Notes under the pieces: model-generated
What the model was told of the DNA's origin: nothing
Database searches by the model: none
What the model saw: only the letters and a program-made list of their open reading frames with translations
Part shown: piece by piece, positions 1-64,000 of the stretch
Position numbering within the stretch: position 1 is the first letter of the stretch
How the letters are laid out: the number at the start of each line of letters is the position of its first letter
Position numbers and translations under genes: made by a program
DNA from: Ectocarpus siliculosus
Lineage: Eukaryota; Sar; Phaeophyceae; Ectocarpales; Ectocarpaceae
Direction of reading: 5' to 3'
NCBI GenBank assembly: GCA_000310025.1
Contig: FN648554.1
Coordinates: forward strand, 1 to 64,000
DNA length: 64,000 nt

Positions 1-3000
1 TAAGTAGGGCTGTTGCGAAAACAAGCTCACCAACTACGGCCGTCAAATACTCATTATTTGAGTAGTTCCGGCATTGATACTCTCTGTATTCACGCGTGAA
101 TCGCCACAAAGGCAAAAACCCTGGTAAGTAGGGCTGTTGCGACAACAGGCCCACCCACCACGGCCGCCACACACGTTTGATGTGTGTGGTTCCGGCATTC
201 ATACTCTCTGATTTGATGCATGAATCGCCACAAAGGCAACGACCCTGGTAAGTAGGGCTGTTGCGAAAAGAAACTGACCAACTACGGCTGTCAAATACTC
301 CTTTTTTGTGGGGTTCCGGCATTGATACTCTCTGTATTCACGCGTGAATCGCGACAAAGGCAACAACCCTGGTACGTAGGGCTGTTGCGGCAACAGGCCC
401 ACCCACCACGGCCGCCACACACGTTTGATCTGTGTGTGGTTCCGGCATTGATACTCTCTGATTTGATGCGTGAATCGTCACAAAGGCAACGACCCTGGTA
501 AGTAGCGCTGTTGCGAAAACAAGCTCACCAACTACGGCCGTCAAATACTCATTATTTGAGTAGTTCCGGCATTGATACTCTCTGTATTCGCGCGTGAATC
601 GCCACAAAGGCAACAACCCTGGTACGTAGGGCTGTTGCGGCAACAGGCCCACCCACCACGGCCGCCACACACGTTTGATCTGGGTGTGGTTCCGGCATTG
701 ATACTCTCTGTATTCACGCGTGAATCGCCACAAAGGCAACAACCCTGGTACGTAGGGCTGTTGCGACAACAGGCCCACCCACCACGGCCGCCACACACGT
801 TTGATGTGTGTGGTTCCGGCATTGATACTCTCTGATTTTGATGCGTGAATCGTCACAAAGGCAACGACCCTGGTAAGTAGGGCTGTTGCGAAAACAAGCT
901 CACCAACTACGGCCGTCAGACTCATGCAACGGTAGGGGTGCACGAATCCCTTCTGAAGTCTTAAACGTGGGAAGCTCCATATCTCAGCTTGAAATGGACA
1001 TTTACACAACATGAAAATATGACGTGACAGGTAATCCGATGGGCTAGATGAAACACGATAAATATTTGAAATCGGAGTTGATATTCAAACATTATTGGTT
1101 GGTTATTCATCTGAATAACCGAAGGTTCTGGGCCATAATGTGCTATCCCTACCGTTGCATGACTCGTCAAATACTCATTATTTGAGTAGTTCCGGCATTG
1201 ATACTCTCTGTATTCACGCGTGAATCGCCACAAAGGCAACAACCCTGGTACGTAGGGCTGTTGCGGCAACAGGCCCACCCACCACGGCCGCCACACACGT
1301 TTGATCTGGGTGTGGTTCCGGCATTGATACTCTCTGTATTCACGCGTGAATCGCCACAAAGGCAACAACCCTGGTAAGTAGGGCTGTTGCGACAACAGGC
1401 CCACCCACCACGGCCGCCACACACGTTTGATGTGTGTGGTTCCGGCATTCATACTCTCTGATTTGATGCATGAATCGCCACAAAGGCAACGACCCTGGTA
1501 AGTAGGGCTGTTGCGAAAAGAAACTGACCAACTACGGCTGTCAAATACTCTTTTTTTGTGGGGTTCCGGCATTGATACTCTCTGTATTCACGCGTGAATC
1601 CCGACAAAGGCAACAACCCTGGTACGTAGGGCTGTTGCGGCAACAGGCCCACCCACCACGGCCGCCACACACGTTTGATCTGTGTGTGGTTCCGGCATTG
1701 ATACTCTCTGATTTGATGCGTGAATCGTCACAAATGCAACGAGCCTGGTAAGTAGGGCTGTTGCGAAAAGAAACTGACCAAATACGGCTGTCAAATACTC
1801 TTTTTTTGTGGGGTTCCGGCATTGATACTCTCTGTATTCACGCGTGAATCGCGACAAAGGCAACAACCCTGGTAAGTAGGGCTGTTGCGACAACAGGCCC
1901 ACCCACCACGGCCGCCACACACGTTTGATGTGTGTGGTTCCGGCATTCATACTCTCTGATTTGATGCATGAATCGCCACAAAGGCAACGACCCTGGTAAG
2001 TAGGGCTGTTGCGAAAAGAAACTGACCAACTACGGCTGTCAAATACTCTTTTTTTGTGGGGTTCCGGCATTGATACTCTCTGTATTCACGCGTGAATCCC
2101 GACAAAGGCAACAACCCTGGTACGTAGGGCTGTTGCGGCAACAGGCCCACCCACCACGGCCGCCACACACGTTTGGTGTGTGTGGTTCCGGCATTCATAC
2201 TCTCTGATTTGATGCATGAATCGCCACAAAGGCAACGACCCTGGTAAGTAGGGCTGTTGCGAAAAGAAACTGACCAACTACGGCTGTCAAATACTCTTTT
2301 TTTGTGGGGTTCCGGCATTCATACTCTCTGTATTCACGCGAGAATCGCCACAAAGGCAACCGCCCTGGTAAGTAGCGATGATGCGAAAACAAGCCCACAA
2401 AGCACGGCCGCCACACACGTTTGATGTGTGTGGTTCCGGCATTGATACTCTCTGATTTGATGCGCGAATCTCCACCAAGGCAACGACCCTGGTAAGTAGG
2501 GCTGTTGCGAAAACAAGCCCACCAACGACGGGCGCCACACCCTGCTGTTGGGTGTGGTTTCGCCCTTAGTACTCTCTGTATTCATGCGGGAATCGCCACA
2601 AAGGCAACCGCCCTGGTAAGTAGCGCTGTTGCGAAAACAAGCACACCAATTACGGCCGCCAAACACTGTTCATGTGTGTGGTTCCGGCATTGATACTCTC
2701 TGATTTGATGCGTGAATCGCCACACAGGCAACGATCCTAATTAGCAGGGCTGTTGGCAAAACAAGCTCACCAACTACGGCTGTCAAACACTCTTTTGTGT
2801 GGTTCCGGCATTGATACTCTCTGTATTCACGCGTGAATCGCCACAAAGGCCACAACCCTGGTAAGTAGGGCTGTTGCGACAACAGGTCCACCCACCACGG
2901 CCGCCACACACGTTTGATGTGTGTGGTTCCGGCATTGATACTCTCTGATTTGGTGCGTGAATCGTCACAAAGGCAACGACCCTGGTAAGTAGCGCTGTTG

Positions 3001-3817
3001 CGAAAACAAGCCCACCAACTACGGCCGCCACACACGTTTGATGTGTGTGGTTCCGGCATTCATACTCTCTGTATTCATGCGTGAATCGCCACAAAGGCAA
3101 CCGCCCTGGTAAGTAGCGCTGTTGCGAAAACAAGCACACCCACCACGGCCGCCACGCACGTTTGATTTGTGTGGTTCCGGCATTCATACACTCCATCTTC
3201 ATGCGTGAATCGCCACAAAGGCATCGACCCTGGTAAGTAGCGCTGTTGCGAAAACAAACACACCCACCACGGCCGCCACACACGTTTCATGCGAATGGTT
3301 CCGGCACTGATACTCTCTGTATTCATGCGTGAATGGCTACAAAGGTACCCGCCCTGGTAAGTAGCGCTGTTACGAAAACAAGCCCACAAAGCACGGCGGC
3401 CACACACGGTTGATGTGTGTGGTTCCGGCATTGATACTCTCTGATTTGATGCGTGAATCGCCACACAGGCAACGACCCGAATAAGTAGGGCTGTTGCGAA
3501 AACAAGCACACCAACTGCGGTCACTACACACGTTTGATGTGTATGGTTCCGGCATTGATACTCTCTGTATTCATGCGTGAATCGCCACAAAGGCAACCGC
3601 CCTGGTAAGTAGCGCTGTTACGAAAACAAGCCCACAAAGCACGGCCGCCAGACACGTTTGATGTGTGTGGTTCCGGCATTCATACTGTCTGATTTGATGC
3701 GTGAATCGCCACACAGGCAACGACCCTAATAAGTAGGGCTGTTGCGAAAACAAGCACACCAACTACGGTCACCACACACGTTTGATGTGTATGGTTCCGG
3801 CATTGATACTCTCTGTA
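1..3817. repeat. 124-bp satellite array with a 248-bp dimer period
   Basis: Tandem copies of a monomer of about 124 bp. Landmarks in each are GGTTCCGGCATTGATACTCT, a GCGTGAATCGCCACAAAGG block, an ACCCTGGTAAGTAG block and a CCACCACGGCCGCCA block. Two monomer types alternate, one with TATTCACGCGTGAATC and one with GATTTGATGCGTGAATC, so the better-preserved part repeats every 248 bp. Each monomer carries an inverted repeat, CACACACG-TTTGAT-GTGTGTG, that could form a hairpin. Neither 124 nor 248 is a multiple of three, so the open frames that run through it are not conserved from unit to unit. The array becomes more diverged from about 2300 onward. It ends at the left end of the DIRS-type element and resumes after it. 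Confidence 0.95.
919..1165. mobile_element. 247-bp MITE inserted in the satellite
   Basis: This non-satellite block interrupts the array. Its ends are inverted copies of GACTCATGCAACGGTAGGG (one mismatch at base 3). GTCA is present on both sides (915-918 and 1166-1169), whereas uninterrupted monomers read GGCCGTCAAATACTC with a single GTCA. It is AT-richer than the satellite and has no coding capacity. The 4-bp duplication does not assign it firmly to a superfamily. Confidence 0.8.
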
Positions 3818-3966
3818 AGGATTTGAGACGCATCTACATTTCGGAACGAAATCGAGAAGAGTCAGATATTCCAGAAAGGATGTTGGAAATTGACCCCACC
3901 TAGTTTAGTCCCCCTTTATCTCCCGAAATACGCCGGAGCTATCCAGGAGAAGGGATATATTTGAGA
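3818..3966 (+). repeat. A1 terminal repeat of the DIRS-type element
   Basis: About 149 bp, starting GGATTTGAGACGCATCTA and ending ATATTTGAGA. It recurs in direct orientation at 13248-13394. A diverged copy in inverted orientation lies at about 51290-51478, where it is again followed by the start of a gag-like frame. It directly precedes the first ATG of the element and so probably includes its promoter and leader. Confidence 0.9.
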
Positions 3967-3974
3967 GTCGTAAC

Positions 3975-4838
3975 ATGCCGCCTGGCAACACGCGGCGCGC
4001 CACGGCGGCGGCTTCGGCGGCTGCTTCTCCTACAACGGCTTCCTCAGCGACGGCGCCTGCTTCCTCAGCGGCTGCTGCCCCGGCGGCGGCTGCCGCGGCC
4101 CCAGCGGCTGCCCGCGCGCCGATGGGACCGCTTTCCCCGCCTCCACCTGGGCTGCATCCCCGGCCCGACCGCCAGACGGCCGCGTTTGTGGACGCGACCA
4201 CGGCGGCCTACGCTCTGCCGTGCTACACGGCGCTGGTGCCGGGAGCAGGGGCAACGGTGGACCTTGGGCGGGTGTTCGACCGCAACCGGCTCGGTTGCGA
4301 TCAGGGCACTGTGGAGGAGTTGGTCCTCCGTTTGGGTGAGGTGGCCACTCGGCTGCCGCCCCTTGCCGGGGCGGAGACCTACACGGCAGTTTTGGCGCGC
4401 GCCAGGAAGGTGGCCACTTCGCGGGCGGGCGACAAGTCCGTTGCCTATCGCCAGGCCGAGGCGAAGAAGCTCTTGGCCGAGTACACTGTGGAACTCGCGC
4501 TCCGCCATGGCCGCCTCCTGCAGTCAGAAGGCTGTGTGCTGCTGGAAGCGGTAGAGGACGTTGTTCTGCCTGCTCACTTCGGAGGTTCGGCGGCGCGGTC
4601 CGCGACGGCAGCGCCACCGGCGGCTGCTGCCGCCCCGGTCGCCGCCCCGGCGACGTACTTATCTGATGCGGAGCTGGCGCAGCGAATGCAAGCACAGATT
4701 CACCTGAGTGGGGGGCCGAGCGACAGCAGCGGGAGGGCGGAGAGCCCGAATGAGAGGGACGACCGCGAGCTGATCGCTCTGCTGACTCGAGCGCACGCAA
4801 AACCAGAGGTGCGCTGCTCAATATTCAATATTCAATAA
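3975..4838 (+). CDS. DIRS-type element ORF1, gag-like protein
   Basis: 287 residues from an ATG eight bases after the A1 repeat. Residues 1-60 are almost pure Ala/Pro/Ser/Thr. Residues about 75-185 look globular, with a run of charged helices and the segment LLAEYTVELALRHGRLL. The tail is another Ala/Pro-rich stretch and an acidic helix. I see no zinc knuckle in this frame. Its place and composition fit the first ORF of DIRS-type elements, which is presumed to make the structural protein, but there is no sequence match I can name. The minus-strand frames here are shadows of its GC-rich codons. Confidence 0.6.
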   Translation: MPPGNTRRATAAASAAASPTTASSATAPASSAAAAPAAAAAAPAAARAPMGPLSPPPPGLHPRPDRQTAAFVDATTAAYALPCYTALVPGAGATVDLGRVFDRNRLGCDQGTVEELVLRLGEVATRLPPLAGAETYTAVLARARKVATSRAGDKSVAYRQAEAKKLLAEYTVELALRHGRLLQSEGCVLLEAVEDVVLPAHFGGSAARSATAAPPAAAAAPVAAPATYLSDAELAQRMQAQIHLSGGPSDSSGRAESPNERDDRELIALLTRAHAKPEVRCSIFNIQ

Positions 4839-7369
4839 AATATGCCAAGTGTTGAAAGTGTTGAAAGTGTTAAAAAATAAAAAATAAAAAGGGGGGCACA
4901 TTTCTGTTGTTGTTGTTGTTGTTGTTGTTAGGTTGTGCGAATCCTCACACCCTCTCGTGCATCTGAGTACGAGCTACACGCGCTTCTCTTTAGAAGACTA
5001 CGATGAAGGTCTGGTCGTACCATACTGGTCGTTCACACTTCGATGTCGGGGGTGCATGTGTACCGTATGCACGTCGGAAAATTTTTCGAAGCCCTCCTTG
5101 GCACGGATCTACATGTGTACATATATGTATTCTGCGGACACTAACAGAATGCGTGCCCACAACAACCAACCATGGCTATGTGGTGTTTCATGTTGCCGCT
5201 CTATTGATAAAGGCCTGCCGCTGTTGCCCGGTCCTCACATCATGGAAGTATGTCATACCTTATTGAGTCAAAAGTCCAACAACAATTCGTGCTACCGCCG
5301 ATTTGTACTTGCACGCTGCTGCACGTTGACTGGTTGCACATGCGCGTTGCTCCACATGTAAAACACACACACACACTGATTGCAATTGCACGTTTCTCCA
5401 CACACACGCCTTCGCTGCTGTGGCACCAACGGTCGGTGTGGACTGCTCGAAACATCATGAATGATTGGTTGCATACATATGTACGTAGCCCGTCCATAGT
5501 TCCCCCATCTGTAGTGGTAGCTGCGGCAACACACACGCACAGCTTGTTGTTGTCCGTGACACCTTCTGGCTGTTACCGCGGTGTGGTCATTTCACCGATG
5601 CCCGCTGCACACTCACATACAGTTGAAGGGTTGTCTACTGGCTGCTAAATTTTATATTCCCACAATACCCTCACCAATACTGAAGCCTTTGAGAAAATAC
5701 TTCGGATGTACTCCCACACGCACCGATGAGGTTGTTAGTCTATGCCTCACCGCTCCGCTGTTGGCTGCTACATTCTGGTGTCCAGCTCTTGTTTGGCTAG
5801 AAATCCCTGCAAGACACGCTGATGTTTGGCCCGCAGCAGACCTTGCCGTTTGCATACGCCGATATGCTTGCGACCGTCGGTAGATTTGTTTGTTAAATAT
5901 CGTTGGCTGTTACACGCCATTGTGTAGCCATCATTGCACAAGCAGTTGCCTCATGACGAAATCCCTGCGAGACACGCCGATGTTTTGCCCGCAGCAGACT
6001 CTGCCTTTAGCATACGCCGATATGCTTGCGACCGTCGGTAGATTTGTTTGTCACAAATGTTGGCTGTTACACGTCTTTGTGTAGCCATCATTTCACAAGC
6101 AGTTGCATCATGACGAAATCCCTGCGAGACACGCCGATGTTTTGCCCGCAGCAGACTCTGCCTATAGCATACGCCGATATGCTTGCGACCGTCGGTAGAT
6201 TTTGTTTGTTACAATTGTTGGCTGTTGTATAGCCATCATTGCACAAGCAGTTGCCTCATGACGAAATCCCTGCGAGACACGCCGATGTTTTGCCCGCAGC
6301 AGACTCTGCCTTAGCATACGCCGATATGCTTGCGACCGTCGGTAGAGTTGTTTGTCACAAAATAAATGTTGGCTGTTACACGCCTTTGTATAGCCATCAT
6401 TGCACAAGCAGTTGCCTCATGACGAAATCCCTGCGAGACACGCCGATGTTTTGCCCGCAGCAGACTCTGCCTTAGCATACGCCGATATGCTTGCGACCGT
6501 CGGTAGATTTGTTTGTCACAAAATAAATGTTGGCTGTTACACGCCATTGTGTAGCCATCATTTCACAAGCAGTTGCCTCATGACGAAATCCCTGCGAGAC
6601 ACGCCGATGTTTTGCCCGCAGCAGACTCTGCCTATAGCATACGCCGATATGCTTGCGACCGTCGGTAGATTTGTTTGTCACAAATGTTGGCTGTTACACG
6701 CCATTGTGTAGCCATCATCGCACAAGCAGTTGCCTCATGACGAAATCCCTGCAAGACACGCCGATGTTTTGCCCGCAGTAGACTCAGCCTTAGCATACGC
6801 CGCTATGCTTGCGACTGTCGGTTGATCTGTTTGGTGTTTTTAACTGCTGTACACAGCCGGATGTGCTTGTCAGCTGCCTTGCCGCTACATTGGTTGGCTG
6901 TTACACCTTCGTCCAGCTATTATTGCGCAAGTGGTTGGCCTCATGACGAAATTTGCGTTGTGTTGGCTGGTACACGCCGTTCGATCGTTCATGTCGGAAA
7001 TGCTGTAGAACCACACGCTGGTGTGGTTTCTTTAGTTAGAGTCCCCCCCTTGGTGGCTGTTACCCACCGTTAAAGGTGACTGCTGCATTTCCACGCGCTG
7101 ATGTGGTTATTCATCGTCTCACAGCTGTTGTCGCTGTGATGAATTGGTGCCGTTGCGGCGCGCCGCTGCCGAGGTCCTGCCGCTACGTCCCATTGGCTGT
7201 ACACGCGTTGTACCACTACGCCATTACAATTACGTCATCGCCGACACCCCCCCCCCCCGTTGCTACTGTAGTTCCAGCAGTACGTCCTCACGGCCCTGCG
7301 CACCTGCCGTAACACCGACGGCCTCTACTCTTGGCCTCATTTTCATCACGCGCTGTTTCAAGCCGCCAA
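4839..7369. other. Non-coding interior of the DIRS-type element
   Basis: About 2.5 kb between ORF1 and the zinc-knuckle ORF. It begins with an AT-rich tract and a (TTG)n microsatellite at 4903-4929, and then reads as unique sequence without a convincing ORF. From 5780 to 6830 it holds a tandem array described separately. 6830-7369 shows degenerate echoes of that array (for example TTGGCTGTTACAC) and a C-run at 7249-7257. Confidence 0.6.
5780..6830. repeat. Seven-copy tandem repeat, period about 147-162 bp
   Basis: ACCGTCGG recurs at 5873, 6031, 6188, 6335, 6496 and 6658, with a variant at 6813. Each unit includes ATGACGAAATCCCTGC, GACACGCCGATGTTTTGCCC and TAGCATACGCCGATATGCTT. The last contains CATACGCCGATATG-like partial dyad symmetry. 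The period varies through small indels at the TTTGTCACAAA segment. The array lies wholly inside the DIRS-type element. Its short frames are not conserved between units. Confidence 0.9.
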
Positions 7370-7421
7370 CCATGCAGCCACGGAAGGGCTCCTCGTCGAC
7401 CAACACATCCTCGAGAAGACC

Positions 7422-8042
7422 ATGTGGAGGGGGATATGTATTGCCCGGCGGTTCGGAGACATTGTCGCGTTAGCGATATTCACGGATAAGCTCCCCAACT
7501 CGCGTGGGGTGTCGAAGTCCACGCTAGACGACGACCAGAAGACATCTCGCACAATCCAGAAGGCCTTGGGTCTCTCCGAGGGTCCTCAGCTGAAGCCCGC
7601 CGCGGCGGCCGGCGGCGGTTCCTCTCTCCAGGTCGGTGGGGGGTTTTCTTCCCCTCCCAGCCTTGGAGCCGCTGCGGGCCTCGCGCCGCAGGGTTTTTCC
7701 AGCGGCGTAGCACAGAGTGTTGCCGCTCTGCAGTACCCATCTGTTACCCTTCCGCTTGGCGGCGGCGTCGCCAGGAAGTCCAAGGCCAAGGCAGTGGGAT
7801 CACGGGGGGGCGGGGGCGCACGCGCATCGCTTCCGAGTAACCGTGGTCTGTCCAAGATCGACGTGTTTAACGGCGCTCTCCAGGACGCCCAGCAGCATCT
7901 CCAGCCCGTGGCGGGCGGCCCCACTTGCGAAAAATGCAAGGCCGCGGGCAGGAACGCCAACCACAATCACAAGACTTGTGCGTTCTCCATATGCTCCAAA
8001 TGTCGGCGTGCCGGACACCGGTCCAACGGTTGCCCTTATTAG
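7422..8042 (+). CDS. DIRS-type element ORF with zinc knuckles (nucleocapsid-like)
   Basis: 206 residues from ATG at 7422. The frame is also open upstream to about 7370, so a spliced or further-upstream start is possible. After a globular N-terminus and a Gly/Ala/Ser linker, the C-terminus has two Cys/His clusters: CEKCKAAGRNANHNHKTC (about residues 168-185) and CSKCRRAGHRSNGC (about 191-204). The second is a CX2CX4HX4C zinc knuckle of the retroelement nucleocapsid type. It probably binds the element RNA. Whether it is a separate protein or an exon of the gag-like protein upstream cannot be told from sequence alone. Confidence 0.7.
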   Translation: MWRGICIARRFGDIVALAIFTDKLPNSRGVSKSTLDDDQKTSRTIQKALGLSEGPQLKPAAAAGGGSSLQVGGGFSSPPSLGAAAGLAPQGFSSGVAQSVAALQYPSVTLPLGGGVARKSKAKAVGSRGGGGARASLPSNRGLSKIDVFNGALQDAQQHLQPVAGGPTCEKCKAAGRNANHNHKTCAFSICSKCRRAGHRSNGCPY

Positions 8043-9325
8043 TTGCGTAGGCTCTGCATTCCGTCTTCCCGCCCCGAGTAGGTGTGTGCAGTGAGGGGGG
8101 CCGGGCGCCTTTTGTTAGCTCGTTGCTGGGTTCCCTCAGGCTTTGCGGATCTTTCCTTTGTCGACACGAATTATTCTGAGGTTGTCGTTCGTTTTAGCGT
8201 TGCACTTATCACAATACCGGCTGGAGTCTGCCCTTGGCATACACATTGCTCCATTAGCTTGCCGGTGGGTGTTTCGTCTCTTCGGGACCTTCTTCTTACC
8301 TACTGCCTGATGCCCGTACGTTTTGGGTTCCGGTATGCTGCCTCATGCCCTTCCGTTCTTTGGGCCGGTATTCTGGCCTGGTACCTGGTGTTATTCGCTA
8401 ATGCTATAACTCGCGTTACATAACACCTCACCTCACCCACATCGCCGGCAGCCGCGTGGGAGGTATCCCTCCCACCTAGGGAATGTCTTGATTCATGTAG
8501 CTTGTGCTTCATACATATGCTACTATTGGCCGTTCGGCCGCACCCTTTTCGTTTTGGGTTTGCGTGGCCAATGTGCACACCAAAAAAAAAAAAATATATA
8601 TATATATACCGTTTCCTCGGTGCCTTTTCCCTTGGGGGTTGCGTGTCCAACGCGCACACCACACACCCACCTAATAATAAGTAGTGATCGTTTGGGTTGT
8701 TTACGATCACACCACACGGTCACATGCCGTCTTTGTTCATGTGCCTCTCGCGTACTGACGTACCTCGTGGTGCACGCCCAACTAACACCAACACATATGC
8801 ACACCAATATCGCCGTAGCTAGCAATACCGTCTTGAGTAGGTTGACTTACACTTGGATAAGCCCGACGAGACGTTGTGTTAGTTGGTCTGTGCGCTGTCA
8901 TGTTTTCTCGACGGTACGCCTGGATACACAGCATCGAATCGACGTTCGCTTTGTAACGTAATTTCACACGCGGCCATACAAATTGGGCCCCGAAAAGAAA
9001 TATATATATACCATGCTGTGTGCCTTTTATATGTTGATGGGAACCCGTGCGGTCACTTCTCCGCGCCCAGGTTTCCTCTTCACAAAAAAAAAAAAAAAAG
9101 AGGGGGAGGGGGGGGGGGGGGATCTTGATCTCTGTATTCCCGACGCCCCGCCACCGCCCCTTTGTCTTGTCGCATGCCCAATGCTCTCATAGACACTTCC
9201 TGGTTTGTTTCGAAATTCGAAATTGTTGTCTGTGTCGCCCCACTCCGAACTGTTCTTTACGCTTGACTCACGGGTAGGTTGCAGCAGAGAACTGGCTGCG
9301 GACGCTTGACCTCCGCCACAAAAGT
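8043..9325. other. Spacer before the reverse transcriptase
   Basis: About 1.3 kb with no convincing ORF. It has low-complexity tracts: poly-A/(TA)n at 8581-8607, ATATATATA at 9001-9009, and a poly-A run followed by a G-run at 9085-9121. The mononucleotide runs make the exact base count here uncertain. Confidence 0.6.
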
Positions 9326-9337
9326 GTGGAGTGGATC

Positions 9338-11566
9338 ATGCCCCCGGCCCCCCTGTTGCCGCCAGATGAGTCCGAGTGGGCGCAAGTGGGCGCCTTTCCC
9401 ACGGCCTCTCGCGGGTTTCCTACTTTGGACGAGGTCACCCGGGACGCGATGGAAGGCGAATTACGTCGCTTGCCATGGCAGGCTCCCGTGTGGGATGCCA
9501 AGGGTTTCGTCCCAGGATTCGTGCGAGCCCATGCTGGGTTCTGGGAGGACTGCATTCTCCGTGATCATCCCTTACGAGATACGTTGACTTCGTACATCCG
9601 GGATGGCGTTGACCTTTATGACCTTCTGCTTCCCAAATTCCGAGGCGAGTCGCCGTCTGTCCCCTACAATGTTGATCAATTCCCGCAGCGCATTTTCTCC
9701 AACCACCGTTGGCCGCTGGAATTTGACAACTTCGTCGACGCGGAAATGCAATCCTTGCTCGACCGAGGTTGCATTTCCCGGTGGGCTGACGTCAAGAGCT
9801 CCACCGGTCCGGTGCGTCCTCGCATGATCATGGCTTTGTCGGTGGAGACGTCCAAACCGCGTCTTATTTATGACGCTCGACCGCTTAACAGCTGCACACG
9901 AAAAATACCTTTCGCCATGCACACGGTAGCGCGCGTGGCTAGCATTGCGTCGTCGGGATGCTACATGACGTCACTCGACGACTCCTCAGCGTTTCATCAT
10001 GTTCTTCTGCGGCCATCGTCATGGCCTCTCTTCGGCTTATCCTACAAGGGCGTCGACTACTGCTGGTGCGTCCTCCCGTTCGAATTTAGCCTCAGCCCGT
10101 ACGTCTACCATACTCTCAGCGAAGCGAAGGCGGCCTTTCAGCGTTCCAAAGGCGCCCCTTCTCTCGCATACCTCGATGATTCTTGGCGGAGCAACTTTCT
10201 GGCCACATATGGTCGGCCGGCGCGGGATCAGTGGTTGGCAGCCGGGGAAGCGACTCACGTCGCCATGCTGACTTCCCTCTTCTGCGGACAGTTCCTGTCA
10301 CTCAAGAAGTGCGAGCTTCGACCCGTCACAGCTCTACAATACCTCGGCATCATCTGCGATTCGGAGACGATGACCTTCCGGATCCCGCAAGAGAAGCTGG
10401 ACAAGCTGCATGGCTTACTGCGGACAGCTCTGGCCGATGGGGGCGTGTCCTACCGAACGCTGCAGCGCGTTGCGGGTAAGTGCATGAGCATGACGGTGGC
10501 GATTCGGCCGGCGTCGCTTTGGACGCATGCCATGTTTGCCGTCCTTTCCGCGATGGACAAAACCAACCAGCGTCAGATCGATCTGACACGTGATGCTTAC
10601 GCGGATCTACGGCAAGAATTCCAGAAGTGGCTGTCGCTGACGGCTTCTTCACACGAAGGGCCGTGGCAGCGAGCGAGCCACCTCATCGTCAAGATCGACG
10701 GATCATCAGACGCGTCTTCCCTTGGCTGGGGTGGTGCTATTAACATTAAGGGAGCTCAATACCGCGCAGGTGGCGTGTTCCCCGACGATTGGCTACACAA
10801 ACATATTGACAAGAAAGAGATGTTTGCGTTGTACCACTTGTTGCGCCTATTCTGTGCGCGCTTTCCGGCTTCCTTGCAGCGGGCGCACGTGCTCATCGAC
10901 GTCGACAACACCGCGGTGTGTGGATCTTTCAACAGGGGGCGGGCGCGCGACCCGGAAACGCACGCACTTCTTGTTCGTTTGTTCGAGCTACAAGTCGAGT
11001 ATGAGTTTATGCTGTCCCTCAAATGGGTCCCGTCGGCTGCCAATGTCGTCGCTGATGATATCTCTCGCCCTTCGCGTGAGGGCATCATCAGGCTCAACCC
11101 GGCGGCCTTTCAGGCTCTCTGGGCAGACATGGGGCTGTTTACTATCGACCTCATGGCCTCCGACGCTTCGGCTCAACGTATCCCGGAGTCGGACGTTGTT
11201 CTGCCGTTTTTCTCGCGCTATGATTGCGAGGGTTCATCGGGTGTAGATGTTTTCGCCCAAGACGTGTCGTTGCGCCCAGGTTCTCTGGATCGAGCATTCG
11301 GTTATTGTTTCCCGCCGCCGGTGATGGCGGGCCACGTAGTGCAACACCTTGCGGAGTGCCACGCGCATGCGGTTATTGTTGTACCGGGTTCTAGGTCTTA
11401 CTGGTTCCCTCGAGTGCAGCAGGCGGCAGTGCGGTCTTTGCTGATTTCCCCGCCTAATGCGGGGGGATATTTTCAGTGGCCCTGCCCAGATGGGTCCCTG
11501 AAAGAGTGGAAGTACCCGAGGTGGTCCATGGTAGCTTACGAGGTTGATTTTGGTTCTTGTTCTTAG
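9338..11566 (+). CDS. Reverse transcriptase and RNase H of the DIRS-type element
   Basis: A single open frame of about 740 residues. The first ATG is at 9338, and the frame is open slightly upstream. Reverse transcriptase motifs in order are the RLIYDARPLN segment (around residue 175), SLDDSSAFHHV (around 210) and the YLDDS box that carries the catalytic aspartates (around 283). RNase H follows, with KIDGSSDASSLGWGG, KKEMFALYHLL, LIDVDNTAV and a final VPSAANVVADDISR segment that supplies the last acidic residue. This RT/RNase H type, with ADDISR near the end, is typical of the DIRS/Ngaro group. The enzyme copies the element RNA. The recombinase frame follows closely. Confidence 0.92.
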   Translation: MPPAPLLPPDESEWAQVGAFPTASRGFPTLDEVTRDAMEGELRRLPWQAPVWDAKGFVPGFVRAHAGFWEDCILRDHPLRDTLTSYIRDGVDLYDLLLPKFRGESPSVPYNVDQFPQRIFSNHRWPLEFDNFVDAEMQSLLDRGCISRWADVKSSTGPVRPRMIMALSVETSKPRLIYDARPLNSCTRKIPFAMHTVARVASIASSGCYMTSLDDSSAFHHVLLRPSSWPLFGLSYKGVDYCWCVLPFEFSLSPYVYHTLSEAKAAFQRSKGAPSLAYLDDSWRSNFLATYGRPARDQWLAAGEATHVAMLTSLFCGQFLSLKKCELRPVTALQYLGIICDSETMTFRIPQEKLDKLHGLLRTALADGGVSYRTLQRVAGKCMSMTVAIRPASLWTHAMFAVLSAMDKTNQRQIDLTRDAYADLRQEFQKWLSLTASSHEGPWQRASHLIVKIDGSSDASSLGWGGAINIKGAQYRAGGVFPDDWLHKHIDKKEMFALYHLLRLFCARFPASLQRAHVLIDVDNTAVCGSFNRGRARDPETHALLVRLFELQVEYEFMLSLKWVPSAANVVADDISRPSREGIIRLNPAAFQALWADMGLFTIDLMASDASAQRIPESDVVLPFFSRYDCEGSSGVDVFAQDVSLRPGSLDRAFGYCFPPPVMAGHVVQHLAECHAHAVIVVPGSRSYWFPRVQQAAVRSLLISPPNAGGYFQWPCPDGSLKEWKYPRWSMVAYEVDFGSCS

Positions 11567-11602
11567 GTGGCTGCCGCTCTTCAAAACAAACAATCTCTTT
11601 GA

Positions 11603-13060
11603 TTGACACCGGTACCTTGTAATGCAGCATGCGACTCTCGTCCATTTTGCCCAGTTCCCTCCCTTTGGCTTGTGGATGGCTTGTGCTTCGTATCACAGGT
11701 CCCCGCCCTGCCTCCGGGCGGCTGTGTCCAGTTTGTCGCGTGTTCGTCGTGCCAGACGGAAAACGTGGGACATTACAACTATTGTTGGTCCTGCGGTGTT
11801 CAGCCTGCCCGCGGGCGTCCGGTACCGCGTGACCCCCAAACGGCTCAGGTGTTGATCGATTTCGACGCGCTGCGCGCTCGGGGTGATCAGGTCCTCGCGG
11901 CCGCGTCTAACCGTCGTGCTCAACAGCGCAAGTGCGCCGTAGGGGACGGGTTCGACGCTTTCATACTTTCGGCGACTGAACAACGTCGGGGTTGGAAGCA
12001 GGCGTCGGACCGAGACGTGTTTGACTATCTCTGCTTCTTGGACACACAAGGTAGTGGTACCAAGTGGGTGCACGACAGGGCATGCCCTGGTGTCGGTACG
12101 ACTCACGGCCGCGATTGCCTTCCAAACTCGCCATGTGCTAAGCGGTATGCCGCCGCGTCCATGCAGAAAGGGATCGTGTCCAAGCTGAAGATAGCGATGC
12201 AAGAACAGTTGGGAAAAGACAGCAGCTGGGACACTGCCACGCGCTCGGGCAACCCCTGTTGTAGTCCTCTCGTCGACTCCTACCTCGTCTTCACGGGGGA
12301 GGAACAAAAACGTGTGGGTGTCGCTGTCAACCAGGCAGAGGCTATGTTACCGCACGTCCTCATCGATCTGTTGAGGGACATGCGCTCTCGCGCGCAGACT
12401 GCGTCCTCTTTGGCGGAACGTATTGAGCTCACCAGGGACGTCGCTTTGTTTTCGCTGGCGTTCGCCTCCATGCGGCGAGGCCATGATCTCTCCTTCACTA
12501 TGGGATCGCAAGTTCTGTGGTTGGCCGCGGGGCAGGGTCTGATTTTCAACTTCCAGTTCGGCAAGACCCTCCGCGACTCTGTTGATGCCGTGGTCGTGCG
12601 TCCGGACGTCGCTTGCCCGTCTATTTGTGCTGTAAGCAATGTTACGGCCTACATCAGTGCGGCGGAGGGTATTGGCTGGGATTTGTCCCCAGGACATCTG
12701 TTTCCTATCGTTCTGCTGGATGGAACTCGGGGCTGTGCTCCGCTTGCGGCGGTTCAGATGACGGCTGCCCTACAAGGGCATCTGCGAGCGGCGGGACTGC
12801 CGCACCGCTACACTATGCACTCGTTCCGCGTCGGAGGTTCGGTAGCGCAGTCGCTTGACGGAACGGTGAGGGACGCTATCATGAAAATTGCCGGGTGGCG
12901 TACGGAGAGTGTAGCGAAGCGATATGTTGGCGCCACTACTAGTGTGGGGGCAACGGGTTCCAAGAGGATCCGTAGCGAGCTGTACGCAGACTCAAACGCG
13001 TTGCCGTTGTCGGCTGACTTCACATGCTATTTCTCTGCGTGTGCTCGCCGCGAAAAATAA
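11603..13060 (+). CDS. Tyrosine recombinase of the DIRS-type element
   Basis: About 485 codons open. It begins without an obvious ATG, so the true start may be internal or reached by splicing or read-through from the RT frame. A Cys cluster, CSSCQTENVGHYNYCWSC, lies near residue 50. The catalytic signature of the lambda-integrase family is complete: Arg in MRRGHDLS (about 290), HSFRVGG supplying His-x-x-Arg (about 410), and GWRTESVAKRYVG supplying the Trp/His-position residue and the Tyr nucleophile (about 430-440). It would integrate a circular DNA intermediate, which fits the clean insertion in the satellite. Confidence 0.92.
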   Translation: MTPVPCNAACDSRPFCPVPSLWLVDGLCFVSQVPALPPGGCVQFVACSSCQTENVGHYNYCWSCGVQPARGRPVPRDPQTAQVLIDFDALRARGDQVLAAASNRRAQQRKCAVGDGFDAFILSATEQRRGWKQASDRDVFDYLCFLDTQGSGTKWVHDRACPGVGTTHGRDCLPNSPCAKRYAAASMQKGIVSKLKIAMQEQLGKDSSWDTATRSGNPCCSPLVDSYLVFTGEEQKRVGVAVNQAEAMLPHVLIDLLRDMRSRAQTASSLAERIELTRDVALFSLAFASMRRGHDLSFTMGSQVLWLAAGQGLIFNFQFGKTLRDSVDAVVVRPDVACPSICAVSNVTAYISAAEGIGWDLSPGHLFPIVLLDGTRGCAPLAAVQMTAALQGHLRAAGLPHRYTMHSFRVGGSVAQSLDGTVRDAIMKIAGWRTESVAKRYVGATTSVGATGSKRIRSELYADSNALPLSADFTCYFSACARREK

Positions 13061-13585
13061 AGAAAGTTTGGGTGGGCGAGACCTAGCTTAGAGGCGTGAG
13101 TGGTCAGTAACTAAGATGTGACAGATCGGATAATTAACAAGAAAGTAATGGGCGGGACCACAGACCGGCGCAGGAGGCCTCACCCAACCAAATCCAATAC
13201 TTACATTGAATGATCTGGGTAAGGGATAAGAATACAACAGTAATCTCGGATTTGAGACGCATCTAGATTTCGGAACGAAATCGGGAAGAGTCAGATATTC
13301 CAGAAAGGATGTTGGAAAATGACCCCACCTAGTTTAGTCCCCCTTTTCACTCCCGAAATACGCCGGAGCAGAGAAGAAGGGGTATATTTGAGACCATCCC
13401 ACCCGCCCTACACAATGCTTACTATATTCATGAACTTGCTGATCATTCAAACACTTTGGGCCTGGGTACACCCAGCCCAAAGGGTTACTTGTGGCGAGGC
13501 CCTCCCGCAGGCGCAGGAGGCCTCACCCAACCAAATCCAATACTTACATTGAATGATCTGGGTAAGGGATAATAATACAACAGTA
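13061..13585 (+). repeat. B1-A2-B2 split direct repeats at the 3' end
   Basis: After the recombinase stop and about 100 bp of 3' sequence come B1 (13167-13242, starting GGCGCAGGAGGCCTCACCC, ending AATACAACAGTA), A2 (13248-13394) and B2 (13510-13585). A2 and B2 are separated by about 115 bp that include CCTGGGTACACCCAGCCC. A further B-type copy in reverse orientation lies at about 48880-48950. This arrangement is the hallmark of PAT/Ngaro-like elements and sets the right boundary. Confidence 0.88.
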
Positions 13586-14290
13586 TTCATGCGTGAATCG
13601 CCACAAAGGTAACCGCCCTGGTAAGTAGCGATGTTGCGAAAACAAGCCCACGAAGCACGGCCGCCACACACGTTTGATGTGTGTGGTTCCGGCATTGATA
13701 CTCTCTGATTTGATGCGTGAATCGTCACAAATGCAACGACCCTGGTAAGTAGGGCTGTTGCTAAAAGAAGCTCACCAACTACGGCTGTCAAATACTCTTT
13801 TGTGTGGTTCCGGCATTGATACTCTCTGTATTCACGCGAGAATCGCCACAAAGGCAACAACCCTGGTAAGTAGGGCTGTTGCGACAACAGGCCCACCCAC
13901 CACGGCCGCCACACATGTTTGATGTGTGTGGTTCCGGCATTGATACTCTCTGATTTGATGCGTGAATCGTCACAAAGGCAACGACCCTGGTAAGTAGCGC
14001 TGTTGCGAAAACAAGTCCACCAACTACGGCCGCCACACACGTTTGATGTGTATGGTTCCGGCATTGATACTCTCTGTATTCATGCGTGAATCGCCACAAA
14101 GGCAACCGCCCTGGTAAGTAGCGCTGTTGCGAAAACAAGCCCACAAAGCACGGCCGCCACACACGTTTGATGTGTGTGGTTCCGGCATTGATACTCTCGG
14201 ATTTGATGCGTGAATCGCCACAAAGGAAACGACCCCGATATGTAGCGCTGTTGCGAAAACAAGCACACCAACCACGGCCACCACACACTT
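13586..14290. repeat. 124-bp satellite array, right of the DIRS-type element
   Basis: Continuation of the array at 1-3817 in the same orientation, starting in mid-monomer at TTCATGCGTGAATCGCC. There are about 5.5 monomers, more diverged than the centre of the left array and most like its 2300-3800 portion. It ends abruptly at CCACACACTT, where the LTR-like repeat begins. Confidence 0.93.
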
Positions 14291-14293
14291 TAT

Positions 14294-15213
14294 TGTTTTC
14301 TTTCGAATTGCATTTTTAATATTTTCTACCGCCCGAGGGAAGAGAGAGATACCAAACTGGCAGAGATCACATTTCCCGCAGACACGTTTCTGCGGCCTTT
14401 CTATCGTGCCTCTTCCTCTCTCCCAATGAAGACTGTCTCTCTCTTCCCTCCAAACAGCAACTGAGGGTGCCCTCTCCTGCGGTGGAGGGAACTAATCTTA
14501 CTGCACACAGTAGTCTCAGATGACCAAGTCCCTAAAATGGTACCCTACCATTTTCTTCGCCTCAAATACATGCAGCTTTAAGTTCTACCGGATACTTAAT
14601 CCGTCCTCTCCTTTCCCCCACCTTCGAAAGAAAAGGGGTGGGTGGGTGGGAAAAGACTCCACTTCCTGTCAGTTCCAGGTGCTGGCACACCACTAGAAGC
14701 CTTCTATGTGAACACCTCGCTTGTTGTCTCTCGGATACTCTCTCTCTGGCACGCTAAGACTCTGTGGACAGAAGGCTTGAACAGAATGGTAACATATGCG
14801 ACTCCCCCTCTCGACCGAGGGGGCCCCGCAGTACGCAATGCGTTCCGGCTACCCCAATATAAACAGTATGGCAATTCGAGTTGTTTCAATAAACCTCGGT
14901 TTGTTTTGTCTACGCCTTTGTCTACGCCTAAAAAAAAACTGCCATTTTTTGTTATCTTTCGAATTGCATTTATTAATATTTTCTACCGCCCGAGGGAAGA
15001 GAGAGATACCAAACTGGCTGAGAGCACATTTCCCGCAGACACATTTCTGCGGCCTTTCTATCGTGCCTCTGCCTCTCTCCCAATAAAGACTGTCTCTCTC
15101 TTCCCTCCACAACTGAGGGTCCCCTCTACTGCGGTGGAGGGAACCAATCTTACTGCACACAGTAGTCTCAGATGGCCAAGTCCCTAAAATGGTACCCTAC
15201 CATTTTCTTCGCC
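14294..15213. mobile_element. LTR-like direct repeat pair (TRIM-like fossil)
   Basis: Two direct repeats of about 265 bp (14294-14561 and 14950-15213), each starting TGTT-TCTTTCGAATTGCAT and ending CCATTTTCTTCGCC. They flank about 390 bp that hold no gene-sized coding frame. Shared inner landmarks are CCGCCCGAGGGAAGAGAGAG, TTTCTGCGGCCTTTCTATCG and TACTGCACACAGTAGTCTCA. The middle segment (about 14680-14920) resembles 44170-44410, including a CAATAAACC 3'-end-like signal. The size fits a terminal-repeat-in-miniature element, but no primer site was identified. Confidence 0.55.
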
Positions 15214-15959
15214 AACATCGAGGTCATCATGACACTACTCGTGCAGTGGGATTAGCTCCTGTTACTGCCTACCTACCGCACACAGTGCTTTCCCCCGATT
15301 GCCTCCCGACTCGCTATGTCGTACCGAACGGGACACCCCTTGCGAGTCCTCTACTGTGGGCGGCTCCTACACATTCCTCTGACTTCATCTTCCCGCCCTT
15401 CGGGATACTCGTTCCGATGTGTTGCCCCCAACAGCCTTATACAGCAAATTCCCAAATCCTTAGCTAAATGGTGCAGCGCGCGTTAGTTTCTGGGATTCAC
15501 CCCTATTTCGTAACTATTTGCCTCGAAGCTCCGCGGGCTTGGGTATACTTCAGAACTTGCACTGCACAACCTTTAACTAAGACAGGATGTTAACGGCGCG
15601 TCATCCGGCAACGTTGCACAACATGACAACGACGCCACCACCAGAGCAACTGCTCCGCCGCCTGCTCTGTATCCCGATCATGGGTCGTTAACCTCATCTC
15701 GATTCTTGGATCGCCTGATGCGATACACGAGGAGAACCCCGACCACTCCGGCGTGACGACGGCAGGAATAATCGGCACCCGGCGGTGATACGGGTGGCTT
15801 CCTACACACCGCCGCCGCATCGACCAGCTGCCCCGCTCCGCGATTGAGGACCCGATGAGGTCGTCCATCAGGTCTGAGTTCGCTTGTGCCATAAATCTCG
15901 CTGCAGCCCTTGTTGCCATGCCGTTGGGCCGCCCTCATTCGGCCGTGGTTTTTATTCAC
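15214..15959 (-). other. Stretch with one weak hypothetical ORF
   Basis: No repeat match was noted from 15214 to 15589. A minus-strand frame at 15590-15919 encodes 109 residues beginning MATRAAARFMAQANSDLMDD, with an Arg-rich middle and a Trp-rich end (LLWWWRR). I recognise no family. Its start is next to the duplicated module at 15960, and it could be an exon or chance. Confidence 0.25.
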
Positions 15960-16300
15960 TCAGCTCTCGGCGACCCCTTCAATAACATCCTTTTGATTCC
16001 ACCGCCGCCCCTGGGCCGCGGTCTGCGGTCCGCGGAGAAGACCGTGCACGGCACGGGCGCCTTGCTGCTCCCCGAGCGGGCGTAAGCCCTGGCTCCCATG
16101 AAGACGGTCGCGGCGTGGTCGCGGCGTGGGGCACCCGGCGGACATATCCGCCGTCATGGCTTCTGAAAGGAAACACCTGGCGTTGCCGGCCACGATCCCC
16201 ACGCACCGGTCCGCCCGCGTCCTGCCGCCCTGCCCAGGCGTGACCTCGATTCAATCGCCATCTGCGAGTGTGCAAGCGCTCCCTTTCACAACAAGCAACA
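15960..16300. repeat. Duplicated GC-rich module, inverted partner at 45310-45640
   Basis: About 340 bp that recurs in reverse orientation. Shared words include GCCTGCCCAGGCGTGA-like and CGGACATATCCGCCGTCATG-like blocks. Translated on the plus strand here (from 16126) and on the minus strand there (from 45524), both give a peptide with PADISAV, HRSA, VLPP and SIQS at matching positions. This may be a decayed exon or just shared DNA. It marks one edge of a larger inverted arrangement. Confidence 0.65.
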
Positions 16301-16369
16301 GAGCAAAACGAAACCGAGTTGATGCGTTTCGTCCACGCGAATAGCGGAAAAATTGGCATTTAAATATTT

Positions 16370-18120
16370 CGTGTGTACATCGCACGAATGCCGACTGTGT
16401 AAATGTGGGTAGTGCTGTTGAAATAAGCCCCCCCAAACCAGGCCACCAAAACACGATTGATGTGTTTCGCCCCGGCACATACCGATTGCACATCATCTGC
16501 ACGATATACATGACCAACCGCGTAACCGCACAAACTCGGCGGCCGCAGGAACGGCACTACTGTATGAAACAGGCGGCCCTACCACAGAACCAACAACGAA
16601 TGTTGGTTGTTTTGTCCTGGCGGATACTGACAAATCCACACCATGTTCATGATTCTACTGGATAGTGAGAATCGCTCGAATGCGACAACCGCGGGAAGCA
16701 CTGTTGTTGCTAGGAACACGCCCACACCCACGGCCGCCATTCACGACTCATGTGTTTGATTGTCGGCATAATATATCCGCGTCAATCGCCCACTGCGAAA
16801 CCCTGTCAGCACCGTTCGAACCAAGCCTACAAATCATGGTCGCCAATCACAAATTCATGTGATTCGCAGTGACAATGTTGAAAACATATTTTGATTGCCA
16901 TGATTGCCGGATGTTTTGCGAATGCGCTGGCCGCATTAGACAGCGTTTTGCAACCGGAGCTCCATCACCACTCGCAGAAATCACCATGATATGACTGGGA
17001 CACGTTAGATTGGGTGGTCTAAGCCGATACTGGCAACCAAGTTCTGATCGACATGTCTGCAGGAATCACACGAATGCGACGGCCTCGGTAGGCAACATCG
17101 TTGCAACAACTACCGCACCACCGCCAGCCACCATTGATGTGTCTTGTTCCGGTAGACACGGACCGAGCACAATGTGAATGGATGGTAAGACTGCGTGAAT
17201 CGTCAAAGCGCGACCATCGCAGTTGGCATCGCTTCGAAAACCTAACGCTCCCACTCCATCTGCAAAACATTGCAGACGTGTTTAGTTCCGTCGCATACTT
17301 AGATTTTATTCCTCGTGATGCATTCATGGCTGCGTGAACCGTGCAAAGCGACATCTGTGATATGCCGCAAGCTTCATGACCGCCAAGCACAAGTGATATT
17401 CGTGGTCCCCGCAAAAGAATCGGCTGCGTAGACCGCACGATGCGACACTCTGGTATGTACTGCTGCGGAAACAACAAGCCTACCAACCACGGTCGCCAAT
17501 CACGATCCCGGCAGAAATATATCTGCTTGAGTCGCCCACTGCGGAACCCCTGCTAGTTAGCACTGGTCAATACGAAGCACCGACCTGGACCGTCAAACGC
17601 GATTGATGCGTCCGGTGCGGGCATACACAAGTCTGCGTCAATCTGCGACAATTCTCGTACGTAGCACTGTTCCGGTCAAGCTCACCGACCACGGCCCCTA
17701 GACACGAGTCATGTGTTTGGTCCCGGCATGAACGGATCTGCGTGAATCGACCAATGCGACGACCCTGGTAGATATCCATGTTCAGAAACAAGAAGCTACC
17801 AACCACGGTCGCCAAACACGATTTATGTGCTTGGTTCCGGCATGAACAAATGTGTCTGAATCGCCCGATGCGACTATCCTGACAAGTAGCACTGTTCCAA
17901 AATGTAGTTCACCATCCACCGCCGCCAAATACGACTGGTGTGTTTGGTCCCGGCATACACAAACCGGCGAGAATTGCCCCATGCGGCAACCCTGGCAAAA
18001 TCTCCCCATGCCACAACCTTCGTAGGAAACACTGTACAAAGTGAAGCTCACCAGCTACGGCCGCCAAACACGATTGATGTGTTTGGTTCCGGCATAAACT
18101 GATATGAAGAACCTCCTCAT
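16370..18120. repeat. Diverged satellite relatives, plus orientation
   Basis: Degenerate copies of the satellite monomer. Recurrent words are AAACACGATTGATGTGTTTG followed by GGTTCCGGCAT, CTGCGTGAATCGCCC, GCGACAACCCTGGTAG and CACGGCCGCCAAACACG. Spacing is irregular (about 100-125 bp). The hairpin-forming AAACACG-ATTGAT-GTGTTT core is kept although the flanks have drifted. This is clearly the same family as 1-3817 but far older. Confidence 0.8.
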
Positions 18121-18129
18121 GCGACAACC

Positions 18130-18790
18130 CTGGTAGGTTGCTACAATGGATCACGAGTGACAACATCAAATATCGACATACCTTGTCGGGGACCATAGAT
18201 TTTGAGAGGTTTGTCCCGATATCCATTGTCCAAAACAGTGGATTTTGAAAGTTCCTTTCGACCTCCCTTGTCAAGGACAACAAATTATTCAAAAGGTTCG
18301 GTCGATATCTGTTGTCAACCGTAACAGATTTCGATGGTGCCTATTGATATGAATTGTGCATAGCAACAGACGTTCAACGGTTTTCTCCGAAGCCATTGCC
18401 ACTGGGTTCATGACATGTCATCGATATACATCGTTTACTGCAGTAGATTCTTGAGCGGGCTACCGATATATATCGAAACGCAACATCGATAGTCGTTATC
18501 TCGAGCAATCTCTCCTCAAGGTCGTAAAGGATATCCACTTGCACGAGAACATGTTCGAAGGCTTCTTCTAATACTGCCCGCAATGTCTATCGGAAGGAAG
18601 CCTTCGAAGTCTGTTGTTGCCAACGATGTCTATCGTGACATTCGACAGGCATTTCAATTTGCAATAGATTGCACAAGTCATCTGTCAATAGGCTCGGTCT
18701 TTGGCAATAGTGCGAGAAATCCAGCGACCGATCACCCTTACCGACGGCAATATACTCGTCTATGTAGCAGCAGAAATAGAAGCCTACCTG
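18130..18790. repeat. TATCGATA-rich spacer, inverted partner at 43545-44130
   Basis: An AT-rich block with repeated ATCGATATC/TATCGATA words and short reiterations of the type ACAACAGATTTTGAAAG. It interrupts the diverged satellite. CAATAGGCTCGGTCTTTGGC at about 18690 is found reverse-complemented at about 43553. No coding frame is convincing. Confidence 0.7.
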
Positions 18791-18819
18791 GTACACGGTC
18801 TATTTTTTCGTGGTGTGGT

Positions 18820-19410
18820 AGGTAGCAGAAGCTCACCAACCACGGCCGTCACACACGATCGGTACCAGCATCAAAAAATAAATCTGCGTGAATCGCCCTA
18901 TGCGACAACCCGGGCAGGTGGGACTGTTCAAAACGAAGCTCACCAGCCACGGCCGCCAAACACGATTTGATGTGTTTGGTCCCGGCATAACCTAATCTGC
19001 GTGAATCGCTCCATGCGACAACCGGGGTTAACTAGCGCTCAAACCTAAAGCTCACCACCACGGCCGCCAAACATGATTGATGTGCTACGTTCCGGCGAAA
19101 CTGATCTGCGCGAATCGCCCCACGCGACAACCCTGGTAGATAGCCATTGTTCAGAATCGACAAGCTCATCAACCACGGCCGCCAAACACGATTGGTGTGT
19201 TTGGTTCTGGCCTAAACAGACTGCGTGAATCGCCCAAGGCGACAACTCGAGGAGGTATGTAGCGCTGTTGCGAAATAAAGTCCATCAACTCCGGCCGCCG
19301 CTCTCTACTCATGCGTGTGGTTCCGGCTGTTACGCTCTCTATGTCTGTGCGTGAATCGCCCCAGGCGACAACTCTCGTAGTTAGCGCTTGATGAAAACAA
19401 AAGGGAAAAC
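18820..19410. repeat. Diverged satellite relatives, plus orientation (second block)
   Basis: About five degenerate monomers with AAACACGATTTGATGTGTTT, GGTCCCGGCATAAC, CTGCGTGAATCGC and GCGACAACCCTGG landmarks. It ends shortly before the upstream region of the Copia remnant (19411-19881), in which I see no feature other than repeated GGTATACCCTG/GGTATACCTTG words. Confidence 0.75.
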
Positions 19411-19881
19411 GACACAACAGGGTATACCCTGATCGAAAAGCGACACACCTGGGTACACAGTCATTAACAGCATTTATATGATTGGTCAGCGCCCAATTTC
19501 ACCCCGGTACGTCCGAAAAGGCGCAGGGTATACCTTGCTGTGTCTACGTTTCTCACCAACTGTACCCTGTTTTCGGAAGTGTTCGAGAGTCTGCGAACAT
19601 TGGTGTTGGATACACGTGCTGCACGATTTGGTGTCACGCAGATTGGTAGGATTGCCGTTTGGTAGGGGGCACCGTGATGTGTCACGGGGCCCCTCCTTGC
19701 TGTTGGAGCGTTGGAGCTGCTCTGTGTGGAGCACTCCCTCTTTCGTCCGTGTGAAGGACGGTCGCCTACCTCTCGTGAAGTTAATACATCACCGAAACAG
19801 TCTCACTCGATAAATAAGTGGCGTAGGCCGCAAACACTCAAACACTCTAGAGTTTTGCCCCTCGAGGGAAGCCACATCGGG

Positions 19882-21771
19882 ATGAGCTCTACCGGAGACG
19901 AGGTGCCCACTGCTGCGAGCGGAGAACAGATCCGCCCGCCGGTGGAGGAGGGCCGCGATGCAGAGCTTGCAAGTCTGCAACTGCAGATTTCGCAATTAAC
20001 GGCCCTGGTGGAGGAGTCGATGAAGAAGAATGAGCCTGGCAGCGTCGTGGCGGATGCAGCCAGTAGTGGCGGCTGGGTTGCCGCCACCGGAGGCCAAGAT
20101 CAGCCCCTGCAGCCGCACGGCGGAGGCGGGGGATTTCTCCAGCAGCAAGCGAGAGATGGTGGGCAAGGACCACGGCAGCTGCTGGGAGGCGGCTGGGCCA
20201 GCAGATCGGGAGCGAACCCTGCGAGACCAGCCGGAGTGGGCCCGGACATAGGACCGGACTACGGGGAAGCGAGGGGGTTAAACCCCCCAGGTGAGATACC
20301 CGTGATTCGAGGAAATGGAGAATACCTCGACGGCTACAGCAGTAGCCACCAGAAAAGAGTGACGGTCAATGCCCCGCTTCTAGACGGAAAAAGCCGTAGC
20401 CACGGATTTGATTCGTGGCGAAAATCGTTCATCCAAGCTGCGAAGACCATCGACTTGGACGGGCAGTTTAGAGGGGATGCAGAGAGCAGTATCCCCGTGG
20501 GGGACCCAAACTTGCCGACCTCCGAACTGCTCCGTAGGGGGCACACGAGAGCAGAAGTCCAACGAGGGCTTCAGGCGTTCCACTTTATCACTACTGCTGT
20601 GGTAAAAGAAGCTGACAAAGCAACCATCAGTAACTGTACGTCAGCGAAAGAGGTCCTCGCGGAACTGGAAAAGGTCTACGATCCAGAGTCACAGCGGTCA
20701 AAACAGGCCTTGATGCGGAAGATGTTCGACTTTGCAATCCCCACACACAGCAACAGCAACCCCATCGAGCACCTCTACTCACTCGAGCTGCTGTATGCCC
20801 GCCTGCGCGAAAAGGGGCTCAATGCTGAACAACCCTTCGTTCTCGCCCACTTCGTTGGTTCCCTCCCACCCGAGTACCAACAAGCGAAGTTCCTGTTGGA
20901 GACAGCGACCGCGCTGGATAGAGCCGAGATCGTCAGGATCGTGAGCACGGTGCACGCGAGCCTCCCGGAGGGGAGGAAGACTCTGAAGGGTCAGCGTAGG
21001 GCGGAGCATGCTCTCCTCGCGAGAGCCGGTAGCGGCGGGGGAGGAGCGGCCGGTCGCGGCAACAGCGGCCGCCGCAAGGGCGGCGGCAACCAGAAGGGGA
21101 GAGGGGGTGGCGCGAAGGTTGGTGGCGGCGGCGGAGGCGGCGACGACGATGCGGGTAGCATGCGCGGTCGCTGTTTCCGGTGCGGCAAGAAGGGCCACCA
21201 AGCGGCCAACTGCCTCGAGAGCAAGCCCGTGCGATGTGAGACATGCAAGGGCTACGGGCACGACAAGAGCAAGTGCCCGACCGAGGAGGCAGTGCTCGTC
21301 GTGGAAGTGCCGGCGGGGGGGGCGTCTGCGGACGCCACAGCACTGGACGTGGCAGAAGAGGCGCTGGTGGTCGGTGACATCTCAGGCGAGTGTCACAGAG
21401 TCGTTGGTCGAGGGGGTGTAGAGCAGGCTAGGCGGGGGAGGTATGTTGCCGATACCGGCGCTACCACCCACATGTTCGCGAACTCAGATGGGTTCGTTCG
21501 TTACGAAGAGTGTGATCGACGTGTGCGCGTCGCCGCAGGAGAAACCTTCCCTATTGTAGGGTATGGCGACGTGACGGTAACCCTTAGCTCGCGCGACGGT
21601 ACAACCGACCTGTTGTTGAAACGGGTTGCACACGTTCCCCGACTAGATTACAACCTAGTATCTCTCACTTCCCTCTTCGACGACGGGTTCGAAACCAAAA
21701 CCCTCAATAAGCACGAGTTGGAATTGGAGAGAGGGGGGGGGGAAGTCGGTGTACTTCCCCCGATGCGGTAA
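19882..21771 (+). CDS. Copia gag and protease part
   Basis: Open from ATG 19882 (MSSTGDEV). A disordered N-terminus with a short coiled coil is followed by the gag domain of the UBN2 type (about residues 175-370). This includes VYDPESQRSKQALMRKMFDF and LPPEYQQAKFLLE, both typical of Copia gag. A Gly/Arg-rich linker leads to two zinc knuckles, CFRCGKKGHQAANC and CETCKGYGHDKSKC. The aspartic protease follows, with YVADTGATTHM as the active-site box (around residue 525) and a VGYGDVTVTL strand. Gag packages the RNA and the protease matures the polyprotein. This is part of a fossil element. Confidence 0.88.
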   Translation: MSSTGDEVPTAASGEQIRPPVEEGRDAELASLQLQISQLTALVEESMKKNEPGSVVADAASSGGWVAATGGQDQPLQPHGGGGGFLQQQARDGGQGPRQLLGGGWASRSGANPARPAGVGPDIGPDYGEARGLNPPGEIPVIRGNGEYLDGYSSSHQKRVTVNAPLLDGKSRSHGFDSWRKSFIQAAKTIDLDGQFRGDAESSIPVGDPNLPTSELLRRGHTRAEVQRGLQAFHFITTAVVKEADKATISNCTSAKEVLAELEKVYDPESQRSKQALMRKMFDFAIPTHSNSNPIEHLYSLELLYARLREKGLNAEQPFVLAHFVGSLPPEYQQAKFLLETATALDRAEIVRIVSTVHASLPEGRKTLKGQRRAEHALLARAGSGGGGAAGRGNSGRRKGGGNQKGRGGGAKVGGGGGGGDDDAGSMRGRCFRCGKKGHQAANCLESKPVRCETCKGYGHDKSKCPTEEAVLVVEVPAGGASADATALDVAEEALVVGDISGECHRVVGRGGVEQARRGRYVADTGATTHMFANSDGFVRYEECDRRVRVAAGETFPIVGYGDVTVTLSSRDGTTDLLLKRVAHVPRLDYNLVSLTSLFDDGFETKTLNKHELELERGGGEVGVLPPMR

Positions 21772-22966
21772 CCTGTACGTTCAGGACGGTTTCCGCAAAC
21801 ACTCCGAACAAGCCTATGCCGCAAGTGCTCCTGGTAGCGCGAAAGCGCCCAACACCCCCGTTGACATCAACGACTTCCACTGCGCGCACGGCCACTCCCA
21901 CGAGGTGCTCCTGAGGACCACGGCGAAGCAGCAGGGAACGACGCTGGTGGGCGAGCTCCGGGAGTGCCTGGGGTGCTCGACGGCGAAGGGGCTTTCCAAG
22001 CCCATCCCCAACAAGACGTCGACCCGAGCATCGCTGCCTCCCATCGCAGAGGAGGAAGAGGAATTCGCGACTGAAGAGGACGAGGTTGGGGAGGGCTCGT
22101 CGAGCCAAGGTGGAGGGAGGGCGGAGGGAGCACCTGTGGATGGAGGACCAGGCTTCAACTTTGGCACGACGGCAGCCCCGGGGCCCGCGGGGCCTGCCGC
22201 GCGCGCAGCGCCTCCGGCGCCGCCGGCCGCGCCCCAGGAGTCGGGCGCAGGCGACGCTGGCGATGGCGACCCCTCGAGCAGGGAAGGCGCGATCGTCGCC
22301 CCATCTACCACGTCGACCGGCATGGCCAATGTGGGCGGTGGCGAGGACGACCGCCGCAGCAGCAGCAGCCGCGGTAGCGGAGGCAGCGGTAGCGGCAGCG
22401 GCAGCGGCAGCGACAGAGGCAGCAACAGCGGCCGCGACAGCGGCTTCAACAGCGGCAGCGGCAGCGGCGGTGATAGCGACAGCGACAGCGAGACGGATCT
22501 CCTGGCGCTCCGCGGGCCAGAGGCCCGGCGGCTCGCCCGCTTCGACAAGCCGGTGGAACTCACCAGCCGCCGCACCAGAGAGAACCCCCGCAGAAACCCG
22601 AGGTACGAGTCGCCCCCGTCGCCGACAAGTGCCGAAGCCCTGCTCGCCTCGGTGGCGAGCCTGCCCGTCAGCAGCACGGAGGTCCTCCACGTGGCGGAGG
22701 GGCTAGAGGCGAGGGTGGTGCGAGAGTTGCTGTTCGAGCGCGCCGAGGAGGCCCACGCTGCGCGCCAAGAAGCGGAGGACTTCCTGCTGGGCGCGGTGGA
22801 CCTCATGCTCAACTCGCCAGACGCCTTCGAGACGGCTCTGGCGTCCCACGAGCTAGGTGAATCCCCCATAGGTCTGACAGAAACAGGGGCTTTTTGCATT
22901 TTTATGTTTCCTATTTTCTATCATCTCTTCGGCAACAGTCACGCCAATCCGTCCTCGGTTTCATAA
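21749..22966 (+). CDS. Copia pre-integrase part and Ser/Gly-rich hinge
   Basis: Continues the Copia remnant in another frame. Near the start a His/Cys zinc-binding arrangement (HCAHGHSHEVLL then ECLGCSTAKG) matches the GAG-pre-integrase region. Next come acidic and Pro/Ala segments and a long (Ser-Gly)n tract from AGCGGC repeats (about 22360-22490). LARFDKPVELTSRRTR and a Glu/Ala-rich helix resemble the hinge ahead of the Copia RT. No integrase DDE or RT motif follows. Confidence 0.6.
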   Translation: MYFPRCGNLYVQDGFRKHSEQAYAASAPGSAKAPNTPVDINDFHCAHGHSHEVLLRTTAKQQGTTLVGELRECLGCSTAKGLSKPIPNKTSTRASLPPIAEEEEEFATEEDEVGEGSSSQGGGRAEGAPVDGGPGFNFGTTAAPGPAGPAARAAPPAPPAAPQESGAGDAGDGDPSSREGAIVAPSTTSTGMANVGGGEDDRRSSSSRGSGGSGSGSGSGSDRGSNSGRDSGFNSGSGSGGDSDSDSETDLLALRGPEARRLARFDKPVELTSRRTRENPRRNPRYESPPSPTSAEALLASVASLPVSSTEVLHVAEGLEARVVRELLFERAEEAHAARQEAEDFLLGAVDLMLNSPDAFETALASHELGESPIGLTETGAFCIFMFPIFYHLFGNSHANPSSVS

Positions 22967-25449
22967 GAAGCTGTGTGAGAATCGCGCACTCGCTACGGGA
23001 CTGAACAAAGAGCACAGCGGGGTGCACATTTTGGCAGTGCGGGACAGAGCAGTGTAGGACCACAACAACAACTGTAGTGGGAGGATACAGCACATTGCGG
23101 GACACAGCGCATTGCGGGACAAGCAGCGTTTGTGTGCATCGATCGGGAGAGTGTCGTGACCCTCGTTCCAGATAGGCCGCAGGCCTAATGTGCGGTAACC
23201 TGGGGCCGCCGGAGGCAATTTGTTGTACGACATTCGACGCTTGGCTTACACAATATCCATTATTACTTTTTCACCTGGTTCGAAACAGAGTATGCGTCAT
23301 TTCCCAGCGAAAACAAGAGACGAAAAGAACGAAGAAAATATTTTTCAGGCCTGCCGGCGAGAGAAAGTGACGCAACATTTTTTGCGCCTTTGGCGAAAAA
23401 TATTCGCTCTCAAAACCTCTGTTGCGGCAAACTTCTGTTACGATCGAGCCGCAACAGAGGCCTCGTCTCATGTTGCGGATATCTCGTATGCGACTAAAAT
23501 GTTGCGGTTCCGCAACGCTACACCGCTTATCTGGAACACTACACAGTTTCGGACTGGGGCTCCAAATTTGCTGAGATAAGGAAACAGATTTTGAGATAAT
23601 AATGTTTCCTGGAAACTTCCTGCAGGCGAATACTTTCCGATTTAAGGCGGCTTCATGTGATTGGCTGTGGGACGACAGTCACCCAACGAACTTCCCCTGT
23701 TCGCAGGTACTGCTGTTTTTTGTGGTGCGCTGCGTGACAGCTACACCCTGATCACAACGCTCCCACTGCTGCTGCGTGTGTGTGCATGCATTCGTGCATG
23801 CATGCGTGTGCGTGTCTGTGTTGCCCCCTCAACCCCAGCACACGAACTCGCACCAGTACAGCGACAGGAAGTACACATACTAGCCGGCAGCCCTGTACGA
23901 AGTGCTGTGTATCGCATTTCAAGCGTTGGGGAGAGGGTGTTTTTTTGGGGCGGGGGCACATCGAAGTCAAACACGCTCTCTCTAGTAGAAGCAGAGAATA
24001 CTCTTGCGGCGCGTCACCAGAAGGCACCTGCGTGCTCTTCCTCTTCTCTGCACTTTGCTGGCGGTGCTGCCACGTCCTCTACGTCGTCGGTTGCCGCGGT
24101 TCGTTTTGGCGCTCTTCTTCCCCCTTGCCTCAACCTGTGTGTGACGGGCGCGTGTTGCTGACCTAAAGCCGCGCAACAACCAACCCCAACTTGGTTTTCT
24201 GACCGTGCAGCCTCCCCCTTTTTGTGTTGGTGGCGCGCCAACTCCAGGGTCTTTGCGCTGGGGGCTGGGTTTATTTGGGCGGCCGCTGCACATGTTCTTG
24301 CAGACTGTGTGTGTGCGTGTGGGTGGTGCCTGATGATGTGTTGTTTCGAAGAAAGTTTGCTTAAATCGAAAAGTTGGCATATTTTTTCACAAAACGAGCC
24401 TCCCTCTGATTATTTTCCTTTTCTTGGGTTCTGGCGAGACTGTCAGGAACGATCCTCAGAACGATGGCTTAATTCGAAATATATTTCCTTATGTCAGCTT
24501 TTTTTTGGGTCTAACTAACTGTCAACTACTGTTACATTAGTTTTGCCCGAACCACGCTGATCCGCTGCTGGTGTTACCAGGATGATGAGTATAGCACTAC
24601 AGCAGCAGTAGAATCGCCCACTCGTTACAAGACTACATCAGCATGAACGGCTGTCTTTTACCCACAGCACAGCTTCATACACTCCTCTTTTCCCCACACA
24701 CTGACTGCTACTGGTGGTGGTGCGTGCAAGCTTTTTGTTTTTGCCGAAAAATCACGCGACGGGTTCATTTTGAGGGTGTATTTTTTTCTTTGGAATAGCC
24801 TTGATCACTATTTCTGTGGCCTACGCAGGCAGACTTCCCCCGTAACACACGTTCCGCTCGGCACAAAGCCTCTGCGGTATCCTAACATACCCCTGCTATG
24901 TACTAAAACACGAAATCTCCCTTCAAACACCAACAGACGGGACACAACTGCTGAACAGTAGCAGTCTCGGACGATTGAGCCTGCCAATGGTACGCACGAC
25001 CAGTCAGAAAACACTCTCACTAACTTTCTTCTCCATAGCAAAGGTGGCTCCTAGCCACAGAAAGTATTAAGAGGCCTCTTCTAAGTGAGCCCACACTCGT
25101 AACGTCTCCTATCCCGCACCTTCGAAAGGAAAGGGGTGGGTGGGCGGGAGAAAAGCTACGAGCGTCTGTAGCTGCTGCCGTCCTATGCCGCGTGACCCTC
25201 CGACGCGGGCTGCATATTAGACGCTGTGCATTCCGCAGCATGTGACACTTGGGTCCAGTGGGCACGCGTCCATCAAAATCTTGCTGCATGAGCAGCGAGG
25301 CAGCAGAACGAGAACTCCGTGGCACCTTTCTCTTTCGGGACTCCAGAAAACCGAACCAACACGCCTCCAGGGTGGCACATCAAGAACCAAAATACATACG
25401 TAGATCTGGGAGATGTTCCGAATTCTTCCGTGCACACAAACTCCAGTAG
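22967..25449. other. Intergenic stretch, mostly unrecognised
   Basis: No gene is supported. 23040-23140 has short reiterations of GGGACA/GCACATTGCGGGAC. 23416-23460 holds a perfect hairpin, listed separately. 23770-23830 is a (TGCATGCG)-type tract. 25112-25150 contains CCTTCGAAAGGAAAGGGGTG followed by GGTGGGCGGG. This motif is also present at about 14620 and 34360 and belongs to LTR-like debris. Short frames on both strands have no family features. Confidence 0.5.
23416..23460. repeat. Perfect 13-bp inverted repeat with 19-base loop
   Basis: CCTCTGTTGCGGC at 23416-23428 and its exact reverse complement at 23448-23460. Related TTGCGG/CCGCAA words continue to about 23515 (ATGTTGCGGTTCCGCAACGC). 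No downstream T-run or gene makes it a terminator. It could be the end of a small foldback element. Confidence 0.6.
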
Positions 25450-26089
25450 TACAGTCGTGGCTCCGTTACAAGAGGGTGGTGTGACAGCAGCCCTCCACCC
25501 TCTTGTATCGGTATGAGAGGGTTACCCTCTTGTATGAGGGTGTTCCATGGTAGGGTACCCTCTTATTAAGGGACAATCGGGAAATCCCGAGCAACAAAGG
25601 CACCCTGACCACGACACAGTGTAAGCATGTATGTGTGGTGGACTGTAAAAGCACAGTTGGTGGGCTGATTGGCCGAATTCACACGCCCAAAGCAAGCCGG
25701 GTGATTGTGATCGTATCGCAACGCTGTCCGTTTTGAAGTTACTTCATTCTTGGAGTGGGAACATCTGCAGAGAATAATTGCTTCGCAGCCAAGTTGACCC
25801 TAAAGTACATTATCATGCATGCAAACGCGTAGTCTACAGGGTCAACCTGATACAATTTCTCGACACCTCTCCGATCATGAGAAACTAGTTTCATATACAC
25901 AGGCTACAAAGTCGCAAGTGCTGTTTTGCACCAATAAACGGTCTACCTCCCCCTGGCGCCTGGCGCACACCAACATACATATATATGTTGCCCACATTTA
26001 TTTAGAAGAGAACTTCTCATGGTCTGTCTGTGCTACAACTATAACTAATAAATTAGTTGTTTGCCAGACAACTATCGGCTAGTTGTTCG

Positions 26090-26575
26090 TACACACCTAG
26101 GTGCGCGCGCTCCTGGAAGAGTAGTCATCTACAGCCAACTAGGTGCGCACGCTCCTGAAAGAGTAGTCATCTACAGCCAACTAGGTGCGCACCCTCCTGG
26201 AAGAGTAGGTGTCTGCAGCCAACTAGGTGCGCACGCTCCTGCAAGGGTAGGTGTCTGCAGGCAAGTAGGTGCGCACCCTCCTGAAAGAGTAGGTGTCTGC
26301 AGCCAACTAGGTGCGCACCCTCCTGAAAGAGTAGGTGTCTGCAGGCACGTAGGTGCGCACCCTCCTGGAAGAGTAGGTGTCTGCAGCCAACTAGGTGCGC
26401 ACGCTCCTGAAAGAGTAGGTGTCTGCAGCCAACTAGGTGCGCACCCTCCTAGAAGAGTAGGTGTCTACAGCCAACTAGGTGCGCACCCTCCTGGAAGAGT
26501 AGGTGTCCGCAGCCAACTAGGTGCGCACCCTCCTGGAAGAGTAGGTGTCTGCAGCCAGCTAGGTGCCCGGGCAGT
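26090..26575. repeat. 42-bp minisatellite array 1
   Basis: About eleven copies of a 42-bp unit, CTAGGTGCGCACNCTCCTGN followed by AAGAGTAGGTGTCTGCAGCCAA, with small variation. 42 is a multiple of three, so an open frame of 194 codons runs through it (26061-26645) and repeats a 14-residue QLGAHPPGRVGVCS-like peptide. No ORF of the second array shows this peptide on the plus strand, so coding is doubtful. The block before it, with AATTAGTTGTTTGCCAGACAAC, is shared with array 2. Confidence 0.95.
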
Positions 26576-26579
26576 TGTC

Positions 26580-27010
26580 AATGTAGAACATGTTCACGTT
26601 GTGTGTTGCCCGGGCAATTGTCAACCACAGAATCGCACACACTAACACCCAAACATAGACAGACACGGGCAGATGTCAAAATAGAACATCAGTATTAGTT
26701 GCGCCACAGGTGGACTACCGCACTACAATACCGCATGCGTCGCGCACACACACACAGACAGGCTCACTACCCAGGTGTAAATAAAGAACAATTTGTTGCT
26801 GTCGGTACAGCAGGGCACTACCGCACCCCACGTACTCGGAGTCACAGATTCACACGAACGGGCAGGTGTCAATATAGAACAGTTAGCTGCCGGCGCAGCA
26901 GGGGACTACTGCAGACCACGCAGTCGCACCCACAGATACACACGGACGGGCAGGTGTCAACGGTCAATACAGAACAGCTGCCGGCGCAGTAGACTCCCAC
27001 CGCACACCAC
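26580..27010. repeat. Tandem repeat of about 100-110 bp between the minisatellites
   Basis: Three to four copies of a unit with GGGCAGGTGTCAATATAGAAC, GCTGCCGGCGCAGCAGG-like and GACTACCGCACNCCACGC blocks. It is degenerate. Short frames pass through it but are not conserved from copy to copy. Confidence 0.75.
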
Positions 27011-27052
27011 GCACTCTCTCACACACCACCCAACGAGCGAACAAGCGCACCA

Positions 27053-27203
27053 CATGGCGGCGGCTGTTCCACCAGCCGACCCTACACCAGCACCACCAGC
27101 AGATGGTGGCCAGCAAACAGACGGAGGGATTGGTTCGTCGGAAGAAGAGGCAGTGACGGTCGATGATGCATGTTCCATTAGTTTTTTTCACGACCCAGTA
27201 TAA
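27053..27203 (+). CDS. Short acidic ORF, possible leftover first exon
   Basis: About 49 codons from the ATG at 27053 (MAAAVPPADPTPAPPADGG), rich in Pro/Ala at the start and acidic at the end (SSEEEAVTVDDAC). The frame is open further upstream through repeats. It sits in the middle of the TIR element and resembles the low-complexity N-terminus of a transposase whose remaining exons are lost, but there is no domain to prove this. Confidence 0.25.
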
Positions 27204-27534
27204 TAAGCGGATGTTGTTTGGCAGGTCTCCCTCGCATAGGAGAGAGCTCCTGGTCATCTGGCTAGGTTGGCGTGTCATGCTCGCGGATCATCACACAGCA
27301 TGCTTGCGTGTATTGTGGTTCGTTTCACCAGGAATAGATCGATAAAGGTTCACAAGGTGTAAGGTTTGGCTGATCTTCCTCGTCTGCACCCCTTTCTGCG
27401 CAGAAACGACCTCTCACTGCTACTACCACTGTTAATGCGTTCTCCGTGTAACTCCAGGACAGACTATCAGCTCTAACTACAATAATAAGCCAGCTAAATT
27501 AGTTGTTAGACAGACAACCACCGGCTAGTTGTTC

Positions 27535-27955
27535 GTGAACACCTAGGTGCGCACGATTCTGGAATACTAGTAATCTACAGCCAACTAGGCGCGCACAAAT
27601 CTGACCCAGTAGGTGTCTGCAGCCAACTAGGTGCGCACGCCCCTGAAAGAGTAGTCATCTACAGCCAACTAGGTGCGCACTCTCCTGAAAGAGTAGGTGT
27701 CTGCAGCCAACTAGGTGCGCACGCTCCTGAAAGAGTAGTCATCTACAGCCAACTAGGTGCGCACACTCCTGAAAGAGTAGGTGTCTGCAGCCAACTAGGT
27801 GCGCACCCTCCTGGAAGAGTAGGTGTCTGCAGCCAACTAGGTGCGCACACTCCTGGAAGAGTATGTGTCTACAGGCAACTAGGTGCGCACAAATCTGAAC
27901 TAGTAGGTGTCTGCAGCCAACTAGGTGCGCACCCTCCTGGAAGAGTAGTTGTCTG
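27535..27955. repeat. 42-bp minisatellite array 2
   Basis: About ten copies of the same 42-bp unit as array 1, in the same orientation, with two variant units containing ACAAATCTGA. It is introduced by a copy of the AATTAGTTGTTAGACAGACA block and closed by TTGTCTGGCAAACAACTA. The two arrays with their leaders therefore look like a duplicated cassette. Confidence 0.93.
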
Positions 27956-28606
27956 GCAAACAACTACCACCTAAAGTAGTTGTACAGGGTGTGCAATTTT
28001 TGAACCGTATGCTGAATGGAACGAGATTCTAGGCTAGCACAAACAGCCCCCTGCTTCTACTTGGCGCCGCGAGGTGTGTGTGTTGTAGTATACCTTTATT
28101 ACTAGCATCCACCGATCTAACCAGCTAGCCAATGATAACACGTTAGTCTCAGTGCGGCCATGGTCTGGGACCCCATGAGGGGGCGCCATGGGGTAGGCTA
28201 AGCTACTCTCTCTCCAGATTGAAGATAGAGACGGTATCAGTAGAAGAAAACTGCACGTGTTTACCCAGGGCTGCTACTTTGCACATGTGTTCGTTTCAGA
28301 GTGCTTTCATCATCTCTGCACCATCCCCCTTGTATTGGCCACCAGTTTCACCGAAATACCACTATTCTTTGACAGCTCCTCTCATGTCTATTCTTCCTGC
28401 GGCTTTGTTTTGAGGAAGGTGCGTTTGTGTGTGAGTTCAAGGCCGGGGGAGCCACACCGACGACAGTCCCCGACTTACAAGCCCCCCGGTCCCTGTAAGA
28501 GGGTACCCCTAGTATTGCGAGTCGAGTCCGTGACGACCAATTTCGACCCTCTTATATCGGAGCCCCCTTTTGTAAAGTACCCTCTTATAACTGAGCCATG
28601 ACTGTA

Positions 28607-30110
28607 TATTATTCGTTCTTCGACAACAAACTTTCATTTTTGAAAACTCATGAGTTTGTGCCAGTGTCGGGTTTAAAAGAAATGACAAACGTTTCGGGTA
28701 GCTGATGAGCTGGAGGAAACTCAGATTGCAATTGTATGAATGTTTCGAGACAGCACTGGGAAGCTGTGTGCGGTGTTAAATTGCCGTTTTCCCCGAAAAC
28801 CTTCCTCGAAAACGCCAGATTTGATCGATTGGCGCAGACTTGGTTATTGTATCGAAATTTCGGACAAGATTTCTTCATTGACTTTTTTCGTGATTGTGCT
28901 GGTTGAAACTCCAATTTGCAGTTTGGGAATAACTAACATGGTCATATTTTCACTCTAAGTCATGTATATCAGACTCCCCCCCCCCGCCCCTTCGACGCGC
29001 CCAAAACGAAAGAAGCGGAGTGTGAGGCCAGTAAATTGTCTCTCGTGTTCCCTTCGTGCTACCGGTAAAAACTCGCCCTTAATTCGTAGTTGTGGAATGA
29101 CATCGCAACACATCATATCATCACCAAATGATACTTGTAAAACCGAGGCAGTGTGGAATCGTGTCCGCTACGTAAAGCTCGAGAGTTTGGAAGTGCGCCC
29201 TTGACTTTAATATCCAAGACTTCGCCCAAGAGTCAGCCTGAAAACACGACACCTCATTTGCCATCGTTTTGAGGGCCACCGAGTTACGCAACACAACACT
29301 ACGCAATGCCCCTCCTGTCGCATTGACTGGTAGGCTGTTTTGCTTATCAGCGAGTACCTGCGGTATGTTCTCCAAGTGGATTTAGGACGACACGCTGCCA
29401 CGCTGCCAGCGTACCACCAACACACATGACCAACAACGACACCTACAAGGCAGCGCACGCACAAGAACCGTAAGCATACGAGAGAACACAAGGTTCGGTG
29501 ATATCGCACGTACCGGTGTTAGCGCACCCCGGCATGATAAAAACCCAAGAACTAAGTGATAAAATTCGAATATCGCACGGAGTTCCGTGATATCGCACGG
29601 GGGTGCGGTGTCACCGACACCAAGCCCCGAGTTGCTCGGGGGCACTCGCTGCGCAGGAGTTACTTCGCGGTCGTCAACGATGTTGTACTGTACTTATGGA
29701 GAGTATGTGACAAAGAACTCCACGATTATTGTTTCCTCAGTATCCCACGTCCCAGTGATATCGCACCCCCCGTGCGATGAAAACCCAAGAACCAAGTACC
29801 ACAATGCGATTGTCGCACGGGAAACCCTAACCCAAATCATCGCACCCATCGCACCCCCGTGCGTTCTCGCACATTCTTGCGGTACGTCATAACGCTAGCC
29901 CGATGAGGGGAAAGAAACAGGCTTGAAACCATGCACGGAAATCAGAGGATGGCGACTCCATGTAGACTACAACGTCCAACACATTCGTCCTCATGAACGT
30001 CATAGCTTTGTGTACTCATCGTTCAGACACGAACAAATTGACCCCCAAGTTGGCACCTTCTATCCATTGGTTGCAACCCAAGCGGATATCCACTTGTCGA
30101 AGCAGGATCA
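28607..30110. other. Intergenic stretch with GATATCGCAC motifs, 3' side of the host gene
   Basis: 28607-29490 shows nothing recognisable. From 29495 to 29880 the word GATATCGCAC and its partner GGGGGTGCG or CCCCCGTGCG recur at least five times, with ATGAAAACCCAAGAAC twice (about 29535 and 29777). These look like two copies of a small element with palindromic GTGCGA/TCGCAC ends. 29890-30110 would be the 3' UTR of the minus-strand gene. No polyadenylation signal stands out. Confidence 0.5.
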
Positions 30111-33100
30111 TCAACAACCACCCGCACCACAGTGGATCTTGGTATTTCCCGTGAACGTTTCGCAGGGTTGAGCATGATCACGGTTAAAAGTCGATTGACT
30201 GACGCCAGCAGGCACATGTTTACAGGACTGATCGGTAATGTAGTGCAAGAGCGAAACACCATGGTCGTTGTCGTCGTAAGCTTGGCTCTTGTTCCAAACC
30301 TCCGTCATCGTGTCCGGGTATATCTTGTGCAGCCCCATGTGCGTTTTGCACACGTTATCGGCACTTTCTTGTTTGAGAGCTCTCCCGGAGTGATCCAGTC
30401 GAGGATCGTGAACCCATGTAACATCGCCGGCCTCGTTGAGCGGGTTGCCCGGTGTGAACCACCACCCGGCAGTGACCCCGCCATGACCACCACACATAAG
30501 GTCAGTGGTCGACAGCACTCTGGTAACAAGGCTGGTGGATAGAAGCATGTACGCCTCGTCTATCCTTGTGTTGCCGCTCCGACCGCAAGTGATGTGGCCG
30601 GCGTAAATCTTGGGGGGCTCTTGTGTAGTCTTGAAGGTTGTTTCTAGCTCGTGTAGGAGGCGCCCGAGACAAAGGAAGTAGTCGTCGTCCAGACGAAGGA
30701 AGAAATTGAACATCCACCGATGAGACATCCACTGCATGGCCCACACAAGCTTGAGCGCGAAATTCATACCCGAGTCGATATCCATTAGTACAACATCTTG
30801 GTGAAGTGCCATCTCCTCTTCTAGGGCGGCTGTAATAGATTCGGCGTCAGGGTTATTCTCGGCAGGGGCCTCCGTGAAAAAGCGGAGCTCCACACGCTCA
30901 TCTCCCCACGCTGACCAGGTCGATCTGATGGCGTTTCTCCGTTCGGGCCTGGCAGACAGTATCGCCACCACCAGCAGAACGCGAGGTAGTTCACCTGGTG
31001 AAGGTTGTCCCCTTCCAATCTGCAACGCCGGCAACTTTTCGTCAACACTGGTGTGCTGTTGCCTTGCAACGCCAGCTGCAGTAGATTGGTGTTGCATATC
31101 GTACTCAGGAAATGCGTAGCCAGCATCACGGAGATCCTCTAGCCAGGCCTGTCGAGGTGTCGTTGCAGCAACACGATTAGGTGTGCCCAGAACCATAGAG
31201 ATGTTTGATGGTCTGGGAGACATTGTTACCTACTCAACGTCTTTCCTTGCAACATGTAAAAGACGGTAGTTGCCACCTTCATCGCGTCACAAGCGCAAAT
31301 CTGCATGACAAGGAGGCAAGAAGGACCTCGCTAACAATGTACGTGTACCGCACGCGTTGTGAACCGTGCGGAGATCTAGCAGTGAAATTCAAGTGCCAAC
31401 CGTGCATCCTAACATCAAAGTACGCCGTGGACCTTGCCGAAAGTCCAACCAACGCCCACCTGCATGAGCGCGACGTCCTCGTCTTCGACAATGCCGTACT
31501 CGTACATTGCAACAGCGAGGGCTTCAATCTCCAGTGGCAGGGCTGACGCGTTTGAAACGAGATCCCGGTACTGCAGAAGAAACTCTACAAGTGCCCCGCT
31601 CCTTTGGTAGAGAGGAAATTCGGCCTTGAAATCTGCCAGATAGTTGCGCGGATTTCCTACCTGACACGACGACCAGGACCCAGAAACATGTGGCAGAGAG
31701 TTGAAGTCTAAGATGTGTATGCTTCCCCCGCTATGCTGATAACCCCAAGATCGCATGAAAAATCGTGTTACTACGCCGATCCTGTCCAAGAACGGCACAC
31801 CTGACGCCACCAGTAACAACCTCACGGGTTGTTCTGTCCCATGGTGGTATACTAATACGACTTCTGATGGTCTGCAAAACAAGACGCCCTTTTGTCAGCA
31901 GGCTCGGCTACACCATGTAATTCTGGTAGACGACAGCGAATCACACACGAGACTGCCAGCGAAACGGCATATACCCCAAGGGGACATGCAACAAACGGGG
32001 GGGGGGGTGATGTCCACCCACTATGATCTTCATTTACGCACCTCAAGCATCTTACGACTAGTCGTTCACGTTGATCCTGACCTGTTCCACCCAACCAGGC
32101 GAGAAGGCAGCCACAGCGCCAACCGCTGGGAGCAGAGCCTGAGTGAAATAGCTTCTCCAGGTATCGCTTACCCTTCCGTCGACCGTTGTTGGCAGCAGCA
32201 AACCCCAAAATGCAACTTGAAAATGAAGGGTTGCCTTCAGCCATTGTTTGAGAACCAGCAACAGGCGTACATAACATTGTCGGTATTATTCAATTGATTG
32301 CCCTGTGTCGAGTGTCAACATGGTACAAGGTACACGCCAATCCGTACTTATAGCCTGGTGTTGTATCAATTCTAGACATCCAATGATATGCATTTGCCGT
32401 AGAGGTTGTACAAACCCCGCACAATGGTTTCGATATACAGATAGGGTAGAATCTCTCGCAGACCGCACTGAGGTAGTCGATACCGGCGATGTCCCCCAAA
32501 AATATCCCTCATCACAGGGTCGACCCATGTCACTATGAGGCTCGAAAATGTTTACACGCCATTACAGTAGGGCCCAATTTGTTCGTTCGTGCCGTCACGA
32601 CATTTTTGTCGCCTGTCACGACAATAAACATCACCCGTGGGAAACGATAAACCAACCTGTGCATTGTATGGAGTAAACGCCGAGGCCGGAACGGCTCGTA
32701 AATTCCTGGTCTCTGCCTTCGAAGAATCTTCAGCTACAAAGGAGAACGGTAGTCCGCCGGGTGGGTAAGTCATCCGATATATTGCGTCAACGTCCGGGTC
32801 ATGATTGGCTAGCGCTTGGACCACTCCGATAACCTGGCTGTCCATTGCACCCTCCGAGCTACAGGTTGACGAGTCCACCAGTTGAACCTTGTTCAGAGGG
32901 AATCCTCTCGGCCAGACTACCCCAGGCGCACCAAAGCAAGGGTACGGGTTGTGCACGATGGCGGATTCGTCGCTGTGAAAGCGAAATACGTCCGGCTTCC
33001 CAGATGAGGACACGTCAGAATGAGGTACACCTTGCTGCGGGTCGACGAGCGCGTTCCTGTCATCCACGTCGTAAATAACCTGATGTAGAGATGGTGTCAC

Positions 33101-33592
33101 AACGAAAGTAACAGACGTGCCGCGGGAAGAAGTTGTCAGAGTCTCTATTTGATCGTAGGGCTAAAGTTTCTCTAACGAGTTTCTGGCTAGAAGAAACGGC
33201 CCGACTCTCCGTTTCATACCATCTTTCAACCTTTCCAAATCCTTGATATGGTCTTCTCATCACGTTCTCATGAATTGTCATCGGAAGAGGGGAACGGGTC
33301 TTTACTTCGGGGACCTCCATCTCCTTGGCATGTGACATACCTTGGCGATTTTCTCAATGAGTGGCATTTTTGGGTTAGCTGGCCATCATGGTCATGATCA
33401 GGTTGTTCTGTTGCCACCCACCTCAGCTCCGTGATGAATAGCGTACATGTACCCGATGTTCTTGCGGCCGAGGTGATTCCATGGGAGCTGCTTTCCGATA
33501 CGATAGGGCAAAATGTCTTGATCGGCTGGTGTCAGGTACGTCACCCCGTTCACGTTGTACTCGGCAACTCCTGTCAAGCCAATGAATTGCAG
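30111..33592 (-). CDS. STELLO-like (DUF288) and GT31 glycosyltransferase fusion, 5' exons missing
   Basis: Probably a Golgi type II membrane enzyme for cell-wall or glycoprotein glycans. That role is inferred from the families. Five exons on the minus strand: 33592-33422, 33079-32657, 32234-32070, 31660-31460 and 31148-30111. All junctions are phase 0 with GT/AG introns of 342, 422, 409 and 311 bp, giving 665 codons. The joined motifs follow the DUF288 order: LPWNHLGRKNIGYMYAIHHG, then VIYDVDD across a junction, WPRGFPL, ANHDPDVDAIYRMT, PYNAQ joined to ATLHF, GRVSDTWRSYFTQ, RNYLADF, and DVALMQ joined to AWLEDL. The last exon continues into a GT31 domain (from about residue 376) with RRNAIRSTW and the metal-binding LRLDDDYFL (Asp 474-476). 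The N-terminus, where a membrane anchor is expected, was not found upstream. Plant STELLO proteins affect cellulose synthase. Two genes instead of one is unlikely because the DUF288 end and GT31 share an exon. Confidence 0.85.
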
Positions 33593-36500
33593 CTAGGTCA
33601 GACACACGGCTACTGGCCGACAGATCGATATAAGATTCTACCCCTCCGGTTCAGAACATATGCCCCACGTCATAGGATACGACGGTATGGCGGCCGCTTG
33701 CTCTTCGGGCGGTACGGGCACTGGGATCACACTACCGCCTTGGTGTATGGGAATATCGCTTTGAAAGTAAATTTGTGGGCCAGCGGATGGCATCGCCGTA
33801 CGAGAGTCACCACGCCATAACTAATCTTCGTCTGTCGATCTTGACCCTTGGAGAATCGTCTTCATCAGGCAGGCATGCCGATGTCAGGGGTGTTTACGTG
33901 TCCGTGTACATAAAACGGTAGCCAAGTTATGTGTTCGCTGTTGGCAACGTAAGACAACAGCAGCCGTACCCGATCTATGACAGTCATATTGCGTGAGCAT
34001 GGTAGGTCTGCAGTATCAGCAAGATCAGAAACGTTCTCGGGTAAACCCCAAGATAGCCGATTGACCATTCGGGGTCCCCAGTTTTTGTTTTCTTTCGAAT
34101 TGCTTGAATATTTCTTCGGTGTCTAGGAGACACGTTCGGGAGTGAGACACACCGAACGCCCGTCGTCTCGCCAGCCACATAAGCTACGTGGCACGGCGTT
34201 GACTCAAACCTGTGTCACTCCCCGCAAATAATACCAGCCGGGGGACTACGAATGCAAACATAGAAGTCCCGAAGCTGACCAAGCCCCAAATGATACAAAC
34301 CATTCTAAAACATCCCAACGAGAAACATAATAGAATACTCCCGAGCTTATCCCCCCACGTTCGAAAGAAAAGGGATGGGAGGGCGGGATTATTGCTGAAC
34401 TGCCGCCTAATGCGTCGCGCGGCCACTGCTTTCCTTCCCTCTCTTCGAGCGCTCTGCAGCTTCCGCTCGTTACTCGGCATGCTACACCACTTCGCGCTCT
34501 CTTCTCATAGGAAAACAGGGAAGGGGGTTGAATTTCTTCCCCTCGTGACCCAAATTTTCCGAACAGCTAAGGGTTGGTCTTGACGAAGAAATCGGATGTT
34601 GAAATCACATTCAGATTTGGTTAGAAGACCGGAAGATCCAAAGAAATCTGTTGTTGATTGGCTGAAATGTTATGGAACCCGTCGAATCTTTAGGACTTAA
34701 AACAGGACGACCCAAAACCAAATCGGGATTTGAAAAAAGGTGATATCATTTAATCGGATCCCGATTTGGGTGAACAGCGTCATTAGTTGCGGGACCACGG
34801 TCAACTCCCATGCACGGCGCGTGCCCACCCCCACCTACCCAAAGCCACACGAACTCCATCCACCGCCGAGCACAGAGGAAAGAGAGAGCAGTAAAAGCCA
34901 ACCCAAAGGTGGGGTGACACGTGACTGGTGCCGAAAAAAAACGTGTTGTGGATGTGTTGGTCTGTGGGGCAATCTTCCGTGGGTTGTCGACCTTCAAATC
35001 CACAGACGAATTGACGGCTTTCCGTCGGACGAGGCTCGATTCAAACTCTCACATGCATATGGACATCGTGTCAGTACCGCACAGAGGCCATGTACGCGTT
35101 TGGTGTGTGCTTGTCGGGAGCGATAGCTGCCCATGTGGTGTGGCCACGTCATAACAGTACGTCACAACAGTAATCTGGCAGTTGGCAAGCGGCGGACCTC
35201 TCGGGTTATTCGCGGTGGACTGCAGAGATTCGTTTTCATGTGGCAGATCTCCCGTTAAAACACACAGGCCATTTCTGTCCGGATTTGGGTAGATCCGACT
35301 CCTTCATTCTTAGACCGGATTTCTTCCTTAAGACCTACCCTAACGAAGTCACAATCCGAAACTGTTCCCCCAATAAGCACCATTTTGTTCTGTCTATTCG
35401 AGGAATATATTTTTCCTTTTATTGCTTCTAGTGATGGAGAGCTGGCTCGTGCACCACACCAGCCGTCCGTAACAACATCAATGACATATTGCATCTCATC
35501 GTGCCGGAGGTCACCAAGTTGGGTAACAGCACTCAGCAGTGTTGCACCTCGCGCACACCGGGTTGTATTGCCTCTGAGTGAGCACCTGCGGTAACCCTTC
35601 CAAAACGGCCCAGCAGTACGCGCTACTGGTGCAAGCTTATCACCAACAAAAGCTACACCACCAACGTAAAAAGAGGAAAAGTGACAGCAAACGTGTGTCG
35701 CGGTGCAACTGCTGTCGTTAGACAATCGACGTGGAACGGACGGTTGGCGGTGGAACTACGATCGTTTCGCGACAGGAAATGATGCGGCGCAACAGTTGAA
35801 GTGGTTATTCAACTTGCACCAGGAGGTGGCATCCGATCCTAAGCCCAACTTGTAGCGACATGTGCTGGTAGAGTGTGTGGGTCGTGTGGGAGATCGTACG
35901 TCTGCAGTATTACGTCAAACGGAGATGATAACCTAACCCTAAATTAGAAAACTTGTGTCTTTTTGGACGTGCCCCACTGCCGTATGGTCAATACGCGCGA
36001 CGGAAGCACGAGCTTTATGCTACACGGGCAGTGGTGCCAGCATGTGTGTATTTTCATTATTCAAAAAGCCGCATTGGATTATTTAAGGCGAACGTACACG
36101 ATCAAAAGTCAAGTTTGTGGGCAAACCCAAAGACACATGTACGCGCGCTATGTAAGTATGTCTGCTGTATACGAATAGTACAATCACGGCCGAGCTCCCT
36201 GAAACAATCAGTATTCCTACAATATGATTCCACACAGTACGCCTGTTTCGGGTGCAAGCGATTGGTCGACTAACCGCGTCGAAGATTCAAGAGCCAGCCC
36301 AAATGATTAGCGATTACGCTGGCCCCAATGTCTACCCAACTGCGGTTAGCGCGTGACCGCCACTTCATCTGGGGCCTGCCTTCCAAACTAGGCCTTCGGC
36401 GATACTTGGAATACCCGGCGTAACCTGTCATCGAACTCTCTGGTCTTGGAGTCACAACCGGCAGCAACCGACAACTCCATTATCGACGATAGTTGAGCTA

Positions 36501-37944
36501 CCGAGTGTCGGAGCAAACCTCACAAAAGCGTGATAAAGTTCCAATATTCGGCAAACCAACATCAACATATATATGTCCATTGCTCTTGTAAGTAGCCAGC
36601 ACTGCCGTCAAGGGCGAAAGTAGAGGGCGTGGTTGATGGATCGTGGGACGACGTGCGCGAGACAGGAAAAGCGAAAGAGAGCGACAGAGACACATAGAGA
36701 GAAAAAGCGAGAAAAAACGCACGTGGTGACGTTATCGAGGAATGCTTCCACGGTCTATTGAAAGGACAGAGTGTCTACACAGACTGTAGTGAACGTTGTG
36801 GAAGACTGATGAAATGCAGCGAGAGCACGGACGGCGGGGCCGGGGGAATGAGTGGACGGAAAAAGAGGGACGACATCGTCGAATGAAAATGCGAGGTCGA
36901 CAGACAGAGAGTAGATCAACGCGATGACGTTTCGAGGGAAACTGAAATTCCAAGACGAACGGATAGGAAAGATATGCTGGGCTCTCAGGATTCGCGACAG
37001 GCGCGGGGTTTTATTAAAAAACAACAATTTAGAGATTGTGTCATCCCCCGAGTAAAAGGAAAATGGATATCCAGGGCAAACGAAACAACAATGACTCAGC
37101 AGGGTACACCTCAGACTTTTCCTCTCCGAATTTTGTGAGGTATGCTGACAAAATATCATATTCTCTTCCATGTTCCATTTTCATCGCATGAGACTACTGA
37201 TGGACAATCATACGTACTACGTGTATGTAGATCTAGATACGTACGCACAAACAGATGGCGCTGCGGTCTGGAAGATCCAAAACGACACAAGACAAAGACG
37301 TACGACATAACCTAAACTCACAGTCGGTACTGGGCAACGCCAAGGCGCGTTCACATCCAGAAATATGCATGGAAAGGAGAGGAAGCACATATATATGCGA
37401 ACCTACTCATGGACACTCACGAGCTTGCATAACCCTGGTGCAGTAGTGTACACGAAAATAGATATCGCGACGTTCTGCACGATCCAAAGGGGCACCCGAC
37501 AAAGGAGTAAGACATAGCCCAAATACTTTTGAACACTGCCGCAGCGTGCAGCAACGTTCGTCGGCAGGAGGTGCTCCGCTCCGACTCAAGCATAAAAACA
37601 AACATGTCACGGCAGCGTAGTGCGTATTGCTGTGTCAATCGTCAAGTTTAGGTTCACTTGTGCCGGTAGAACATATTCCCATCTAGTCCCATTGCGAGGC
37701 GACCGCAATATGGCGACACCTATACGTGCATCTCTTGATCGGCAAAATCTTGTGACAGGTGCACGACACGCGCACCGTTGTTCACATCGCGTTGAAGTAT
37801 GCTTCGTCGTCGCAGAGGGCAACCCTTCCAGTCATGATCGTCGCGGTAGGCCAACGTTCTCGGCCGATGTCTTGTCCATACGGCTGTGCCCAAAGAAAAA
37901 GTGGGCAGGTTTGTTCTAGGCGTAGACACAGGCGTAGACAAACA
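33593..37944. other. Intergenic stretch without a supported gene
   Basis: This should hold the missing 5' exons and promoter of the minus-strand gene. A minus-strand open stretch at about 33812-33650 has no motif I recognise. 34085-34400 has LTR-like words shared with 14294 and 25112: TTTTCTTTCGAATTGC, and TTCGAAAGAAAAGGGATGGG followed by AGGGCGGGA. 36640-36720 is a purine-rich GAGA tract. 37913-37935 contains a GGCGTAGACACAGGCGTAGA doublet, the reverse complement of a doublet at about 14918. Otherwise nothing is seen. Confidence 0.45.
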
Positions 37945-38629
37945 AAAGCCAAGTTGTTGTCGAAAACGGAATAAACTGCAGTTTGTTGAAACCGCAAGAA
38001 GAGTTGAAAAGGATCATTGTTGGAAAACCGGAAACTGGTATACGTGGAAAAGATTTCGTGTGCCCCCCACGAAAAGTTTCTAGACATCACAGGAGCACAC
38101 ATGTGTACCGGTGTTGTAGGTCGTAGCGCTCGTGAGCGCGAGAGAGGACCATCGGAGTACGTTGGCACGCCGAAGGGTTGAGGCACTGGCCGACATAGAA
38201 CAGGTCGCCAAGAAAGTAGTGTCCACCTGACGGGACCGAGTGCCTTTTCTCTTCAGGCTGGCGGCTAGACCCCAGGCGGGAGGCACGTGGGCCCGACGAA
38301 AGAAGCATTCGCAGGCGGGAGAGGCTACTGTCAGGTGGGTGCAGAGCGCAGAGCGCACAGAAGCGAACACGACGCGCTGAGCGCGACACGATTCGCGTTG
38401 CCTCATGCAATTCCTCTCTTCCCCTCTCGGCGTTCGGTCTGAGGCGCGTGTGGCAGCAGCGGGGGTCGCTTTGGGCAGCCATCGCGGCTGCAGCACGGAA
38501 ACAGCCAACTGAAAAACGAAAGTGAAACAAAAACGGGACAAAAATACAAACGGGGTCGTGGGCGATTCTGCTGATGCATGATACCTCCCCCCATATCTCC
38601 CCTGCAATGCCATATCGTATGCAGGCGAA

Positions 38630-39200
38630 ATCATGTCGCTCGAACGGTGCCCTGTTACTGCGTTGGCGGCTGGCTTCGGTCGTTGCCGCCACCTCAGCAG
38701 GTAGTCGGATCCGGGGTGGATAATGCATACAAATGCAATGTTGAACAACAATATATTGTCGCTCGAACGGTGCCCTGCTGCTGAGCTCGGGGCTGTCTTC
38801 GGCCGTTTCCACGACCTCAGGCAGGTAGTCGGATCCGGGGTGGACATTGATTTCAAAATGCAATGATAAAACAATAATATATGGTCGCTCAAACGGTGCC
38901 CTGCTGCGGAGGTCGGGGCTGGATTCGACCGTTGCCGCCATCTCAGTAGATAATCGGATCCGGAGTGCCATATTTAACTAGAATAAATTGTCGCTCGAAC
39001 GGTGCCCTGTCGCTGAGTTTGGGGGTTAGCCTCGGCCATCGCTGCCAAAATTTGCAGTTAGTCGGATCCGGAGTGCAATAAAATATAACCGAAGAAACGT
39101 CGCTCTAACGGTGCCCTGTTACTGGGCTCGGGGGCTGTCTTCGGTCACCACCGCCTCCTCAGTAGGTAGTCGGATCCGGAGTGCCAATGCAAGTCGATCG
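38630..39200. repeat. Five-copy tandem repeat, period 108-124 bp
   Basis: TCGCTCGAACGGTGCCCTG or close variants start at about 38635, 38759, 38883, 38991 and 39101. Each is followed by a TTCGG-CG--GCC stretch and ends AGTCGGATCCGG. The array precedes the first gag-like ATG of the second recombinase element and may be part of its leader. Long minus-strand frames (38080-38971) are products of this array and are not supported as genes. Confidence 0.9.
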
Positions 39201-39276
39201 AACGCCGATCGTCGATGAAACCTGACGCCGTGCGTTGAAACTTTTCGTCGCCCGAAAATTTTCAACATGACCAGAT

Positions 39277-39987
39277 ATGCCGCCACGCGCGGCAGCAAAG
39301 GCGCGGGTCACCCGGTCCCGTATGAATGCGCACAGTGCGGAGGCAGCCGGTCCTACGAGGGCGCGATCGTCAGCACGGTTGTCGGCTAGGTCGGGGGTAG
39401 GGCGGGCGACTGCCCGTTATAGTCTTCGCGCGAACCGCCGGCGGCGGACGGCGACGCGGGGTGTGGCCACCGCCACTCGCTCTCAGTCGGAGGGGCCGTC
39501 ACCCATTACCGCTCTGCAGCAGCGGCTGCAACAACTCACCGAGAAGTTCGAGCAGAAGGAGGATAAGCACCAGGAGGTTGTCGATCAGATGCAAGCGCAG
39601 ATCGACGACCTTTCCATTAGCAATCTTGGTGGTGCTGCGGAGGAGTCTGCGGGGGAGGTCGAGCTGTTAGGGACTCAGGGGCCGCCACCGGATGCGGCTA
39701 CGCCGGCGACACCGCCTGCGGCCGTCCAAAAGATGTCTCTGAAAGAAGCTAAGTCCGAATGGAAGAACCTTCACACGCACATGGCCTGGCTGGTTCGTGC
39801 TCGGCGCCCCCTCATGAGCACTCTCACGGTCTCCCAGTGGCAAGCGTCTTACCCAGACGTCCACATCAGCCCGCAGATCGCGTCGACGCTCAACACGTCT
39901 ACACGATTCTGCCGCGCACAATATCAGAGGCATTTACATCGCTCCTCCGGTCAGCTTCGAGCACTACCCCCCGGTGCCCACGCCTAA
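39277..39987 (+). CDS. Gag-like frame of the second recombinase element
   Basis: 236 codons from ATG. There is an Arg/Ala-rich basic N-terminus (MPPRAAAKARVTRSRMNA), then a coiled coil at about residues 85-115 (LQQRLQQLTEKFEQKEDKHQ), a Pro/Ala linker and a globular C-terminal part with WKNLHTHMAWLVRARRP. Placed just after the tandem leader, it is probably the structural protein of the element. The family assignment rests on position. Part of a fossil. Confidence 0.5.
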   Translation: MPPRAAAKARVTRSRMNAHSAEAAGPTRARSSARLSARSGVGRATARYSLRANRRRRTATRGVATATRSQSEGPSPITALQQRLQQLTEKFEQKEDKHQEVVDQMQAQIDDLSISNLGGAAEESAGEVELLGTQGPPPDAATPATPPAAVQKMSLKEAKSEWKNLHTHMAWLVRARRPLMSTLTVSQWQASYPDVHISPQIASTLNTSTRFCRAQYQRHLHRSSGQLRALPPGAHA

Positions 39988-40432
39988 GTTCACCACCACG
40001 AGGAAGTTTATCGGGACTGGGGGGCCGGGAAATGACTCCTTTTTTTGGCCGGCCCCTCCGTCGGCCCCTCCGTCGGACGTCAGGTCGCCGACGAAGCGTA
40101 TGCGCAAAGAAGGGCCGGCGTCCAACGAGCAGGCATCCTGGACGAGTGCGGGGTACCCCCGCCGCGAGTCGCGTATCTCCTTCGCGCACGTCAAGGGAGG
40201 CTGTGAGAACCCCACCTGCCGATACCTACACGCCAAGGACCCCGTTTCGGAATGCACATCATGGGGCGCTCGCAGGGGCTTCACGGGGGATGCTCGAGGC
40301 AACCAGGGCCGGGCTAGCGGTGGCACCGGAAGCGGAGGCGGAAGCGGGGCAGGCGACGCGGTCGGGGGAAGCGGCTATAGGCCTAAGGCATCTTCCTTCT
40401 TCCGAAACGGAAAAAGCGGGAAAACCAAATAG
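39974..40432 (+). CDS. Cys/His-containing frame of the second recombinase element
   Basis: About 150 codons that overlap the end of the previous frame. It has one CCCH-like cluster, CENPTCRYLHAKDPVSEC, followed by a Gly/Ser-rich tail. DIRS/Ngaro gag-like proteins often end in such a zinc-binding segment, so this is likely the nucleocapsid part. Part of a fossil. Confidence 0.45.
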   Translation: MPTPKFTTTRKFIGTGGPGNDSFFWPAPPSAPPSDVRSPTKRMRKEGPASNEQASWTSAGYPRRESRISFAHVKGGCENPTCRYLHAKDPVSECTSWGARRGFTGDARGNQGRASGGTGSGGGSGAGDAVGGSGYRPKASSFFRNGKSGKTK

Positions 40433-40471
40433 AGGCGCGGGCCTTCCCGGACAGCGGGAGGGGCTACCTCA

Positions 40472-41560
40472 GTGGCAGGCGCCAGAACTCGGGCAGGCAG
40501 GACGGGACGTAGTCTCCGACATGTTGGCGTGCAGCTCGTCGGGCTATCAACTGCGCCGTCGTCTAGACGCACTTACGCATCGGGTTTCAAGCCTTGGTGC
40601 ACGTTTCGAGGGATGATAGGCAAACCGCGTTTTTTCCGAGCCAGCATCTCCAACGATCGCATGGTATGGGAGCTGATTGATTTTTCGGCATGGTGCTTTG
40701 AGGTAGGGAGCAACTCCGTAGTGCGATTTCAGGGAAGCTCGCAGCGGTGTAGTTTCACCACAGGGTGGACGCGTCTGTTGAGCTGGACATTTCGTCGCCG
40801 TTGCTAAAATATGCATTGCAGGGGATCGCAAGGAATCATGTAGCTCTAGGCACCCCACGTCGTGTCGTTTACCAATATCCTAGGGCATGCTGCTTGACGC
40901 GGAATGCAGGGTCCCGGGTTGCGGAGAAGGCGCACGGGTCATATGGCAGTGTCTTGTTCTCAGTTTCTTTTTGATGACTCCGTCTGACGAGATTTTCGCC
41001 AACGACGCTGGGGTACCACACGCAACGCAATGTCTCACCCGGGGGAACGTACAAATAGCTCTATTTCCAGGCAACGAGCAACTAGACTTCCGCAACTATC
41101 GCAAGGTTGATCGGCTAGAGTTGCGTTTTCGTGGCCACAAGGGTGATCAGGATGAGAAAGGGAACATTCGTGTGCGGACGCGGGATCACGTTAGGGGACC
41201 GCAGTCGGGGGTAAGAGCGAGTGGCGGGGCAGTCGCTCTTGTTGTGGAGTTGTTATCGTGTCATGTGACGTTGTCCGACTCCGCACCACTATCGTCTTTC
41301 CGCGAGAAGGGGGGGGCGGTGCAAGTGACAAAGTACAGTAGAGCACTGAGGGCGCTCCGAGACGTCGTCACAGAGTCCGGGCGAGACCCCCAACACTATG
41401 CGTTATATTCGCTACGTATCGGGGGCTCTACGGCGTTAGCAACAGGCCGGGACCTTTCTGAGCGGATGATTCAGAGAGAAGGAAAATTGTCGTCGGATTA
41501 ATACAAGCAGTATGCTCAGAACAATGTCGAGGACTCGCATAGGGTGTCGCGAAAACTAAC
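40472..41560 (+). CDS. Tyrosine recombinase remnant of the second element
   Basis: An N-terminal SAM-like core-binding part is recognisable (SSRRTYASGFKPW; WELIDFSAWC; SPLLKYALQGIARNH). The catalytic part follows (LRFRGHKGDQ; YALYSLRIGGSTALA as the His/Arg box; then a YKQYAQNN segment where the nucleophilic tyrosine is expected). The reading frame is broken in several places. The order and motifs fit DIRS/Ngaro-type or Crypton-type recombinases. The zinc-cluster frame upstream favours DIRS-like. Confidence 0.6.
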
Positions 41561-42187
41561 TTAAGACGGCCGGGGGAAGGTACGATATGGGGTACGAGGG
41601 GCTGACTGCGCGTGGGCAGTAGAATGACCGGCTGCATGAAGGCAGTAGTCTGGAGTAGACCTCGGCTTGGGAGTAGTTGAATGGTTGAGTGCCATTTGGG
41701 GACTTGGTCATTCCAGACCCTTGCGTGCAGGCCGTGTTTCCCTCGACTGGATTTAGCTGACTTGCGTTCGGAGAGAGAGAATGAGACAGTGTTTGAGGGA
41801 GAATCAGGAGCGTTGATCGTTTGTTTTCTCAGCGCCGGTTCCTACCCCTTCTCGCTTTCTATCCTGGTGATCTAGAAACCGATAATGATGAAGCAACGCG
41901 ACAGAAATCAACAAAAGCCAAGTTTGTTGTCGAAGACGTAATAAACTGCAGTTTGAAGAAACCCTAAGAGTTGAAAAACATCATTGTTGGAAAACTGGAG
42001 ACTGGTATACATGTATTAGATTCCGTGTGCCCCCCACCAAAACGTTCTAGACATCACAGGAGAGCACACGTGTACTGGTGTTGTAGGTCGTAGCGCTTGT
42101 GAGCGCGAGAGGGGACCGTCGGAGTACGTGGGCACGCCGAAGGATTAAGGCACTGGCCAACATAGAACAGGTGACCAAGAAAGTAGT

Positions 42188-42409
42188 GTATTTTTCCCGC
42201 CCACACATCCATTTTCGTTCAAAAGTGGGGGAACGGAAACGGGTACGAAGCCCTTATTTCCTTTGGTGAGGTTTCTAGAGTTGTTTTAAGGGAGTAGTTG
42301 AACGGTTGGTCTTTTGGGGAGAGAGAAAACCCACTACTACTCGGTTGATGGTCCTGTGTGCCAACAGCAGTGTTTCCGTGCTACCTACTAGTGTTGTCGC
42401 ATTTGGGCG
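42188..42409. other. Short spacer after the second recombinase element
   Basis: Contains the right-hand GGGAGTAGTTGAA-type repeat (about 42291-42320) and otherwise nothing recognisable. Confidence 0.4.
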
Positions 42410-43480
42410 ATTCACGCAGAAGAAATGGTACCACTTGTACCGGGACCACGGCGCCTAAATATCGCTTGGCGGCCGTGGCTGGTGGTCCTTTTTGTCAACA
42501 AGTGCTTCAGGGCTGTTGCCTTGGGGGCGATTCAAGCATAAATACAGAGAGTGTAAATGCCGGAACCATACACATCAAGAGTGTATGGCGGCCGGGGTCG
42601 GTAGGCTTGTCTTTCATAGCGCTACCTACCATGGTTGTTGCCTTGGGGGCGATTCACGCATGAATACAACGAGACCTAAGGCCGGACCCATACACATCAA
42701 CAGAGTTTAGCGGTCGGCTGTGGTTGTCACCAAGTGCTACCTACCAAAACTGTCGCCTTGGGCGATTCACGCAGAGAGAGTGTTACTGCCGGAACCTAAG
42801 TCGTCGGTGGTTTCGATTTTCAGAAAGTTCTACTGACTATAGCTGGCGTATATAATCACCTATTTCGCCCGTGATTCCATGACTCTAAACATCAATCGTG
42901 TTTCATGGTCGACGTCGATGGGCCCGAAGGACCCGATTTGACACCGCTGGCTGTTGTCAATGTACGAAGTTGCCCAGTCATCCCAATCATGTACACAGAC
43001 TTCTTTCAGCAAAAGTAGTTGTTCCACATCGGTCAGGAGAGAGAAAGGCAACTGCCGGGTTAATTCGGTCACCATGTTGGACGTGATTTCCCCGTACCCA
43101 AAGTCACCAATCGTGTGTGGTGGCAGTGGTTCAAGTGCCTCGTCAGCTCTGGCTGCCACAGCTGCTGCAATCGTACGAAGTCACGACGCCATTCGAATCA
43201 TCCACACTCCGGGTACGTACGGTAGTTTGCTCGGCATCTGAACACATCAATCGTGTTCACAGTGAGGGATTCACGCAGATTTGTATCTGCGGCAACCAAA
43301 CACTTGAATCGTGTTTCGCGGCCGTGGTGGGGGAGCTTGAATTTCGAACAGTGCTGCCTGGCAAGGTTGTCGCATGTAGTGATTTACGCAGATTTTGTTT
43401 ATCCCGGAACCAAACACACCAATCGTATTTGACGACTGTGGTAGGTGAGCTTGTTATTGGTTTGAACAGAGCCACCTAAC
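42410..43480. repeat. Diverged satellite relatives, minus orientation
   Basis: The landmarks of the 124-bp family are reverse-complemented here: GGGCGATTCACGCA, TGCCGGAACC, AACACATCAATCGTGTTT, GCGGCCGTGG and ACCAGG/CTACCTACCA-type ends. It is interrupted at 42840-43200 by non-satellite sequence that holds a minus-strand ORF. Orientation is opposite to the blocks at 1-3817 and 16370-19410. Confidence 0.75.
42892..43177 (-). CDS. Orphan ORF or exon, unknown family
   Basis: About 95 codons on the minus strand ending RVMESRAK-stop. The frame is open upstream without an ATG, so it would be a last exon. The composition is protein-like and unlike the satellite around it: PHTIGDFGYGEITSNMVTEL, FSLLTDVEQLLLLKEVC, HDWDDWATSYIDN, GPIDVDHETRL. 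I do not recognise it. It may be a host gene fragment caught between satellite blocks. Confidence 0.35.
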
Positions 43481-43544
43481 ACAATCCTAACTCCCAGACG
43501 AGCCTCGAGCCGTCGGCGAGGGCTATCGGTCGTTGGAGTTCACA

Positions 43545-44130
43545 TTCTATTGCCAAAGACCGAGCCTATCGACAGACCCCGTGTGCCATCCAGTACGAAT
43601 TGCAATGTCTATCGATTTGCATTTTGCAAAGTCGATTGAAAGGAGCAATGTGTGTCGATGGAATCGTGCGTATTTCAATAGAGCTTGTTGGAAACACCAA
43701 GTGCCGACGGGCGTCTTTGATAGGCATGATTGGCAACTACAGATTTCGAAGGCTTTCTTCCCGTACACATTGCTGGCAATAATAGAAGACGAAGACTTCG
43801 AACATGTTCTATGTAGTGTAAGTGGATATCCTTTCCGGCCTTGAGGATATTTTGCCGTAGGCAATGACTATCGATGTTGTGCTTCGAAACCTATCACTAT
43901 CGACATGTCTATCGATAGAGCGCCCAAGAATCTATTGCAGGAAACGATGGCTACCGATAACAATTTCATCGATATCCATTGCCTTAGACAATGGATATCG
44001 ATGAAACCTTTGAAAGTCTGTTGTGACGTACAACTGTTTTGGAAATAAATCTTCGCAAGTCTGTTGCGGTTGAAACTGGATGTGAACAGAACCTTTGAAC
44101 CAAAGACTATAGTCTTTGACAAGGGACGTC
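43545..44130. repeat. TATCGATA-rich spacer, inverted partner of 18130-18790
   Basis: It holds the same short words as the left copy in reverse orientation (GCCAAAGACCGAGCCTATCG at about 43550; repeated ATCGATATCCATTG and TATCGATAGA). It again lies between two blocks of diverged satellite. Confidence 0.7.
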
Positions 44131-44869
44131 GAAAGCAACGTTCAGATCTGTAGACCAAATTTTGTTTGCCGCTCCTCCAGCTGGCAAACCACTCGAAGCC
44201 CTCACAGTGTCCACCTCGCTCCTTGTCTCTGCGTTGCTCTCTCTAGATTAGTCCTCGTAAGACTTTGGGAACACCTAGCTTCGATAGAGTGCCGAGGTGG
44301 TGGCTACTCCCATGCTCCCGCTTGGGAGGGGACCCCGTATTTCCGTAGCAAATTATGCAAACCCTAACAACGACGTTACAAATTTGACTACTTTCAATAA
44401 ACCTTGATTTGTTTCCGTCTGCTCCTACAACAAAACTCCCCTTTGCATGTAATCTAATCCAGAACAATTACTCTGACGTAGCCTATTTCGCTACAAATAC
44501 TTTGGCGTCCGTATATAGAAAGTCGGCACCATCGCACTTGGAATATACGAAAAGGACGCACGCTTAAAAGAGAGGCCGGAATGAACTCGGAATGTCGGAA
44601 ACGCGCATGTTGAAAATACACCGCAGAAGAAGCCAATAGTACGTGTAAATTTATGTCCGGGTAACGATCGAACCATGGTTCGGCCATGTTTCAGAACATG
44701 AGGAAAACGAAATTTGGATTAGAACGGCAACAAAGCTGAAAGCATATTAAAATCAAGGTGTACGCGTCATAAGCTCTTCTGCTATATACGTATGTATAAT
44801 TTGTTTTCTCTCGTGGTCTAAAGTAGAAACAATGGACCGTTGCTTTGTTCTTTCCAGCGCAGGTTTGAG
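44131..44869. other. LTR-like debris and unrecognised sequence
   Basis: 44170-44410 resembles the middle of the LTR-like pair at 14680-14920: GCTGGCA-ACCACT-GAAGCC, CACCTCGCT, TTTCAATAAACCT. This is probably a decayed copy of the same element. 44440-44869 shows nothing recognisable. Confidence 0.45.
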
Positions 44870-45290
44870 TATGCCTGAACCAAACACATCAATCGTGTTT
44901 GGCGGACCGGGAAGCTTATAATTTCTGAGCATTGCTACCTACCAGGGTTGTCGCAGTTGACGATTCACGCGACGAATATCAGCCGGAACCAAACAAGTCA
45001 ATCGTGTTTGGCTGCGATGGTCGGTGAACTTGATTGTTTCAACACTGCTCCCTGTCAGGGTCGCCGAAGTGGGGGATTCACGAAAACTTGCATGCGCCTG
45101 AACCAAACACATCACTCTTGTTTGGCTTTCTATATGTCTGAACCGAATACATAACTCGTGATTGGCGACCGTGGTGGGGGGGCCTGGTTTGGTGGGGCTT
45201 GTGTTCAACAGCAGTACCTACATTAGCCGTCTCATTCGTGCGATCTACACACGAAGTACTTTATGCCATTATGTTCCCGTTATTCGCCTG
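44870..45290. repeat. Diverged satellite relatives, minus orientation (second block)
   Basis: Three to four degenerate monomers with AACCAAACACATCAATCGTG followed by TTTGGC, GATTCACG and CTACCTACCAGGGTTGTCGC. Same orientation as 42410-43480. Confidence 0.75.
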
Positions 45291-45309
45291 GATGAAAACT
45301 CATGAACTC

Positions 45310-45640
45310 GGTTTCGTTTTGCTGCTGCTTCTTGTTGTGGGAAGGAGCGCTTGCCCGCTCGCAGATAGCGATTGAATCGAGATCACCCCAGGGAAGGGCG
45401 GTAGGACGTGGGCGGACCGGTGCGCGGGGACGGCGGCCGGATCTTCCTGGTGGTCTCTTTTAGAAGCCACGACGGCAGATATGTCAGCCGGGTTCCCCAC
45501 GCCGCACGCCGCGACCGTTTTCACGGGAGCTAGGTCTTACGCCCTATCGAGGGGCAGCAGGGGGCCTGTCCCGTGCACGGTCATCTCCGCTGACCGCGGA
45601 CCGCGGCCGTCGGCCCGGGGATGACGGTGGAATGGACAGC
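45310..45640. repeat. Duplicated GC-rich module, inverted partner of 15960-16300
   Basis: Reverse-complement counterpart of the left module. It includes GATTGAATCGAGATCACCCC, GGTAGGACGTGGGCGGACCG and GTGCACGGTCATCTCCGCTG-like words matched on the left strand. 45640-45940 downstream is GC-rich with overlapping frames on both strands and no recognisable domain. Confidence 0.65.
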
Positions 45641-47324
45641 GTTGCCACCGAAGGGTCGCCGAGATCTGAGGGAGTTGAAGCACACGGCCGAACGAGGGTG
45701 GGCGCGTCTGGTGCGGACGGCGATACGGCGGGCGGCAGCGTGGCCGTCGAGGTCACCGCCATCCCGTCGGCGGGACCGGCATGACGTCGGACGAATGTAT
45801 GCACCGCGCGGGTTCCTTGGAGGAAGATTTTCGGCGGGGCGTGGGGGCACTTTGACGGCAAAGCAAAGAGGGTCGCAGCGAGATGAAGACACAGGCGTCC
45901 TCAGACCTGATGTTTGACCTCGCAGTGTCCGTCGCATAGAGGTGGAGTTTTAGTTGCCTTGTTTTTCTTGCGCACGCTGTACACTTTGTGTGAAACAGAA
46001 TACGACAGCGTGGGCTGTCCCCGACCGCCAAAACGTTCGAACAACGGAACATGTACTCTCACAGTTGGGCAATGTTCGTGATCGGATGAGTGTGGTGAGG
46101 AATTCCAGACAAAAATGCGGTATGTGGAGGGGCGCACGATTGCGTACACAGAGCGGCAACCAACGGTTAGTTAGAGGCGCTGTACAGCACACACATCTAT
46201 GATGGCGTATGTACATGGTACATCAGTGTGGACTTTAGGTCTAGCACGTCTCACATGTGTTACTAGGGTTCGGACGTTAGGTCTCGCGGGTTGGCGAGTT
46301 CGAGAGTTCGGGGTTTGGTCAATCCGTGAAAACATACGTGACAGCCGCGTGTGCACACCAGCACCGAAGCACAGGAGCACAGGATTGACAATACAGAGAA
46401 TTGCCGTGTCTCCGGAAGGTAAACACCAGCCAACGCCCTCGACAATACCCTAGTAAACGCAATTCGAAAGAAAGCAATAAACGACACGGGTGGCCAAAGC
46501 AGGTTGTATCTGGTGCACAACCTCCCCACAACCTCTCTAGGGTCAGGTCGTTGTAAACTAGGGTTAAGGATTGGCCCCCCGCCCCCCAACGGGGCGGGCG
46601 GCCACACTGAGATGGGCGGCCACACCGTTATGATGACAGTGCGGGTTTGGGGAGAAGTTAGGAATAAGAAGAAAGAATAACACACGTTAGAAGAAGAAAG
46701 AAGGGACGGTGTATGGAGACGCTATCAAAACGGGAAGACGTGAAGACGCTCGCGAACGGCGAGAAGGCACAGGAAGGTGAAGCATCGGCCCCCGCGCCCC
46801 AATGGGGCGGGGGGGGGGGCGTAAGGTGTCACAGATATCGACTAGGTCTGCGAAAACTGCCGACGACGTGTGCTGCGCGGCTATGGTCGATGCTGTCAAT
46901 CATTTACTACATGTTGTCGTGTAGTACAGAAGTTCGGGACCACGTCTCGACCATTTCATTTCGTGGGCAGACCAATAGTCTAATCATGCAAAAACTTCGT
47001 ATTCAAAGCATTTGTTGTCCCATACAACTACCAAGACGCGCGTCACCAATCCATATCCTTCATTCCGGTGGGCCAATAGTCGATCCATCTACTTATTTCG
47101 TGCAAGCTTTTTGACGACAGCAACGATTGCAACTTGATGAAGTACATGCTGCTGTTAAGCAGACATACATACAGTACATATAGCAATTACAATATACATA
47201 CAGTACATAACACAGTAACCGCCTGGTAAAAAAGAAGAGCATATTGTGTGCATGAAGTACAACACTTATCAACCATGTAATACTCCGAGTTGTGAGGACT
47301 GTGACATATCTCTGATGGATATCA
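45641..47324. other. Intergenic stretch with LTR-like end motifs
   Basis: 46440-46640 (minus orientation) has GCAATTCGAAAGAAAGCAAT, then AACTAGGGTTAAGGATTGGC and a CCCCCAACGGGGCGG palindrome. The same ordered words occur at 54285-54330 (CCCCATTGGGGGG and CCCTTAACCCTAGTT), so this is probably a solo terminal repeat of one family. 47165-47215 has a short ACATACAGTACATA duplication. No gene is supported. Confidence 0.45.
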
Positions 47325-48010
47325 TGTTATCATGTTATATATATTCCCACGAGATGGTCGTCCTGACGTGATACATTTCTTGTCATTAGCATGGAAAAAA
47401 AAAAAAGATGGCTCGATTTTTGTATTTCTACAGCAGTATGGACCAGACGCCGACTGTACATAGAAGTCGTACGAGTGTCGACTTAGTTGTGCTGTCACGG
47501 CATCTTCCACGCACTTCTGCCGGCGCTGGTTTGTTGATTGGAGTCTTGTAGGTCGAGATACAGCAGTGGGATTCTCGGGTTGTGGAGGCAAAAGTGAACC
47601 AGAGCAAAAAATTGAATGCATAGCGCGATTACTGCTGTGTTTTTGCAACAGCGGTATGAAGTAGACGCCGAACGACGTCCGCGTACTACCGCAACGACCT
47701 AACTGGACGGGATACTTCCTTCCACAGCGAACCATATTACAATGTGATGCAAACATCCGTTCATGTGTCGCGCGGCTGCCACATGTGTCGACGACAGGTA
47801 CACGAAGAGCTCTCGCCATGTTGTCGTTACCGCGCGCAGGACGACCCCTCGGAGATCTTCCACATTGCGCTACAACGACAGCAGTACTACTGTAGAGTGA
47901 GTTGTGCTGTCACGGCATTTCCCACGCACTCTCCTACCGGTGCTTGTGTCGATTAGAGTCTTGTAGGCCGAAATACAAGAGTGGGTTGGGCTCCCGGGTT
48001 GTGGAAGGAA
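47325..48010 (+). repeat. Dispersed repeat R, copy 1
   Basis: About 690 bp in two related halves. The first has GATGGCTCGATTTTTGTATT, GTACGAGTGTCGACTTAG and TTGATTGGAGTCTTGTAGG. The second has ACGTCCGCGTA, CATGTGTCGACGACAGGTAC and again a GATTAGAGTCTTGTAGG module. Similar copies lie at 50517-51192, 54369-54420 plus 58780-59600, and 59810-60420. The halves share the TGCTGTCACGGCAT-TTCC word, so R arose by an older duplication. No coding frame is conserved. Confidence 0.85.
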
Positions 48011-48686
48011 ACCTGCCTGCAACAACGGAGAAGGCGGTGTCCTACGGTATCCCGCTCAACTTTTTTTTTTTTTTTGCGGCATGTGGTTTCATATTTCATA
48101 TTTCTTTGCCACTGCCGAAAGAGACCGCTGGATCTTTACGCAGTCCATCTTCCGCATTTATCATTTTACACCGAACGACGCAGGACGGGTCGACCTTCAT
48201 CATTGTTGCTGTTGTCGTTGTCTCCACATTAAATAACGTTCCGATCTCTCTCTACCCAGCACCTTGATATGTCCGTACTGATCCAACAGTTGACGCGGTC
48301 GATTCCCGTGGTCACAGGCTAACTTACCCTAACACGGTACGCTTAAACAAACTGGCCCCGAGGGGTCCGCAAGTAAATAGAAATAAACGACAGATATTCT
48401 GGAGTTCTCCGCTGCCTCTGCGCGCTATGCGAGGTAACAACTGATACTAGGAGTCAGCATCACGGGCCTGAGAGAAAGAGGAACACCCCTTGGTTTAATC
48501 TTGGTGCTTCACACGCAAGCAGAGACAAGGCCATCTGACACAGAAAAAGAGAGAAAAAATAAGAACGACAAAGAGAAAAATATAAGGAAACACAAGGGCG
48601 CACAAAAAATGTTTTTCCGACACCTAACCCTCAAACTTTCTTTGGGGCCCTCCGGGGGGGGGGGGGGGGGGGGGGGGGGAAAAAAA
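48011..48686. other. Tail of repeat R and unrecognised sequence up to the gap
   Basis: 48011-48190 continues repeat R with a T-run (48060-48074) and CACCGAACGACGCAGGACGG, also found at 59763-59782. 48190-48640 holds nothing recognisable. It ends in a G-run of more than 20 bases before the gap. Confidence 0.5.
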
Positions 48687-48786
48687 NNNNNNNNNNNNNN
48701 NNNNNNNNNNNNNNNNNNNNNNNNNNNNNNNNNNNNNNNNNNNNNNNNNNNNNNNNNNNNNNNNNNNNNNNNNNNNNNNNNNNNNN
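48687..48786. other. Assembly gap of 100 N
   Basis: Exactly 100 N, preceded by a long G-run and six A. The round number suggests a gap of unknown true length, probably caused by the homopolymer. Frames drawn across it are meaningless. Confidence 0.98.
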
Positions 48787-50164
48787 GGTACGAAGGTCTC
48801 ATCCCCCCCCCTCCAAACGCCACACAATTTCCTATATAAACAAGTCTATAGTAAATACTGTTGTATTCTTGTCCCTTACCTAGATCATTCAATGTAAGTA
48901 TTGGATTGGGTTGGGTGAGGCCTCCTGCACCGGCCTGTTGTCCCGCCCATTACTTTCCTGTTGATTGTCTGATCTACCATATATTGCTTTGACCACACAA
49001 GCCTCTAAGGTAGGTCTCTCCCCACCGAAACTTTCATATTTCCGCGGCACGCACGCGTAGAAAATCGAATGTATGCGTGGCCGGCCGACAATCGGCAACG
49101 TGTTTTAGTCAGGGTAGTACTCGCTACGGCTCGTCTCGGAACCCGCCGTTCCTACACTCGTAGGCGCCAAGTGCGACGCTATCGGTACGCCGCCCGGCAA
49201 CGATTGCAGGTCAATCCAGGAACTGTGCCACACATCCCCCGTCCCGGGAGGAAGGCATCGTGTAGCGGTGTGGCAGCCCGTGACGTCCGCGTCTACGGAG
49301 TCATGGGGGGTCTTACCAAACTGGAAATTAAAGAGAAGATCCTCCCCCGCTGGCAGCCGCAGAATCTGCGATCGCATCGTGAAGGAGAGGTCGTCGTGGC
49401 CGCAACCGCCAGCGAGAACAAAGCGACGTCCCTGGTATGCTCTATGCGTACCACCAAAGGCGACGCAGGTTGTGCCCGGAAGCGCATTTCCCTCAACAAA
49501 TCGAAGAGAACATGCGGCAACCTAGCCTCTGCGTGGTTGACAAAGCTTCTGTTCCTTCCCCGTAAACATGACGTAGGGGTCAACGAGAGGACTACGACAC
49601 GAGTTGCCCGACCGCGTAACAGGGTCCCAGCTGCCGTCTTGCCCCAACTGCTTTTGGATCGCCATCTTCAACTTGGACACGATCCCTTTCTGCATCGACG
49701 CGGCTGTGTACTGTTAGTGCATTGCGAAACTAGAAGGCATGCGCGAAATTGTATCATACCTAGTCTATACGCCAAAGCATGGCTCTGTCGTGCACCCACT
49801 TGGTGCCTCTACGTTATGTGCCCAAGAATCAGAGGCATTCGACCGCGTCTTGGTCCGAGGCCTCCGTTCAGCAACAACGTTGTTCGGTCGCCGAAGCCAT
49901 GAGAACAACGGCGACCAGCCGCACATTCTCCCAGAGAGCACTGAAAATCTTCGGGGTTTAGACGAACGATGCTTTCGCGCCAGGGCAGAGAGATGCCATC
50001 AGCGGCGACATTAGCAGCCACTCGGTACTCGATCTGTAGCTCCAACAAACGCGACGTCGATGAACCCTTGAGCCAGCTGCAAGTCAGTCGGAAAGCGCAC
50101 ACCGAAAGAGTCGCGACAACTGGTACAACGCAAACATCTCTTTGTTGATGTGCTTGTAAAGTAT

Positions 50165-50518
50165 TACTAAACGCCGTACTCAGAGTATTTTGAGTAAGTA
50201 TACTCAAACTCGGTTGGCGAGTAAGGCTGAAGGTTTGAAATACTCACTACAGTACGGATGAATTACTTTCGAAACAATTACTCACAGGCTTTAGTCTAGT
50301 AAAAGTCGAGTATTTGTGAAACACTTACTCAAGGATTTTCTCAAGGGTGAGTAATAATACTCGAGTAGCTGAGTACGCATGAGTACATTTTGAAGTACTT
50401 ACTAATCTCATGAATATCGATGAGCATTTTGAAATACTTACTCAAAGGCTTTAGCATTTTGTTGAGTATTTTGGAAATACACACTCACGGAAATACTCAA
50501 CGGATAAATGAGTAAAAT
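50165..50518. repeat. GAGTA/TACTC-rich degenerate repeat
   Basis: About 350 bp in which GAGTA or TACTC occurs roughly every 15-20 bases on both strands (for example GAGTAAGTATACTCAAACTC and ATACTCGAGTAGCTGAGTAC). This makes it rich in short palindromes. It separates the decayed DIRS-type pieces from repeat R copy 2. No gene. Confidence 0.8.
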
Positions 50519-51192
50519 CATGTTATATATATACTCACAGGATGGTCGTCGTGACGTGATACATTTCTACTAATAATAAAAAAAAAAGATGGCTCGATTT
50601 TTGTATTTCTACAGCAGTATGGACCAGACGTCGACTGTACACAGAAGTCGTACGAGTGTCGACTTAGTTGTGCTGTCACAGCATCTTCCACGCACTTCTG
50701 CCAGTGCTGGTTTGTTGATTGGAGTCTTGTAGGTCGAGATACAGCCTTGAGATTCTCGGGTTGTGGAGGCAAAAGTGAACCAGAGCAAAAAATTGCATGC
50801 ATAGCCCGGTTACTGCTGTGTTTTTTCTACAGCAGCATGGACTAGACGCCGAAGGACGTCCGCGTATTACGGCAACGACCTAACTGGATAGGATACTTCC
50901 TGTCACGGCGAACCATAGTACAATGCGATGCAAACCTCCGTTCGTGCGTCGTGCGGCTGCCCCATGTGTCGACGACAGGTACACGTAGAACTCTCGCCCA
51001 TGTTGTCGTTACCGCGCACGAGGACCCCTCGGAGATCTTCCACCTGGTGCTACAACGACAGCAGTACTACTGTACATGGATGTCGTAGGAGAGTGGAGTT
51101 GTGCTGTCACGGCATCTCCCACGCACGCTCCTACCGGTGCTTGCGTCGATTGGAGTCTTGTAGGCCGAAATACAAGAGTGGGTTGGGTTGAG
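50517..51192 (+). repeat. Dispersed repeat R, copy 2
   Basis: Closest to copy 1 over its whole length, starting TCATGTTATATATATACTCA and ending GAAATACAAGAGTGGGTTGGG. It joins directly to the gag-like start of the decayed DIRS-type element, so one of the two interrupted the other. Confidence 0.88.
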
Positions 51193-51478
51193 GAGTGGAG
51201 GTAAAAGCGGGCCCACCGGTGAGCGCAGTCGCCGTGGGGCCGAGAGAGCCACCGCCAAGCAGTCGCCGAAGCCGCCGCGGCGGAACGCCGCGTGTTGCGA
51301 GGCGGCCTGTTACTCTCTCAAGTATTTCCTGTCTCCTCGATAGCTCCGACGTACTTCGGGAGAGAGAAAGGGGACTGAACAAGGTCGAGTCATTTTCCAA
51401 CATGCTTCATGGGAAATCTGACTCTTCCCGATTTCGTTCCGAAATCCGGATTCGTCTCGAATCCGAGATAACTATATA

Positions 51479-52156
51479 TAAAGTGGGCACATTTCATGCA
51501 AGAGGGTAGTACAATTCACGTAGCCCCTACTCCAGAGTAGCGCAGCCCGTAGCCTCGGTACCGTCCGTAGCAGAGGAGCGAGAGAGAGCGAGAGCTTGGG
51601 GAGAGTGGTCACGATGAGCACAGTCTACGTGGGGAGGGGATTCCTATCAACAACCCCCTTCGACAAGACGGCTTGGCTAAACCGCGTCTGCCGAGAGCGA
51701 GCGGATGGCATGGAGTTTGTTTGCCGCTGCTGACACAACTTCGGCGACGGTTCAGGAGTCGACGAGGGCACCGCCTTGCAGCATGAGGCTTCGCACAAGC
51801 ACGAAGAGTGAGTGTAGAGGAATGAGGATCATTTTGTGAGATTACCTTGGTTGCATTATAGTATAATCTGCCTCGCAGCAGCAGCAGCAGCAGCAATAGC
51901 AAGAAGAACACACACAACAACACACACCAAGGTTGGACGCAACCAAGAGTGCGCGAATGCGGAGCCCTCGCGATGCAACTGCCGTCGTGTTGTACACACC
52001 AAACGTGGTTGTACTGCTGCCCGCGTAGCTGGCAGCGGCAGCTGCGTGTGTGTTGCGCTGCTTCCCATGTAGCTGGAAGCAGCAGTAGCGGGAGCCTCAA
52101 CAGCGGAGGCAGAAGCCGCAGCGGTAGCTGAGCAGCATGACAACTTGTGACAACGT
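51479..52156. other. Stretch without a supported gene
   Basis: Right of the decayed element's A repeat. It contains a GAGAGCGAGAG tract (51575-51595), a (GCA)n run at 51873-51895 and several AGC/GCAGC-rich words, but no convincing frame. If the ORF at 52169 is a gene, its promoter would lie here. Confidence 0.4.
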
Positions 52157-52168
52157 TTGAGAAAACAA

Positions 52169-53755
52169 ATGCGCGAAATGCAGACCGGCACCACCCACAA
52201 GGCTGTGTGCCACGGGGATATTCGTGCCTCTGCAGAACTGGCCTTTACATCAGTGTCCCCTGCCCTTGCCTGCCACTTTCCGCACGCCTATCGCATGCGA
52301 GCAGATCGCGTTCGCCTGTTGCGAAAGTCGCAGAAGAATAGCAGTGGCAACTGGGTTTGCACCACGTGCCAGCGCTATTTCGGCTCCGGTGAAGGGCTGA
52401 CCCAGTTTTATGTGAACCAGCACGAGAGGTCGACCGCACACATGTGAGGGCGATGGCGGTCGGTGTCGGTAGATGCATACTCGAGTAATTTGGACTGCTC
52501 GCATGTGCTTGCCAACATTTCAAGACCTCGCAAGACCCGTTACTTTGTCCATCCTCGCTGCACGCATGTCGTGCAAAGTATCAATGCGTGCATGCAGCTT
52601 CGTCGATGTGTGCGAATGCGTCGCCTACTACGCAACTTGACACAGCATGTACAGTAGAACGATTAGATAATTATTCCGTCTCTCAACGGCGGATCAATCA
52701 ATATTTTCTCACATCCGCAGGCGTGGTGCTGAAGCTAAGCGTCAGAGGAATACAATGCTGAGGTTTTTTAAACCGTCGAGCACTACGGGCGGCGGGAAGG
52801 GGTCGAGGGACGTGATGGATAGCAGCGGTGGCGCGAGTAGTGACGTTTGAGGTGGTTACGACGGGAGTTGCAGGCGGGCGTGAGGGCGGAGCAGGCGCGG
52901 GTAGCGACGCTGAGGTGGTTGCGACGGGAATTGCAGACGGGGGTGAAGGCGGAGCGGGGGCAAGCAGTGACGTTGAGGTGCTCTCGACGGGAGATGCAGG
53001 CGGGCGTGAGGGCGGAACGGGCACGGGTAGCGATGGTGAGGAGGTTGCGACGGGAGTTGTGAACGGGTGTCAGGGTTGTGAGGGCGCGAGCAGCGAAATG
53101 GATGGAGTTTTCTCCGATGCTGCACACGAGAGTGGTTCGACCGATACGGTGCGCGTCCAAAACCCTCTCCGCTGCGCGGGATTGCGTCCGAATGTTCGGG
53201 GGCCTCTTCTCCAACACTACCCAGCAGCTTTGCATGGTGTCGTCAAAAACGGGCTGTCGTGGGAGGCTCGCACAGACCCGAATGGCGTGGCTCTTTCCGC
53301 CGTGGAATCCGTCTCCCGCGGCATCCTGAGCCCAGGTTGTGCTGGAGCAGAGAAGAACCAGGAGGCACGTGCGAGCCGTGTGTGGACATCAAGGGCAGTA
53401 AGGTTTACAGAGGTGAGACCACGTAGCGAACAAAAACGCGAAATAGGAAGGCAAGACAATGTAACTGTCGTACCCTAATCCAATTAAAATAATTGGATTG
53501 TTCCCTCTGCACCCCTTCCGTCTTGGAGCAGATCTGGTTCAACGATCATCGTTGGAGCCAGAAGACTCAAGGTTGAAGCACCTTGCTCTAGATTTGTTGA
53601 CTCCTCACCAGCAACGAGGCAGGCTGACACGGTGGAAGAAGAAGTTCGAAGTGCAGAAACTGTACACTTTGAACCAACTCAGGAAGTGCGCGGCTTTGCA
53701 TGCTGGTGTTGCACTCGCGAAGAGTATCTTCATTTACATGGCAGACAATGACTGA
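52169..53755 (+). CDS. Possible zinc-finger protein gene with 21-residue repeats, unknown function
   Basis: Three open pieces that may be exons of one gene. The first (52169-52444) ends with a zinc finger, WVCTTCQRYFGSGEG to QHERSTAHM, spaced C-X2-C-X17-H-X5-H. A second region starts at about 52715 with RRRGAEAKRQRNTMLRFFKP, which has a nuclear-localisation character. It leads to four 63-bp tandem units (about 52842-53093) coding a 21-residue Gly/Glu/Ala-rich repeat such as VVATGIADGGEGGAGASSD. The frame then gives CAGLRPNVRGPLLQHYPAAL and WEARTDPNGVALSAVES before a stop at 53478. A last frame (53498-53755) includes RLTRWKKKFEVQKLYTLNQL. The first 63-bp unit is 64 bp long (one extra T), which shifts the frame. 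Sequencing error, decay or a mis-modelled intron are all possible. It could be a transposon gene. Confidence 0.4.
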
Positions 53756-54360
53756 CGTGAATGGCGTTCAAACATCTTGTTGATAAGTCTCCGTGGTAAC
53801 TTGTCCGCGCATGAGTCATATGCAGTTATGACCTGCGCTGTGACTTTCACGATGGGCATTTTACCTCCCCGTCTTGCATTGGTGAGTACCTGCGATATAC
53901 GAAAGAGTTGTTCCACGACGCAAACGTCGACGTCTCTGTTTTATTTTTGTTCCCTTCGCACTCCTTCCTTGCGGCGGGTTCACACGGACTTCGAACGTGG
54001 GGTGCAATTTCCTCTCTTCGTACCTTCCTCGTCGGCCTTCTCCATCGTTATGTACATAATGTATCCCTCGATTTTTCGGCTTTTCGATTCCGGTAGACAA
54101 GACTACGAACTGACATGTCCCTTTCACCCCCGACGGGACCGCGCGCTCGTCGAGTGCCAAAATTCTTCACCACTTCCTTGCCTCTCCCAACACCGTCCAT
54201 TCTTCCCGGCCCTACAAATCCTCTCCCCTTCTTCTTCTTTCCGTCCTCCCGGACACTCACCACCATCCGTCCTGGATGTTCGCCCACAGCCCCATTGGGG
54301 GGAGGAGGGCCAACCCTTAACCCTAGTTATAATTTTGTTAAGCCCGAGGGAAGAGTTACC
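53745..54360 (+). repeat. Long direct repeat S, copy 1
   Basis: Near-identical to 63506-64000 in the same orientation: GTCCGCGCATGAGTCATATG, GATGGGCATTTTACCTCCCC, ACGACGCAAACGTCGACG, CCGACGGGACCGCGCGCTCG, then a TATA-like CCGGCCCTACAAATCCTCTC (CCCTATAAATCC in copy 2). It ends here with CCCCATTGGGGGG, CCTTAACCCTAG and CCCGAGGGAAGAG, words shared with LTR-like pieces at 14330 and 46555. It may therefore be a terminal repeat carrying a promoter. It is cut by repeat R at about 54369. Copy 2 runs off the window. Confidence 0.7.
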
Positions 54361-54368
54361 AAACCGTA

Positions 54369-54420
54369 GTTGATATACTCACAGGATGGTCGTCGTGACG
54401 TGATACATTTCTTGTTATTA
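54369..54420 (+). repeat. Repeat R, copy 3, left fragment
   Basis: First 52 bases of repeat R, ending CTTGTTATTA. It resumes at 58780 with TAGTATGGAAAG after the pogo-like transposon. Copy 1 reads CTTGTCATTAGCATGG at the same place, so copy 1 is the empty site with a single TA. Confidence 0.9.
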
Positions 54421-54870
54421 CCGTAGGTTGCATAAGATACCACACCCGTGTGATAACATTTTCGGGAGGGCGAAAGTTATCACACGGGTGTGGTATTCTG
54501 TAGGGGGTGTGATATCTTATGTCACCCGTGTGATAAAGTGTTCTCACAGAGTCTCACCAACAGGGGGTGTGATAACAAGGGGGTGTGATACCGTCGCCCG
54601 TGTGATGAAGCGCGCTCACAGGACCCGGCTTACAGGGGGTGTGATAACAAGGGGGTGTGATAACTTCGCTCGTGTGATGATACGCGCTCACAGGACCCGG
54701 CCTGACGGGGGTGTGATAACGTCGCCCGTGTGGTTGCAGTGCGCCCACAAGACCCTACCTACGGGGGTGTGATAATAATGTCGCTCGAGTGATGCGGTGC
54801 GCTTACAGGAGGCACCCACGTACAAAGGGCGTCAAGGGGTGTAAACAGGTGTGATAGCTAGGATGGCTCA
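54421..54870. repeat. Left TIR and subterminal GTGTGATA repeats of the pogo-like element
   Basis: The terminal repeat is followed by at least twelve copies of GTGTGATA or its complement, often as GGGGGTGTGATAAC or CCCGTGTGATAA. They alternate with GCGCTCACAGGACCCGGC-type words. Opposed pairs such as TTATCACACGGGTGTGGTAT form short palindromes. A matching set lies at 58570-58779. Confidence 0.88.
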
Positions 54871-55239
54871 CACCACTCCATCACGTAAATGCTTTCCCAC
54901 GTGCATTTTCGCAGTATCCTTTGGAAATTCTTCGCATAGGTACACAACGAAGACGTAGAACCGACACCTCAGAGCGGTTGTGCCGGTGTTGTGTGCGACA
55001 AAACGACAGCACACAGGTACCTGGACGACGCAACCACTTGCAAGACTTGCATCCAACACTCAAGCTGGAACCACATAGGACGCAAGCAAGTGCCAGCTAC
55101 GTATCAACCAAAGCTAGAAACCAAGAGGACAAGCGACTACCGAAACATATGAAACCCAGGACAAATTGGCTCGAATAGCAGCTTTGGTTGACTTGACCAT
55201 GGCATGCAACTACGGTAGGTAGATACCAGACAAGACACC

Positions 55240-58200
55240 TCAGTCTATGCAAACAACGTCCGCCCCCGGCAAGTCTGCCATGACCTCAACCTCCGAGTCA
55301 TCGTTGCCTTCGCCATCTCCCGAGCTGTCATCGTCGTCGATTTCCAACACCTCCAACAAGTCGGCCATCGTCTCCCCCTCCTCCGATGGGCCAGCCTCCT
55401 CCACGCCGGCAGCGGCCGCATCGCCGTCTGCACGAAGTGGTTTCCCTTGGGCGTCGGAGTTGAGCTCCTTGTTGGCCCACGCCTCGTCCTCAGATCCATC
55501 GAAGGCAAGGGTCATGCCAGCCTTCCTCCAGCTCGAACGGATGCTCTCAGGGTCCACTTCATCCCACGCTTTCTTCACCCACTGCGCGAGCAATCCCCTC
55601 GATGGGGGATCCGGGTAGCCGCGGTCGTTGCGCACGGCGTCGGTGGAGGCCATGTGGTCATCGTAGAGCCTGGAAATGTTGGACTTGAACAGCTTGTTGA
55701 TAAGTCCATCGCAAGGCTGGATCTTGGGCGTTAGGCCTCCGGGGACAAAAAACAGCGTCGTGTTGGACTTATCCATCGCTTCCTTGCACAGGGCTGTCTT
55801 GTGCACGGTGTAATCGTCCCACGATAGCAGCGTGTCCGGCTGACGGTAGTTGCCCAGGACCCCCTCGCGACCCGGGCGCCGGTTCCACACTTGGGGGAGC
55901 CAAACATCCCTGAAGACGCGCTGCGTGTGCCACGCCTTGTCGTCCACGGCGTACACAACGCTCTGAGGGTATACTACCCCCTTCTTGTCCTTGCCCACCT
56001 TGAACTCTCGTTCGATGCTGTTGGCAGCGGGGGGTTTGCCCGGCGCCGTAGGCTTACCCTTGAAGATGAGCAGCGGCGGGAGTTTGCCGCCCTTCATGTT
56101 TGCTGCAAGCACGGCAGTGATCCGCAACTTTTCCTTTCCACCGGTTCTGATGGCCACCTCTTTCTGACCGGTGTGCTGCGAACGACAAAAATAAGAAGCA
56201 AAAAACAATAGAGAAAGCAGAGGCGACGAAAAAGGTCGATTTTGTAGATGAGAATGACAGCTCTTCACGCACAAAGTAACGTATGGGTTTTGCAGTACAG
56301 CGATGATGGATGCGAATGGTAAGAAACTTCTAACCCGGCATAAGCACAACACCAACGTCGTCTAGCCTTACTGGCTGGACACTGAGTAGGTACGGCAAGA
56401 AATATTGCATCACAATGCCCACTGTTTGCACGGAATGCCAAGAAACGACCAGACAGGCACATGACTCGAAGCAACACTATTGAACTCACCGCCACGGTCG
56501 ACGTGCCAGCGGGCTCCATCCACACAGCAGTTTCATCCATGCTGTAGCTCTGCTCCTCCTTGAACAACAGAGGTGGCTTCGAAGGCGCACTGCTCGTTGC
56601 CCCCCCCATGCTCCGTCCTCCCCCACCGTCGATTCCTCCGTGACGAAGCGCCCTCCATTCCTTGACGGCTTTCATGGCAATCGCAGGCCACCCGGAAGGG
56701 AGTTTCTGGCCTTGCCTGGTAACCGCCCGGAATGACAACCGGTTCTTCCTAAGGAACCTCCTGCACCAGTGAGTCTGCTTGTTGCGGTACTTTCTACTGC
56801 CCTCCAGGTCGTTCGCTGCAGGCCTCGGGCCGAACCAAAGCGAGTTGAGCGATACCGCCTTGTTCTTGATCATCCTTGTAGAGACGCGGGCAGAGATGGC
56901 TTCCGAACGAACATCGTTGATCCAGTCGAGAAGTTCGAGCTCGGCCTCAGCGTTTGACCTAACCCTCACCCTGTTGAACGACTTCACGCTCCGGGCTTTT
57001 TTCTTCCGTTTGGCCCCGAGCTGGTCTGCCTGTTCCAGCTGCTTCTCGTACTTTGTTCTGTCTTTTATCCACGCCGAGAGTGTGATCTTCTAGGGAATCC
57101 CAAGCACTCGTTGCGCATACGACACACCGATGGTTCCATTAGGCCCCTGCGCCCCCGGGCTTTGCATGGTCGCGTACTTAATGGCGTTTACTTTGAATTC
57201 CAAATCGTACCGCTTGCGTTTCTGGCCACCACCAAACTTAATGGGGAAGTTTGGTGGCTCCAATTCCAGCGGCTCTCTTTTCCTCTTGCCCTTGCCCTTG
57301 CCCTCGGCCGGCGTGCCGTCGAGACGCCCACCGAAACCATCTGTCCACTCCTCTGACTCTCCAGGAAACATGGCGTCACCGACGGGCGCCGCTGCGGCTG
57401 CTGTCGTCGGTGCTTCAGGCAGGTGCACGTTCCTGAAAAGCGCATGAGTTCGAGGAAGCAACAAAACATGTAGCATACGTGTCGTTAAGTGCAGTATCTG
57501 TAACAATGCGCTCGCTCCAACGACCATCAGGCAAACGTACCAAAAATACGATGGCTAGCGGATAGCTCTGACAACGGCCACCAGGTTGAGAGTCATGGCG
57601 TCCACGCATGCAAGGTACAGAGGGTGAGCAGCTGACGGCACCTATTTCGTATCTCACACAAACAGGCACGAACTGCTGTCGAGGTTATGTGTACATATTT
57701 GCACGTGTTGGGTATGGGTTTCGCAGTCTTCCTACCGAAACATCACAAACACAAAAAACGGTATGCGGAAACGTGTCGTGTGTGTGACAAAAACAATCCA
57801 GTAAACATTTCGCCCACACCAGAATATATGAACTACATGTAAATGTAGTGTGTACATGCCAATGTGCAGTGAGGCGAGCGCGACGACACGACGTCAAAAT
57901 TATTTTTCGATCTGGTTATCGATCAGGCAATCAGGCGTGGCATGTTCTTTGGTTTGCTTGAGCCATGAGAATCCTCACAAACACCCATGTGCTGCAAACT
58001 GCAAGACGCTCTGCGCACACCTTATTTTGATGTAGACGTCGCCAGACTTCGCATGCCTGCCGCAAAACTCCGGCATATCCTTCCCTGGCTCTGCCCACAA
58101 GGGCTTGTTGGTGCACGATGGTTCTCCGCAGCGCGGTGCTGCTGCAGGATTCTCAGCAGTAGCCGCGCTCAGGGTGTTGGTGGTTGGCGGGAGAGCTGCC

Positions 58201-58536
58201 TTTTCGGGTGTGGGTGTGGGTGCTGCGGGATTCTCAGCAGTAGGTTCTGCTTCGCAGGTTTCGGCGGCACCCGCGGTGGCAGGCGCAGCCGGTGCTGTGG
58301 GAGTCTCAGTAGCAGTAGATTCTTTTGAGCGGGCCTCAGCAGTGCGTGCGGTGTCATGTGCGGCTGCTGAGTGAGGGAGTCGTCCGAGCAGCCCCACGTT
58401 CCCACGGGGCGGGTGGAAAGTAGGACGCTATGGAGCGTGGGGCCTCCGCTGGGGTCTTACCCACTGCAGTCTGAGCCGCGGGGCTTTCAGCAGGGTTCCT
58501 AACTGCACCACCCTCCACGACATTGTCCGCCTCCAT
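55240..58536 (-). CDS. Pogo-like transposase with N-terminal EsV-1-7 domain; one in-frame stop
   Basis: Catalyses cut-and-paste transposition by DDD chemistry. Four minus-strand exons: 58536-58461, 58366-58021, 57432-56490 and 56175-55240. The introns use GTAAGA, GTGTGC and GTGAGT donors with CAG acceptors, and frames are kept across all of them (766 codons). Residues 105-135 match EsV-1-7: C-X4-C-X16-C-X2-H ([17 protein letters not shown]). About 222-267 is a Psq-like HTH ([30 protein letters not shown]). About 298-385 is a CENP-B/Tc5-like HTH ([17 protein letters not shown]). The catalytic domain has MDETAVW (Asp 440), [12 protein letters not shown] (Asp 575/576) and [16 protein letters not shown] (Asp 611). 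Codon 255 (57092-57090) is TAG inside the Psq HTH with the frame open on both sides, so this copy is probably a fresh pseudogene. The EsV-1-7 region could belong to a separate gene, but the splice phase fits one protein. Confidence 0.82.
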
Positions 58537-58569
58537 GGCTCTTGCGAGCAGGTGGTGTGGTCGTGATCT

Positions 58570-58779
58570 CTGTCCTCACGTTGTCACACCGTGTGATAAG
58601 CAGGGGCTCCGTCGATTTAATGCGGCCCAACTTCAGGGGGTGTGGTATCTTATGTCACCGTGTGATAAAATGACGTTTTTTGGGGGGCTGAAAAAAAAAG
58701 CACACGGGTGTGGTATTGTGTACGTTTTCTGAGGGGGTGTGGTATCTAATGAAAGTGTGATACCTTATGCAACCTACGG
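58570..58779. repeat. Right TIR and subterminal GTGTGATA repeats of the pogo-like element
   Basis: At least seven copies of GTGTGATA/GTGTGGTAT, including CACCGTGTGATAA, AGGGGGTGTGGTATC and the terminal GTGTGATACCTTATGC. They mirror the left end. The transposase ATG (58536) lies just inside. Confidence 0.88.
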
Positions 58780-59600
58780 TAGTATGGAAAGAAAAAAAAA
58801 TGGCTCGATTTTTGAATTTCTACAACAGCAGTATGGACCAGACGCCGACTGTACGTAGAAGTCGTACGAGTGTCGACTTAGTTGTGCTGTCACGGCATCT
58901 TCCATGCACTTCTGCCAGTGCTGATTTGTTGATTGGAGTCTTGTAGGTCGAGATACAGCCTTGAGATTCTCGGGTTGTGGGGGCAAAAGTGAACCAGAGC
59001 AAAAACTTGCATGCATAGCTCGATTACTGCTGTATTTTTGCTACAGCAGTATGGACCAGACGCCCACTGTACACAGAAGTCGTACGAGTGTCGACTTAGT
59101 TGTGCTGTCACGGCATCTTCTATGCACTTCTGCCGGTGCTGATTTGTTGATTGGAGTCTTGTAGGTCGAGATACAGCCTTGAGATTCTCGGGTTGTGGAG
59201 GCAAAAGTGAACCAGAGCAAAAAATTGCATGCATAGCGCGATTACTGCTGTATTTTTGCTACAGCAGTATGGACTAGCCGCCGAACGACGTCCGCGTACT
59301 ACGGCAACGACCTAACTGGATGGGATACTTCCTGCCATGGCGAATCATAGTACAATGCGATGCAAACATCCGTTCGTGTGTCGCGCGCCTGCCCCATGTG
59401 TCGACGACAGGTACACGCAGAGCTCTCGCCATGTTGTCGTTTCCGTGCTACAACGACACCAGTACTACTGTACATAGATATCGTAGGAGAGTAGAGTTGT
59501 GCTGTCACGGCATCTTCCACGCACGCTCCTACCGGTGCTTGCGTCGATTGGAGTCTTGTAGGCCGAAAGACAAGAGTGTGTTGGGTTCCCGGGTTGGTTG
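58780..59600 (+). repeat. Repeat R, copy 3, right fragment with a duplicated first half
   Basis: Resumes at TAGTATGGAAAG. The first half (GATTTTTG to CAGAGCAAAAA) is present twice in tandem (about 58800-59030 and 59035-59260), which the other copies do not show. The second half follows and ends near GAAAGACAAGAGTGTGTTGGG. Confidence 0.88.
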
Positions 59601-59809
59601 TGGAAGGAAACCTGCCTGCAACAACAGAGGATGCGGTGTTTTCTTATTATTATCCCGCTCAACTTTTGTTTTTTTTTTGCGACATGGTCGCATTCTTCTT
59701 TTGACGCTGCCGAGAAGACCGCTGTATCTTTACGCAGTCCAACTTTCGCATTTACCATTTCACACCGAACGACGCAGGACGGGTCGACCTTCATCATGCC
59801 CACCTTGGA
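59601..59809. repeat. Shared tail of repeat R
   Basis: Matches 48003-48200 after copy 1: GGAAACCTGCCTGCAACAAC, a T-run, GACGCTGCCGA-type sequence and CGCAGGACGGGTCGACCTTC. The R family therefore includes this tail, which makes the full unit about 900 bp. Confidence 0.75.
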
Positions 59810-60420
59810 CTTTCGTATCGACCAGACGCCGACTGTACATAGTCGTACGAGTGTGGAATTATCTGTGTTGTGACGGCATCTTCCACGCACCCACTCCTCC
59901 TACCCGTCCGTGCTGGTGCGTCGATGAGAGTCTTGTACGTCGGGATACCGCAGTGCAATTCTCGGGTTCCTTATGGAAGCAAGTTTTCCTGAAACGACAG
60001 AAAAAAATTGTGTGCATGCATACATATATATATGTAGATAGCTCGATCACTGTTTTTGCTTCACAGCAGTGTGGAGCAGACGCCGAACGTCGTCCGCCTA
60101 TTACGGCGGGCAACGACCATGACTGGATGGGATACCTCCTGCGACGGCGAGCCATACTACTATTTTTACTATGCGATGCAAACATCCGTTCTCGTGTTGT
60201 GCGCCTGTCACATGTCCACCTACAGGTAGGTACACGCAGACCTCCCGCTTTCCTGCCGCGCAAAGGCTCTCCTCGGGGACCTTCCACATCGTACATACTA
60301 CTGTGGTATTACTGTCGAGTTACTTTCGTCACGGCAGCTTCCACGCACACTCTCCTACCGGTGCTTGTGTGTCGATTGGAGTCTTGTGAGTCGATATAAA
60401 GCAGTCGGATTCTCGGGTTG
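59810..60420 (+). repeat. Dispersed repeat R, copy 4
   Basis: A more diverged copy (GACCAGACGCCGACTGTACA; GTCTTGTACGTCGGGATACC; CACATGTCCACCTACAGGTA; GATTGGAGTCTTGTGAGTCG). It includes an (ATATAT) stretch at 60025-60036. Confidence 0.8.
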
Positions 60421-60949
60421 TGGGAGCAAAAGTCTGCCTCAACAACATGTTCCAGTTTATCCCACTTGACGAGTTTAAATTCTAAATGAGTGTTTTTTCG
60501 GACTAAACACCAAGTATCAATTTCAGATTGGCATTTTTCTTCGACACCGCCGGAGACCCGTGGATCTTGAGGAAGTCCATCTTCCCCTTTTTATGCTTAC
60601 GATTTTACCCCGGAGACGCAGGAAAGCTCCAACTTGATCATGCCCGCCTTCTCCATCTTTTAAGGGGACTTCCTCGAAATATTCCGTTTCTATATATACA
60701 TTCCATTGCGTCGGGTCCATACATTTCATCTTTGGTAGACCTGTACACGGACGGACGGGCGACAACATTGCGTTATAGTACGACATTTTCCCCCTTGCGT
60801 TTCCTTCTCCTATCCTTCTTTGCGTACCACATGTGTGTCATTGATCGTCGTCGGCCTCCTCGATACTTGCTTGTGGATTACCTGCTAGAAATGCTGGGAA
60901 TCCCTTCATTCCGAGAGAGTCATAGGTCGGCATCCGGCCTATTCTTTTT
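60421..60949. other. Unrecognised spacer
   Basis: About 530 bp between repeat R and the foldback-like element. A plus-strand frame of 150 codons (60528-60980) runs into the terminal repeat and has no family motifs. I see nothing else. Confidence 0.4.
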
Positions 60950-61924
60950 CGGCACGGCTAAACACCCACCGGTGGGGTAATTTCTTGACCACCCCACCGG
61001 TGGGGTGGTTAACGCTTAAACACCCCACCACCTGTACCTCGCTCGATAAGAGTGCGATCAGCACAGGACATCAACGAATGTGTTGCGGCGTTGTAGGGCT
61101 ATCATTGGACCCATCGTGACGCCGAAACGGCACAGCTTTGGTGGTGAAACGGTTGGTGTGGGGAACATGCGCCGCTACCCCACTGGCGGGGTAAATAACG
61201 TTATGGACCCCACCAGGTGGATGTCCCTCCACGAGGCTCCGATCGACAAGCAAGCACGTGCCGGGTTTTGTGGTCGATGCACGCACAGCGCACAGCAACG
61301 GGCAGCACGTGGGGCGGCGAACGGGTCAGGCAACCCCGCGGGATAACACCAAACACCTGACGTGGGTAGCGAACACTGCCTTCTATTTTCTTGCATGACA
61401 CAAGAGACCTACTGCTGTATGCATATGTAGCCCTACAAGACTCCAATCGAAACAGAAACACCGGTTGGAGTGTGTGGAACACGCACGCACAACACATTGC
61501 AGCTGGCAGCTGGTGAGACGTCAGCACATGAAGTATTCCCGCCACACAGCTTTACACACACCAATCGGGAACCATACACTGCCGCCCTCATTGGTGGGAT
61601 ACATAGCCTAGCCCACAACCTGTATATGTCGTCATACAAGACTCCAGTCGACACAGGACACGCTCTACTGTGTTGCTGCGCTGCAGGGCAATCGTATGAC
61701 CCATCGTTAAGCCCAACCGGTCCCGTTCAGGTGCTACCACGGCCGGTGGGGTAAGCTATAGATGTGCCCCACCGGTGGGGGACTTGTGGCTGAAGAGGGC
61801 ACTGGTAAATATTCCCCAACTGGCGCCTCCCCGGGCTAACGGTCACCACCCCAGACCAAAGCCCCCCGACTGTAACGGGCACCCCTCTCGGGTGTTCGGG
61901 GCACCCCCAGTGTATCTGCTCAGG

Positions 61925-62405
61925 GAGTACAGCGAACGTGATCAACAAATACGGTGTACGTATCCGACAAAGGGAAAAAAGTGAACCTGAAAATGGAATG
62001 CAGCGTATCTGATGTGAATCTGGTGAGGGAACTCCGTCTTGACGAGGGGACACAGTGAATCTGGTCAGTAAATACAGTGAATCTCATGAGCGAATACAGT
62101 ATACATGATGGGCAAATACAGGTTATGTATCCGAATCAGGGAAAACAGTAAACCTGACCAGGGAATACAGCGAATCTAATGAGGGAATACATTGAGCTGT
62201 ATGAGGGAATACAGTGAATCTGAGTACGGAATACAGTGAAAATAATCAGGGAATACAGCGAATTTGATGAGATGATAAAGTGAAAATATCGAGGGAATAC
62301 GGTGTACCTGATGAGAGAATACAGTTAATCTGACGAGAGAATACAGTGTTTAGCGTATCTGATCAACGAATACGTGTATGTAATCCGGGAAGTACAGTGT
62401 ATCCT
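61925..62405. repeat. Degenerate minisatellite of about 23 bp
   Basis: About fifteen to twenty copies of GGGAATACAGTGAATCTGAT with GA/CA variation, inside the foldback-like element. The period is not strict and no frame is conserved. Confidence 0.85.
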
Positions 62406-63039
62406 ACATCATTCCCTGGAGCACTGCATCGTCCACACAAGGCGCCAAGAGGTGCGCGTAAGCATAGGGGAGCGCCCACCATGTTGACGGTGAGTGCCGT
62501 TGGTCGAAGGGGGGTGCCCAAACCACCGGGGGGGGGCTCTTACGGGGGCCGTGAGTTCAGGGAAGTGCCGATTTATCGGGAGTGGTGCCCGTTAGTGTGT
62601 GGGGGGTGTCCGTTGTGGGGGGGTGCCCGTTAGCCCCGGGAGACGGGGTTGAAAGTATTTACCATTCAGGGGGTGCCCCTATCCTGCAACATGGCTTGTA
62701 GACTGGGTAGTGGGGAAGGCAAGTTTTCCGCTCGACTTGTGTGGGGCTGTGCGGAGGGATAGGTTGACTTGTTCCCCACCCCGTCTGCTGCTGCTGCGGT
62801 GTGTGTGCTGTGTGCTGTGCACTGCGTAGTGTACGCTGTATGTTTTTGATGAACAGAATGTCTCTGACCATGGCGCTTGTTGTTCGATTGGAGTCAGTCT
62901 TGTACGGCGAGATACAGATGGTGAGATGTTTAACTTATCCACCACACCCACCGGTGGGGCATACTATGTCTTGTGTCAATTGGAGGGTTGTGGGGGCAGA
63001 CCCAGCATTGGGTTCCTGGTGGTGTTGAACGAAGCCTTC
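62406..63039. other. Inner right part of the foldback-like element
   Basis: 62490-62690 is rich in GGGTGCCCGTTAG and GGGGGGTGCCC words, mirrored at 61850-61915 by GGGCACCCCTCTCGGGTG and GGGGCACCCCCAG, so part of the interior is also an inverted repeat. 62780-62900 has a TGTGCTGTGTGCTG tract and a CGATTGGAGTCAGTCTTGTA module like that in repeat R. Confidence 0.55.
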
Positions 63040-63505
63040 TGCAACCCACGTCAGGTGTTTGGCGCTATCCCGCGGGATTGCCTGACCTGTTCGCCGCCCC
63101 AGGTGCTGCCCGCTGCTGTGCGCTGTGCGTGCATCGACCACAAAATCCTGCAGGTACTTGTGTGTCGATCGGAGCCTTGTGCAGGGAAATCCACCTGGTG
63201 GGGCGCATAACGTTATCGACCCCACCAGTGGGGTGGCGGCGCATGTTCCCCACACCAACCGTTTCACCACCAAAGCTGTGCCGTTTCGGCCTCACGATGG
63301 GTCCAATGATATCACTGCAACGTCGCAACATACTCGTTGAAGTCCTGTGCTGATCGAAGGTGTTTAAGCGTTATCCGCCCCACCGGTGGGGTTGTTAGGA
63401 AATTACCCCACCGGTGGGATGTTTAGCCGTGCCGTTAGCCGTTGCCGCTGCGCTTGCCGTCGTCGCTGTGTTTGTGTCTTCATACCTTCTCAGTCGGCCT
63501 TCAAA

Positions 63506-64000
63506 CTTCTTGTTGATAAGTGTCCGTGGTAACTTGTCCGCGCATGAGTCATATGCTGTTTTGACCTTCGCTTTGACTTTCACGATGGGCATTTTACCTC
63601 CCCGTCTTGAATTGGTGAGTACCTGCGTTATACGGAAGTATCGTTCCACGACGCAAACGTCGACGCCTCCGTTTTATTTTTATTCCTTTCGCACTCCTTC
63701 CTTGCGGCGGTTTTCACACGGACTTCGAACATGGGATGCAATTTCCTCTCGTGGCACCTTCCTCGTCGGCCTTCTCCATCGTTGTGTACATCATGTATAC
63801 CTCCATTCTTCGGCTTTTCGATTACCGATAGACAACACTACGGACTGACATGTCCCTTACACCCCCGACGGGACCGCGCGCTCGTCGAGTGCCGAAATTC
63901 TTTACCACTTCCTTTCCTCTCCCAACACCGTCCCTTCTTCCCGGCCCTATAAATCCTCTCCCCTTCTTCTTTCCTTCCTGCCGGACACTCACCACCATCC
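63506..64000 (+). repeat. Long direct repeat S, copy 2 (runs off the window)
   Basis: Second copy of 53745-54240, starting near CTTGTTGATAAGTGTCCGTG. It carries a better TATA-like CCCTATAAATCC at 63944-63955 about 30 bases before a pyrimidine-rich stretch, as in a promoter-bearing terminal repeat. The right end is outside the window. Confidence 0.75.

Follow-up and report, generated by a model that had tools for sequence, protein, structure and literature searches.

A pogo-like transposase with an N-terminal EsV-1-7 domain in a decayed TcMar-2-like transposon copy of Ectocarpus

In a window of 64,000 nucleotides from contig FN648554.1 of Ectocarpus siliculosus (assembly GCA_000310025.1) we identified a DNA transposon copy on the minus strand (54419-58781; 4,363 bp counting the TA at both ends) which encodes an EsV-1-7 domain N-terminal to a pogo-like transposase. 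It is almost certainly a decayed copy of TcMar-2_Ec32, a 4.4 kb autonomous Mariner-Tc1 element of Ectocarpus sp. 7 whose transposase has an N-terminal EsV-1-7 domain and which was published in 2025 (PMC12477816); the match is to extracts of the published description and not to a sequence. By those extracts the two agree in size, in the N-terminal domain and in the presence of a short MITE with the same ends; a 4-bp insertion and a stop codon interrupt the gene in the window copy. The fusion of EsV-1-7 domain and transposase is already known from the same source, contrary to the initial annotation, which was aware of no described case. The present analysis extends that description with particulars of the gene structure, the relatives of the element and the possible origin of its domain. 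We hold with good confidence the joint reading that this decayed TcMar-2_Ec32 copy carries a derived, captured EsV-1-7 unit which would act as an accessory zinc-binding module.

Element boundaries and target site

The limits of the element were set by an exact terminal match, an end-to-end alignment of copies and an element-free site. The exact inverted match, TACCGTAGGTTGCATAAG, is 18 bp long with outer limits at 58781 and 54419, and forms the 5' terminal inverted repeat at 58764-58781 (minus strand, its first TA being the target site) and the 3' repeat at 54419-54436 (plus strand). The inverted ends had been noted before as a 25-bp repeat, a length that is reached only with mismatches. In the end-to-end alignment every one of the 18 copies begins with TACCGTAGG, and 17 close with CCTACGGTA; the last two bases at the 3' end of copy L016 are not TA, while the other 17 of the 18 have TA at both ends. 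When the flanks of the window element were joined at the TA and used as query, all 40 scored matches (the best 40 of 344 candidates) spanned the junction, and an element-free site on C94, inspected base by base, was continuous with a single TA. From the uninterrupted junction matches and the single TA at the empty site it follows that 54419-58781 moved as a whole unit into a repeat. That repeat (54374-54418 and 58782-60500 around the element) is of high copy number, its junction region recurring at no fewer than 40 other places, and a 218-bp tandem unit lies within it at 58825-59282. Elsewhere in the window, 52830-53093 is a GC-rich tandem repeat of 63/126 bp.

The 21-base element end has 91 exact matches in the genome, and two pairs inspected among these delimit MITEs, one of 221 bp and one of 222 bp, that have the ends of TcMar-2. 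The published MITE relative TcMar-N1 is given as 217 bp in the extracts of PMC12477816; with two TA added this would make 221 bp, in agreement with the shorter of the two. The window element has 19 boxes of the form GTGTG[AG]TA, six within 190 bp of its start and 13 within the final 440 bp, the latter forming a 3' subterminal array at 54419-54856 (minus strand). These boxes were considered as a target of the EsV-1-7 domain and rejected, since arrays are also present in two sister elements that lack the domain (16 boxes in the sister on C6, 13 of them in its last 900 bp, and seven in that on C10). A variant box, CGTGTGATA, occurs five times in the window element and in neither of the two sisters (5 vs 0 vs 0), too small a count to build on. 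The TA target-site duplication, the terminal inverted repeats and the DDE_1 core with its triad of Asp residues place the element in the pogo-like part of Tc1/mariner.

Gene structure and transposase

The transposase gene is on the minus strand and is best read as three exons with two introns, both predicted from the reading frames. Exon 1 (58021-58536) is a single exon and not two. A 4-bp insertion near 58370 shifts its frame in the window copy and is absent from all 17 other aligned copies, and in 10 of the 18 copies a single uninterrupted frame of 185-187 aa extends from the start codon across the domain. The eight in which exon 1 is not open are the window copy, L021 (early stop), L023 (rearranged) and L028-L032 (frame changes). 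Because the insertion is private to the window copy and the frame is open in 10 of 18, the first intron of the initial annotation is not real; its three junctions reduce to two introns, the junction at 58461/58366 being an artefact of the insertion. Intron 1 (57433-58020, phase 2) would run from AAATAAG/GTGTGC to TTTTCAG/GAACG, followed by exon 2 (56490-57432), a putative intron 2 (56176-56489) and exon 3 (55240-56175). An in-frame TAG at 57092-57090 is likewise absent from 17 of 17 other copies. With a frameshift and a premature stop the window copy does not qualify as a working element.

Under the two-intron model four of the 18 copies are uninterrupted to the natural end, giving proteins of 778-796 aa. 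One of these four has lost the last His of its domain, and in one the exact string MDETA was not found. String search found the triad D-134-D-35-D in three of them and PRSIAS[FY]F at residue 33 in all four. In the window copy this last motif (PRSIASYF, 58417-58440, minus strand) may be read as a PIP-like motif with the canonical first Gln missing. Exon 2 carries the first catalytic Asp (MDET) and an HTH_Tnp_Tc5-like region that stays below cut-off (17.4-17.8 bits vs 22.2 in the middle part of the protein), and exon 3 carries the DDE_1 core (70 bits vs a cut-off of 22 in a profile search of 56175-55240) with the second and third Asp, 35 residues between them. A profile search of the transposase gave no match to Psq families at E up to 1. 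The initial annotation was right in placing the domain N-terminal to a pogo-like transposase of the Tc1/mariner superfamily with a DDD core, inside an element with terminal inverted repeats, as the DDE_1 score and an order kept in 18 copies bear out. Pogo and Tigger have in common with the window element a DDE_1 nuclease with three Asp and a TA target, and a PIP-box is reported for pogo, Tigger and Lemi1 in the extracts of PMC5371812. The window element differs from pogo and Tigger in the added EsV-1-7 domain, in a PIP-like motif without the first Gln and in an HTH match below cut-off.

The EsV-1-7 domain

The spacing C-X4-C-X16-C-X2-H is encoded on the minus strand of the window as a 26-residue stretch within exon 1, and the frame 58427-57975 holds the complete four-ligand unit. 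The domain region (58021-58142, 41 residues) matched Pfam PF19114 (EsV_1_7_cys) at 36.3 bits (E 5.1e-9, curated cut-off 25) in a profile search of window exon 1. In a comparison set of 62 hand-picked EsV-1-7 repeats from 12 host loci the X16 spacing was present in 60 of 62. The profile score and the constancy of X16 among host repeats show that the domain is more than a chance spacing, and we regard the EsV-1-7 domain in the window as genuine; the exact spacing and minus-strand position had been recognized correctly at the outset. AlphaFold produced a poor model of the lone domain from single-sequence input (mean pLDDT 51.7), and a search of solved structures returned no relative, the best matches being at E 0.26 or worse.

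According to the literature extracts consulted, the EsV-1-7 domain is expanded in brown algae and forms part of the developmental regulator IMM, its function being termed unknown or hypothetical; PMC12629598 counts 90 EsV-1-7 proteins in Ectocarpus, hypothesised to be zinc-finger transcription factors, and the extracts of PMC7457493 and PMC12993054 present the IMM work with no mention of a transposon with the domain. Zinc binding is a hypothesis for the EsV-1-7 family as a whole. The transposase has the same C-X4-C-X16-C-X2-H unit and PF19114 match as the EsV-1-7 proteins (IMM, the approximately 90 Ectocarpus proteins and gene 7 of the giant virus EsV-1). The host EsV-1-7 loci inspected are mostly tandem units, whereas the transposase has a single divergent unit.

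Copies in the genome

The search of the species' own genome covered 189 Mb in 492 contigs, with the best 150 of 402 candidates scored. A 55-aa query of the domain exon was found at 19 places, 14 of them at 95%-100% identity (the window included) and five split by a frame change. The end-to-end alignment comprises 18 copies and leaves out L027, whose 5' end is rearranged, and L033, which is 5'-truncated and begins at element position 2985, past the domain. Exon 1 of L023 contains an inverted duplication and does not align properly, so that the variant counts for this exon are too high. All 18 aligned copies have the same domain order. A search for other copies with the same interior had been proposed at the outset, together with the possibility that every other copy would lack the domain; the 18 copies agree and the domain exon is present at 19 places. 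The mean pairwise difference across the 18 copies is 1.7% (0.2% to 2.9%), so the TcMar-2 family is young. Among these copies the domain has three synonymous and four non-synonymous variant codons, which gives no support for selection.

Five copies, L028-L032, have two common 1-bp deletions inside the domain which break the frame, and L029-L032 have in addition a 2-bp insertion upstream. The 15-base flanks differ among the five, so that copies with a broken N-terminal exon have been mobilised. Exons 2 and 3 are open (625 aa) in two of them. Mobilisation in trans is common among DNA transposons, and the pattern fits movement in trans or by a transposase without the domain exon; a dispensable domain fits it too. 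L028-L032 have the appearance of a sub-burst of elements whose N-terminal exon is broken.

Sister elements and fragment L038

Seven places in the genome encode a nuclease 67%-69% identical to that of TcMar-2, one of them in two pieces. Four of the seven were inspected (C43, C76, C10 and C6; C75, C1 and C23:3467 were left out); their transposase is 66%-68% identical, and each has a homologous exon 2 preceded by a different N-terminal exon. No C-X4-C...C-X2-H motif was found in six frames of these four. As the motif pattern is loose, giving the domain and two unrelated matches in the positive control L020, absence was also checked with Pfam, and the two types of sister N-terminal exon gave no PF19114 match. 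A PIP-like stretch, ITSFF, is present in the sister N-terminal exon. Two sister elements could be bounded, at 5,448 and 5,040 bp. The sisters share with TcMar-2 a TACCGTA start and, in the two elements compared, subterminal TATCACAC/CACACCCC boxes; they differ from it in their greater length, in their N-terminal exon and in that no EsV-1-7 domain was found (four of seven inspected). A more distant relative on C94 had no motif and no Pfam match in its N-terminal frame. Pieces on C9, C56 and C63 match the element only from positions 1138, 1373 and 1279 on, that is past the domain, and say little on polarity (C63 also has end repeats). Upstream of the piece on C56 a single stretch resembled the domain, at no more than chance level (E 0.60, 38%).

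A further fragment, L038 (C43:269740-270430), is the 5' part of a third TcMar-like subfamily and has a degenerate EsV-1-7 domain in which the second Cys is lost and the PF19114 score (21.7 bits) falls under the cut-off of 25. The TcMar-2 and L038 domains are 72% identical at the protein level, with dN 0.23 and dS 0.69 over 37 codons (dN/dS about 0.33), and of the exon 1 pieces that still align between them the domain is the longest (141 bp at 80%). No transposase match was found downstream of L038 in the pieces inspected to 274700. The simplest reading of these sequences is that the domain was gained before the TcMar-2 and L038 types diverged; loss in the sisters is the less likely course.

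Host repeats and origin of the domain

When the transposon domain was compared with the 62 host repeats the median identity was 36%, whereas the host repeats compared with one another gave 55%. The genome holds at least 150 other EsV-1-7 repeats over the PF19114 cut-off. No close host donor was found among the 62 host repeats or among the best 150 of 402 genome candidates; once the transposon copies, L038 and a match of 18 aa on C10 are set aside, those best 150 contain no match above 49% identity. In viral contigs no relative of the nuclease was confirmed, and a 42-aa domain query, short for the confirmation step, gave 73 pattern matches there with none confirmed. Phage records, which represent phages and not algal viruses, gave no match.

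The predicted donor of intron 1, AAATAAG/GTGTGC in phase 2, coincides with the place where the Arg-Cys of a next repeat would begin. In the host gene L055 (C24:907470-908060) AAAAG/GTAAGC closes one repeat and the next follows CAG/GTGC, so that a phase-2 intron appears to lie at an Arg-Cys boundary. L055 has apparently one EsV-1-7 unit per exon, and its first unit has CGEP and AEPG in common with the transposon domain. The string AGGTG is present at the repeat junction in 38 of the 62 host repeats. These junctions, with one host gene as thin support, suggest that the repeat boundary itself can act as a splice donor upon capture of one unit.

Discussion

We propose that the element is a TA-inserting, TIR-bounded cut-and-paste transposon of the pogo-like branch of Tc1/mariner, in which uninterrupted copies would express a three-exon gene as a transposase of about 796 aa. 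The predicted protein would begin with a low-complexity N-terminus that includes the PIP-like motif; a single EsV-1-7 domain would follow, then a Tc5/CENP-B-like region and last a DD35D nuclease. One EsV-1-7 unit may have been captured at a repeat boundary where the Arg-Cys codons supplied a ready splice donor. The domain would then serve as a predicted zinc-binding accessory module, in contact with nucleic acid or protein, which modulates the transposase, while the element ends would be recognized by the DNA-binding part common to the domain-less sisters. We regard gain of the domain rather than its loss as probable from the sequences compared, and give the accessory role an even chance. That the captured unit with its AG/GTGY donor ties the transposase to the DNA or partners of IMM-type life-cycle regulators, so that transposition follows the life cycle, is a highly speculative extension.

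An EsV-1-7 exon ancestral to this transposase group, which the sister subfamily would have lost or exchanged for another, is unlikely. It would draw on the presence of the domain in two subfamilies, TcMar-2 and L038, which makes it older than the TcMar-2 burst, and on a polarity that rests on one more distant relative (C94); the N-terminal exons of the inspected sisters (four of seven) however differ in sequence, and although they have a comparable PIP-like stretch they show nothing of the domain, and the C94 relative itself has neither motif nor Pfam match. Capture is also better in keeping with the data than the converse, that the transposon seeded the host EsV-1-7 family, which we consider barely credible: the domain does sit on a mobile element in a genome with at least 150 other repeats over cut-off, but it is an outlier to the host repeat set, and the low identity of all matches other than the transposon copies, L038 and the short C10 match (among the best 150 of 402) leaves the route for spreading the domain put forward in the initial annotation unsupported.

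It might be argued that exon 1 is an independent gene within the element, reading on to a stop at 57975 as a stand-alone EsV-1-7 protein, as unspliced it yields a complete protein of 185-187 aa in 10 of 18 copies and L038 stays in frame beyond the donor with similar residues. A donor and an acceptor of matching phase nevertheless connect exon 1 to the transposase, the whole joined frame is open in four of 18 copies, the sister N-terminal exon precedes a homologous exon 2, and the extracts of PMC12477816 describe one transposase; we judge a separate gene very improbable. Harder to set aside is a domain that plays no part in transposition and is carried as a passenger, which we still regard as unlikely. 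The five broken-domain copies at differently flanked sites, the sisters without the domain and the lack of a purifying signal among TcMar-2 copies speak for it. Spread of broken copies is nonetheless expected where mobilisation in trans is common, and no piece of exon 1 aligns over a greater length between TcMar-2 and L038 than the domain, which is 72% identical with a dN/dS of about 0.33 on 37 codons.

A probably captured domain with a possible accessory role remains our preferred reading. A transposase with one EsV-1-7 unit offers a small, assayable setting for this domain, in which its presence or absence can be compared for the effect on DNA binding and transposition, and the domain-less sister elements of the same genome provide natural controls for its function.
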